Source: Sipunculus nudus
Lineage: Eukaryota > Annelida > Sipuncula > Golfingiida > Sipunculidae
Reading direction: 5' to 3'
NCBI GenBank assembly: GCA_026874595.1
Contig: CM049309.1
Location: 92,276,723-92,340,722, forward strand
Length of the DNA: 64,000 nt
Each line of letters begins with the position of its first letter. Positions within the stretch are counted from its first letter, which is position 1. The position numbers and the translations under genes were made by a program. The notes below the pieces were generated by a model, which worked only from the letters and a program-made list of their open reading frames with translations, did no database searches and was not told where the DNA came from. Of the stretch, positions 1-64,000 are shown piece by piece.

Positions 1-740
1 CCGCTAAAATCAGAGTAAGAAGGGTGAAATGAGGCATGGATTGAGTGGCAAGGGTAAATTGAGTGAGGTGTGTTGCATAATAGCCTGGATGTCTGCAGCC
101 GAAATGTGTATGTAGGTTGCGCCACCTACCACAAAATCCAGAAAGCTGTCCAAGATGTATAAACATGCAAAATTTTAGGCAGATAAGTGAAACCACTACT
201 GAGATGTGAGTGATTTTAGCCCATGGCAGAGAAACAGACGGACGCTGCGCAAAAAATTGGTGGCAGGTGGCGCCACCAATTTTGTGTATGATTAAGAGAT
301 ATGTGAGATCTATACACATGCAAAATTTCAGGGGGATATGTCGAACCAATCCTGATATATAAGCCTGAATGTCTGCAGCATATACATAAATATATAAAAA
401 GGTGGCAGGTGGCGCCACCAATTTTAGTGTATGTTATAAAGCTATTCAAGGGCTACATTTGTGCAAAATCTTTAGCCTTATCGGTCAAACGGTTCCTGAG
501 ATATGTGGGTTTATGTGTGGAAACAGACGCACAAATGTACGCTGGGCAGGAAGGAAAGGTCAGAGGTCAACCAAAATGAGGGCGCAGCAGTTCACATGTG
601 ACTGATCATAATTCCGAATTTTAAAAAATTCTGCCCAGTGGTTATGGAGGAGTTCTCCGGAAACCTATGCGGCGATGGCGGCAGGGTCTACATCAGACTT
701 AAAACATAGTATCCGCAAAAGGCTGTTTTGGTGGATACAA
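1..740 (+). mobile_element. HP-3 element, nearly complete (left edge cut)
   Basis: Starts about 40 bp inside the family's 5' end, judged by alignment with 44641. It carries core repeats with the palindrome GGTGGCGCCACC (near 269 and 410) and ends in a hairpin (arms GTATCCGCAAAA and TTTTGGTGGATAC, 709-738) followed by AA. It is non-coding. Confidence 0.7.
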
Positions 741-2962
741 TGATTGTAGCTGGCACCACCAGTCTTACATACAACAAACCCCACCTGTGAAATAAGAAGG
801 GACATACACTGTGCAAAAATGACTGTATGTGGCGCCATCAGTCTTGTACACTATAAAGCTACCTGATATGTATTAACATGCCCAATTTTAGGCTGATGTA
901 TCAAATTCCTCTGTAGAAATAAGCAGGCGCATACAATGCAAAAGTCAGGTGGCACCACCTTTCTTGTAAATGAGAATACCATCAAAGATGCATAGATAGG
1001 TCAAAATATCAGTCCAATACATCAAACTTCCCATCAGTTTGATGCACTGGGCTGACAAGGCTTAGGTGAGTAAAGCAGTTGCCCCGGAGTAACCTGTGAC
1101 AAATCGCTGCCTCAAGCTACTGCACTGAGTGAACTCTTGACCTGCACCTGGCTAGACTGAGTGAACTTTTGACCTGTACCTGGCTGCACTGAGTGAACTC
1201 TCGACCTGTTGCATAATCTGACACAGTTGGCAGTCTGCCAAAGCTATAAATAGATTCAGGCTGAACTTTGTTGCCAAATATGATGCAGTGAGCAGTCTGC
1301 CAAAGCTATAAATAGAATGCAGCTACTGCACTGAGTGAACTCTTGACCTATACCTGGCTGCACTTCTTCCAATCCTGGCACTGTGCTAAAACTATTTATA
1401 GAGCTGACATCATCTTGGCTAATGGCCAACATCAAGGCACTGGCAATCTGCCATTGGTAAATCAAGTGCTGGCATCTGTACACAAAAGTGGTCCCTACTT
1501 GAAATAACTTTGAAATTTATTTTCCCAATACAAAATGCTTTTCAGCTGACTTTTTATAAAAAAAAAGAAATCAGGAATATATGTAAAATTATTAGGGATG
1601 CATACTGAATGCAAAATTAAAATACAGATATATCTCATGATGGCAAATTCTTGAATTAAGTTGAGTACTGATACCAATGATTTATAATCCACATACAGTT
1701 GTCTTTATATAGCCAAAGAGAGCTGAATATCCATGATTGTAACATTGTCTGGTATGATGAATAACTTTAATCATAAATCTAATTTTTTTAAAAGCTTTTA
1801 AAAAAACTTTCTTGTCAATATTAACCAAAGATAACCTGAAATCTAAATGTCTAGTGGCATGATGTAACAGATGCTGATAAACTGGTGCCAGGCTAGATGT
1901 AACAGCATCACACAGCTAACATATATGGTAAAATGACTCAATTCAATCTCCATAATTCAGCCAAAAATCATTCATGTGGAACCATTAATGACAATTCTTA
2001 TAAAAATTGTTGTAGGGATTATTCTTGTAAAATATTTAACATACTGGCTTCAGTGGCATCAGTCGAAAAACATTTTGCAGGTTTATAACTCATATAGGAA
2101 GATACAGCAAACTGGCTAAGTTCAGCTTCCCGTAACTCAGCCAAAAAGCACTGAACCAAAACCATTTAAACAAACTTGAATTATCAACATCTGAGGATAA
2201 TTAATGTGTGAGATTTAAGAAATTGGCCCAGTGGTTTTTGAGAAGAAGATCTTTGTAGCCACTGAGCTAAAATGGGCTGTTATGGCATATGACTAAATTC
2301 AGCTTCCCATAACTTAGCCAAAAGTCACTGAAAAGAGACCGTTTGAATAAAGTTCAGAAAGCACTACCCTAGGATCATTTCTGTGCGATATTAAACATTT
2401 TGGCCATATTGTTTCAGAGAAGCAGATTTTTGTAACCCTCAGTGTGATACAGGCACTGATGACCCTGTACAAAAAAGGCCGATGCAGGTGGCGCCACCAA
2501 TAATTCAATTTCAGATAAAACCTATGTGACCAATGTTGGCATAAAATTTGGTGATGATAGCTCCGGCCGTTTCTGAGATTTAAATTTTAATATGCTTTTT
2601 TGCACAGTTAACAAAGTTCAACCTCCTGTAACTTGGCCAAAAATCTTCAAATCGGAACCATTTGAACAAACTTGAGAAAGATTGTTCCAGGGATCATTTT
2701 TGTGAAATATTGGACAATTTGGCTGGACAGTTTCGGAGAAGAAGATTTTTAAAGCTTTTTTAGCTTTTTCCCTATAAATCTAAGAAAATGCAGTTAGACA
2801 AAAAATAAACAAAATCGGATATAGTTTTTTGGATGACTGATTATTTGCAAAAAATTTTGTGATGCTAGCTCCTGCCGTTTTTGAGATAGCTATGGTTAAC
2901 ATACAGACGACGCACGACGGACGACGCCATACCATCGCATAAGCTCACAGGTTCGCTAAAAA
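741..2962 (+). mobile_element. HP-5 element, copy 1
   Basis: Homologous along its length to 30237-33537. It begins GATTGTAGCTGGCACCACC, includes a 32-bp-type repeat around 1117-1215 (CTGCACTGAGTGAACTC...GACCTG), then a long AT-rich body, a GGTGGCGCCACC site near 2486, a GACGGACGAC tract and the terminus GCTCACAGGTTCGCTAAAAA at 2962. Frames in it are not conserved between the copies. Confidence 0.65.
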
Positions 2963-3346
2963 GTCAGAAATTGCAGGTGACGCCACCAAAATTGTGCAGC
3001 ACACACAGACCATCATTCCAAATGATCATAGTAAGTTTTGTGAAAATCCACACAATGGTTCCTGAGATATAAGCTTCTGAGTATTTTTTTATAATCAGCT
3101 CTAAAATGTGGAAAAATGGGTCAAGGTCACCCATCTTCAAACTTGACTGAGATTTTATCGATATACATCTTCACTAATGAAATAAAATTCCAACCGTGAA
3201 TCAAGGTAAAAGTTAACAGACGCGGACGGACGGACGGACTTCAAACGGACAGACAGACGGACGGACAGCCGGACAGCAAGACGAATGGACAGATGGACAG
3301 CTTGGGTGACGACAATAGCCCATCAGCCTATGAGCTGAGGGCTAAA
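2963..3346 (+). mobile_element. HP-4 element, 3' fragment
   Basis: Matches the last unit of the array at 28780-29127. It carries an ERR-type TCAAGGTCA near 3120, a GGACGGACGG tract at 3224-3296 and a terminal hairpin (arms TAGCCCATCAGC and GCTGAGGGCTA) followed by AAAA. Confidence 0.65.
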
Positions 3347-4147
3347 AACGGCAGTACATGTACATTTGTCATGAAAATTTATATTTTTCATGCAATTTTC
3401 TATGTTTAGGAGCCGTAAAACAATCAAAAGTAGGTCAACCATGACGAAATGCGAACTCGATCTGTAACTGGTCATTATCTGTCCACACACCAAAAAATCA
3501 GGCCAATATCTGCAGGCATTGCGAAAAAAAGTCCGTACATGTGTATTTGTCATGAAAATTTCTATTTTTCATGAAATTTTCTAAGTTAAGGAGCCTTTAA
3601 ATGGTCAAAAGCAGGTCAACCGGGACGAAACGCAAACTGGATCTATATCTGGTCATTATCTACCACACCAAAAATCAGGCCAATATCTGCAGGCACTGCG
3701 AAAAAAAGTCCAAACATGTGTATTTGTCTATTTTTCATGAAATTTTCTAAGTTTAGGAGCCGTAAAACGGTCAAAAGTAGGTCAACCGGGACAAAATGTG
3801 AACTCGATCTTTAACTGGTCATTATCTGCCCACACACCAAAAATCAGGCCAAAATCTGCAGGCATTGCAAAAAAAGTCTGTACATGTGAATTTGTCATGA
3901 AAATTTCTATTTTTCATGAAATTTTCTAAGTTTAGGAGCCGTAAAACAGTCAAAAGTAGGTCAACTGGGACGAAACACGAACTCGGTCTGTAACTGGTCA
4001 TTATCTGTCCACACACCAAAAATCAGGCCAATATCTGCAGGCATTGCGAAAAAAGTCTGTACAACTGTTTGATTTCGGAATGAAGGAAGGACGGAAGGAC
4101 GGACATGGGTAAAACTATATGCCCCGGCCACTTTGTGGGCATAAAAA
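3347..4147 (+). mobile_element. HP-6 element: four ~178-bp core repeats plus 3' hairpin
   Basis: Four tandem units, recognised by CTATTTTTCATGAAATTTTC at about 3375, 3556, 3724 and 3901 (spacing about 170-180 bp), then a GGAAGGACGG tract and a terminal hairpin (ATGCCC...GGGCAT) followed by AAAAA. The short minus-strand frames here are repeats of one another and not genes. Confidence 0.65.
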
Positions 4148-4201
4148 TGAGCACCCAGTCTAAATTAGCTGAGTGTCATGGCCCATGGGCCACTTGTTTG
4201 T
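4148..4201 (-). mobile_element. 5' terminus of a GCCCATGGGC-type element, inverted
   Basis: Read on the minus strand it begins ACAAGTGGCCCATGGGCC and continues with an ACTCAGCT motif, the layout of HP-1 5' ends (ACAAGTGACCCATGGGTC...GCTCAGC). It abuts the 3' end of HP-6, with only the terminus remaining. Confidence 0.45.
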
Positions 4202-4506
4202 TTATGTTATAAAGCTATCCAAGGGCTACATTTGTACAAAATATTTTTCCTGATCGGTCAAATGGTTCCCGAGATATGTGGGTTTATGTATGGAAACAGA
4301 CGCACAAATGGACACTGGGCAGAGAGGAAAAGTCAGAGGTCAACTCAAATTGGTTAGGCACCAGTTCACATGTGACCTGATAATTGGTGTAAGTTTCGGA
4401 AAAATCCATCCGGTAGTCTCAGAGAAGTTCTCCGGAAATGAACGCGGCAGCGGCAGAACCCGGTCAAAAACATAGTATCTGCAAAACTTTGTTTAGGCAG
4501 ATACAA
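4197..4506 (+). mobile_element. HP-3 element, 3' fragment
   Basis: Matches 46360-46662 and 54510-54816 from the TTATAAAGCTATCCAAGGG block to the hairpin (arms GTATCTGCAAAAC and GTTTAGGCAGATAC) plus AA. Truncated at its 5' side. Confidence 0.65.
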
Positions 4507-5635
4507 ATATATGCATTCTTGCATTTACACTTCTTCATGATTACACTGTGTGTGATGCTTCTAGATATTCTTTTCTAAGTTTATTCTTAACTGTCACAGG
4601 TAATCCTGCAATAAGACTAACCTGCAAACAAACCCCCAACAAAAGATGATGAAATGATAATAAACCAATTAACGCTGCAAAAGTGAACCCAGTATGACTA
4701 ACCTTATATTTTTACAGAGCAGACACTGTAGTCTAAAGTCCATATAAAAATCACAGCAATGGTGTCTTGATTTAAGGGGCACCACAAAAATTCAGGATAT
4801 TCTGGTCCACTGAGAGCAGCGCCACTCTCTACACTCGAAGCCTTCCATTAGAAGACTCATCCCATTCAGTTAAGCACTTGATTCACAATAAAAATAGACT
4901 CATTTAAAGTCTATCCCAAAGGGCAAATGGAGCCAGTTAATGCTGTTTTGTTTGAGAATGTCAGAGCAAAAAACATGTGTGGAACCTTCTTTCTGTTACC
5001 TTCCACTTATCATGTACAGTTAACAGAAGACTGGATCTGAGAGGTTTATTCCAGGGGTAGACAAACCACTGCCAACAGTCCACATGCAGCTTGTGAGGTG
5101 ATTATATACTAAGTATATGTACTGTGGTTGTCTTTTTATTCGCAAGGGTTTTAATTTCGCGATATTCGCTAATGTGAAATAACTGCAAATATGAAACACT
5201 CGGGAATAAGATGCCCGATCAATTAAGATGACATCTGAAAACAATCTAATCAGCAACTTAATTTTTGTCTGGTATCGACTGGCCCATGCATTAGCCATAC
5301 ACAGGCTGTGATATGTATTGACTGTGATACAAGTCCTAATGTAATGAGTGAACCAGTAATTAGTTAGGTATTGAAGGATTTTTATTCTAAACTTTAAATA
5401 ATACAGATCCTGCTATACTAAGATTTAACTGTTTTATTTATGCAATCCCAAAAATGAAACCCTCTCGAAATGTTCAAAAAGAAGAAATCACGAAATTTCA
5501 GCCTCGCGTTCATAGAGCCAACAACTGTATATATAAAAATTATAATAAATAGTAAACGTTATAATATGTAACCAGTAAATGAAGATTAATGTTATGTCAT
5601 ATATACTATATATAGCATAATAAATTATCACTCAC
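4507..5635. other. intron of PIP5K1, unique AT-rich DNA
   Basis: Non-repetitive within the window. I looked for the CNEPLIEL exon on the minus strand and found none. The 92-codon minus frame at 5020-5298 lacks splice context and resembles no family. Confidence 0.6.
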
Positions 5636-5753
5636 CAGAAAGTCATCTGGCTGTATACCAAACAGTTCCCTGAAGTACCGGAAAGCTATGGGTGCATAAG
5701 TTTTGAATCGGAAGTCACTGTAATGGTGAGCAGGCGTGAGGTTGCTGCCTTCA
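5636..5753 (-). CDS. PIP5K1: PIP5K1 exon, start of kinase fold ([10 protein letters not shown] block)
   Basis: A 118-nt exon. Its first base completes a serine codon begun in the preceding exon (AG + T), then 39 full codons read [39 protein letters not shown]. This block is nearly identical to the N-terminal lobe of animal type I PIP kinases, where human PIP5K1A has [14 protein letters not shown] and FRELFGIRPDDYL. The acceptor reads ttttacag and the donor gtgagtga. The exon ends in phase 0, as expected before the CNEPLIEL exon. The ATG that can be read upstream in this frame lies in intron and is not a start. The exon is constant: either 131-nt alternative exon upstream supplies the AG that completes its first serine. 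Identification rests on motif recognition and is very secure. Confidence 0.95.
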
Positions 5754-8700
5754 CTGTAAAACAACCAAGTACTCACACATGTGCAACCATTAAGACATGA
5801 ATTGATCATACACTATGTGATATCAGTTACAATCAGGCACAATAATTCTGGCCTTTAAAATGAAGTGTACCATCATTGATGATCAGAGCCCTCTGGTGTT
5901 CATATTTGAAACAATTTTACATTTCCCATGTTTCCAAAATCTTGTCCTTGAATTGTATTGTCATTCATGAAATTTAAATTCAAAAGCATAACATATATAA
6001 GTCAACTTATTATAATTAATTACATAGACAAATGTATTTTTATAAAGATCTATGAAGGAATGTTTTGCTGGGACATTTTATTTCTCCAAATGAACACCAG
6101 CTGCAGCTGATTATCAATAACTGTCAAGTTCACCATGGATACCGAGGAGTTCCATAGTAAACCAAAGAATTATTGAATCCCGGGATGTGCTGGACATGAA
6201 GCCTGAAGAGAACTTTATAATTACATGTTTGTATCAGAGATTAGCACACTTACCACCTCCATGAAAGCCAATAACTGAACATGACAGAACAGGATTACAG
6301 CATGAAACATTCAACGACACCATGATTCTTGTATAATTTATGGACATGGTGTATACCTGGACAAAATGAAAATTAATATAAATATATGGCATAACTGTTA
6401 AAGGATTAACATAGTTGTCCACCAGAATGATTGAGACACAAGTCATAATACCAGGATCTAGCCCTCCTGTACAACAGCTGAGCAGAGCCCTGTGAGTGAG
6501 GCCAGATTCAGTGTTAAGCCAGGCAGTGTATATGAAGACTATTGATTTTGTATGGGTTTGTTCAACCAAGTATTAACACTGACCTCAGAGTATGAGGTGC
6601 CAGCAGTCGCCACATGGGCCGTGCTTGTGTATGCATCACGGATGGTTTGTTGCCTCTGGTCAATTGCTAATGCTAACCTTTGACCAAACATTTCCTCAAG
6701 AAAGACAAAATTCCTATGGGCACCATTATTCAATGTGCTCTTCTGCTTTTTTAAACAAGTTACAGTGTCCTGACGAACAGAATTGACACAGCTGCCTTAA
6801 AATTGAGATATTAAATGATTTTTTGTTCAACGATCAACAACACCTCCTGGACTATAACACTGAAAATGAATACCTGCAACTGTATTATGTTATCAGACAT
6901 GAAAAATACACAGATGGTAAAACAGATTTTAGTTAGACAATACCATAGTATATTCTGTATTATTCCTGAAGTGATCTGCCTGATACCATAACCTTAACAT
7001 ACCAGCAGCTCCACCTAGTGACCAAATTAGCATTTGAGGCTCTGCCACACTGGTTATCATTTATCTATTTTAACAATAACAGCAGGAGGTTCATACTTTT
7101 GCTAATCTGTCCACTTTAAAACAAATATGACATGCTATAAGTATTCATCCAAGCAGTAAAGTTAGTGAAAAAATCAATGAATACAACTAACTAATACCTG
7201 CTCTCTTTGACATAAGGAGAGATGTATTCAACCAGTCTTGCAAAATTTGGAAATATATGGTGCATCATTTACAAGAAAACACTGAAAAGCTGAACACCAT
7301 ATCAGGCCAAATTTGGTTTCAGGTTTCTGTTCGAGGTGTCATAAACTGTGATCACCTCCCACTGATTAAAAAAAATTCAAGTCTGCAGTAAGTTTATCCA
7401 TTCAGAAATTGCTATGCCAGTAAAGCACTTCTACTGTAGGACTATTTTAAGTTTGATACACAGCATAATAATTAAATATGACATAAAATGATCAATTGTT
7501 CCCCATATCTGGTGTACAAATGTTTACTGAATACGTGGAAATTAGTAAATGAATAAATTAACAGACCAAAACACCTCTGTAATGGTGAAATTATTTATCT
7601 TTTGAAATAAGAAATATGCAAAGTTCTGTAGATGCAAAAAAAAGACCCCTGCTGTTGTTTTTGTACAATTTTGCTATGATATATGTGTGGAAGGCCAAAA
7701 TATCATTATTTTGTCTTAATGATATACAATTATACTGAAATGTTTTAATGAAAATAGGAACTTAATCCATTTTTTTTTCATTTTAAAAAGGATATCTGTA
7801 TGAACAACTATAAAACTTAATTTTAGTATTTTAATTTTATAAAAGAAATGGATCATTAATGAAATAAATAGAATGCATCCTACAATCTGACTAAAAAACT
7901 ATACACTAACAATATGCACATTACTATATCTATTAGCAACTATTAGATTAAATAGTGAGACATTTCTTTCCATATAACAGATGGATTTATATTCCAGATG
8001 TGATAAAAAAGTGGACCAGACAAAACCAATTGAAAACAAACAATGTAGGACTATACTTCTTTGTCACTGGTATATATCTGTGAAATGAAAGTAAAACAAT
8101 GGATAAAGCATTCTGCCAGTATACTTAGCTGACAGATATATTAAATATGGAACTCTTAAATAAAATGCATTAAACACACAAACAAATACAACAATGACAG
8201 TGGAGTACTTGAAATATGATCATTAGCATTTACAGTAAACACTACAAATGCTAATGAGTGCCACCTAGTGTTCAACACTGAAACAATTGTTTAACATTTT
8301 TCTTATTAATATTTAACAGGGCCATGTTTGTTGTAGCTGTATGGTTCATTGATCTTTCAGTAAGGATGTACAAATGTATTTACAAGGCACAAATATTGCT
8401 CTCAGAATATCTTTTTTTACTGAAGTAACATCAGGTGGCACTGAGAGCAAATTAATACAGTAATACTGTATATAACGGAAAAGCATTTTAAAGTACCCCA
8501 CAATATCTATACAGATTCTTAGGTAATGCATTCACATTTCCACCTACATCTATATTAATTTATCATTTTTCATCAATTACAAAAATGAACTGCTTAACTA
8601 ACAGCAGTCCCAGTTGCTATAATTAATAGTTTCTGCATTTTCACAAAGAATGATGGCAATATGAAAGAACTGGTGAATAATTATTTATAGTAATACTATT

Positions 8701-11428
8701 ACAAGTATTAAATAAATGTGTGTGTCTTATTCTCCATTTTAAATAATGTGTGTATTAAAGAGTACTGTTACCTGTGGCAACAGGAAGACTATTTTGGAAA
8801 ATGATAATGTAATCAAATGGCATGATATGTAGACGTAAGTGATACTCTTATGAAACCAATTGTCTTGAAAGTTGAAACAGTATAGATATCTGCAATGTAA
8901 TTTGTTTTGAATTAACAAGATGTATTTATAACTCCAGAGAGCAGGCAAAATAATGTAAAACTGATAATATATTAAAATCTAAGTCATAAATATCATAGTA
9001 ATCATGCTTATGAAATTTTTAAGTCACAGTACTTTTTAATTTTTTCTGTTAGTTTTCTAGTAATTCAAACAAACATAATAATTGTTAGGAAGTCCAGAAT
9101 CAATAAGGTATGATGATATACAATCAACAAAACTCACAATACTGGGGCATCTATACCAAAAAGGAATGACAACTGATATATCTGGCTAACACTTGTGTTT
9201 TAGATATGCTCATATGACCATTTCTTCCTTTTTTTTCATGATACCAAAGAGGAAAATCAGGTCAGATTTACCTTATTTCTCTCAACTGTACAATGCCAAA
9301 ACCGACAGCAGTGAGGAGGCTACTTGAACCACCAAAATAGTCGCTTTTGTCACAAATGAAGTTCCAAAAACGGTTCTAAATTTATACAACAGAAGTGAAG
9401 ATACTGGTTTTCATGGCTTTTGAAATATTTACTTTGAAGTAAGTCCACAGAGCTCCAGCTGCACTGCAAGAGGCTGCCCTCTTCGATTTAGACACAAAGA
9501 AGAAAGTTTTATGGTGAAACAAGTTAATACTCACTATGGTGAACACATAAACTGCACATTTCAGCAAGTGCAACTGACCAACAAGAAACTTTGTCATACA
9601 AATATTCATTATATCTTATGGCTTGGTTTTATTTTTTTTCAGAGCAAAGAATATTCTTTCTTGAACATTTACACTGTGAAAAAGAGATAAAAGAACCATC
9701 ATTTTCTGGGTGTGATATCAAATTTGTTATCAGAATGATATCTCTTATTCAAGATTCATTCACAAAAAGGGGTCAGAGTGATCTAATGTTTTGTTAAAAG
9801 GCCTTCTGTTTAAAGGTCATATGAGCAATACAAACAAGACGCATGATGTTTATGCTCCGCATGAACAAATGTCAGCCCAAACAAGCTAAGCAGACCAACA
9901 GCCTTCCATGTATGTATATACACAAGTCAGGTACTTCTGCATAAAAGGATGCAGAGCATTGGCAATGGAATCAATGAAATTACCATGCATGGTATTATGT
10001 ACAGTTTGCATGAGCCAGCTAATTGGGAAAGACCAAGACCGGTTTTGGACACATGATGTGTAGCTATATCTGTGACATATAAGACGGTTGACAAATGGCC
10101 AACATTATGTCATGACATTCCTCCCACTGGCAGTGTACACCATGACCCTTCGCCCTGAGTTAGCGCTGACACAAGCCTAGCAACATCAACCAAAATCAAT
10201 ACCAATGGCCTGCCACCTGGATATATGGACTTAAATGCTACCTCTGGAAAAATTTCTGTACAAGTGAAGCACATTAATGGTTCAGAAAACTCACCATTAA
10301 GATTTTTTCCACCAATGGGTGGATGGATGTATATTTAGGGCCTTGAACAGATCCTTCCCCTGTTGTTTCAGTGGCTGTGAATTTCTCCCCCGTGTATTAC
10401 AGTGGAGTGCGAGTCAACATGTGGTACTATAAATGAGCCCCAGTTGTAGCATATAAAATAGGAAATGTCCCAACAGTACCAAAGACCAACAGTAAATTCA
10501 AAATATAATCTGATATCAGACGATGCTCATATACTTCATGAGGCTTGAATCCAAAACATTGTTTTGTTAAAGTCTCTTTTCTTACAAACATAAGACTTTC
10601 AATGACTATAGCTTATAATTTATTCAAAGCTGGAATGAAAATCTTATATCTTGATTCAACTTCAGAAGAACTCCAAATATCTCTCACATGATGTTAGGTT
10701 TTGTGCCAGAGGCACTGTAATAATTTGAAGTTCTCTCTTGTGGTCAATTGTATATTTGCACTTATGCTATGTCTATTCCCTATAGCCAGGTTAGGTAGTC
10801 AATCAAAAATGCCAGCTGAGAACAAGTTAAAATTAATATGTTGCAGCTTTCTTGTTTGGAAAAAGTATTCAGTGGTTAATCACAAAGCATGCCTGGATAA
10901 AGGACATGATTATTGCATTAACCATCACTTATTGACATCACTCTTGAATTTTCCATTGAACAAACAAAAGAAAGCCTGATGCAAAAGTAAGAAACCACAA
11001 CATAAACACAACATTCCAGGTGTCAGAAAAACCTTGCCCAAAGTCTCTACTGACCCAAAATCTATGACTACATCATCTACTCATGCTAAATTATTAATTC
11101 ATGCAATGTTAACACCATTCCATGTAATGGAATCATCACACAAAAACTAATAGTTAGAAAAAAAACAGGGGGTGAGGAAACACAGCATGCAGATGACCTG
11201 AAACAAATTACCAATGTACACATGGCCAATCAGCCAAGCAGGTGGCCACTGAAGAAGCAGTACAACTCATTGTCAAAATGTGAATTTCAACAAGATGGCC
11301 AAGTGAAAGGAGAGCAATAAACAAAGTGCACAGTTAACAAACTACATGAAGGGTAAATATACAAAAGCCTGGCTCTCGCTGATATACATATGGCACATAC
11401 ACAAGCGTTAGCCAGATCCGAGTCTTAC
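5754..11428. other. PIP5K1 intron between constant exon and alternative exons
   Basis: About 5.7 kb of mainly unique AT-rich DNA. Apart from the exon-like cluster at 6254-6742 I see no gene, RNA or mobile-element signature. Confidence 0.6.
6254..6742 (-). other. cluster of exon-like open frames in PIP5K1 intron
   Basis: Two segments have exon-like borders. 6584-6742 (159 nt, 53 codons) is open from an acceptor-like cag and ends at GAG|gtcagt; it includes NFVFLEEMFGQRLALAIDQR and looks coding in composition. 6254-6356 (103 nt, 34 codons plus 1) has an excellent acceptor (cattttgtccag) and donor (GGTG|gtaagt). The frame between them is also open from about 6430 to 6541. None is in phase with the PIP5K1 junction here, where use would bring an early stop. 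They could be remains of a mobile element, a nested gene, or poison exons. I do not recognise the protein. Confidence 0.25.
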
Positions 11429-11559
11429 CTTGGGAAAAATACGGTTTCAACTATGGTAAAATCTTGCAAGAGCAAGTCACGTTTGGGTTTTGTAGTTAGG
11501 CTTGTAATGCTCTGCCCAATACCCAACTGTATTGCAGCCATAAGCTCGGAGGTAGGTTT
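11429..11559 (-). CDS. PIP5K1: PIP5K1 alternative exon A (ITSLTTKPKRD version)
   Basis: A 131-nt exon, 43 codons plus 2 nt, beginning [17 protein letters not shown], continuing [17 protein letters not shown], and ending TIVETVFFP with AG left over for the next exon's serine. It matches the segment of human PIP5K1A that reads AIQLGI...SLSTKPERDVLMQDF...FFPSEGSN. Acceptor ctctag follows a long pyrimidine tract; donor is AAG|gtaaga. It is the downstream member, in transcript order, of a tandem exon pair, and aligns with exon B without gaps. It differs from B at 10 of 43 residues, notably ITS for VGG, TT for SS, K for E before RD, and FF for VF near the end. The serial order, equal length and 79-nt spacing argue that A and B are alternatives. 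The frame is fully open, so it is not an obvious pseudo-exon. Confidence 0.9.
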
Positions 11560-11638
11560 CTAGAGGAACAAGGACAAAAGAGAAAACAACATATAATTCT
11601 TCCATGTTTATGCATCTGTGAAATGAAGACACCCTTAC
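11560..11638 (-). other. 79-nt intron between exons B and A
   Basis: From gtaagggtgt (donor of B) to tccttgttcctctag (acceptor of A). It holds a pyrimidine-rich tract of roughly 30 nt. A branch point upstream of that tract would sit only about 40-50 nt from the donor, which can sterically block B-to-A splicing. Confidence 0.8.
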
Positions 11639-11769
11639 CTGGGAAATACCACGCTGTCCACAACAGTAAAATCTTGCAGGAGTAGGTCACGTTCAGGTTT
11701 TGACGATAAGCCACCTACACTTTGGCCTATACCCAACTGAATGGCTGCCATAAGTTCCGAAGTGGGTTT
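11639..11769 (-). CDS. PIP5K1: PIP5K1 alternative exon B ([11 protein letters not shown] version)
   Basis: A 131-nt exon, 43 codons plus 2 nt, beginning [17 protein letters not shown], continuing [17 protein letters not shown], and ending TVVDSVVFP plus AG. It enters in phase 0, directly after the TYKK codons of exon 27162-27305, and leaves in phase 2. Acceptor is tttcctag and donor CCCAG|gtaaggg. The [11 protein letters not shown] part is closer to vertebrate PIP5K1 (VGSLSTKPERD) than exon A is, whereas the end of exon A (VFFPS) is closer to the vertebrate IFFPS. Exons A and B together replace a single exon of the human gene. Use of both would add 131 nt and shift the frame before the kinase core. 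Confidence 0.92.
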
Positions 11770-12332
11770 CTAGGAAATAAACATACATTGGAAAGGGAAG
11801 TTACCTTTAGAAATCAGTTGGTATGTGCGGGTTTCCATGCCACTGGGGTGACATACATGCATGCTATAATATGGCACCAGCACCGGGCTTCTTCTAGATA
11901 CTGTCACTCACATTGTGTGGCCAAATAAAACAGTGTTCATCTTCTGCTGGGTTTAACTATGTAAACAACATGACAGATGCCAAATTGTATGATACAAGCA
12001 CAGTCCCAGGGAATGTATACCAAAGAACATAATGTATACCATATATGTATACCATAAACAGAATAATTAAGGTTCTAGGGGACATTTATATACAGAGCAT
12101 TCATCTGAAAAAAATAGGCAGTGTACATACATGCATATGGTATAGCATCTTAAATCTAATTAATGCCTAGGCCAGAAATACCTGTATTTTACATAATCAT
12201 TATTTAACGATGTGATCAATTTGTTAGGTGTAAATTGTGACTATAAACAGCCTAACAGAAGCAAAACATTACATATCATAATTTACTTTTTGGTTATTTC
12301 AAATTCTGCAAAATAATAATTACATTCAGAAA
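11770..12332. other. unique intron sequence
   Basis: Contains a short run of ATGTATACC repeats near 12013-12056. No gene is supported. Confidence 0.5.
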
Positions 12333-14944
12333 ACAAGGGACCTATGGGTCACGACGCTCAGCTGTTATATATGATAAAAAAATATTATTTAGAAATGAGG
12401 CACATGCTGGTTTTGTGTGGTAATGAATATAAGCTGTATTATGAGTTGTTGTTGTTTAGCTTATGTATGATTTTGATAGTACCTTTGGAGACAGGGAAGA
12501 GGATTGATTTCATTTATTTTATTAACAAATGGAGTACTACTGTCACACAGATTTTGACTTGGCCATATAACTTATAACAGAACATATAATATAAGAGTTT
12601 AACTATTTATTAAAAAAATTACAAATATTGTCCCAAATATAATTTTTATTAAAAATAATAAGAGAATCAAATGATTTTTTAAAATGAAATATAACTGATA
12701 TGATTATTAAAATAATATTAAAGAATATATTCATGAATGCATTCATGAATACATTTTGAAAGTATTTGCACGAGTATTCATATACTTTCATTTTTACCTG
12801 AATTCCCATTCTTTATGCAAGAAATTTTATAATGGAGTACATAATCATATTCGTATTTAAATACAATTACAAAGTGTTCGCACCATGTCTGGTATTTATT
12901 CAGTTTTCACCAAACAATGATGTTGAGAATCCAGAATATACAAAATTCACACATTTAAATATTGATCATAAGTACCTGGTTTTATGGCTTTTATTTATAT
13001 TAAAAAATAACTGTAAAAAATTCATTTTGGACTAATTTCACATCAATGTACACACTAGACACAGTAGGAATCTAGATTAATATTATCAACTGCATCTTTG
13101 TCTATCATTAATTTCCTTCATATAATCCTTAATGATTAGTAATGAATAATATGATTTACTTCTTTATCATTAAAAATGAACTGAAAAATGCCATAGGTGA
13201 CTGCATGGTGTTATTTGGAATATGTGACATTCTACCCATCGATACCAGATTCTTATATCATCAGTAACTGCAAGTTAATTTCCTGTTATTATAAACTAAC
13301 AAATTCCTTTTCTATTTTTCTTTAATTTGTTATTAAAAACCAATAAAAATTTATTAATTTATTGTTTATTGTTATGTTGTTGGTTAAAACTACTAGATGA
13401 GTTGGGTTGAACACCTGGATCAACTGTGGCTGGCCATAAGCTGCCTGGATTCTCCCCTCAAGCGTGCATAATTTGATGAAAGGTCAACAAGGTCAACATA
13501 CAGGTGACTCAAGAGGGGCTGGAGAGAGCCAAAGTCTGACAGGGTCTCATAAAAAATATTAATAAAAGCTACAATATTTGGCAAATTTCTTTCAGCTTTC
13601 TAAACTAAAAAGCTGAAATCCTTATGTGTGCATGATATGAAAATTATATCAACAGTGCTCACGGGAAACAAACGTGCCATGGTCACAGTTGGGCAAAATT
13701 TAAGGTACTAATTTTATATTTATACTAATAACTTATAAAATTTGAAAAATTCAGAACTAATTTTGGGTATTCAGTTGAATCTTGATTAAATAATGTTACA
13801 TCCCTGACAAAAAAGATCTCTAGCTTCAGCAATGCCCTTGTTAAGGGAGTAAATATATTTCTTGATTTTTACAAAGTGCATTATGTTTGGGCCCATAACT
13901 TAAAAAAAATACACAATACTGACACCATTTCTGGCATGTGCATAGTGAATGTATAGAAAAATATGTATATTATATATGATCAAAGTCAGATCAGTGGTTT
14001 TGATATTAGGCAGTCTTAAAGTGTAACATTGGGTTTTTAATGGAAAAATGAAGTTTTTCATTGATATCTCGAAGAAATTAAGTCCTAGTGACCAAATTCT
14101 TGGCATGGTAGGGGATTTTGGAGAAATCTAACTGTATGCCAAATTTAAGGAACTTAGAGCTGAAGCGCGGGAGCTGAGCTCTAGCAAACTGCATAAAATT
14201 GGCAATATGTGACATGGTGCTTGAAAACTTGAATAAAATCTATAGTTTTTGATCAACTGGTTTCAAATTTTTGGTGTTAACAGTTGAAATGCTAACAAAA
14301 ACATGCTGTGAAAATTAAATTCACAGCAGTTACAGCAAAAAAACGTGCCATGGTCAAAGTTGGGCAAAATTTAAGGTACCAATTTTTTATTTTTGCTAAT
14401 ATTTTTAAAAATTTAAAAGATTTTGATCTAATTTTGGGTATACAATTTAATTTTGATTAAGAAAAGTAATATTACTGGAAAAAAAGTGCTTAGCTTTAAC
14501 AAGTTTTGTGTTAAGTGATAAAATTTCTTTCCTGATTATTTACAAAATGCATTATATGTGGGCCCATAACTTTTTTAAATTAAATAATACAGACCTAATT
14601 TCTGGCATGTACATAGGAATTATATAGAGGATTATTTATAGGAAATATGAGGAAAAACAGATGAGTGGTTTTGATATTAGGAAGTCCTAAAGTGTGAAAA
14701 TAGGTTCTTAATAAAAAATTGAGGTTTTTCCTTAATTTCTCAAAGGAATGAAGTCGCAAAGACCCAGTTTTTGGCTTGGTAGGAGATCTTGGGGACATCT
14801 AACATTATGCTGAATTTTGGATTCCTAGGTCTTACGGTTTCAAAACGTGCCACATCTACGGACGGACGGACGGACGGACGGACGGACGACGGACAATGGA
14901 CCACGACTATAGCTCAGATGACTAATAGTCAGCTGAGCTAAAAA
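12333..14944 (+). mobile_element. HP-1 element, long form, complete
   Basis: 5' end ACAAGGGACCTATGGGTCAC, then GCTCAGCTG. Two diverged core units about 670 bp apart (GCCATGGTCA... at 13676 and 14347) follow. A GGACGGACGGACGGAC tract lies at 14858-14892. The terminal hairpin has arms AGCTCAGATGACT and AGTCAGCTGAGCT, followed by AAAA. Small frames in it recur only as repeat copies (23933, 40583) and carry no known transposase motif. Confidence 0.75.
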
Positions 14945-17900
14945 TGGCATTCTTATCAAAAAGGTTCAAGGGAAAGCATTGTCAACTGGTCTTTATTCTT
15001 AGAATCTACATTCCAATTTGTTATATAAATATATCACATTATAAAATTTATATTACTCATGAATTGGTTACAGAGGAAATAAATTCTTATATACATACAT
15101 GGCATTTATTTCATTTATTAACTTAATGTTCTTCTAGGATACCTCATTGTGTAAGATAAGCAGAACCTTTTTCTTTTTTTTCATATTTGATTAATTTTGT
15201 CAAATATATCATAAAAGTGTAGTTTGTTACTCTGTTAAGTACATAAAGTGACCATGCCCCTCCATTTTTCATATGTTTTATTGATTTAAATCTTTTTAAT
15301 TTATATTTTCATTTAAGGAAATCTAAACTTTTCTTATTTAAAATCTGACACAGTATGGTTGTATCCTCGCAAAATATACAATACTATAAATTTTAAAAGT
15401 GATAGTATAAAATGTGAAAAGAAACTTGATGTCAAAACCAAGCATTGTCACATGTGGCTTAAGAAAAAGTTATTTTTTTGTCATGCCCAGTGGACTGATG
15501 GATGGAAGGGAGAATGAACAGACCAGTGGTTTGCACAATTACTTACTGAGAAGTCATATTTGCTGGATCCTTCTTTACAGACGTCCTGCCAGGACAATGT
15601 TAATTCATACCACGTGTTTCCATCGTATAAACCCAGCACATCGTTTCCTTCTTCATACAAATCATATATACTGGTCCAAGCCAGCAGTGATCCATAATGC
15701 GTGGGAAATCCAAATTTTTGCATTTTTCTTGACAATGTCCTGTCCCAACTATTCCTTAATTTAGCTTTTATTTTCAGTAAGAAAATTTTGAAAATCTTCA
15801 ATTTGTGAGCACAAATTTCAATGATTGAGATGTGATATGTACCAGGGTTACCAGTGACAAGCTGAATTCTTAGAAAAAAAAACATCATGTCCCAAACTCC
15901 ATGTAATGGTGTAGCAGGAAGGCAGTATACTGCACTGACTGTGAGGGCTGTTTTCCACATGAAGTTCTGCTTATCATATCTCATTCCCGAATCAAATGTA
16001 TGGCCAAGTCTGTGGTTCAAGTCATTTGTGTTCAACTTCAATGTTTAGTTTTAAATCCAAGCAGTCTCCTTTTTTCTTTCATAAGGAAAAACTCTGTTCT
16101 CTCTGCATCACAAAGTTTCTCTGTTCTAGACCAGCACGACTGAAATTGACAGTACCATTAATATAAATTCATATGCAGAATGCCATATGATAAACCAGCT
16201 GGGGACAGCATGGGTCAATACAGGAAATAAAGGGGAGGTTGACTAGTCTGTCCCGAACTTGATGTCACTGAGGTACATCCAGGAAGTGAACTTAAAGCTG
16301 TCACATCAATATCTGTCATGGTGCTGTTTACTCAATAAACACTTAATCAAGGTATCATCATGCTTTCAAGTCAAGTGTGGCAATGAGACTTTAATTGGTC
16401 CATTTGGTGCTTTTTCATCACTGAATACCCTACATGGAGTCCATGGTAACCCCTGATAGTCTTTAGAATTAGCCATCTCCTGCACTTGGGAGGTTTTCTG
16501 TGAACTCAGTAACAGTCTCAGTGATGTGACAACATTCTTAACATGGCCAGGCAGGGTCTGAGCCTTTAAAACATGCTGCCAGAACAGATTCAAATTCTGA
16601 GGAGCACTGTTCTGTTTGAAGTGTAGGTCACACTGGAGGATCCTGTACTTGAACCAGCTAATACAGTGCCAGCTCTGTCTTGTAAGACCAGCCTTTGTTT
16701 ACACATAGTGAAGCCAGTGTTTCTGTAGCAGAACTGCCCTGAAAGATTGGAGCTACCCTGTTTATGTCTCAACAGACATAGGTACTAACGACCATCACAT
16801 GGGCTGACTGTCACTGATGTCTGGATGAATACCCAGGACAGCACAGGTAACAAGGACAGTTAATGATCTGAACAGCATCAATAGACAGGTAGGAGCATAG
16901 CAACCATCAGCTAACCTGCACTGGCAACCAACACCCTGCATGTGGACACTGTTAATTTCATTTCATCTTGGCTTGTCACTGGCGGCATCATGATAGATTC
17001 TCATCCATGCCTGCTAAAATCAGAATCCAGCAAATTAACACAGACACATCCGGTGGCTCTGACAACCATGATGCTGCACTCTCAACCACACCCACATCAG
17101 GTGGCTAGTGCTGCCACAGGTAAAGCCTCCGCCTCAGCTGACATTTATTGAATCATAATCTACCTGGTCCACCTGCAGGGATTTTTCAGTACTGTCCTCG
17201 CATTTATCTGAGACAACCATACTGAGCTGCTATGTCATGACAGGCCCATCCATTAAATCAATAAATCATTAGGATCTATTAAAATCTAGATTTTAGTGTG
17301 CATGAGCCTTTTATTAACCAAGAAAAGGAACAGACATTCAGTTTATGGCAACAGGTTAGATTATTTAGGTTCAGTAGTGTCAAAATGTTTTACAACTAAG
17401 CAATATTAAAGACACTGTTAAAGCATTAAAATATTTGATATTTATAGGTTCGATACATCTGTTCAAGATTGTTATGTACACTTTACTTTGGGTTTGTACA
17501 AATTTTGGGAACTGTATTTCTAGACATCTTATAATAGGTACATTTAAATAATCACAAGAAAATCATCTTTAAAAAATATTATAACTCAAAAATTAAATTA
17601 TAACAGACATAGGACATCAATTAATAATTTGTCAGGTATGTTTTACAAAAAAAAATTACTTCTGACTGGTTCATAGGCTTCCTTACTTTTTTATCAAATG
17701 TTACAAAGGAAAATGGGGTTGGAGGTCTGTAAATTTCATCATGCATACATCTTTCTATACATCATGTATACCTTCACTGAGACTACACCAAACAAATACA
17801 TGTTATAGGTTAGTTAACACTCAGTATGATCCCAACAAATAGGACTAGCTTTGTTTGAATATATCTTGTTTGTATACAGTGTTGTGTGTGTTATTACCTA

Positions 17901-19099
17901 GACATTATCAGTTTGATAAGTACAGATGCTAACAATTTATTATCTATGAATAGAACTAAATCTTGGCCATGTACTTATAATTAAGTCACATGCCAACCTT
18001 ATCAACTTCTAGTACTTCCTCAGCACCAAAGTATGTTACCACAAATAACAATTAACATTAGTACTGTTCAAAACCTAAATTCATCTCAAATCATAAATGC
18101 CTCATTTTCATGTGCCCAGATATGACTGAATTAAAATCCAACACATATGGGCAACTAATGCTTACAAATCAGCTGACATGTTTGTGGTTAGAAATGAAAG
18201 TGTAAAACATTATTGCCAAAAAAAATCAGTGGCTAGAGTTATGTGGAGGTCAGAGTGTGCTACTGTCTGTTATCAGAAACCATCACGGATTTCAATCTGT
18301 ACATAACCTGACAGATTTGTAAGTCAGATATATTCCTAGAAGCCAACAGGATCTACTTTCATGGGCAGCATATTTAACTTTCTATATCCCAGGAAAGCTC
18401 AAGGGGCTTTCTAAAAAGTTAGTACAGAAAAAGTTATAAAAATTTATCATCATGATACATTTTAGTACATAAAATAATAGTGTAACTTTTGGCTTTTTTG
18501 GTAATTTTAATTTTCTTTTATTTTTTTTCTTTTAAATAAACAAGATATGGATAACAAAGTTGCTGCTGTCATTATTAGCTATCTTTAATGCATAACATAA
18601 CTTTAACAGACATCAATGAAAATACTCCACTTACACAAAATAATTATATGCGAACCTTACTTGACTGTATTGATACCTGTTCAATGAAAATTTGTCATTT
18701 TATTTGAAAAATTAGTAGGAGCAGAGTGTCATTCAAAACTTACCAAACAACCATTTAGAAGTTTATTATCCTTTCTTATTTAAAACACATGTAATACATA
18801 TTATATAACATTGCTCATTTCATATCTATAATCTGCAACAAAAATTTTAATATATTCTTGTGTTTACATTAGAAGTTCATTGCTCTCATACTTGTTTGTG
18901 TTGTGCGGTAAATCCTGGTATGAAGAGATCCTAGGAACTTCATGGGCACTCTGTAACACTGGGGGGAGGGGGGGTTGTCCATGAATAGGCATACATGTAG
19001 TCTTATCTGACAAAGTTCCTTACTCAAATTGATTAAGTATATCTAAGAAAAGGGAATATCTTTCTTTGTGCTGTCAATATGACACTTTAACACAGCAAG
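14945..19099. other. PIP5K1 intron, unique DNA
   Basis: Holds the unexplained 186-codon frame (15481-16041) and a somewhat less AT-rich stretch at 16200-17200 with short frames on both strands that I cannot assign. A G-rich run lies at 18961-18974. No RNA gene or known domain was seen. Confidence 0.5.
15481..16041 (-). other. 186-codon open frame with terminal splice donor, unknown
   Basis: This is the longest open frame in the window. Its most protein-like part (about 15541-15735) includes FGFPTHYGSLLAWTSIYDLY and VLGLYDGNTWYELTL, and a consensus donor gtaagt lies at 15537-15542, after YDFS. The upstream part is lower in complexity, with long hydrophobic or lysine runs, and may be intronic. 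No acceptor in phase with PIP5K1 was found, so it is not a simple cassette of that gene. I cannot name a family. It could be a decayed mobile-element exon. Confidence 0.25.
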
Positions 19100-19823
19100 A
19101 ACTAGTTGTGGTCGGACAATGGTCCTCAGAGGGCCCCGCGTTTCTGCTAGTGCTGGACTAGTTTACATATGGGTGAAAAATTAAGTTAAATTTGAAAAAT
19201 ATCAGAAACAAAAACAGGTTTTTATCCATATACATGAGGGAAAAAATCATACTGGATTGAAATAATATGTCTGAAATAATGTGTGCAATAGAAAATCACC
19301 AAATGAAGTCTGTTAGCCATATTGGATTTTGAGCAAGTCTGTAATTCAATAGGTCTGGAGCCCTCAAAGGGACCAATGATTCCTGGAAATTTGGAAAAGC
19401 TGAAGTATGTTGTTATTTAGTTATCACACACAAAGAAAATCAGCAATTGGGCAGTGGCGGCCATATTGAAATTCCAACAGGTCTGTAATTCAAAAGGTCT
19501 GGAGCCCTTACAGGTACCAATCATCCCTGTGAATTTGGAAAAGCTGCAGTATGTTGTTGTTGAGTTATTGCGTGCAAAAGAAAATCAGCTATTGGGCTGT
19601 GACGGCCATATTTGAATTCTGACAAGTTGTAATTCGATAGGTCTAGAGCCGTCATAGGTATCAATCATCCCTGTGAATTTGGGAAAGCTGCAGTATGTTG
19701 TTGTTGAGTTATCGCGTGCAAAAGAAAGTGTCACTGACGGAAGGACGGAAGTACAGATGGACGGAAAGACAGACTGACACGGTGATCACTATTGGGCACC
19801 GCTTGTCAAGCGAGGCCCTAATA
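19100..19823 (+). mobile_element. HP-2 element, copy 1
   Basis: Begins AACTAGTTGTGGTCGGACAA. It has three units of about 145 bp with GTCTGTAATTCAATAGGTCT (about 19346, 19480, 19625), a GACGGAAGGACGGAAG tract and a terminal hairpin (arms GGGCACCGCTTG and CAAGCGAGGCCC) then TAATAA. Non-coding. Confidence 0.7.
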
Positions 19824-20180
19824 ATTCACCTCATGGAGGTCCAAACCAGGTATACTGTACTGTCAATATTATAAGACATCACACAACACGTCTACTAAAC
19901 AACAAATAATAACTGTAGCTTTTTACTGGTTTATTCTAATATTTCTATAATACAGGCAGACTGTTAACTGGAAAAGTCCAATCTCATAATTATCAGTCAC
20001 AGGTAACCTAAGCATCAAGATTTGTACTACCTATTGACCAACTGTTATGATAAATTTTATATTTGAAAACAGCTGTCCTTGAGATAGGGCAAACAGTTAA
20101 GTATATTTTATTTTTTATTTTCTCTTTTCTTAATGAGAAAAAAAAACTTATCATGACCTTATTTGAAAATCTTGAACTTG
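19824..20180. other. unique intron sequence
   Basis: No gene or repeat match inside the window. Confidence 0.4.
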
Positions 20181-20490
20181 ACAAGGGACCAATGGGTCAC
20201 GGCGCTCAGCTGAAGTTTGAAATTTTTGCAAATGCAAAATATGCAAAATATTCTATTGTAAGGTTTTTCATATTTACAAGCATATAAGAAGCTAAGAGGA
20301 AAGGGGCCCTCCTACTTGGTTATAGTAAAGTTCTAAATATATGATTGCAAAACTAATACTCTGACAAGACTGTCATGAAGAAACAGTAAAAGTTTTGAGA
20401 TACTGTGATGCATATGAAAAATTTACAGATGGACAGGCAAGTGGACAGAATGGACTAATACCTTTATTTCACTATCAAGGGTATAATGCA
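20181..20490 (+). mobile_element. HP-1-type 5' terminus with short body
   Basis: ACAAGGGACCAATGGGTCAC followed by GCGCTCAGCTG matches the HP-1 start. The body is unrelated to the long form and ends near a GGACAGGCAAGTGGACAG stretch without the usual hairpin. Either a short variant or a truncated copy; the right boundary is uncertain. Confidence 0.45.
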
Positions 20491-20868
20491 TTTAAGTTTA
20501 TATTTAAGCCGATTTTTTAGCATATCCACTTTTTCCATTAAGTTTTTATCAGATTCCTTTTTTTTATTTACAAGTTTTATAAATTTGAAAAAAAAAATCT
20601 GAAAATATAAGATAAAATATCAGAATTCTAAGTTGCAATCATTATTTATCCAGAGTGTAGCTCATATCGGGTCATATTATGCTTACACATATATTTTATT
20701 TTTTTTAATCACAAATCCTTAAACTGAAATAAAAAAGAAAATAATGCCACAACATGTCATCTTAAAGATTATTCACTGAATCACTTTTAAAAAGTTTTGT
20801 ACATTGGAACTTTCAGTACATGCTTAATTTTATTCACGGATATAAAAGATTAAGTAAATCTAATAAAA

Positions 20869-22263
20869 CAAGTGACCCATGGGTCATGATGCTCAGCCGA
20901 CTGACATGTAGATAATATGTCCTTGCAAAGACAACTAATTAAGATAATGTAGGTGGCATCATGGTTCATGCATATTAGCTTATGTTCATCAAGACCCATA
21001 AGCAAAACAAATCTGATGGCAATCCAACCAGCCTTTCATGAGGAATCTGGCAATTTGTGTGTTTTTTTGCATTATTTCTGGGGTTCCCAAACATCCCCCA
21101 ATACCCCAATATAGGTCACTGTGACCTAATTTCAGGTTTCTTGGGAGAATTTTTGAGGAACTCTCAGGATGTCAAGTTAGAAGATTCTCGGCCCAAAGGT
21201 TATGATTTGTGCCCTACTTTGGTATAAATTTTTCAATAATTCTGAGGGGTGCTTATAAGCCCCATAGCTCAGAAAATATAGGTAACACAGACCTAAAGTC
21301 ATTTCCAAGGAGACTTTTCATAGACCTCCCTGGATCTCAAGTTTGAAGATTTCAGGACCAATGGTTACAATTTGTGCCCTATTAACACTTGACCATATCT
21401 TTGAAGGTCTAAAAAATTTCAGGTTTCCCTGGAGTTTTTTATGGACCTCCCAGGATGTCAAGAAAGAAGATACCAGGTCAAATAGTTATGATTTGTGCCC
21501 TGTTAACAGATGATCACATCTTTGAAGGTCCCAAAAATAAAGATAAAAATGTGTAAAAATTCAAAGAAGTCCAGGTGGCACCACCAGCCTGCAGGAACTG
21601 ATGAAACACTCCATGATGCATATCCATTCAAAAAATCATGGTTATAAATGCATTAGCTGTTCAGATACTGGAGCTTTTGTATCAAATTTTCAATTATTCT
21701 GGGGGGTACTTCGGAGCCCCATAGCTCAAAGAATATGGGAAACAGAGACCTAATTTTAGGTTTCCAAGAAGAATTTTCATGGACCTCCCTGCATATTAAG
21801 AGAGAAGATTCTAGGTCCAGTTGTTATGATTTGTGCCTTGTTAACAGATGACCACATCTTTCAAGGTCTCAATAAAAAGAGAAAAAAAATTGTAAAAATT
21901 AAAAAAATACAGGTAGCCCCACCAGTCTGCAGAAAGTGATGAAACACTTCATGATCAATATCTATGCAAAGAATCATGGTGATCAATGCATTAGTTGTTC
22001 AGATAGCTTTTGTATCAAATTTTCCATTATTCTGGGGGGTACTTCGGAGCCCCAAAACTCGAAGAATATGGGTAATAGAGACCTAATTCCAGGTTTTCAA
22101 GGAGAATTTTCATGGACCTCCCTGGATATCAAGTAAGAAGATCCCAGGTCCAGCGGTTCCAATTTGTGCCCTGTTTACGGACAGGCAGCCGGATGGCCGA
22201 ACGGCTGGACAGACAAAGAGTGATCGCTATAGCTCAGATGACTTACAGTCAGCTGAGCTAATA
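20869..22263 (+). mobile_element. HP-1 element, short subtype, complete
   Basis: Starts CAAGTGACCCATGGGTCATG with GCTCAGCCGACTGAC. It has core units with GGAGAATTTTCATGGACCTC, a GGCACCACC site near 21580, a GGACAGGCAGCCGGATGG tract, and the HP-1 hairpin ending at 22263. Homologous to 33824-35530. Confidence 0.72.
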
Positions 22264-22344
22264 AAACCATCTTATCAAAGTATACACACTGTTAGTGGAA
22301 TGATGGACAAACAACATCATTATCTCAGCTATAATTTTTTACTT

Positions 22345-23200
22345 AAACTAGATGTGGTCAGACAATGGTCCTCAGAAGGCCCCGCGTTTCTGCAAGTGCT
22401 GGACTAGTTTACATATGGGTGGAAAATTAAGTAAAATTTGAAAAATATGACAAACAGAAACAGGCTTTTATCCATATATTCTACTGAATCAAATGATATT
22501 AAAGAAGATATGTCTGAAATAATGTGTGCAATAGAAAATCACGGAATGTAATCTGTTAGCCATATTTGATTTTGAGCCAGTCTGTAATTCAATAAGTCTG
22601 GAGCCCTCATAGGCACCAATGATTCCTGTGAAATTGGGAAAGCTGCAGTAGGTTGTTGTTGAGTTATTGTTTGCGAAAGCAAATCAGCAATTGGGCTGTG
22701 GTGGCCATGTTGGAATACCAATAAGTCTGTAATTCAATAGGTCTGGAGCCCTCATAGGTGCCAATCATTCCTGTGAATTTTGGAAAGCTGCAGTATGTTT
22801 TTGTCGAGTAATCACGGGCGAAAGAAAATCAGCGTTTGGGCTGTGGCAGCCATATTTGAATTCTGACAAGTCTGTAATTCGATAGGTCTGGAGCCCTTAT
22901 AGGTACCAATCATTCCTGTGAATTTGGGAAAGTTGCAGTATGTTGTTGTTGAGTTATCGGGCGCGAAAGAAAATCAGCGATTGGGCTGTGGCGGCCATAT
23001 TGGAATTGCCACAAGTCTGTAATTCGATAGGTCTGGAGCGCTGATAGGTACCAATCAATCCTTTTAATTTGGGAAAGCTGCAGTATGTTGTTGTTGAGTT
23101 ATCGAGCGTGAAAGAAAGTGTCACTGACGGAAGGACGAATGGACAGAAGGACGGACTGACACGGTTATCACTATAGGGCACCCGCTTGTCAAGCGGTGAA
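22345..23200 (+). mobile_element. HP-2 element, copy 2
   Basis: Begins AAACTAGATGTGGTCAGACA. Four core units start near 22579, 22724, 22871 and 23015 (145-147 bp spacing), then a GGACGAATGGACAGAAGG tract and a hairpin (GGGCACCCGCTTG / CAAGCGGTG). The 3' end is slightly diverged. Confidence 0.7.
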
Positions 23201-23544
23201 ATTTTTACTCTTCTGAAGTAAAGAATAACTCAACTGATGAACATTCACACTTTCATATAGCAATACACCACTTTTCGACACAATTAAATGTGCACTTTAA
23301 TCATTGTAACCCTGGTGGTACAATACAAAATCTAAAATGTAGCACAGTCTAGAATAAGAATTAATCAAATACAGAAAATTATAACAATCATCTAGTTTAT
23401 GCACAGCTGGGGGAAGGGGGGAGTGCAGGGCAGTGGGGAAGCCTGCTAGTAGTGGCGAAGCTGAGCCAAGGCAAGCTGGCTGGAGAGGGTTACATAATAC
23501 AAGTGAATGCTGTACTACTAGGTGGGCCTGATGTTAACAACACT
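23201..23544. other. unique intron sequence
   Basis: Contains a purine-rich run (GGGGGAAGGGGGGAGTG) near 23410. No gene. Confidence 0.4.
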
Positions 23545-26500
23545 TGACATGGTGAATGAAAACTTGAATAAAAGCTTCTCTTTTCTATAAATTTCTTTGA
23601 AATTTCAGATTTTAAAAGATTAAATCCTTATGTATAGATGCTGTTAAAATTAAATCAACAGTGCTTACATGGGAAATACATGCCGTAGCCAAAGTTGGAC
23701 AATATTTAAGGTACTGATTTTTTATTTATGGTAATAACTTAAAAAATTTGCAAAATTCAGATCTAATTTTGCGTTAACAATTGAATCTTGATTTAATAAA
23801 GTTATATCCCTGAAAAAAGTCTCCGGCTTCAGCAATTCTCATGTTAAGACAGTAAATTTATTTCCTGATTTTTATAAACAAGGGACCCATGGGTCACGGC
23901 GCTCAGCTGTTATATATGATAAAAAATATGATTTGGGAAAGAGGCACATGCTTGTTTTGTGTGGTAATAAATATAAGCTTTATTATGAGTTGTTGGTGTT
24001 TAGCTTATGTATGATTTGGATAGTATCTTTGGAGACAGGGAAGAGGATTGATTTCATTTATTTTATTAACAAAAGGAGTGCTATTAGCACACAGATTTTG
24101 ACTTGGCCATATAACTTATAAGCAGCACATATTATAAAAGAGTTTAACTATTTATTAAAATTTAATAACAAATATTGTGCCAATATAATTTTTATAAAAA
24201 AAAAAATAATAAGAAAATCATATGATTTTTAAAAATAAAATATAACTGAAATGATTATTGAAATAATATTATAGAATATATTCATGAATGCATTCATAAA
24301 TACATTTTGAAAGTATCTGCACTGGTATTCAAATACTTTCATTTTTACCTGAATTCCCATTCTTATGCAATAAAATTTGTTAATGCAGTACATATTCATA
24401 TTCGTATTCAAATACATTTGCAAAGCATTCGCACCATGTCTAGTATTTATTCAGTTTTAGCCAAACAAAGATGTTGAGAATCCAGAATATACAAAATTCA
24501 CAAATTTAAATAATGATCATAAGTACCTGGTTTTATGGCTTTTATTGATATTAAAAAAAATAAATATAATATATTCACTTTAGACTACTTTCACATCAAT
24601 CTACACACTAGACACAGTAGGAATCAAGATTAATATTATCAACTGCATCTTTGACTTTCATTAATTTCCTTTATATGATCCCTTATGATTAGTAAGGAAT
24701 AATATGATTTATTTTTTTATCATTAAAATCTCACTGAAAAATACCATAGGTGACTGCATGGTGTTATTTGGAATAACATTGACATTGGCATTCTATCCAT
24801 CCATACAAGATTCTTACATCATCAGTAACTGCAAGTTAATTTTCTGTTACTCTTCAACTAACAAATTCCTTTTCTATTAATTTTTCTTTAATTTGTTATA
24901 AAAAACCAATACAAAATTATTAATTTATTGTTTATTGTTATGTTGTTTTTCAAAACAACTACTGGAAGAGTTGGGTTGGACACCTGGATCAACTGTGGCT
25001 GGGCATTAGCTGCCTGGCTGCCCCAGTGTATGCTTCGCTCAAGCATGCATAATCTGATGAAAGGTCAACAAGGTCAACATACAGGTGACTGAAGAGGGGC
25101 TGGATTAAGCCTGGGTCTAACATGGTCTCATATAAACATTAATAAAAGCTACAATATTTGGCCAATTTCTTTCAGCTTTCTAAACTACAAAGATGAAATC
25201 CTTATGTGTGCAAGATATGAAAATTATATCAACAGTGCTCTCAGGAAACAAACGTCCCATGGTCAAAGTTGGGCAAAATTTAAGGTACTAATTTTATTTT
25301 TATACTAATAACTTATAAAATTTGAAAAATTCAGAACTAATTTTTGGTATTCAATTGAATCTTGATTAAATAATGTTACATCCCTGACAAAAAATCTCTA
25401 GCTTCAGCAATCCTCTTGTTAAGGGAGTAAATATATTTCTTGATTTTTTACAAAGTGCATTATGTTTGGGCCCATAACTTAAAACAATTACGTAATACTG
25501 ACATCATTTCTGGCATGTGCATAGCGAATGTATAGAAAATATGTATATTATATATGATCAAAGTCAGATCAGTGGTTTTGATATTAGGCAGTCTTACAGT
25601 GTAACAATGGGTTTTTAATGGAAAAATGAAGTTTTTCATTAATATTTTGAAGGGATTAAGTCCTAGTGATAAAATTCTTGGCATGGTAGGGGATTTTGGA
25701 GACATCTAACTGTATGCTAAATTTAAGGAACTTAGAGCTGAAGCTGGGGAGCTGAGCTCTAGCAAACTGCATAATACTAGCTTGATGTAAACTTGATGTG
25801 ACATGGTGCTTGAAAACTTGAATAAAATCTACAGTTTTTTATCAACTGGTTTCAAATTTTTGGTGTTAACAGACAAAATGCTAACAAAAAAATTGCTAAC
25901 AAAAAAATGCTGTGAAAATTAAATCCACAGTACTTACAGGAAAAAAACGTGCCATGGTCAAACTTGGGCAAAATTTAAGGTACCAATTTTATATTTTTGC
26001 CAATATTTAAAAAAATCTAACAGATTTTGATCTAATTTTCAGTATACAATTAAATTTTGATCAATTAAAGTTGTATTACTGAAAAAAAGTCCCTACCTTT
26101 AATACTTTTGGTCTTAAGTGACCAAATATCTTTCCTGATTTTTTTACAAAGTCCATTATGTTTGGGCCCATAACTTTTTTAAATTAAATAATACTGACTT
26201 AATTTCTGGCATGTACGTAGGAACTATATAGAGGAATATTTATGGTAAATATGAAGTAAACCAGATGAGTGGTTTTGATATTAGGCAGTCCTGAAGTGTG
26301 AAAATAGATTTCTAATAAAAAATTGAGGTTTTTCCTTAATATCTCGAAGGAACAAAGTCCTACTGACCCAATTTTCGGCATGGTAGGAGATTATTGGGAC
26401 ATCTAACTGTATGGCAAATTTCAGATTCGTCAGTCCAATGGTGTCGAAACGTGCCAGTCTTACGGACGGACATCCGGACAAACGGACGGACGGACAGACA

Positions 26501-26957
26501 GATGGACGGACAACGGACAATGGACCACGACTATAGCTCAGATGACTTATAGTCAGCTGAGCTAAAAAAAATTACATTATATTTGGACCAATAACTTCAA
26601 AACAATACTCAATACTGACCTAAATTTTGGTATGTCTATACAAAATAGATGGAAGAATATGAATACTGAATATAATCAAAAACAGACCAGTGGTTTCAAT
26701 ATTAGGCAGCCTTGAAGTGTAACAATGGCTTTTTTATGGAAAACGGAGGTTTTTCCTTTATATTTCAAAGGAACGAAGTCCTGGTGACCCAATTTTTGTT
26801 ATGGTAGGAGATTTTGGGACATCTAACTGTATGCAAAATTTTGGATTTATATGTCCAACGGTTTAAAAATGTGCCCTGTTAACGGCCGGACAGACATCGG
26901 ACCACATAGGATCACGTCTATAGCTCAGATGACTTATAGTCAGCTGAGCTAAAAATC
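23545..26957 (+). mobile_element. outer HP-1 copy, split by an inner HP-1
   Basis: 23545-23877 and 26570-26957 are two parts of one HP-1 copy. The left part stops in the tttcctgatttttata block, and the right part resumes with ttacattatatttggacc, which follows that block in other copies. It has its own GGACAGAC tract and hairpin at about 26920-26953. Confidence 0.65.
23878..26568 (+). mobile_element. inner HP-1 element, long form, complete
   Basis: ACAAGGGACCCATGGGTCAC at the 5' end and a GGACGGACGGACAGACAG tract followed by the HP-1 hairpin at the 3' end. It is inserted in another HP-1 copy and is collinear with 12333-14944. Confidence 0.75.
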
Positions 26958-27161
26958 TGTCACATACAAAACTGCTTATATATCAGTTATAATTACTTGT
27001 GTTAACTGAAATTGCTAATAAAATTTATACAGTAACTCAAAGTCAAAGGTGTTTTAGGTTTCCTGCTGTGTGCTAAGCATTCCTGAATATTAGATACTGA
27101 TAATACATCAGCATGACTAGAATGACAGAATGAGTTAGTCAGTGAAGGGTAAAGTTTTTAC

Positions 27162-27305
27162 CTTTTTATATGTAACTTGGCCCTCATTGTCGACACGTCT
27201 ATGCCCAATCTTGCGGTCCCGTAGTGTGCTTGATCGTTCCCCTCGGAGAGTGCTGGATCTGGACCCGGATGTTTTACTACCAAAGCTTGTCCCTGGAGTT
27301 GTGAC
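27162..27305 (-). CDS. PIP5K1: PIP5K1 exon with KIGHRRVD...TYKK signature
   Basis: A 144-nt exon of exactly 48 codons, phase 0 at both ends. It reads VTTPGTSFGSKTSGSRSSTL, then RGERSSTLRDRKIGHRRVD and NEGQVTYKK. KIGHR.VD...TYKK is the conserved pre-kinase motif of type I PIP kinases (human: KKIGHRSVDSSGETTYKK). The first 30 residues are rich in Ser, Thr and Arg and look disordered, as in other family members. Acceptor is cttgcag and donor AAAAAG|gtaaaaac, which is usable. The next exon begins at a lysine (KPTSEL), matching the family alignment. The overlapping + strand frame across this exon is a shadow. Confidence 0.95.
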
Positions 27306-27908
27306 CTGCAAGGTGAAACAAAATACATATAAAAACATATGAAATATATAAAATACATCCTACTGTTAAATGAACCAATACAAGAGGATGATGCAGAAAT
27401 GCACATAACCTGAACATAATCTCTGCTAACTTGGTAAACACAGGTAAATAGTTGGTAGTGTTACAAACTGGTTGGAAAATCATGTTTGACAGCTGAATGA
27501 AAAGAACAAATGATGATTGATTATTAATCCATAAATGCATGATCCTCCTCCACCTTTTAATTTTTGATCATTTGAAGGACTCTTCACCAATATGACAACT
27601 TTTCAACACTTTTGTTGAGTAGTTCATGGACTTATTGCCATTGATACAATCAATGGCAATCGTACTTGTCAAGAGATGTTATTTCAGTTTTATCGCAACA
27701 ACTGTAGACAGCTGGATGAATTTAAATGTGAAACAAGGCCTACAGGCCTAATGCGAACCTGTGCATTGGGAAATACACCAGGTATAATGCTTCAATGCTG
27801 GACCATGACTTCTCATGTATATGAACAATGCAGGTACTAAACATTTTGAATAAGAAACAATTACACAAACATCACTGCTGAAATTCTGGCATGGGTGCAC
27901 ACAACACA
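27306..27908. other. unique intron sequence upstream of exon 27162-27305
   Basis: No repeat family of this window matches. The minus frames at 27135-27540 are the PIP5K1 exon read into its intron or shadows of it. Confidence 0.5.
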
Positions 27909-29127
27909 ACTAAGGACCCATGGGTCTCAACGCTCAGTTGAATTTTTCTATAAGGATATTTTGAAAGAAATTTTTCAGAATGACAGTCCTGAGACCTTAA
28001 CCAATGACCTTGTAACCAAAAAATCTTAGAACTTAATATTCTTGAACTTGCAGCATTAGGATTATTGTAACAATCTTTTAACTAGAATATCAGCAGAAGC
28101 TGACAAAAGCCCTCAGCCAAAAGAACAGTGTTTAGAGGTGGTAACAGTAACTAAAAAGTACTAAATATCTGTTTTCACATGGATGTATATCTGTACATGT
28201 CTCAGTTATAAATTTAAAATGGAGAGGTATGTACCATGATTCATCACAATCCACCAAATGCTTCCTGAAATATAAGCTTCTAAAGTTTTATTCTATTATA
28301 AGCTCTGTGACCTTGAAAAGTAGGTCAAGGTCACCCATCTTCGAACTTGACCGAGATTTTGTCCATATACATCTTCACCAAAGAAATAAAATTCCTATTG
28401 TGAATCATTTAAGAGATATCCCGCTCACAAGGACAAAGTTGAAAAATCCAAGAAAAATTCATTAAAAATCAGAAATTGTAGGTGGCGCCCCCAAACTCGT
28501 GCAGCAGTTACAGACCATCAGTCCCTATGATCATAGTAAGTATTGTGAAAATCCACCTAATGGTTCCTGAGAAATAAGCTTCTAAATGTTTTTTCTATAA
28601 TCAGCTCTAAAACGTAGAAAAATAGGTCAAGGTCACCCATCTTCGAACTTGACCGAGATTTTGTCAATATACATCTTCACTGAAAAAATAATATTCCTAC
28701 AGTGAATCCTTTTAGAGATATCCCGCTCACAAGCCCAAAGTTGAAAAATCCGATAAAAATTAATTAAAAATCAGAAATTGTAGGTGGCGCCACCAAACTT
28801 GTGTAGCAGGTACAGACTATCAGTCCCAATAATCATAGTAAGTTTTGTGAAAATCCACCAAATGGTTACTGAGTAATAAGCATCTAAGTGTTTTTCTATA
28901 ATCAGCTCTAAAATGTAAAAAAATAGGTCAAGGTCACCCATCTTTGAACTTGACCGAGATTTTGTCGATATACATCTTTTCCGAGGAAATGAAATTCTGA
29001 CGGTGAATCCTTTTCAAGATATCCCGCTCACAAGGTAAAAGTTAACGGACGCAGGACGGACGGACAGACGGACAGACAGCTTGGGTGACGACAATAGCCC
29101 ATCAGCCTAAGGGCTGAGGGCTAAAAA
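27909..29127 (+). mobile_element. HP-4 element, probably complete, with three ~302-bp core repeats
   Basis: 5' end AAGGACCCATGGGTCTC with CGCTCAGTTG. Core units are marked by CCTGA(A/G)A(T/A)ATAAGC near 28260, 28564 and 28866. Each carries TAGGTCAAGGTCACCCATCT. A GGACGGACGGACAGACGG tract and the hairpin TAGCCCATCAGC / GCTGAGGGCTA end at 29127. Confidence 0.65.
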
Positions 29128-29821
29128 GTGACCTTGACCTCTGACCAGATAACCTCAAATTCTACAGGTTTCCCTCACTTTGGGCAAGTAAGCCATGTGT
29201 GAATGTTGGAAAGTTCTGGATGAAAAGTTTGATTTACAGTGCATCCACAATCTTTTTAAAGATGTGGCTTCTGTGACCTTCAACTTAGATCGCTGGACCC
29301 TGAAAATCAAAATGAATTTATATATGTGGTTGGTCATTATTAAATCAAGTTTGAAGCCAGTCTGTCTATCCAAAGCAGAATTATCATCCATAAACTAATT
29401 TGTGAATGGATGGGCCCTGTGACCTTGACCTTTGACCTATGACCCAAAAATCAAATAGAATCTTCCCCTAGTGGCAGGTTAGCAATATCTTGAAGATGGA
29501 AGGTTTGCGATGAAAAGTTTGGCTTCAAATGCATACACATTCCTTTTAAAGAAATGGGTCCTGTGACCTTGACCTTTGACCATTGGCCCCTTAAATCAAC
29601 ATGGTTGTTTCTTTAGTGGTGGGCCATTTACAAGTTAAGTTTGAAACCAATTTATCAAACTTAACAGGCATTATCATCTGGAAACTAATTTGTGTGGATG
29701 GACGGATTGACAGACAGACAGACATACAAACAGTCAGACTGACAGACAGGGTGATTAGTAAAGGGCATCCACTTGTGATCAATAAACACACCAGGTTTTG
29801 GGACGCCAGATGTAATGACAG
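29128..29821 (+). repeat. HP-7 repeat, ~145-bp units with TGACCTTGACCTTTGACC
   Basis: Units start near 29129, 29273, 29418 and 29561, each with a TGTGACCTTGACCTTTGACC-like box, and end in a GACAGACAGACATAC tract. Related to 35540-36990. Open frames on both strands are byproducts. Confidence 0.6.
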
Positions 29822-29884
29822 CTGAGAAACTGACATGATTGTTGTCATTTTATAGTAAATAAATAGAAAAATATTTGTTAAAAT

Positions 29885-30236
29885 AGGAAAACCACCACGT
29901 TTCAGGAACTGACAAAACTAATCATGGTCAATATTCAAGGCAAGATTCATGACAAACCATGCATTAATTATCAAGATATTAGAGGTTTTGTATCAAATTT
30001 TTTACTATTCTGGGGGTTACTTTCAAGTCCCATAGCTCGAAGGAAAAAGGTTACAGTGACCTCATTTCAGGTTTCCAAGGAAATTTTTAATTGACCTCCC
30101 TGGATATTCACTTAGAAGTTTCTAGGACCAACTGTTATGATTTGTGCCCTGCTAACGAAAGGCCGGACGTCCAGACGGACGACGGACAAAGCGCCATTCC
30201 TATACCTCAGTTGACTTACAGTCAGCTGAGCTAAAA
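29885..30236 (+). mobile_element. HP-1 short-subtype, 3' fragment
   Basis: Matches the 3' end of 20869-22263, including the GGACGTCCAGACGGAC tract and the terminal hairpin. The 5' part is missing. Confidence 0.6.
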
Positions 30237-33200
30237 ATGATTGTAGCTGGCACCAACAGTCTTGTATACAACAAAGCTATCAGAGATATATACATATGCC
30301 CAAGTTCAGACTGATATATCAAACCCCTCCTGAGAAATAAGCTGGGACACACACTGTGCAAAAATGTATTGTAGGTGGCACCACCAGTCTTGTATACGAC
30401 AAGTATACGATAATTAAAATACAATAGGTATAAATATGCCCAATTTCAGGATGATATATCAAATTCCTCTATAGAAATAAGCAGGCACAAAAGTCACACA
30501 CACTGTGCAAATGTCATTATAGGTGGTAACACCTGTCTTGTGAAAGAGAAACCCACCAAAGACACATAGACAGGTCAAAATATTAGGCCAATACATCAAA
30601 CTTACCTTAAGTCTGATGCATGGGGCTGACCACACTTAAGTGAGAAAGGCAGTTGCCCCGAGTGAACTGTGACAAATCCGCTAGCTCAGGCTACTGCACT
30701 GAGTGAACTCATGACCTGCACCTGGGTAGACTGGGTGAACTTTTGACCTGTACCTGGCTGCACTGAGTGAACTCTTGACCTGTTGCCTAATCTAATACAG
30801 TTGGCAGTCTGCCAAAGCTATAAATAGATTGGCTCCACATGCAGCCCTGAGGGGCATGACACCCATGAGGTGATCACATGGTGCCCATGAGGTGTTCACA
30901 TGTCACCCATGAGGGGATCACATGCTTGTGCTTGGCTGCACTGACTGAACTCTTGACCTATATCTGGCTGCACTGAATGAATTCTTGATCTATTGCCAAA
31001 TCTGAAACAGTTGGCAAATCTGTTTACACATACTGAAAGGATTTGGCTAAAATGCTTTATTTTAAGCTGAAATATTCATAAACTGTTTATCAAAATATCT
31101 AGAAAAATAAAAGATTCAGTTCTTTCATTGTTAAAGGTCCAATAATTCTGTCAAAAATCATTCAAGTAAACTTGAACAAAGGCCACCTAAGAATAATTTT
31201 TGTGCCATGTAACAGAAGTTATAATTGAAACAATAATTTTGTAGAAGAACAGTTTTGCAGTCCCCAGTTTGAGTTAGACATAATAATGGCCATAAGACCA
31301 ACTTAAGTTTTTCTGTTATTATTGAAAGAACCATGTCCTACGATAATTCTTTTGAAAAATTGAATGATTCAACTTCACAGTTTCATCATAAACAATTTAA
31401 GCTGAAAGAGGCTAAAATTATGAGGTTTTTGCCCATAAAAACAGGTCAATGTAGGTGGCACATCAAAATCTGCAACTTCAAATATGAGTCATGTGACCAA
31501 CATTTGCACAATACTTGGTAATGCTAGCTTCTGTCATTTCTGAGATAACTTACTTGGCCAAATGACCGTTCCAATTCATTTAACTCCACTAAAATTCATA
31601 AAATGCAAACCATTTGAACAAACTTAAGAGTGCTTGCCTCTGGGATCATTTCTATAAAATATTGAACAATTTGGCTGGACCGTTTACAAGAAGACTTTTA
31701 AAGGTTTTTCGGCTTTTCCCCTATAAAATCTAAGTAAATGCAGATAGCAAAAAACATAAGCTGAATCCCACAACATTTGAAATGTGACAGATAACTGCAT
31801 AAAATCTGGGAATGGTAGCACCTGCAATTCCTGAGAAATTATGGGTTGATATACAGATGACCAAAGACCCCCGTACAAAAAAAGGTCAATGCAGGTGGCG
31901 CCACCAATACCTGAATTTCATATATGACTCATGTGACCAACACTGGCATAATATTTGGTGATGATAGCTCTGGGGGTTTCTGAGATTGTCATTTTAGGAT
32001 GCTTTTTTGGACAGATGACTAGGTTCAACTTCCTGTAATATGGCCAAAATTTACAGAAATTTAACCATTTGAACAAATTTGAGAGAGATGGTATAAAAGA
32101 TTATTTCTGTGAAATATTGAACAAATTGGCTTGACCGTTTCAGAGGAGAAGATTTTTAAAGTTTTTTTAGCTTTTTCTCTATAAAATCTAAGAAAATGCA
32201 GATTTTTTTTCAGATGGCTAATTATTTGCATTAAATTTCATGATGCTAGCTCCAGTCATTTTTGAAATAGTATGGGTTAACGTATACCTGTGATTGTAAA
32301 CATTGCCTTGTATGAGGAAATTTAAAATCATAAATCTACATTTTTTAAAAGTTTTTAAAAAACATTCTTGTCAATATTAACCATAGATAACCTGAAATCT
32401 AAATGTCTGGAGGCATGATGTAATGGATGCTGATAAACTGGTTCAAGGCTAGATGTATCTGCTTCACGCAGCTAACATATATGGTAAAATGATTCAATTC
32501 AATCTTTATTATTCAGCCAAAATTCATCCTTTGGAACCATAAAAGACAATTATTATAACAATTATTCAGGGGATTATTCTTGTAAAATATTAAACAAATT
32601 GGCCTCAGTGGCGTCAGCCAAAAAACGTTTTGCAGGTTTATAACTCATATGGGAAAATAAAGCAAAATGGCTAAGTTAAGCTTCCAATAACTCAGCCAAA
32701 AATTACTGAACCAAAACCATTTGAACAAACTTGAATTATCAACATCTAAGGATAATTAATGTGTGAGATTTAAGAATTTTGCCCTGTGGTTTTTAAGAAG
32801 AAGATCTTTGTAGCCACTGAACTAAAATGGGCTGTTATGGCATATGACTAAATTTAGCTTGCCATAACTCAGCCAAAAGTCACTGAACTGAGACCATTTG
32901 AACAAACTTCAGAAAGCACTACCCTAGGTTCATTTCTGTGCGATATTAAACAATTTGGCCATATGGTTCCAGAGAAGAAGTTTTTTGTAGCCGTCAGTAT
33001 GATACGGGCACTGATGACCCCAGATCAAAAAAGGCCGATGCAGGTGGTGCCACCAATACCTGAATTTCAGACTACTCATGTGACCAACATTGGCATAAAA
33101 TTTGGTGATGACAGCTCCAGCCGTTTCTAAGATTGTAATTTTAGTATGCTTTTTTGGACAGATGACTAAGTTCAACTAGCTGTAACTCGGCTAAAAATCA

Positions 33201-33537
33201 CCGAACTTAAACCATTCGAACAAACTTGAGAGAGATTGTTCCAGGGATCATTTCTGTAAAACACTGGACAATTTGGCTGAACAGTTTCCGAGAAGAAGAT
33301 TTTAAAGCTTTTTTAGCTTTTTCTCTATAAAATCTAAGAAAATGCAGTTAGCCAAAAAATAAGCAAAATCCGATAGAGTTTTTTAGATGACTAATTTTTT
33401 GCAGAAAATTTCTTGATGCTAACTCTTGCCGTTTTCATGATAGTATGGATTAACGTACAGACGATGGACGGCGGACGACGGCCGACAGACGTCAGACGAT
33501 GCCACACCATCGCATAAGCTCACAGGTTCGCTAAAAA
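30237..33537 (+). mobile_element. HP-5 element, copy 2 (longer)
   Basis: Collinear with 741-2962 but longer. It contains three 22-bp repeats (CCCATGAGGTGATCACATG) near 30862-30930 that copy 1 lacks, GGTGGCGCCACC near 31894, an ACGGACGACGG tract and the terminus GCTCACAGGTTCGCTAAAAA. Confidence 0.65.
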
Positions 33538-33823
33538 TTACTGGTGAGAAGATTGCCAATAGCAGATGATCCATTGACACTATGTCTCTTGGCTAAATTC
33601 ACAAGTCAACAAAGACAGTCAAACAAATAGTTTGATAATATGAGAGAAACAATATGGATCTACATAGCATGGCTGAACAATCCAACTTTTTACTTTCCAA
33701 TAACTTTACTCCACATTTCCTGGCAATAAAATTGAAAGACAAAACTGCAGGACTTATTTTTCTAAAACTTTAAAGGATATTTATGTACTCAAACTTAAAA
33801 CTTGGACTTTCATGGTTTTTCAA
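33538..33823. other. unique intron sequence
   Basis: No gene or repeat recognised. Confidence 0.4.
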
Positions 33824-35530
33824 ACAAGTGACCAATGGGTCATGACGCTCAGCCGACTGACATGTTGACAAAGAGTACTTGCACAGGAAACTAACAGGGA
33901 CCTGGACAGCTAAGTGGTAAAACGCTTGGCCTTCTCTGCTGGCGACCCGGGTTCCATTCCCGGTAAGGCTCTGAGAATGGGTTATAGTGGCCCATCCAAG
34001 GTCGGTGGTTTTCTCCAGGCCCTCTGGTTTCCTTCACCCTTACCCACTACCGAGCGCTAAAAACTGAGCCATGGAGAGTGCCTCGGGTTTGTTATTATAA
34101 TTACTTGTACAATCCATGTAAAATAAATAAAGTTTATTGGATAATATAGGTAGCATCACCATTCATGCATATTAGCTTAAGTTCATCAAGAACCATTAGC
34201 ACACCAAATTTGATGACAATCCAACCAGCCTTTCCTGAGGAACCTGGCAATTTGTGTGTATTTTTCATTACTTCTGGGATGCTCAAACATACCCCAAAAC
34301 TCTGAGAATAGAGGTCACAGTGGTCCAATTTCAGGTTTTGAGGGGAGAACTTTTGAGGAATTCTCAAGATGCCAAGTGAGAAGATTCTTGGTCCAATGGT
34401 TATCATTTGTGCTCTACTTTGGTATCAAATTTTCAAATATTTTGGCGTGTGCTTATAACTTAATATAAGCCCAGTTGCTCAAAGATTATGGGTAACAGAG
34501 ACCTAATTTCATGTTTCCAAGGAGACTTTTCATGGACCTCCCAGGATTTTAAGTTAGAAGATTCTAGGTCCAATGGTTATAATTTGTGCCCTGCTTTTGT
34601 ATCTAATTTTCCATTATTCTGGGGTGTACTTCGGAGCCCTATAGCTTGAAGAAAATATGGGTAACAGAGACCTTATTCCAGGTTTCCACAGAGACTTATC
34701 ATGGGCCTCCCTGCATTTCAAGAGAGAAGATTCTAGGTCCAGTCCTTAGGATTTGTGCCCTGTTAACAGATGACCGCATCTCAAGAGGTCTCAAAAATAG
34801 AGAAAAAAAAATCGTAAAAATAAAAAAAAAAAAGCAGGTGGTGCCACCAGTCTGCAGAAACTGATGAAACATTCCATGACCAATATCCATGCAAACAATC
34901 ATGGTTATCAATGCATTAGTTGTTCAGATACTTCAGCTTTTGAATCAAATTTTTGATTATTCAGGGGGGGTACTTCAGAGTCCCTTAGCTCAAAGAATAT
35001 GGGTAACAGAGACCTTATTCCTGGTTTCCTCAGACTTTTCATGGGCCTCCCTGCATATTAAGACAGAAGATTCTAGGTCCAGTCGTTATGATTTGTGCCC
35101 TGTTTACAGATGACCGCATCTTTAAAAGTCTCAAAAATAGACAAAAAAAATCGTAAAAAATAAAAAAAATAGAGGTAGTGCCACCAGTCTGCAGAAACTG
35201 ATGAAACACTCCATGATCAATATCTATGCAAAGAATCATGGTGATCAATGCATTAGTTGTCCAGATACTTGAGCTTACGTATCAAATTTTCCATTATTCT
35301 GGGGGGGTACTTCGGAGCCCCATAGCTCGAAGAATATGGGTAACCGAGACCTAATTCCAGGTTTTATAGGAGAATTTTCATGGATCTCCCTGGATGTCAA
35401 GTAAGAAGATTCCAGGTCCAGCAGTTACGATGTGTGCACTGTAAACGGACAGCCAGCCGGATGGTCGGACAGCCGGACGGACAAAGAGTGATCGCTATAG
35501 CTCAGATGACTTACAGTCAGCTGAGCTAAA
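33824..35530 (+). mobile_element. HP-1 element, short subtype, interrupted by a SINE
   Basis: 5' end ACAAGTGACCAATGGGTCAT. It has three to four core units carrying GTGCCACCAGTCTGCAGAAA, then CCGGACGGACAAAGAGTG and the HP-1 hairpin. A tRNA-derived SINE (33895-34137) sits near its 5' end, at a point where the related copy at 20869 is continuous. Confidence 0.72.
33895..34137 (+). mobile_element. tRNA-derived SINE
   Basis: The head is tRNA-like, with A-box-like AGCTAAGTGGTAAAACGC and B-box-like GGGTTCCATTCCC about 50 nt apart. The central block GGTTTTCTCCAGGCCCTCTGG resembles a conserved domain shared by metazoan SINE families. The tail is AT-rich (AATAAATAAAG). It interrupts an HP-1 element, which dates it after that insertion. 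Confidence 0.7.
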
Positions 35531-35539
35531 AACATATGA

Positions 35540-36990
35540 ACCCTGATAAACAAACAATATCTACATGACCCTGTCAGTGCATCTGAATGCAGAATTTTTC
35601 AGTAGCTTTTAGAGAAATCTGTCAAGTTCTGTGACCCTAACCTTTGACCAATTGACCTCAAAATCAATAGGTTTCTTGCTCTATGGATGTTTGAGTGGTA
35701 TGTGAAAGATAAAAAGGTTTGGGATGAAAACGATGGCTTAAGGTGCCCAATCACCTATAAAGCATGTTGAGTTAACGAGAAAAATAGCTTCTTCCCTTTA
35801 AAATAACCCTGTACCTGCTAAAATATTGCCTTGGACCGTTTGCTTTCTTCTGTAAACGAGTGTTACAAACAGTGGACTGGGCGCTATTGTAGATATCAAC
35901 ATAAACACAGTGCATGGGGCCGTGTGCAGCGTGGAGCCACAACACATGTCAATCAGGAGATGCCCTGACTGACTTGGCCAAGAAAATATAACACATGTTC
36001 CCGCTGGCTGTAACAACGCATGTTGTCCCTCTTGATTGGACCTCCAGTCACGCGGTCTTGTTATGGTAAACAGACCACGTGTACTGTGTTTACAAACACG
36101 CACAGTCACAATAAGCTGTTAAACAGCCGTATGCGAGGAAATGAGACTGTGTGCTGGGAAGGTTCTGCTTTGAAACCTTTATATAAAGCAAAACTGAACT
36201 GATAGTGTGAAAGTATAGGCATAATATTGACCCTGATTATGTCCCTTTAAAATGCCTCCAAAAGCTTTTTCATGGAGTGGGCCCTATGGCCTTTACCTTT
36301 AATCCAGTGACCTAAATATGGATAAGGTTCTTTATCTGTGAGTGAGCCATATATGAAAGATTTTGGTCAAATGGTTTGGCCTGAAATGCATCCATAATCT
36401 TTTTCAAGAAGTGGGTCATGTGACTCCTGTGGCCTTGACCTTTGACCCCACGACCTAAATCAATAGGTTTCTTCATCTCTGGGTGGGTGAGCCATATGTA
36501 AAAGATGAAACATTTTGGGCAAATGGTTTGGCTTAAAAAGTGTCCACAATCTTTTCAAGACGTGGGTACTGTGGCCTTGACCTTTGACCCGACGACCTAA
36601 AATAGACAGGTTTCTACATCTGTTTTTAGGTGAGCCATATGTGAAAGATGAAAAGGTATTGGTCAAACAGTTTAGCTTAAAATGCATCAACAATCTTTTC
36701 AAGGTGATCCTGTGGCCTTGACCTCTGACCCTATGACCTCAAAATCAATAGGTTTCTACTTCTGTGTGGGTGAGCCATATGTGAAAGATAAAAGGTTTTG
36801 GGAAAATGGTTTGGCTTAAGAAGCTTCCACAAGCTTTTTCAATAAATGGGTACTGTGGCCTTGACCTTGATCCCGTGAAAGATTAAAGATTTTGGACAAA
36901 CAGTTTCACTTAAAATGTGTCTAGAAGCCAATTTCAGACAGACAGCTTGAAGGACAGACAGACCAATAATAGCACCCAGGAACATAGGCG
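35540..36990 (+). repeat. HP-7 repeat, interrupted by a TTAA-flanked insert
   Basis: About 142-bp units with boxes near 35629, 36281, 36429, 36569, 36711 and 36853 (TGTGGCCTTGACCTTTGACC type), ending with GACAGACAGCTTGAAGGACA. The unit containing 35738 is split by the insert at 35742-36246. Confidence 0.6.
35742..36246. mobile_element. MITE-like insert with TTAA target duplication
   Basis: A 505-bp sequence of different composition lies inside an HP-7 unit. The host reads ...atggcTTAA before it and TTAAaatgc... after it, matching the continuous gcttaaaatgc of the unit at about 36670. TTAA at both sides is the piggyBac-type duplication. The ends (GGTGCCCAATCA and, reversed, AGGGACATAATCA) are weak inverted repeats. 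The 103-codon frame inside has no recognisable domain. Confidence 0.6.
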
Positions 36991-38232
36991 CTACTATTTA
37001 TCCCCTCTGGATACTTTGCTGAAAGGAATAATAATCCATGTCAAGAACTATAGGGGCTAAAAAGAAATTTTTTGTATCTTTTCATTGAAACTCCAAAAAA
37101 AAGGTCAACTGGTTGGTGGAAGATAGAAAATTGCTTCACATAGCAAACAAAAGGGAATGTAATTTTCTGCCAACTAAGTTACTGGTCAGGGACACGTGGA
37201 TATCTAGTGCCAGTGAAAAGAGAGCGTGAAGAGTTGTGACTGACAGTGAGATAACACCCTGACAGCTGGAGAGTAACATACAATGAATACTACAACAAAA
37301 CAGCACTGTCGCAGCAAGTTTAAAATACTAGCAAGTGTAGCCCACAGGCATTCAAACACTTCAATAATAACCTACCACTCCCACCTACACATCGCCTCCT
37401 ACTAGTTTACCAACTGCAGTTCTACTCCCACCATTGACTCATCTACGTTCATAAAACAGGCCTGCTACAGCCAGTGACACATATTCAAAACAGTTACAGA
37501 ATCAGCCAGCATGATTATTACCAGCAAAACAGCAGCCAATTTCTATTATTAACTAGCTTCATGATATGAAGAAAGTATACTTCTACGTCATGTGTGTAAT
37601 ATTTGTTTTTGTTACTTCTGGAACAATATCATGTATACTATGGGTTGAACATATCCAATGAAAATTTATGACATCATTAATTCTTGGTTTGCATGCCATC
37701 TGTTCATCAAATTAAGTTTTGGTTCATGGCATGCTTGACATTCAATAAATTATTTCAAAATATGCTAATGACATGTGACAAGTCATAATAAACAATTTGA
37801 TATAAACTTATTTTAAAGTTTGTTATATCAGTCAAGTATATTGTATTCTAACCATAAATTTTAAATCTGAATACTAGAACCTATTTACGCAAATATGGGA
37901 ACATTGTTTTTGCCAAATATATGAATATAACATAGAAATATGAAAGTGTTGTATCTGCAAAAAATGGTCTCAGAATAAACCAATCATTAAAACTGAATTA
38001 AATCAATAAGGAAATTGAGACTTAAACCAAAAATAAACAGATAAGTCAGAAAATCTTCAAGCTGGGCTCGCACTAGCCGCTCACAACTTTGCCAAATGCA
38101 AGTTATTTGTATAAATGCGAGGAAACTTTTTCCAGAAATCGCCACGATGGGGATTAAAAAATTATACACAAATCCCCATAAAAATCTGGTTGAAATACTC
38201 TCTTAAATATACCATTGTGTTTGTTTACAACT

Positions 38233-38440
38233 TACCAACTAGTAACCACGTTAATGTGGGTCTGTCTTGAAGTCAGAGAATCCGCAAAGAATTCAAGGAG
38301 AATATTTGGAGATGTTTATGTTCAACTAACAGTACATGAACAGCCATTAATTCTCCGGATCTCCCAGAATTCTCTGACAGATGCCCTTTATTCTTATAAA
38401 ACAAAAACTAACTCTGCTCTGATTGGGAGGTAGTTGAGCA
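38233..38440. promoter_or_regulatory. candidate bidirectional promoter in PIP5K1 intron
   Basis: Within a non-repetitive island, the plus strand has TATAAAA near 38394 ahead of an ATG and donor (38440-38492). The minus strand has CCAAT (cccaatcag) near 38421-38430, TTATAAGAA near 38395, and a strong donor (TAGTTG|gtaagt) at 38232. A minus-strand leader exon here would lie between PIP5K1 exons 47183 and 27305, so it could be an alternative PIP5K1 first exon, but the minus-strand leader has no sustained frame. Inference only. Confidence 0.22.
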
Positions 38441-38492
38441 TGGAACCTAGTTTAGCGCTCAATGGACAGAAGGTGTATTTCGCTGATCATCT
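38440..38492 (+). CDS. possible first exon, unknown protein (MEPSLALNGQKVYFADH)
   Basis: ATG at 38440 opens 17 codons plus two bases, MEPSLALNGQKVYFADH, ending at a consensus donor gtaagt at 38493. About 40 bp upstream is a TATAAAA box, followed by a reverse CCAAT (gattggg) near 38421. The spacing would fit a short leader and a transcription start between the two. The protein start is not one I recognise. No downstream plus-strand exon could be matched to it. Treat it as a candidate; transcript data would settle it. Confidence 0.28.
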
Positions 38493-38992
38493 GTAAGTAG
38501 TAACACGGTTTACGTATCAATATATGATAATATTACAGCGATTGATTTCACACAATGTAATGTAATAAATAAACCGTACTCGGTAATGTGTTTTCTTGTT
38601 AAAAGCGTAATTAGCCGGCACCTATCAAAGATTTTCGTCAGTGGTTAATATACAGCCTAAAATGATCTTGTAACAACCGCCCCTATTGTCGGCGAAATAT
38701 ATGCTTTCCTTGAACAGAGAAGTTCTTCAGTCACCTGCCCATTGTTTCAGTCAGCTTTTCTTTAAATACTGAACAGCTATGTGCATAGATGGCAACAGGC
38801 CATCCACCCTTAATTATCAGGTTTGATTGGCCATCATATTAATTTATTGGTTATGCTAGATACCCCTACTGAAGGAAAGCAGTCAGTGACTGTAAATTAA
38901 GACCTGACCGAGGCCCCATAAGTGTTGTTACTAGTTTTTCACATCATAGTAAACCCATAAGCCAGTAATAGTAATTAAAGATCATAGCAACT

Positions 38993-41900
38993 AGAATAAG
39001 GGTAGTCAACAAGCGACTACATGTATTCGCTGAAATCAGAGTGGGACGGGTGAAGTGAGGCATGGATTGAGTAACAAGGAGAAATAGAGTGAGGTGTGTT
39101 GCATATTAGCATGGATGTCTGCAGCCGAAATGTGTATGTAGGTTGTGCCACCTACCACAAAATCCAGAAAGCTCTCAAAGTTGTATACAAATGCAAAAAG
39201 TCAAACCAGTGCCGAGATAAATAAGTGATTTTATCCCATGGCAGACCAACAGACGACGCATGCAAAAATGGTTGCAGGTGGCACCACAAGTTTCGCGTAT
39301 GATAAAGTGCTATGTGAGATCTATACACATGCAAAATTTTGGCCCAATCGGCCAAACGGTTCCCGAGATATGAGCTTGGATGTCTGCAGCGTAAATGTGA
39401 ATGTAGGTGGCGCCACCTGTCATAAAATCAAGAAAGCTATCCAAGATGTATAAACCCGCAAAATTTTATGCAAATAAGTCAAACCTCTGCCGAGATATGA
39501 GTGATTTCATCCCATGGCAGACAAACAGACGGACGCTTTGCAAAAATGGTTGCAGGTGGCACCACAAGTTTTGCGTATGATAAAGAACTATGTGAGATCT
39601 ATACACATGCAAAAATTTTGGCCCAATCGACCAAACGGTTCTCGAGATATGAGCTTGGATGTCTGCAGCTTAAATGTGAATACAGGTGGCACCACCTGTC
39701 ATAAAATCAAGAAAGCTATCCAAGATGTATAAACCTGCAAAATTTTAGGTAGATCTGTCAAACCACTGCCGAGATATGAATGATTAATCCCAAGGCAGAT
39801 ACCCAGATGGACACTGTGCAAAAATGGTTGCATGTGGCGCCACCAGTTTATGTAGGATAAAGAGCTATGCAGGATATACACAAGCAAAATTTTAGCCCAA
39901 TCGGTCACACGGTTCCCGAGATATGAGCTTGAATGTCTGCATGCAGCGTAAACGTGAATGTAGGTGGCGCCACCTGTCATAAAATCAAGAAAGCTGTCAA
40001 GGATGTATAAACCTGCAAATTTCAGGTGGATAAGTAAAACCACAGCAGAGATATGAGTGATTTTATCCCAAGGCAGATGAACAAATGGACCCTGTGCAAA
40101 AATGGTTGCAGGTGGTGCCTCCAGTTTTGCATATGATATAGAGCTATGGGAGATCTATACACATGCAAAATTTTGGCCCAATTGGTCAAACGGTTCCTGA
40201 GATGAGCTTGGATGTCTGCAGCGTAAACGGGAATGAAGGTGGCGCCATCTGTTGTAAAATCAAGAAAGCAGTCTAGGATGTATAATATAAATCCGCAAAA
40301 TTTCAGGTTGATAAGTCAAACCACTGCCGAGATATGAGTGACTTTATCCCAAGGGCTATCCAAGGGCTACATTTTTAGCCTGATTGGTCAAACGGTTCCC
40401 AAGATATGTGGGTTTATGTGTGGAAACAGACGCACAAATGGATGCTGGGCAGAGAGGAAAGGTCAACCAAAATGAGGGCGCAGCAGTTTACATGTGACCC
40501 GATCATAATTCAGAATTAAAACAAGGGACCCATGGGTCACGGCGCTCAGCTGTTATGTATGATAAAAAAATACGATTGAGAAATGAGGCACATGCTGGTT
40601 TTGTGTGGAAATAAATATAAGCTGTATTATGAGTTGTTGGTGTTTAGCTCATATATGATTTTGATGGTATCTTTGGAGACAGGGAAGAGGACTGATTTCA
40701 TTTATTTTATTGACAAATGGAGTGCTATAGTCACACAGATTTTGACTTGGCCATATAACTCATGAGCAGCACATATAATATAAGAGTTTAACTTTTTATT
40801 AAAATTTAATAACAAATATTGTGCCAAATATATTTTTTTATTAAAAATAATAAAAGAATCATATGAATTTTTAAAATAAAATATAACTGAAATGATTACT
40901 GAAATAATATTATAGAATATATTCATGAATGCATTCATGAATACATTTTGAAAGTATTTGCACTGGTATTCAAATACTTTCATTTTTACCTGAATTCCCA
41001 TTCTTATGCAAGAAATTTTATAATGATTCATATGTGTATACAAATACATTTGCAAAGTATTTGCACTATGTCTGGTATTTATTCAGTTTTAGCCAAACAA
41101 TGATGTTGAGAATCCAGAATATACAAAATTCACAAATTTAAATAATGATCATAAGTACCAGTGTTATGGCTTTTATTTATAATAAAAAAATAAATGTAAT
41201 ATATTCACTTTTGACTACTTTCACATCAATCTACACACTAGAAACAGTAGGAATCTTGATTAACATTATCAACTGCATCTTTGTCTATCATTAATTTCCT
41301 TCATATGACCCCTAATGATTAGTAATGAATAATATGATTTATTTTTGTTATCATTAAAATTGAACTGAAAAATACCATAGGTGACTGCATGGTGTTATTT
41401 GGAATACTTGACATTCAATTTTCATACATCATCAGTAACTGCAAGTTAATTTCCTGTTACTCAACAACTAACAATTCCTTTCCTATTAATTTTTCTTTGA
41501 TTTGTTATTAAAAACCAATAAAAATTTATTAATTTATAGTTTATTTTTATGTTGTTGGTCAAATCAACTACTAGATAAATTGGGTTGGACACCTTGATCA
41601 ACTGTTGCTGGCCATAAGCTGCCTGGCTGCCCCAATGTATGCCTCGCCTCAAGCGTGCATAATTTGCTGAAAGGTCAATAAGGTCAACATACAGGTGACT
41701 GAAGAGGGGCTGAAGAGAGAATGGGTCTGACATGGTCTCATAAAAACATTAATAAAAGCTACAATTTTTGGCCAATTTCTTTAAGCTTTTTAAACTAAAA
41801 AGCTGAAATCTTTATGTGTGCATGATATGAAAATTATATCAACAGTGCTCACAGGAAACAAACATACCATGGTCAAAGTTGGGCAAAATTTAAGGTACTA

Positions 41901-44031
41901 ATTTTATATTTATACTAATAACTTATAAAATTTGAAAAATTCAGAACTAATTTTGGGTATTCAATTGAATCTTGATTTAATAATGTTACATCCCTGACAA
42001 AAAAATCTCTAGCTTCAGCAATCCTCTTGTTAAGGGAGTAAATATATTTCTTGATTTTTTACAAAGGGCATTATGTTTGGGACCATAACTTAAAACAATT
42101 ACGCGATACTGACATTTCTGGCATGTGCATAGAGAATGTATAGAAATATATGTATATTATATATGATTAAAGTCAGATCAGTGGTTTCGATATTAGGCAG
42201 TCTTGAAGGGTAACAATGGGTTTTTAATGGAAAAATGAAGTTTTCATTAATATCTCAAAGGAATTAAGTCCTAGTGACCAAATTCTTGGCATGGTAGGGG
42301 ATTTTTTAGACATCTAATTGTAGCCAAATTTTAGGAACTGAGAGCTGAAGCTGGGGAGCTGAGCACTTTCAAACTGCATGACACTAGCTTGATGTAAACA
42401 ATATGTTACATGGTGCTTGAAAACTTGAAAAAAATCTACAGTTTTTGATCAACTGGTTTCAAATTTTTGGTGTTTACAGACAAAATGCTAAAAAAAACAT
42501 GCTGTAAAAAATAATTAAAGTTATATTACAGGAAAAAAAGTTTATAGCTTTAACATATTTTGTGTTAAGTGATCAAATATCTTTCCTGATTTTTTACACA
42601 ATGCATTATGTTTGGGCCCATACCTTTATAAATTTACATGTATAATACAGACATAATTTCTGGCATGTACATGGGAACTATATAGAGGAATAATTATGGT
42701 GAATATGAGGAAAAACAGATGAGTGGTTTTGATATAAGGCAGTCCTGAAGTGTAAAAATAGGTTTTTAATAAAAATTTGAGGTTTTTCCTTAATTTCTAA
42801 AAGGAACAAAGTCGCAAAGACCCAGTTTTCGGCTTGGTAGGAGATCTTAGGGACATCTAACATTATGCCGAATTATGGATTCCTAGGTCTTACGATTTCA
42901 AAAAGTGCCACATCTACGGACGGATGGACGGACAGACGGACGGACGACAGACAATGGACCACGACTATAGCTCAGATGACTAATAGTCAGCCGAACTAAA
43001 AATTGAGGTTTTTCCTTAATTTCTCAAAGGAACGAAGTTGCAAAGACCCAGTTTTCGGCTTGGTAGGAGATCTTGGGGACATCTAACATTATGCTGAATT
43101 TTGGATTCCTAGGTCTTACGGTTTCAAAACGTGCCAGTTTAACGGACGGACGGACAGACAGACGGACGGACAGCCGACGGACAAAGGACCACGACTATAG
43201 CTCAGATGACTTATAGTCAGCTGAGGTAAAAATTCCTGCCCAGTGGTTACGGAGGAGTTCTCCGGAAACCTAAGCATTTTAGACTTATAATGCTCACAGT
43301 ACTGTCAAGTGGCAATGATGGGTAATTAAAAGGCCTGAAAACAAGAAAAGGACATAAGGTGGCGCCACCTGTCTTCTGCAGAAGAAAAAGCTATCCAAGA
43401 TAATCGGTCAGTTTGATTTTTGGACCAATCCATGCATCCCTTATTGAGATATTTATGATTTTGTGTGATTTTCACCATATATGGCAATATTCAAGGTCAA
43501 GGCCACTCTCGTAGGAATGGTCATGACCCCAATTTTAATATACATCATCCCATAACCCATGTCTATGTATATATATGAAAGAAATCTGTCCATTAGTTTT
43601 TGACTTATCATGCTCACAGTACTGTTAAGTGGCACTGATGGGGGTATTAAATGGCACGAAAACAAGTAAAAGAATAACAGGTGGAGCTACCAGTTTCCAG
43701 TACCTGACAACACTATCCAAGATCTTCAGTCAAGTTGATTTTTGGATTAATCCATGCAAGATTTCTTGAGATATTAAAGAATTTGTGTAATTTTCCCCTA
43801 AAATCGACATATTCCAGGTCAAGGTCACTCTCCTAGTAAAGGTCATGATGCCATTTTAAATAGGCTTCCTCTTCTCGCCCATATCTATGCACATGTCAAG
43901 TTTGGTAAAGATCCATAAAATATTTTTTGAGTTATCTTGTCCAAATGAAATCTCTGCGGCGGCACGACCATGCTTAAACCATGGTATCCGGACTTTGTCT
44001 GGGGATACAATGAAAGTATTCAGTTCAAACA
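38993..44031 (+). mobile_element. HP-3 element, split by an HP-1
   Basis: 38993-40520 and 43231-44031 are two parts of one HP-3. The 5' end is AACTAGAATAAGGGTAGTC, followed by several core units with CCCGAGATATGAGCTTGGAT and GGTGGCGCCACC. The left part stops at ...cataattcagaatt and the right part resumes at aattcctgcccagtggtt, which is continuous in copy 1-740. The terminal hairpin is at 43982-44013 (GTATCCGGAC / GTCTGGGGATAC) followed by AA. Confidence 0.68.
40521..43230 (+). mobile_element. HP-1 element, long form, inserted in HP-3, with duplicated 3' end
   Basis: ACAAGGGACCCATGGGTCAC at the 5' end. The 3' hairpin is present twice, at about 42964-42999 and 43196-43230, because the last roughly 228 bp (from gaggtttttccttaa) are tandemly duplicated. 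The GGACGG tract is also doubled. Confidence 0.72.
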
Positions 44032-44256
44032 ATGACAATTATGGCAATACAGTCAGTGGGGGGGGGGGGAAGGTGACATGAAAATAACTGTACCACTGTG
44101 ACAGCAGGGGTGTTCCACCAGTGTTGCATCACTAACAAGGTTACTGCAGTGACCAGAAGGGGGCAGCCTGGAGTTTGACAATGCAAATGAATCCTATAGA
44201 GCCTCTGAGAAAAACTTAGCCTTATAACTAGCCTTATTTTTGAGCTTTTACTTTCA

Positions 44257-44346
44257 AATTTCAGAATTTAACAGATTTAATCCTAATATGTACCTAATGT
44301 GAAAATTAGGTACATATTAGGATTAAATCTGTTAAATTCTGAAATT
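44257..44346. repeat. perfect 42-bp inverted repeat with 6-nt loop
   Basis: Left arm 44257-44298, loop GTGAAA (44299-44304), right arm 44305-44346. I checked complementarity base by base and found no mismatch. A second hairpin of 12-bp arms follows at once (44344-44355 / 44361-44372). After it the host resumes with the same TGTGAAAATTA that flanks the first loop. Confidence 0.9.
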
Positions 44347-44640
44347 ATAGAAGAAATTTCTTCTTCTATAATGTGAAAATTAATTCAAATGTACTTACTG
44401 GAAGAAAACATGCCATGGTCAAAGTGGGGCTAAATTTAAGGAACTGATTTTATATTTATGCTAATAACTTGAAAAATTTACAAAATTTAGATCTTATTTT
44501 GGGTATACAGTTGAATCTTGATTAAATAAAGTTATATTCCTGAAAAAAAAATTTAGCTTCAACAATTATCATGTAAAGTGAGTAAATATCTTTCCTAATT
44601 TTTAACAAAGTGCAAGAAGTTTCGGCCCATAACTTTTATA

Positions 44641-46662
44641 AACTAGAATACGGGTAGTCGAATAGCGACTACGTGTATCTGCCTAAATCAGAGTGGAACG
44701 GGTGAAGTGAGGCATGGATTGAGTGGCAAGGGAAAATTGAGTGTTGCATATTAGCATGGATGTCTGCAGCCAAATTGTGTATGTAGGTTGCCCCCCATAC
44801 CACAAAATCCAGAAAGCCGTCCAAGTTGTATACATATGCAAAATTTAAGGTAGATAAGTCAAACCACTACATGTATATGAGTGATTTTAGCCCGTGGCAG
44901 ACAAACAGATGGACGCTGAGCAAAAATGGTTGCAGGTGACGCCACCAGTTTTGCGTATGATGGAGCTATGTGAGAACTATACACATGCAAAACTTTGGCC
45001 CAATCGGTCAAACGGTTCCCAAGATATGAGCTTGGATGTCTGCTGCATAAACTAGAATGCAGGTGGCGCCACCTGTCATAAAATCAAGAGAGCTGTCGGG
45101 GATGTATAAACCTGTAAAATTTTAGGCAGATATGTCAAACCACTGCCAAGATATGAGTGATTTTATCCCATGGCAGACAAACAGACAGGAGCTGTGCAAA
45201 AATGGCTGCAGGTGGTGCCACCAGTTTTGCGTATGATGAAGAGCTATGTGAGATCTATACACATGCAAAATTTTGGCCCAATCGGTCAAACAGTTCCCGA
45301 GATATGAGCTTGGATGTCTGCAGTGTAAACGTGAATGTAGGTGGCGCCACCTGTCATAAAATCAGAAAAGCTATCAAGGATGTTTACGCATGCGGAATTT
45401 CAGGTGAATTAGTCTAGTCACTGCAGATATATGAGTGATTTTAACCCAAGGCAGACGAACAGATGGACACTGTGCAAACATGGTTGCAGGTGGCGCCACC
45501 ATATTTGTGTATGTTATAAAGCTCTCCAAGGGCTATATTTGTGCAAAAAAAAATTTCTGATCGGTCAAACGGTTCCCGAGGTATGAGCTTGGATGTCAGC
45601 AGTGTAAACGTGAATGTAGGTGGCGCCACCTGTCATAAAATCAGAAAAGCTATCCAGGATGTGTACGCATGCCGAATTTCAGGTGAATTAGTCAAGTCAC
45701 TGCAGAGATATGAGTGATTTTAACCCAAGGCAGACGAACAGATGGACACTGTGCAAACATGGTTGCAGGTGGTGCCACCATTTTTTGTGTATGTTATAAA
45801 GCTCTCCAAGGGCTACATTTGTGCAAAAAAATTTTCCTGATAGGTCAAACGGTTCCCGAGATATGAGCTTGGATGTCTGCAGCGTAAACGTGAATGTAGG
45901 TGGCGCCACCTGTCATAAAATCAGAAAAGCTATCAAGGATGTGAACGCATGCCGAATTTCAGGTGAATTAGTCAAGTCACTGCAGAGATATGAGTGATTT
46001 TAACCCAAGGCAGACGAACAGATGGACACTGTGCAAACATGGTTGCAGGTGGCGCCACCATTTTTTGTGTATGTTATAAAGCTCTCCAAGGGCTACATTT
46101 GTGCAAAAAAATTTTCCTGATCGGTCAAATGGTTCCCGAGATATGAGCTTGGATGTCTGCAGCATAAACGTGAATGTAGGTGGCGCCACCTGTCATAAAA
46201 TCAGAAAAGCTATCCAGGATGTTTACGCATGCCGAATTTCAGGTGAATTAGTCTAGTCACTGCAGAGATATGAGTGATTTTAACCCAAGGCAGACGAACA
46301 GATGGACACTGTGCAAACATGGTTGCAGGTGGCGCCACCATTTTTTGTGTTTGTTATAAAGCTCTCCAAGGGCTACATTTTTGTAAAAAAATTTTCCTGA
46401 TCGGTCAAACGGTTCCCGAGATATGTGGGTTTATGTGTGGAAACAGACGCACAAACGGACGCAGAGCGCAGAGGAAAGGTCAGAGGTCAAAACAAAATCG
46501 GGGCGCAGCAGTTCACATGTGACCCGAACATAATCCCGGGTTTTGTTAAATTCCGCCCAGAGGTTACGGAGGAGTTCTCCGGACACCTATGCCGCGGTGG
46601 CGGCGGCGGCGGCGTGCAGCTGAAAACATAGTATCCGCAAAACTCTGTTTTGGCGGATACAA
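44641..46662 (+). mobile_element. HP-3 element, complete, 2.0 kb
   Basis: 5' end AACTAGAATACGGGTAGTCG with a subterminal hairpin (GTAGTCG...CGACTAC). Core units contain GGTGGCGCCACC. The last four are near-identical and spaced 279-280 bp (gaatgtagg at 45333, 45612, 45892, 46172). A CGG-rich stretch (GGCGGCGGCGGCG) precedes the terminal hairpin (GTATCCGCAAAAC / GTTTTGGCGGATAC), then AA. Both ends are fixed by the interrupted HP-1. Confidence 0.78.
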
Positions 46663-47182
46663 TTACGTAATACTGACCTAATTTCTGGCATGTACATAGG
46701 AACTATAAAAAGGGAATATTTATGGTAAATTTGAAAAAAAAAACAGTTGAGTGGTTTTGATATTAAGCAGTCCTGACGTTTGAAAATAGGTTTTTAAATA
46801 GTAAATTGAGGTTTTTCCTTTATATCTCAAAGGAATGAAGTCCCAGTGACTCAGTTTTCAGTTTGGTATAAGATCTTTGGGACATCTAACAGTATGCCAA
46901 ATTTTGGATTCATAGGTCTTACGGTTTCAAAACGTGCCAGACTATCACACGGCCAGATGGACAACGGATAATGGACCATGAATATAGCTCAAAGGACTTA
47001 TAGTCACTGAGCTAATGAAGGAGGTGAAGCTTGCAGGAGCTGATGATTTTGTAATAATATTTCGTAAAGATTCTTTTAAGGGAACATTTTGAATCCATTG
47101 ACATATTTACTGGTGCTTGCCTTAACTTTATAAAAGCTGGAACTACAAAAGAATAAACTGTAATATGGATATCTGTACTTAC

Positions 47183-47220
47183 TTCTGCTGGGGGTGATGT
47201 CCTACTCTTCCAGTCTGTAC
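47183..47220 (-). CDS. PIP5K1: PIP5K1 probable 38-nt upstream exon (TDWKSRTSPPAE)
   Basis: A 38-nt exon bounded by an acceptor with a good pyrimidine tract (gtctcttcag) and a perfect donor (gtaagt). Read so that it joins the next exon in phase 0, it gives two bases of a split codon (xGT), then TDWKSRTSPPAE, followed by VTTPGTSFGS. The Ser/Thr/Pro-rich composition continues the disordered N terminus. The other two frames would not hand over correctly to 27305. It lies in a roughly 900-bp non-repetitive island between two repeat blocks, which fits a retained exon. The N terminus of PIP5K1 is poorly conserved, so assignment rests on splice sites, phase and position rather than homology. The upstream exon with the ATG was not identified. 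Confidence 0.7.
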
Positions 47221-47925
47221 CTGAAGAGACAAATATTTTATATTAGAAAACATTACATGTTATAGCTGGCCTCAACAAATATCAGCATATCACCAGAGGC
47301 CAAAAGAAAGAAATATTTAAGCAAGCCTTGGAAAAATGCATGAGTCTGTATGTGTATTAATACATGTGCACATATTCAAAACTGGGCAAGCCAAGACTCA
47401 TCATAGCTTGGGACAGCCTAATTTTTTACTATAAGCCACTATTACAATAATAAACTTGGTTGGCCCCATATCCTGTAGTGTAGGCAATATTAGTATATAT
47501 TTGGCTCAACAGTAACTTGACTTTAAACACATGTGATCTGCTGGTGGGTGACAAGAACATTTTCCTTTACAAATATCAACAAATATCTAGTTCAATACAA
47601 GTAATACAAAGTTGAATCCGCTGACAGGCATATCATAAATTGTACTGGTAACACACATTTATATATCATATGATCACACATGTACATACTGTCAGATATA
47701 AACTGGTTTCTAATAAGGCCAGCATCTGATCAGTGAGAACAGGATAAGGCTAATCTATTACCAGTTGCTGTTATCTCCTGGCTTGTTTCATTTTATCCTG
47801 GTTACAGAACAATACAGAAACACCATTACATTTACACCCAGGATCCACCTGCAGATATATACAGGTAAAAGTCCACTCTTGTGTACCCAGGTACTCTTAA
47901 TATCAGGGGCTGCAATATCAATAAG
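47221..47925. other. unique sequence upstream of exon 47183-47220
   Basis: Intron or 5' flank of PIP5K1. No further exon recognised. Confidence 0.5.
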
Positions 47926-48509
47926 AAACTGGATGTGGTCGGACAATGGTCCTCAGAGGTCCCCGCATTTCTGCTAGTGCTGGACTAGTTTACATATGGG
48001 TGAAAAATTAAGTTAAATTTGAAAAATATGACAAACAGAAACAGGTTTTTATCCATATGCATGAGGGAAAAAATCCTACTAGATCAAATAATATTAAAGA
48101 AGACATGTCTGAAATAATGTATGCAATAGAAAATCACCAAATGTGGTCTTTTAGCCATATTTGATTTTGAGCAAGTATGTAATTCAATAGGTCTGGAGCC
48201 CTCATAGGCACCAATGATCCCTATGAAATTGGGAAAGCTGCAGTAGGTTTTTGTTGAGTTATCGCATGTAAAAGAAAATCAGGGATCAGGCTGTGGTGGC
48301 CATATTGCAATTCCAACAGGTCTGTAATTCAATAGGTCTGGAGCCCTCATATGTACCAATCATCCCTGTGAATTGGGGAAAGCTGCAGTATGTTGTTGTT
48401 GAGTTATCACGCGTGAAAGAAAGTGTCACTGACGCAAGGATGGATGGACGGATGGACGGACTGACACGGTGATCACTATAGGGCACCGCTTTTCAAGCAG
48501 GCCCTAATA
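47926..48509 (+). mobile_element. HP-2 element, copy 3
   Basis: Begins AAACTGGATGTGGTCGGACA. Two core units, the tract GGATGGATGGACGGATGG, and a hairpin (GGGCACCGCTT / AAGCAGGCCC) then TAATAA. Confidence 0.7.
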
Positions 48510-49758
48510 ATTTTAACTTTCACTATAGTTCTTGGATTTAAGCTTTAGATATTTGGTGGCATGTAGACCTTAGTGAAAACAGGAAGTTCATGAAAATACC
48601 ATTTTGTCCAATGTAAGATTATCCTTCAAAATTTGCTGCATGGTGTTGGTACAAATTCTTTTCCTTTGATAACAGTAGTGTAAAATTCTCCAAGTACAAG
48701 AGTCACCTTCTGAAAATGACTTTCAAAATGAACTCCACTAAAACCATGAACCTGTACAGCTGATAAATTTACTGTAAACTGGAGGTGTCAAATTGGGTTT
48801 ATCCATCTGGACATTTAAGTGAATCTACTTATTTAACTTCTGCATAAAAAAAAGATCTGGTCAACTGATTGTTAAGTGGCCAGAAAGCAGTCCGTATATA
48901 CTATACAGTAAGAATGTGGACAGAATGTAAACGATCCTCTCAAAGGAAGGGCCAAGTTAACCCAAAGAGGTTCAAATTAAAGACAATTTGGCATTCCATT
49001 GATTATTTTTTAACATTTAAACATAGGCATATCTTCTCTGAATGTGAACATGCACAGCAGGTGGACAAAACCACAGGCGATTAGGAATAAATGTCCTGCC
49101 CACTAATACACATCACCATTTCATTAAACCCTGGAATGGGGAATCCCTCTGGTCATAAATTAAGGTTTTATTTCATCATCAAATATTTTATTACACATAA
49201 AGGCAGGTTACTCTGGCATTGATTTTGTGGACAGGAAACAAAACAAGGCACACAGAAATGGTACATTCAAGATCCTTGGTTACAGTGATAATGTTAATTC
49301 TTTTTGCACTGTGGTTGTGCCTATACTTGAATTTAAACCACATATCACAAATACTAAGATATGATATGTCGAAATGTAAGTCAAATGCAAAAACTACCAT
49401 TCTGAAGTGATAAACATAAATACATTACCTTACTTAAGGTTATACTGATGAACATATAACAGAATACCTGTGACTAAAAATAATCTACATGTTGTGGAAG
49501 CAGATCAGAATGGTCAGAAATAGATGCAAAACAACAGGAGTACATCACTGACAGGAACATTCACAGAATACAAGACAAATAGTCAGCCATATTTCCAAGC
49601 TTCAATCCATAGCTTTAATCTCCAGGACTGGCAGCCCTGGCTGTATTATATGTCAGCAGGGACTGAACTGTCTCTGAAGCTGTCACAGATCTATTTAAAA
49701 GCATGAGAATAATGCCACAAAATACAATAATATTCAAATTTTCTCAACTCTCTTCAAA
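48510..49758. other. unique DNA
   Basis: Short frames on both strands show no domain or splice context. Confidence 0.45.
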
Positions 49759-49774
49759 TTACTCTTAAATGTTT
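49759..49774. repeat. target-site duplication, left
   Basis: TTACTCTTAAATGTTT, identical to 50180-50195; flanks the SINE. Confidence 0.9.
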
Positions 49775-50179
49775 TTTGTTTTTTTAAATTTTTTAAAAAT
49801 ATTTTTTTGTCGGAGGTAACCGCCTCCATTTTTTTTAATGCTGCCTTAACTACATCTGCAGATTTCCATTCCGGTTTCGGACTACGTGACAGGGCAGTAT
49901 CACACGCTTCCTCTCATTTTATATCCTGGCGTTAACCAGGCCCGGTGACTACTGCACCTGCGGGCCCTGGGTTGGTAATCATACCACCGAGGACCCCCGA
50001 AAGGCGCACTCTTTTGTGAGTGAAACACGACCGTTGGGCACGACCTTCCCATTAAGCCTGCAGAGCGCTCACCCTGGGTGGGGGCCGACCGTGAAAAACC
50101 TCACCGCCTCAGCTGAGATTCGAACTCACGATCTCCCGGCTTTGAGTCCTGCGCTCTACCCCTGAGCCACAGAAGCCGG
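49775..50179 (-). mobile_element. tRNA-derived SINE with 16-bp target duplication
   Basis: Read on the minus strand from 50179, the head is tRNA-like: A box TGGCTCAGGGGTAGAGCGC and B box GAGTTCGAATCTC. A GC-rich body and a T-rich or A-rich tail follow (AAAAAATGGAGGCGG...). It is flanked by exact copies of TTACTCTTAAATGTTT at 49759-49774 and 50180-50195. The GC-rich body stands out from its AT-rich surroundings. The perfect duplication indicates fairly recent LINE-mediated insertion. Confidence 0.88.
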
Positions 50180-50195
50180 TTACTCTTAAATGTTT
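50180..50195. repeat. target-site duplication, right
   Basis: TTACTCTTAAATGTTT, identical to 49759-49774. Confidence 0.9.
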
Positions 50196-52586
50196 ATATT
50201 GAACCTAAATGTCTAATTTTACCAAATGGTATGATAATGACAGGGATACACATCTGCAAGATTTCGGTGACAGGTGCTTGTGTCTGTATCAGTGTAACTG
50301 AACAACTGCTCATTGTGTCCCCAGGTCTAGTACTACGACTGCTATGACTGTTACCTGTGTCACACCAGTATTGATATTTTATCTTTCAACGTATTGATCT
50401 ATATAAATCTACAGTGAACTGTTTCCTATTATTGCACTATACCAATTTCTATTATTGACAACACAATATAGCACAGACCACCAGAGTTATCTATTATTAC
50501 AACATATTTTTCAGGATAATTCATTTTTACATCAATACATCCAAACATCTGTTTTGTATTGTGTTTAACTATCATATCACTCATTATCATCCAGTGTTGT
50601 GTTTGAACAGCTCAATATATTTGATGTACTGTTTTATTATGTATGACACACAATTCACATCATCTGATAATTCATGCCTAATATGTTGTCTAACATGTTT
50701 GGGAAAGGAGTCCTGTATATTTGCACCGGAGTACCGGTGGCCCATGTGTGTAATCCTAATGAAATGTCTAACTAGAGGAGCAGACCAGGATAAATAATTC
50801 AAACTATTCATGGAAACTAAGCTTCTTCCTGCAGCTTACAGCACATGAGGATATAGCTGACCTTAGTCTATATTTTCAATGGGACCTCACCTAGGTCATC
50901 TGTAGATGTCTAAATAATATATTACCAGTTTTACACCTGCTAGGAGCCTGGTGTTCCATCAACTGCTGGCAGATCAGATGAGAGAATATCAGTTCTGTCT
51001 TGCTGTTTATGCATCTAGATTTATACCAGCTTTGTAGTAAAGTAATAAAATTAGGTGGTAGGGTGTTCTAACTTCTGACATAAGATGAATTTGTACACCA
51101 ACCATAGCATAAGATTCATCATTTCTTGGACACTAAATGTGGGTGAAATCAAATAGAAATACTGAAGTTTGACCTGAATAACTAGGTTAGGGACAAACTA
51201 GAAATATCTCAAAAGCCAAAAGCAATTGCAAGCTTATACAAACTGGTCCCTGATTAGAAAGTGAAAGTTGACACACCTCATATCTCTTGTGTAAAATTAG
51301 AACGTTATTTTGCTACATTTAACATTCACAGGTACAAATATACGTCATGTCTTATCCTTATGGCTTACAACCTAAGTGACTCCCATAGCTAAGCCAGCTG
51401 AGATAGGAAAGGGTAAATGTCAGATGATCAATAGGAGTTGAATGTTAAATCTTCTTAAACTTAACCAGGGATGTTAAAAGCTTTTCTTGGGGGCAGTTAA
51501 ACATTTTTTGTGGTTTCATGACTTTTCCAGATGCTGTTATGTATTCCGTCTCTGACTCAGCACTCCCATTAGACCAAATCTGTCCTTCATGTAAACAGTG
51601 AAGATCAGAGAGACAAAATAGGGGTAGCCATTTCCTTTCTTTTGGTGATATATGAAGATTTCCTGTTCTTCAGTGGTCATCAACATGCCGTCACACGAGT
51701 GTACCATATGGACAGCTTGCGGTTAAAGCATATTGTAAAGGAAATAAGACCTGCTAATATATACCATCACAAAACAATCTGCACTGCTGACTGGACACAT
51801 AAAGCATTCCCTTGTATTTAAAAGTTGTAACACCCATTCCTCCATTCGTCATAGGGTCAACAAGGCCATACCAAATATTGACAACCAGAATACTAGATCT
51901 ATTCTGCAAATCACTGTCTCTCAATCATACTTGTAATTAAACTACTTTACATAAAAAAGTAACAAATCAATACATCTGTAAGTTTTTGGTAAACAATATG
52001 ATTTTGTTAAATATCTTTTTCTGGAGGAGCTTCAAAGTTTAATAATAATACTGACAATATTAAAACAAATATAATCAGTCTGTTTCGCGAAGATACAAAT
52101 TCCACAAAATACAGTAAAGACTGCACTGATTTTCATTGTTTTTATTTAAAGCTTTGGCCAAATTTGGATTTTAAATAACCATAATTTTAAAAACTTCAAA
52201 ATTATGCTATTTTCTAACAACATTTGAAATGCCACAACATTACAACTGATTCAGCTCAGAACGTGCACAATTATAACAAATTTATACTTTTGATAATGAA
52301 GTGAGGTATCGTTAATAATTTAGCCCAAGAAGGGAACTTAAGTGTACTCCCTTCATGACATGAGTGAATACGTAAGCCAGACACAGTGTACGAGTATGTA
52401 GAATAACGTGTTGCAGCATATGGGGTGTTAAATATCCCACATCTCACACCATTTATTGATTTTCCTTCTGCACCCACTGACCTGTCAGATTATATCTTAC
52501 ACAAACAGCACATGTTACGCTATACTGGACTGTTATTATACTGATCCAGGTGTCCATTTATTGAACTACAACTAACATTATTTCAC

Positions 52587-52587
<1 letters not shown>
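50196..52587. other. unique DNA
   Basis: Opposed frames at 50561-50811 and a minus frame at 52271-52477 have no recognisable domain. No gene supported. Confidence 0.45.
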
Positions 52588-52640
<53 letters not shown>

Positions 52641-52655
52641 GTGTGTGTGTGTATG
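52588..52655. repeat. AT microsatellite with short GT tail
   Basis: About 30 AT units, one interruption (TTT), then GTGTGTGTGTGT. Likely length-polymorphic. Confidence 0.95.
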
Positions 52656-53905
52656 TGCTAACATGGTTCCAAGTAACTTAACGAAATATGCTGCATCCAT
52701 GGATAAGTTTGCATAACCTGGTAATACAAGGGCTGTAACTTTCATTATATAACAGTCAATTTGCTCTGAGTATGCTGACAAAGATGTATTACACATATAA
52801 ATAATGAACTGTTAACTGTCAAGTCAAGCAACGACTGAGTTCATAACTATACAAATCCCACAATAGTCAGCTAGAAGTGCTTTGTGCATGAGCAACAATA
52901 CTGAACCAATAAGTACCATGAAATGCAACTAGTAGTCCAAGTTGTTTAATATTTCATGCCCATGGCTGTATCTCCAGCCATTAAGTAATTCTAATGATCG
53001 TAAATGGATCCTCAGCCAGTAACTGTGGCAATATCAGTGATCCTTCTCCATGTGTCACCAGCCATTTCCAGTGATCTGGGGTTATTATCAGCAAGAGGTC
53101 AGGATCTGTGCCAAAGTAATGTAGTTTCAGCTCATGTTAATTTAACCAAGGAAGCGACACCTTTCATTTTTTAAAAAAATATTTCACAATACAAGATGCA
53201 ATACCTTAATTTGAAGACTATATTAGAAAAAGTGAAAATGGAAATATACAAGTGCCATTTACATGGGCCTTACCATTGGCATTGTTTATTAAGAAAGTGA
53301 TACCTGAACTGCTGTTTTACATACATGTTACTCCAAGTGTGGAAGAAATATGTTTACCTATCTCTGAGTCTGTCATTCTATTTGTCTTGCATGTGAACAA
53401 CATGCTCTTCACAAAGAAACTAATTCATTGAAATAAGACTCAGAACTGTGGAATAGTCAGCTTCAAGGCCTGACATACTATCAAACCAACCAGTTACTCA
53501 AGATGTGTGGATGCATATTGATTTCTTATGTGTTGCCATTTATTTCCAGAAAAAGGTACTTCCCCTGTAAAAGACAGGTGTAGGACATCAATCATGTATC
53601 GGTGGGTCCTGTAATAGGTGACTGAAGTCTGTAATCAGGGTTCAAAATGTTGAATAGAAAGTTAAATTCCCTCAAGGAAATTAAAGATTTGGAACTAAAT
53701 TCCCTCCAAAGAAAATACATTCCCTCAGGGTTTCTAATTTTGTCCAGTGTAGACATTTAATATTGGTGTTCAGGTTTCCTCACCATATGGAACAGTATAA
53801 CAAATGTATACAACTGTGCTACTAGGTTAGAATCTGTAGTTGCATATGTGGTTTAGTGTCTTTACTTCGTGTATTAACATGAGCTTACAATGAAAAGAAA
53901 AATAG
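52656..53905. other. unique DNA with one minisatellite-like unit
   Basis: Mostly unremarkable. At 53575-53636 there is a single copy related to the large minisatellite that starts 2 kb further on. Confidence 0.5.
53575..53636 (+). repeat. solitary minisatellite-like unit
   Basis: Contains CAGGTGTAGGACATCA, GGTGGGTCCTGTAATAGGTG and GTCTGTAATCAG in the order and spacing of the array unit at 56600-61830. Confidence 0.7.
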
Positions 53906-54816
53906 AACTAGAATACAGGTAGTCAACAAGCGACTATGTGTATCTGCCAAAATCAGAGTAGGACAGTTGAAATAAGTCATGGATTGAGTGGCAAGGGGAA
54001 ATAAAGTTAGATGTGTTACATATTAACATGAATGTCTGCCATGTAAACATGATTGTAGATGGCACCACCTGTACTTTGAACAAGAAACTATCCAAGATGT
54101 ATACACATGCAAAATTTCAGGTTGATAAGTCTACTCACTGCCCAGTGATTTTATCCCACAGCAGACAAACAGATGGACGCTGTGCAAATATGGCTGCAAG
54201 TGGTGCAACAAGTTTTGTGTATGAAAATGTGATAAAGAGCTATGTGAGACCTAGATACATGCAAAACTTAAGGAAGATATGTCAAACCAGTCTTGAGATA
54301 TTAGCATAGATATTTGCAACATGAACGTGAATGTAGGTGGCACCACCTGTCATAAATTCAAGAAAGCTATCCAGGATGTATACGCATGCCAAATTTCAGG
54401 TGAATAAGTCAAACCACTGCAGAGATATGAGTGAGTTTAACCCAAGGTAAACAAACAGATAGACGCTGTGCAGAAATGGTTGCAGGTGGCGCCACTAATT
54501 TTTTTTTGTGTATGTTATAAAGCTATCCAAGGGTTACAGTTGTACAAAATTTTTTCCTGATTTGTCAAACGAGTCCAAAGATATGTGGGCAAATGTGTCA
54601 AAACAGACGCACAGATGGACGCACTGGAGAGAGGAAAGGTCAGAGGTCAACGCGAAATGGTAAGGCACCAGTTCACATGTGACCCAATAATTGGGTTAAG
54701 GTTCGGATAAATCGGTCCAGTAGTCTCAGAGGAGTTCTCCAGAAACAAATACGGCGGAGGCGGCGGAACCCAGTCAAAAACATGGTATCCACAAAACTTT
54801 GTTTAGGCGGATACAA
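53906..54816 (+). mobile_element. HP-3 element, short complete copy
   Basis: AACTAGAATACAGGTAGTCA at the 5' end, two to three core units with GGTGGC(A/G)CCAC boxes, and a terminal hairpin (GTATCCACAAAAC / GTTTAGGCGGATAC) then AA. Same family as 44641-46662, with fewer units. Confidence 0.7.
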
Positions 54817-55693
54817 AAATGATATATTACCATAAAATAACTGTTTTAAATCATTCAGTATTATTTTTCTGATATGAAGAAAGACCTGGTGGGATTGGTG
54901 TTGCTTTTAAGTAGGCAATTTTAATAAATTTTCTCACTTTTTTCCTCTTTTGTAGTAACATTTATACTGTACCGCTTCTTTGATTCTGATGAAAAATAAA
55001 ATCCAATGTTTTGAGAAAACAAGTTGATTACAGTGGCAATGAAAATCTGCTTGCCATGCTGCATTAAAAACTGCAAAAGCCGTTTCACAATCCAAGCTGA
55101 ACGTTGTAAGAATAAAGGGGCCTGACAGAATGAATGTACTAAGGGGACAGGTGCTAGGACAGCTGTTGTCAAGGTGACCACATTCAGGCCAGTGCCCGGC
55201 AGGGCCGCACGACAATTACTAGAGTTAGGAGAATTTGTGATCATTAGGGAACCTGTATCACATGAACATTTTTCTAAACTGGAAGTTAAAGGCATTAATT
55301 AATTATATCTGTCCAATTTCTTGTGCATTTCTTCCTGTATCTTTTGATAAAACATCTATTAATGGAATTCCAATCATGCAGGTCAGAAAAAAATTTGGGT
55401 TGGCAGAACAGAGATATGGTCCGTCAGAAAACCAGAAACAGCAGAAGTATTTTTTTTAGTCTAACTTTCCATTGAAAATGACAGATAAGTTAATTGATTT
55501 TGTCTTATAATCATGAAATAGACAAATTTTGCTTAAAGTGACCAGCACTGCTGATTTCCCACTAAAGATCAGGAATTTTACAGATCATTTTTTACATTCC
55601 CAGTCAGGAATTGTGTCAGGCATGTTGAATTCCTGTCTTCAAATATAAATTCTTCTGGAAACCACAAATTCATACATTTCTATCCCTGGAAAA
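54817..55693. other. unique DNA before the minisatellite
   Basis: A 124-codon minus frame (54921-55295) and an overlapping 93-codon frame show no domain I recognise and no splice context. Left unassigned. Confidence 0.45.
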
Positions 55694-56580
55694 AGTCAGG
55701 TGTCGGACATTATGAATCTGTGGTTCCTGAAATAGGTGTGAAAGAATCTGTAATAGAAATGTGTAGCACATCCTGAATTTGTGGGTCCTGAAATAGGTGA
55801 GAAAGGATCTGTTATAGAAACGTGTAGGACATCGTGAATCTGTGGGTCCTGAAATAGGTGTGAAAGGATCTGTTATAGAAATGTGTAGGACATCATGAAT
55901 TTGTGGGTCCTGAAATAGGTGTGAAAGGATCTGTTATAGAAACGTGTAGGACATCGTGAATTTGTGGGTCCTGAAATAGGTGTGAAAGGATCTGTTATAG
56001 AAACGTGTAGGACATCGTGAATCTGTGGGTCCTGAAATAGGTGTGAAAGGATCTGTTATAGAAACGTGTAGGACATCGTGAATTTGTGGGTCCTGAAATA
56101 GGTGTGAAAGGATCTGTTATAGAAACGTGTAGGACATCGTGAATTTGTGGGTCTTGAAATAGGTGTGAAAGGATCTGTTATAGAAACATGTAGGACATCG
56201 TGAATCTGTGGGTCCTGAAATAGGTGTGAAAGGATCTGTTACAGAAACGTGTAGGACATTGTGAATCTGTGGGTCCTGAAATAGGTGTGAAAGGATCTGT
56301 TATAGAAATGTGTAGGACATCGTGAATTTGTGGGTCCTGAAATAGGTGTGAAAGGATCTGTTATAGAAACGTGTAGGACATCATGAATTTGTGGGTCCTG
56401 AAATAGGTGTGAAAGGATCTGTTATAGAAACGTGTAGGACATTGTGAATTTGTGGGTCCTGAAATAGGTGTGAAAGGATCTGTTATAGAAATGTGTAGGA
56501 CATCATGAATTTGTGGGTCCTGAAATAGGTGTGAAAGGATCTGTTATAGAAACATGCAGGACATCATGAATTTGTGGGTC
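55694..56580 (+). repeat. 61-bp minisatellite, about 14 units
   Basis: Period exactly 61 bp. Consensus features are GTGTGAAAGGATCTGTTATA, GAAACGTGTAGGACATCGTG and AATTTGTGGGTCCTGAAATAG. Units are more than 90% identical by eye, with recurrent A/G, C/T variants. The first unit is the most diverged. Confidence 0.95.
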
Positions 56581-58471
56581 CTGTAGTAGGTGTGTCCGTG
56601 TCTGTTATAGACTGGTGAAGGACATCATGAATCTGCAGGTCCTGTATGACCATGTCTGTAATTAGCAGGTGTAAAATATCATGAACCTGTGGGTCCAGTA
56701 AAAGGTGACCATGTCTGTAATTAGCAGGTGTAGGATATCATGAAGCTGTGGGTCCTGTAATAAGTGACCATGTCTGTAATTAGCCGGTGTAGGATATCAT
56801 GAACCTGTGGGTCCTGTAAAAGGTGACCATGTCTGTAATTAGCAGGTGTAGGATATCATGAACCTGTAGGTCCACAAAAAGGTGACCATGTCTGTAATTA
56901 GCAGGTGTAGGATATCATAAATCTGTAGGTCCTGTATTAGGTGACCATGTCTGTAATTAGCAGGTGTAGGATATCATGAACCTGTGGATCCTGTGATAAG
57001 TGACCATGTCTGTATTTAGCAGGTGTAGAACATCATGAATCTGTGGGTCCTGTAATAAGTTACCATGTCTGTAATTAGCAGGTGTAGGATATCATGAAGC
57101 TGTGGGTCCAGTAAAAGGTGACCATGTCTGTAATTAGCAGGTGTAGGATATCATGAAGCTGTGGGTCCTGTAATAAGTGACCATGTCTGTAATTAGCCGG
57201 TGTAGGATATCATGAACCTGTGGGTCCTGTAAAAGGTGACCATGTCTGTAATTAGCAGGTGTAGGATATCATGAACCTGTAGGTCCACAAAAAGGTGACC
57301 ATGTCTGAAATTAGCAGGTGTAGGATATCATAAATCTGTGGGTCCTGTAATAGGTGTGACCATGTCTGTAATTAGCAGGTGTAGGATATCATGAACCTGT
57401 GGATCCTGTGATAAGTGACCATGTCTGTATTTAGCAGGTGTAGAACATCATGAATCTGTGGGTCCTGAAATAGGTGTGAAAGGATCTGTTATAGAAATGT
57501 GTAGGACATCATGAATTTGTGGGTCCTGAAATAGGTGTGAAAGGATCTGTTATAGAAACATGCAGGACATCATGAATTTGTGGGTCCTGTAGTAGGTGTG
57601 TCCGTGTCTGTTATAGACTGGTGAAGGACATCATGAATCTGCAGGTCCTGTATGACCATGTCTGTAATTAGCAGGTGTAAAATTTCATGAACCTGTGGGT
57701 CCAGTAAAAGGTGACCATGTCTGTAATTAGCAGGTGTAGGATATCATGAAGCTGTGGGTCCTGTAATAAGTGACCATGTCTGTAATTAGCCGGTGTAGGA
57801 TATCATGAACCTGTGGGTCCTGTAAAAGGTGACCATGTCTGTAATTAGCAGGTGTAGGATATCATGACCCTGTAGGTCCACAAAAAGGTGACCATGTCTG
57901 TAATTAGCAGGTGTAGGATGTCATAAATCTGTGGGTCCTGTATTAGGTGACCATGTCTGTAATTAGCAGGTGTAGGATATCATGAACCTGTGGATCCTGT
58001 GATAAGTGACCATGTCTGTATTTAGCAGGTGTAGAACATCATGAATCTGTGGGTCCTGTAATAAGTTACCATGTCTGTAATTAGCAGGTGTAGGATATCA
58101 TGAAGCTGTGGGTCCAGTAAAAGGTGACCATGTCTGTAATTAGCAGGTGTAGGATATCATGAAGCTGTGGGTCCTGTAATAAGTGACCATGTCTGTAATT
58201 AGCCGGTGTAGGATATCATGAACCTGTGGGTCCTGTAAAAGGTGACCGTGTCTGTAATTAGCAGGTGTAGGATATCATGAACCTGTAGGTCCACAAAAAG
58301 GTGACCATGTCTGAAATTAGCAGGTGTAGGATATCATAAATCTGTGGGTCCTGTAATAGGTGTGACCATGTCTGTAATTAGCAGGTGTAGGATATCATGA
58401 ACCTGTGGATCCTGTGATAAGTGACCATGTCTGTATTTAGCAGGTGTAGGACATCATGAATCTGTGGGTCC
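56460..58471 (+). repeat. two copies of a 1006-bp block within the minisatellite
   Basis: 56460-57465 and 57466-58471 align at a constant offset of 1006 bp (for example the rare gtgtccgtgtctgttatagactgg at 56591 and 57597, and ttaccatg at 57060 and 58066). Divergence starts where the second copy runs on into the 59-bp array. Confidence 0.88.
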
Positions 58472-61400
58472 TGTAATAAGTGACCATGTCTGTAATTAGC
58501 AGGTGTAGGATATCATTAACCTGTGGGTCCAGTGAAAGGTGACCATGTCTGTAATTAGCAGGTGTAGGATATCATGAACCTGTGGATCCTGTGATAAGTG
58601 ACCATGTCTGTAGTTACCAGGTGTAGGACATCATGAATCTGTGGGTCCTGTAATAGGTGTGACCATGTCTGTAATTAGCAGGTGTAGGATATCATTAACC
58701 TGTGGGTCCAGTGAAAGGTGACCATGTCTGTAATTAGCAGGTGTAGGATATCATGAACCTGTCAGTCTGTGGGTCCTGTAAAAGGTGACCATGTCTGTAA
58801 TTAGCAGGTGTAGGATATCATGAACCTGTAGGTCCACAAAAAGGTGACCATGTTTGTAATTAGCAGGTGTAGGATATCATGAATCTGCGGGTCCTGTATA
58901 AGGTGTCCATGTCTGTAATAAGCAGGTGTGGAAATCAAGAACTTGTGGGTCCAGTAAAAGGTGACCATGTCTGTAATTAGCAGGTGCAGGACATCATGAG
59001 TCTGTTGGTCCTGTAAGGGGTGACCATGTTTGTAATTAGCAGGTGTAGGATATTATGAATCTGTCTGTCCTGTATTAGGTGACCATGTCTGTAATTAGCA
59101 GGTGTAGGATATCATGAACCTGTAGGTCCTGTATTAGGTGACCATGTCTGTAATTAGCAGGTGTAGGACATCATGAATCTGTGGGTCCTGTAATAAGTGA
59201 CCATGTCTGTAATTAGCCGGTGTAGGATATCATGAACCTGTAGGTCCAGTAAAAGGTGACCATGTTTGTAATTAGCAGGTGTAGGATATCATGAATCTGT
59301 CGGTCCTGTATTAGGTGACCATGTCTGTAATTAGCAGGTGTAGGATATCATGAACCTGTAGGTCCTGTATTAGTTGACCATGTCTGTAATTAGCAGGTGT
59401 AGGACATCATGAATCTGTGGGTCCTGTAATAAGTGACCATGTCTGTAATTAGCCGGTGTAGGATATCATGAACCTGTGGATCCTGTGATAAGTGACCATG
59501 TCTGTATTTAGCAGGTGTAGGACATCATGAATCTGTGGGTCCTGTAATAAGTGACCATGTCTGTAATTAGCAGGTGTAGGATATCATTAACCTGTGGGTC
59601 CAGTGAAAGGTGACCATGTCTGTAATTAGCAGGTGTAGGATATCATGAACCTGTCAGTCTGTGGGTCCTGTAAAAGGAGACCATGTCTGTAATTAGCAGG
59701 TGTAGGATATCATGAACCTGTAGGTCCACAAAAAGGTGACCATGTTTGTAATTAGCAGGTGTAGGATATCATGAATCTGCGGGTCTTGTATTAGGTGACC
59801 ATGTCTGTAATAAGCAGGTGTGGAAATCAAGAACTTGTGGGTCCAGTAAAAGGTGACCATGTCTGTAATTAGCAGGTGTAGGACATCATGAGTCTGTTGG
59901 TCCTGTACGGGGTGACCATGTTTGTAATTAGCAGGTGTAGGATATCATGAATCTGTCGGTCCTGTATTAGGTGACCATGTCTGTAATTAGCAGGTGTAGG
60001 ATATCATGAACCTGTAGGTCCTGTATTAGGTGACCATGTCTGTAATTAGCAGGTGTAGGACATCATGAATCTGTGGGTCCTGTAATAAGTGACCATGTCT
60101 GTAATTAGCCGGTGTAGGATATCATGAACCTGTAGGTCCAGTAAAAGATGACCATGTTTGTAATTAGCAGGTGTAGGATATCATGAATCTGTCGGTCCTG
60201 TATTAGGTGACCATTTCTGTAATTAGCAGGTGTAGGATATCATGAACCTGTAGGTCCTGTATTAGGTGACCATGTCTGTAATTAGCAGGTGTAGGACATC
60301 ATGAATCTGTGGGTCCTGTAATAAGTGACCATGTCTGTAATTAGCCGGTGTAGGATATCATGAACCTGTAGGTCCACAAAAAGGTGACCATGTTTGTAAT
60401 TAGCAGGTGTAGGATATCATGAATCTGTCGGTCCTGTATTAGGTGACCATGTCTGTAATTACCAGGTGTAGGACATCATGAATCTTTGGGTCCTGTAATA
60501 GGTGTGACCATGTCTGTAATTAGCAGGTGTAGGATATCATTAACCTGTGGGTCCAGTGAAAGGTGACCATGTCTGTAATTAGCAGGTGTAGGATATCATG
60601 AACCTGTCAGTCTGTGGGTCCTGTAAAAGGTGACCATGTCTGTAATTAGCAGGTGTAGGATATCATGAACCTGTCAGTCTGTGGGTCCTGTAAAAGGTGA
60701 CCATGTCTGTAATTAGCAGGTGTAGGATATCATGAACCTGTAGGTCCACAAAAAGGTGACCATGTTTGTAATTAGCAGGTGTAGGATATCATGAATCTGC
60801 GGGTCCTGTATTAGGTGACCATGTCTGTAATAAGCAGGTGTGGAAATCAAGAACTTGTGGGTCCAGTAAAAGGTGACCATGTCTGTAATTAGAAGGTGTA
60901 GGACATCATGAGTCTGTTGGTCCTGTAAGGGGTGACCATGTTTGTAATTAGCCGGTGTAGGATATCATGAACCTGTAGGTCCACAAAAAGGTGACCATGT
61001 CTGTAATTAGCAGGTGTAGGATATCATGAATCTGTAGGTCCACAAAAAGGTGACCATGTCTGTAATTAGCCGGTGTAGGATATCATGAACCTGTAGGTCC
61101 ACAAAAAGGTGACCATGTCTGTAATTAGCAGGTGTAGGATATCATGAATCTGTCGGTCCTGTATTAGGTGACCATGTCTGAAATTAGCAGGTGTAGGACA
61201 TCATGAACCTGTAGGTCCACAAAAAGGTGACCATGTCTGTAATTAGCAGGTGTAGGATATCATAAATCTGTGGGTCCTGTATTAGGTGACCATGTCTGTA
61301 ATTAGCAGGTGTAGGATATCATAAATATGCGGGTCCTGTAATAAGTGACCATGTCTGTAATTAGCCGGTGTAGGATATCATGAACCTGTAGGTCCAGTAA

Positions 61401-61830
61401 AAGGTGACCATGTTTGTAATTAGCAGGTGTAGGACATCATGAATCTGTCGGTCCTGTATTAGGTGACCATGTCTGTAATTAGCAGGTGTAGGACATCATG
61501 AATCTGTGGGTCCTGTAATAAGTGACCATGTCTGTAATTAGCCGGTGTAGGATATCATGAACCTGTAGGTCCACAATAAGGTGACCATGTTTGTAATTAG
61601 CAGGTGTAGGATATCATGAATCTGTCGAACCTGTATTAGGTGACCATGTCTGTAATTAGCAGGTGTAGGATATCATAAATCTGCGGGTCCTGTAATAAGT
61701 GACCATGTCTGTAATTAGACGGTGTAGGATATCATGAACCTGTAGGTCCAGTAAAAGGTGACCATGTCTGTAATTAGCAGGTGTAGAACATCATGAATCT
61801 GTGGGTCCTGTAACAAGTGTCAGTGTCTGT
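56581..61830 (+). repeat. 59-bp minisatellite with higher-order structure, roughly 85-90 units
   Basis: Main period 59 bp (some units 61 or more). Consensus features are GTGACCATGTCTGTAATTAG, CAGGTGTAGGATATCATGAA and CCTGTGGGTCCTGTAAAAG. Unit variants (aggtccacaaaaag, ggtcctgtattag, ggatcctgtgataag, gtgtggaaatcaag) recur in a fixed order, showing multi-unit duplications. 61-bp-type units reappear at 57466-57590. No sustained frame. Confidence 0.95.
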
Positions 61831-62371
61831 AAAAGTGAGGACATTGAGAATCTTCCAATTGTACCAACTCAAGTCTTGGTAAAAGAGAGAAAATAATAAC
61901 AGGTATAAAGTTAGTTAATTCAAAATATGGAGACATTCTTTGTGCAGAGTATGTAAAGATGGATGTTTTGTAGGCCAGTTGTGATACCATCTAGATGATT
62001 TGACAAAATTTTAGGTTCATTTTCTTATTCTTCCTCAGTCAGTCTTTTTGACAGATTAAACAAATGATAACCATTTCATTGCCACCAAAGAGTTATTATT
62101 CACTGTAGATGAATTATAACAAGTGGCATAATGTCAATGCCTACGCTCTGAACACAGCGCATGACCTCCTGGTGACTTTCCACTCACAAGCTGTGAGTAG
62201 GATTCTTCAGGTTTGGCAAGGTGCCAAACACCAAGGCAGTTTGCGCTAGAAAAAGTAAAATCTGATTGGCTCTCCATTTACACAAATCTGCAGAACTGGT
62301 AGAAGAAATCTAATTGGCTAAGCATGTAAACAACCCCTGGCAAGCTCGTGTAGCATGGCAAGAAAGGAAAT
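61831..62371. other. unique DNA after the minisatellite
   Basis: AT-rich, then mixed sequence with two inverted CCAAT motifs near 62264 and 62313. No gene certain. Confidence 0.45.
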
Positions 62372-62468
62372 ATGCAGACAGTGGGGGAGTATGAACCTCA
62401 GGCCACACCAGCAAGCCAGTATATAGCCGTGACAACCCGACTCAGTAGGCAATTGGATAACTGGGTTG
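62372..62468 (+). CDS. possible first exon, unknown protein
   Basis: An ATG-initiated frame of 32 codons plus one base (MQTVGEYEPQATPASQYIAV, TTRLSRQLDNWV) runs into a good donor, TTG|gtaagc, at 62469. Two inverted CCAAT motifs (attgg, near 62264 and 62313) lie about 60 to 110 bp upstream, inside the first high-complexity DNA after the minisatellite. The peptide is hydrophilic and I do not recognise it. It could be the first exon of a plus-strand gene that also includes the RecQ-like fragment 0.5 kb downstream, or a chance frame. An overlapping ATG at 62354 in another frame is open for only 23 codons. Confidence 0.25.
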
Positions 62469-62992
62469 GTAAGCCTACTCGAGTCGTGATACAAGTATCA
62501 TCAAGGAATGTATCGCATTGGTCTTGCATCAGGTTGCATTCATATTGTGGTAATCGGCCCATAATCTCAATATTATGCTAAGAATGATGAATTTACGCAA
62601 TAGTATACATGTGAGCTTACAATTGAAACACCGTCTCCATGGACACAGGTCATTTCCTGTATCGCCTGCAAGCTGCCTGATCCTGTAACTCATGCGAGCC
62701 ATTGCTTGTGTTCATGCGGTCATAAATTCAACAAACATGCCGAGGGGTTTACAAATGTGCTCGGTTAAAACAGAATTTTTCTGGCTCATGTTAGGTATTG
62801 TTAGAAGGTACACAAAATATGCTAACGATTGGTCTGGTTTATGTTGATTGACAGTGTACCTGTAGGCCATGAAGAGTTGTAAGAAATGAAGAAAACATCT
62901 GCATCTTCATAAGGCCTTATAATGCCTTCCTCAGACTTAGATGTAAAGACACCCTGGCGCCAGTTATCTAATCGTAATGTCAGAGGGTTGAT

Positions 62993-63163
62993 ATGACACT
63001 AGTCAGTATAGAGACAATGTTGAAAGTTGACAATTGCATCGTGTGTATTCAAACTGGGGGTGGAAAAAGTCTGTGCTACCAAGGGCTTTCCACTGCTGTG
63101 CAAAGTGACCCATACCTTGAAGAACAACCGTGGTTTAATGCAGTGGATAGTGTAGCAAATAGT
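62993..63163 (+). pseudogene. RecQ-like helicase fragment with Walker A motif
   Basis: The open frame, counted from the first in-frame ATG at 62993, reads MTLVSIETMLKVDNCIV, CIQTGGGKSLCYQ, GLSTAVQSDPYLEEQPWF and ends about 40 residues after the motif at a TGA near 63161. TGGGKSLCYQ preceded by a hydrophobic strand and an IET.L helix matches motifs 0/I of RecQ-family helicases (for example LPTGGGKSLCYQLPA). After CYQ the expected LPAL is absent and the sequence diverges. No GT donor lies right after the motif. This is therefore either a decayed copy or one exon of a gene whose other exons lie to the right. I did not recognise the DEAH or later motifs within the remaining 800 bases. Confidence 0.4.
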
Positions 63164-64000
63164 TGAGCATAGCGTAACCATTGCTTATGGAGCGTAGGAC
63201 ACTGCCTTGAATATAACATATATCCTGTTCTCAGGCACTCCTGTGGTTTGTAAACCATGAATCAAATTTAAAAGGATCTTGAGCTGTTTACTCGAAGAGT
63301 CTGTTGTTCACTGATTAGAGACACAGCTCTTTTCAGTTTGAGTACAAATGTGATACATTATGGCCTACATAGCTGTGAAATCATGTCACAGAATCTAACC
63401 GTGTTAAAGCACAGCTCTCAGTGAGGTAAGTTATGTATTTATCAGATACACACACTTTCACTGTGCCCTGTGATCAAAGGTAGCTCATCCCTAGATGGTT
63501 AGGTTTATGGCCATGTCCAACTGTCATCCTGACTGATACAGACAGTATCCTCACAAGGACTCCTGGAAAAGACCAGTCACTGTAGCTCAGAGTGCCAGTA
63601 AGCCAGCTGTGATACAAATCTGGAAATGACTCATAAAACAAACTGTATTTTTATTATTTAATGAGATGACAGATTAAATGTTTACTGTCCACTTACTGCG
63701 AAAGTAAAGTGAATATCCAAAAGTATCATACCACGTTGCTAATCCATTCATTGTTCAATCCCTTACACAGTACTTTACCTCACAAATCTTCCATAAATTT
63801 TCAAATTTGCACATTATAAAGTAAACATCTCATAACAAGATGCAGTTAATACTGTCTGGTTAGAAACCTATCAGCTGACACCCCTATCATAAGCACTTGT
63901 AGCTCTTATATTGTCATACTTTATCAGCATCAGTTCGCAAATGAATAATGTATGACCCAGATGACCCACCTGATGTCCAAACTTCACTCCTGAAGACCCT
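63164..64000. other. unique DNA, right edge
   Basis: No repeat or coding signal that I can support. It may be intron of a plus-strand gene containing the RecQ-like fragment. Confidence 0.4.

Follow-up and report, generated by a model that had tools for sequence, protein, structure and literature searches.

The closest described counterparts of the exon pair reported here are found in alpha-tropomyosin, alpha-actinin and the OGDH exons 4a and 4b (PMC7969005, in its available text). As in the locus described below, two adjacent homologous exons are separated by a short spacer, a branch point lies less than about 50 nt from the donor of the first exon, and a pyrimidine-rich tract precedes the second. 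About 50 nt between donor and branch point is the proposed steric limit; the branch points of human OGDH lie at 25 to 41 nt (same source), and the accessible part of PMC5740500 gives 57 human clusters (9%; 629 clusters in the figure legend) with this <50 bp property. Two further systems resemble our locus at the level of the protein. In the muscle myosin heavy-chain clusters of molluscs (PMC3912159, partial text), mutually exclusive tandem exons encode variants of one folded enzyme segment, and the tandem exons of FYN (PMC9741552, partial text) substitute the start of the kinase domain, thereby tuning regulation.

The locus that we describe here would place such a pair in a PIP5K type I gene. 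It differs from the tropomyosin, actinin and OGDH cases in gene and protein role, and in that its branch point is deduced from the positions of adenosines. FYN is a protein tyrosine kinase whose exchanged segment includes the ATP-binding site, whereas the PIP5K segment contains neither K171 nor D299. The vertebrate PIP5K1A, PIP5K1B and PIP5K1C likewise offer several PIP5K forms around one catalytic core, yet they do so as separate genes, each with splice variants of its own, while here the choice of exon would lie inside a single gene; invertebrates have been reported to possess one PIP5K homolog (PMC6523245, in the part available). On the evidence set out below, we consider it probable (roughly 0.83) that the two exons, which we call A and B, are ancient tandem-duplicated and mutually exclusive exons of this gene.

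The window analysed is a stretch of 64,000 nt (C4:92276723-92340722) within an assembly of 1,426,538,692 bases on 153 contigs, all of which was searched. A muscle-myosin exon from this assembly scores 193 to 190.8 bits against its eight best PDB chains, from squid and scallop, and 190.1 bits against the next, Myosin-6, a very small margin that makes a molluscan origin plausible but supports it weakly. The hemocyanin profile PF14830, a molluscan marker, matched neither the assembly nor the controls. The gene lies on the minus strand. Exon A occupies positions 11639 to 11769 and exon B positions 11429 to 11559; both are 131 nt long, enter in phase 0, leave in phase 2, and encode 43 residues plus a split serine codon. 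Between them lies a spacer of 79 nt (11560 to 11638), which starts with GTAAGG and ends with CTCTAG. The upstream exon (27162 to 27305) ends with RKIGHRRVDNEGQVTYKK at 27162 in phase 0, and the downstream exon (5636 to 5753, 40 protein letters) starts at 5753, completing the split codon as AG|T, that is, serine, whichever of A or B precedes it. Both copies have intact AG and GT sites. The initial annotation, which had proposed two 131-nt exons with phases 0 and 2 and matching splice junctions, is thus confirmed to the base.

The same annotation had taken the exons for alternative versions of one 43-residue segment, and comparison of their sequences bears this out. At the DNA level, 94 of the 131 positions are identical and 37 (28%) differ; at the protein level, 33 of 43 residues are identical, with silent differences in 20 codons and residue changes in 10. 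Used as a tblastn query against the window, the A peptide finds B at E=1.7e-20, followed by a next-best match at E=0.075. Against the whole assembly, it returns two matches at E<=1, namely, itself and B (1.4e-14). No third copy of the exon was found in the window by tblastn, nor in the assembly at E<=1, and the C4 locus is the only place in the assembly where the A/B segment was found. Outside the exons, an ungapped alignment of the intron flanks, splice signals included, gave 19/60 identical positions on the acceptor side and 13/40 on the donor side.

That the gene encodes a type I kinase follows from its closer match to PIP5K1A than to PIP4K2B. The partial kinase assembled with exon B (277 residues) gives 1.2e-126 against zebrafish PIP5K1A and 1.3e-39 against PIP4K2B, which upholds the initial assignment to PIP5K1. 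The exons individually match zebrafish PIP5K1A in the PDB as well, A at 3.7e-11 (27/43 identities) and B at 4e-10 (24/43). All of the kinase residues K171, D299, D84, R287, V291, E129 and R197 (zebrafish PIP5K1A numbering) are present, and more exons of the same gene are located on C4 outside the window. A search of the assembly with the PF01504 profile gave 12 matches, on C4 (three), C5 (four), C13 (four) and C16 (one). Two of the C13 exons, the ones that were typed by eye, resemble another PIPK type; the C5 and C16 matches stood outside this typing, and the assembly may contain a divergent second type I PIP5K gene elsewhere. An NCBIfam scan of the kinase returned no family from this library, which is built for bacteria and archaea.

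Frame logic constrains how the two exons can be combined. In silico splicing with either exon on its own leaves the kinase frame open across the joined exons, giving one predicted isoform per exon as initially suggested. The companion proposal that using both or neither would break the frame also proved correct: inclusion of both A and B leads to a stop codon within exon B, while skipping of both joins ...AAAAAG to TGAAGG, which reads ...TYKK followed immediately by TGA.

The degree of divergence between the copies is informative about their history. Silent divergence between A and B amounts to a pS of 0.82, beyond Jukes-Cantor saturation, with 11 of the 15 comparable fourfold sites changed, while dN is 0.13. 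Because silent sites are saturated, the duplication cannot be dated from them. In our simulations, which started from A or from B with a kappa of 2, copies diverged until they had accumulated as many silent changes as separate A and B; as a simplification, this number was checked at roughly every tenth step. When one copy evolved neutrally, none of 200 runs ended with <=10 residue differences, whether its partner was held at an omega of 0.05 (minimum 25) or of 0 (minimum 24), and 153 of the 200 runs in each set, 306 of 400 together, acquired a stop. With both copies constrained, <=10 differences, the number observed being 10, were reached in 141/200 runs at an omega of 0.05 and in 50/200 at 0.1. 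Since silent sites are saturated yet only 10 residues have changed, an outcome that none of the 400 neutral-copy runs resembled, both copies are very probably old, translated and under selection over a long time, as judged from these substitution patterns.

These numbers speak directly to the idea that either A or B is dead or cryptic. Saturated silent sites combined with just 10 residue changes, the lack of stops and the intact splice sites on both copies all argue against it, and a neutral or dead copy is rejected by the simulation (0/400 runs with <=10 differences, a stop gained in 306/400), so that we regard this explanation as very improbable. Still less credible is an assembly artefact, be it collapsed alleles or a false duplication, since a nucleotide divergence of 28% with saturated silent sites would not be expected from the misjoining of haplotypes.

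We then turn to the spacer, which the initial annotation considered perhaps too short for splicing of A to B. Numbered from its first base, the spacer has adenosines at +3 and +4 (within the donor), fifteen more at +15 to +47, and one at +78 in the terminal AG. The region from +48 to +77 is a pyrimidine-rich tract, and no adenosine occurs from +48 until that terminal AG. As the usable adenosines are confined to +15 to +47, an adenosine branch point would lie less than 50 nt from the donor of A. Our scoring of branch points was a simple four-position check over part of the spacer, and the argument is based on the adenosine positions alone; the steric threshold comes from vertebrates and is applied here to a branch point inferred from those positions.

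To put the spacer length into perspective, we compared it with estimated introns between 166 neighboring exon pairs in the genome (29 from myosin, 26 from CCT, 58 from dynein and 53 from kinesin genes, that is, four families and not a census). These had a minimum of 197 nt and a median of 751 nt, none being <=150 nt, so the 79-nt spacer falls below the sampled range, a comparison of lengths and not a test of splicing. The estimates derive from adjacent exon matches with near-contiguous profile positions only; the input comprised every myosin (75), dynein (84) and kinesin (126) match, while 14 of the 63 CCT matches were left out (11 on bacterial-like contigs, and three on C11 and C3 that were long open frames). 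Exons merged into one match can hide short introns, and a check of the dynein and kinesin matches found one such merged match (471 nt of excess). Very short animal introns can be spliced, as reported for a 56-nt human intron (PMC8363638, partial text). Being shorter than all 166 estimated introns and having its branch adenosines at or before +47, the spacer nonetheless fits the initial suggestion.

The same measurements weigh on the possibility that the exons are not strictly exclusive, and that A+B serves as a deliberate poison configuration, lowering kinase output through splicing coupled to nonsense-mediated decay. Consistent with such a scheme, the A+B product stops within exon B, and the donors and acceptors of both exons appear usable. 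However, a spacer shorter than every one of the 166 estimated introns, with branch adenosines no more than 47 nt from the donor, would make A-to-B joining inefficient, and protein-level selection on both copies argues for translation of both. We judge this scheme to be improbable.

More weight, while still on the unlikely side, goes to an explanation in which the exons do exclude each other, but for reasons other than the sterics of the spacer: repressors acting in trans, pairing within the RNA, or removal of faulty products by decay. A precedent exists in the same genome. On C2 (44845000 to 44854400), a muscle myosin heavy-chain gene carries the exon ...QANPVLEAYGNAKT... in four tandem versions, with 580 to 1,064 nt between matches. 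By analogy with the molluscan clusters of PMC3912159, known to us from part of its text, these versions are very probably mutually exclusive without a steric constraint. The set differs from the PIP5K pair in having spacers of hundreds of nucleotides, which are not steric, and in belonging to a motor instead of a lipid kinase. Because its exon versions lie so far apart, this organism very probably possesses non-steric exclusion. At the PIP5K pair itself, such an explanation is countered by a spacer that is exceptionally short and lacks a distant branch adenosine, and by unremarkable folding and flank pairing. That is, local RNA folding around the pair gave a z of +1.7, with 96/100 shuffles folding equally well or better, and where the spacer or the acceptor region of A was tested for pairing with 600-nt flanks, between 18 and 87 of 100 crude shuffles did as well. 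A structure-based mechanism of the Dscam type, with docking and selector pairing, hence finds no support from folding or from pairing with the 600-nt flanks.

Candidate regulatory motifs provide a further, weak point in favor of a non-steric mechanism. The hexamer TGCATG, which we take to be an RBFOX-type motif, occurs upstream of A at 11856 to 11861 on the minus strand, and other copies start at 12135, 11191 and 11105. The 21.4 kb separating the flanking exons contain eight copies, of which four fall within 10901 to 12300, one pair upstream of A and the other downstream of B. This clustering has a P of 0.001, uncorrected for the 11 motifs tried; since TGCATG shares third place among 2,336 hexamers, similar P values are expected by chance. 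Regulation of the pair by RBFOX is for these reasons a weak lead, suggested by motif positions. Under the position rule of vertebrate RBFOX, the layout seen here would favor B.

Taken together, the ancient and constrained divergence, the failure of the frame and the short spacer agree, and they lead us to predict mutually exclusive use of A and B. The initial reading of the exons as mutually exclusive is thus supported as a prediction by divergence, constraint, frame logic and spacer geometry. Mechanistically, U1 on the A donor and U2 on the B branch point would sit too close to each other, and the 79-nt spacer would be poorly removed as a consequence. The upstream exon would join either A or B, and either would join the downstream exon; a leaky product with both exons, or with neither, would contain a premature stop codon and presumably be lost to decay. 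B might be the default exon, having the richer pyrimidine tract (26/30 pyrimidines in the 30 nt before the AG versus 23/30 for A, whose acceptor region at 11770 to 11820 is the poorer of the two). A could then be used where the branch-point and tract region of B is repressed, or RBFOX-type sites around the pair could favor B.

What the exchange would change in the protein can be gauged from zebrafish PIP5K1A, in which the A/B segment corresponds to residues 57 to 99 (the numbering agrees at 17/17 named residues). According to the accessible text of PMC4570271, D84 and L86 of the alpha1-alpha1a loop contact R287 and V291 at the dimer interface, kinase activity depends on dimerization through this loop, S78 and K80 are required for binding of DIX (Dishevelled), and the zebrafish substitution E82A shifts DIX binding by <=20%. 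Similarly, the part of PMC9470164 available to us describes D84R-equivalent interface mutants that impair dimerization of PIP5KB and lower its activity, the activity of human PIP5KA being lower as well.

A and B differ at positions 74, 75, 76, 78 (S/T), 79, 82 (E/K), 92, 94, 95 and 97, sparing the first 17 positions of the segment (chance 0.0028). D84, L86, R287, V291, P186, M190, E129, R197, K80, I133, Y126 and D276 are identical in both isoforms and zebrafish, and zebrafish F189 is tyrosine in both isoforms. Among D84, L86, S78 and K80, only S78 varies between the isoforms: A keeps S78 and E82, while B has threonine and lysine in their place. Overall, the zebrafish residue is retained by A at 74, 75, 78, 82, 92 and 95, by B at 76, 94 and 97, and by neither at 79. 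As A and B each keep different zebrafish residues, neither copy is simply ancestral. If the isoforms differ in function, the likeliest cause is the charge reversal at position 82, which lies two residues from D84; the other substitutions are mostly mild. For DIX binding, E82K may matter little, given the zebrafish E82A result. The catalytic residues K171 and D299 do not reside in the swapped segment. By extension from zebrafish PIP5K1A, exon choice would replace residues 57 to 99 including the dimer/DIX loop, and the isoforms would differ in dimer strength, in Dishevelled coupling or in both, and not in catalytic residues.

PIP5K produces the majority of PI(4,5)P2 at the plasma membrane (PMC9470164, same portion), and a natural isoform pair under long selection would offer a ready-made test of what the dimer loop tunes. 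No earlier report of an A/B exon pair in PIP5K appeared among the papers listed by our literature searches. Two surveys of tandem or mutually exclusive exons in human genes, and PMC3228551, a paper on the prediction of such exons, likewise do not mention PIP5K in their main text. Two papers that do name the gene concern other matters in the text accessible to us: PMC10665256, on PIP5K1C splicing in prostate cancer, deals with an alternate terminator of PIP5K1C, and PMC13401447, on a deep-sea mussel, has PIP5K as a gene name in a legend; neither describes an A/B-type exon pair. Judged from the sequence features assembled here, this is most likely a known kind of exon pair, probably one with sterically enforced exclusion, in a gene for which no earlier report was found.

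A more far-reaching scenario would be an animal with one PIP5K gene, in which an ancient, RBFOX-directed splice switch yields two kinases with different dimerization and different responses to Dishevelled, an arrangement common across molluscs or beyond. We put this forward tentatively, as a scenario that we do not expect to hold in full. If true, cell types would pick by exon how cooperatively PI(4,5)P2 is made, a variety that vertebrates spread over three genes.

Elsewhere in the same PIP5K1 gene, on C4 downstream of the window, we observed a 49-bp minisatellite of 37.1 copies (L002:1962-3775), located in the intron that precedes the exon beginning with CGGKNIRFIVMNNLLP. Each unit joins the 3' splice site of this same intron to roughly the first 30 bases of the PIP5K1 exon that follows. 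A strict pattern counts at least 28 near-identical decoy acceptors ahead of the authentic one, with some further units outside that pattern; the pyrimidine counts of the decoys are similar to that of the real site, and any of the 28, if used, would lead to a stop before the real exon ends. The 25-base core of the unit has 22 exact occurrences in the assembly, all of them in this array. Extra matches to QCGGKNIRF had been considered as a second set of alternative exons in the PIP5K gene, a candidate that we discarded upon recognizing them as this minisatellite of acceptor plus exon start. The decoy array provides a natural test of how a splice acceptor is chosen.

Three observations concern other sequences. 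Open frames of 547 aa that encode a GroEL of bacterial type gave nine equal-scoring matches, on C61 (2.17 Mb), C62, C66, C72, C73, C75, C89 (twice) and C99, and C74 had a partial match. Among the matches listed, the closest relatives, from Omnitrophota, Spirochaetota and Verrucomicrobia, are only ~70% identical; these contigs possibly derive from a symbiont of a little-known lineage. Within the window, positions 55697 to 61832 hold a 6-kb tandem array of about 100 copies of a 59-bp unit, also detected with periods of 118 and 177 bp, which coincides with a GC skew of 0.33 at 56 to 60 kb. Finally, a tblastn match on the plus strand at 63032 to 63154 includes the translation QTGGGKSLCYQ, which we take to resemble a RecQ helicase motif.
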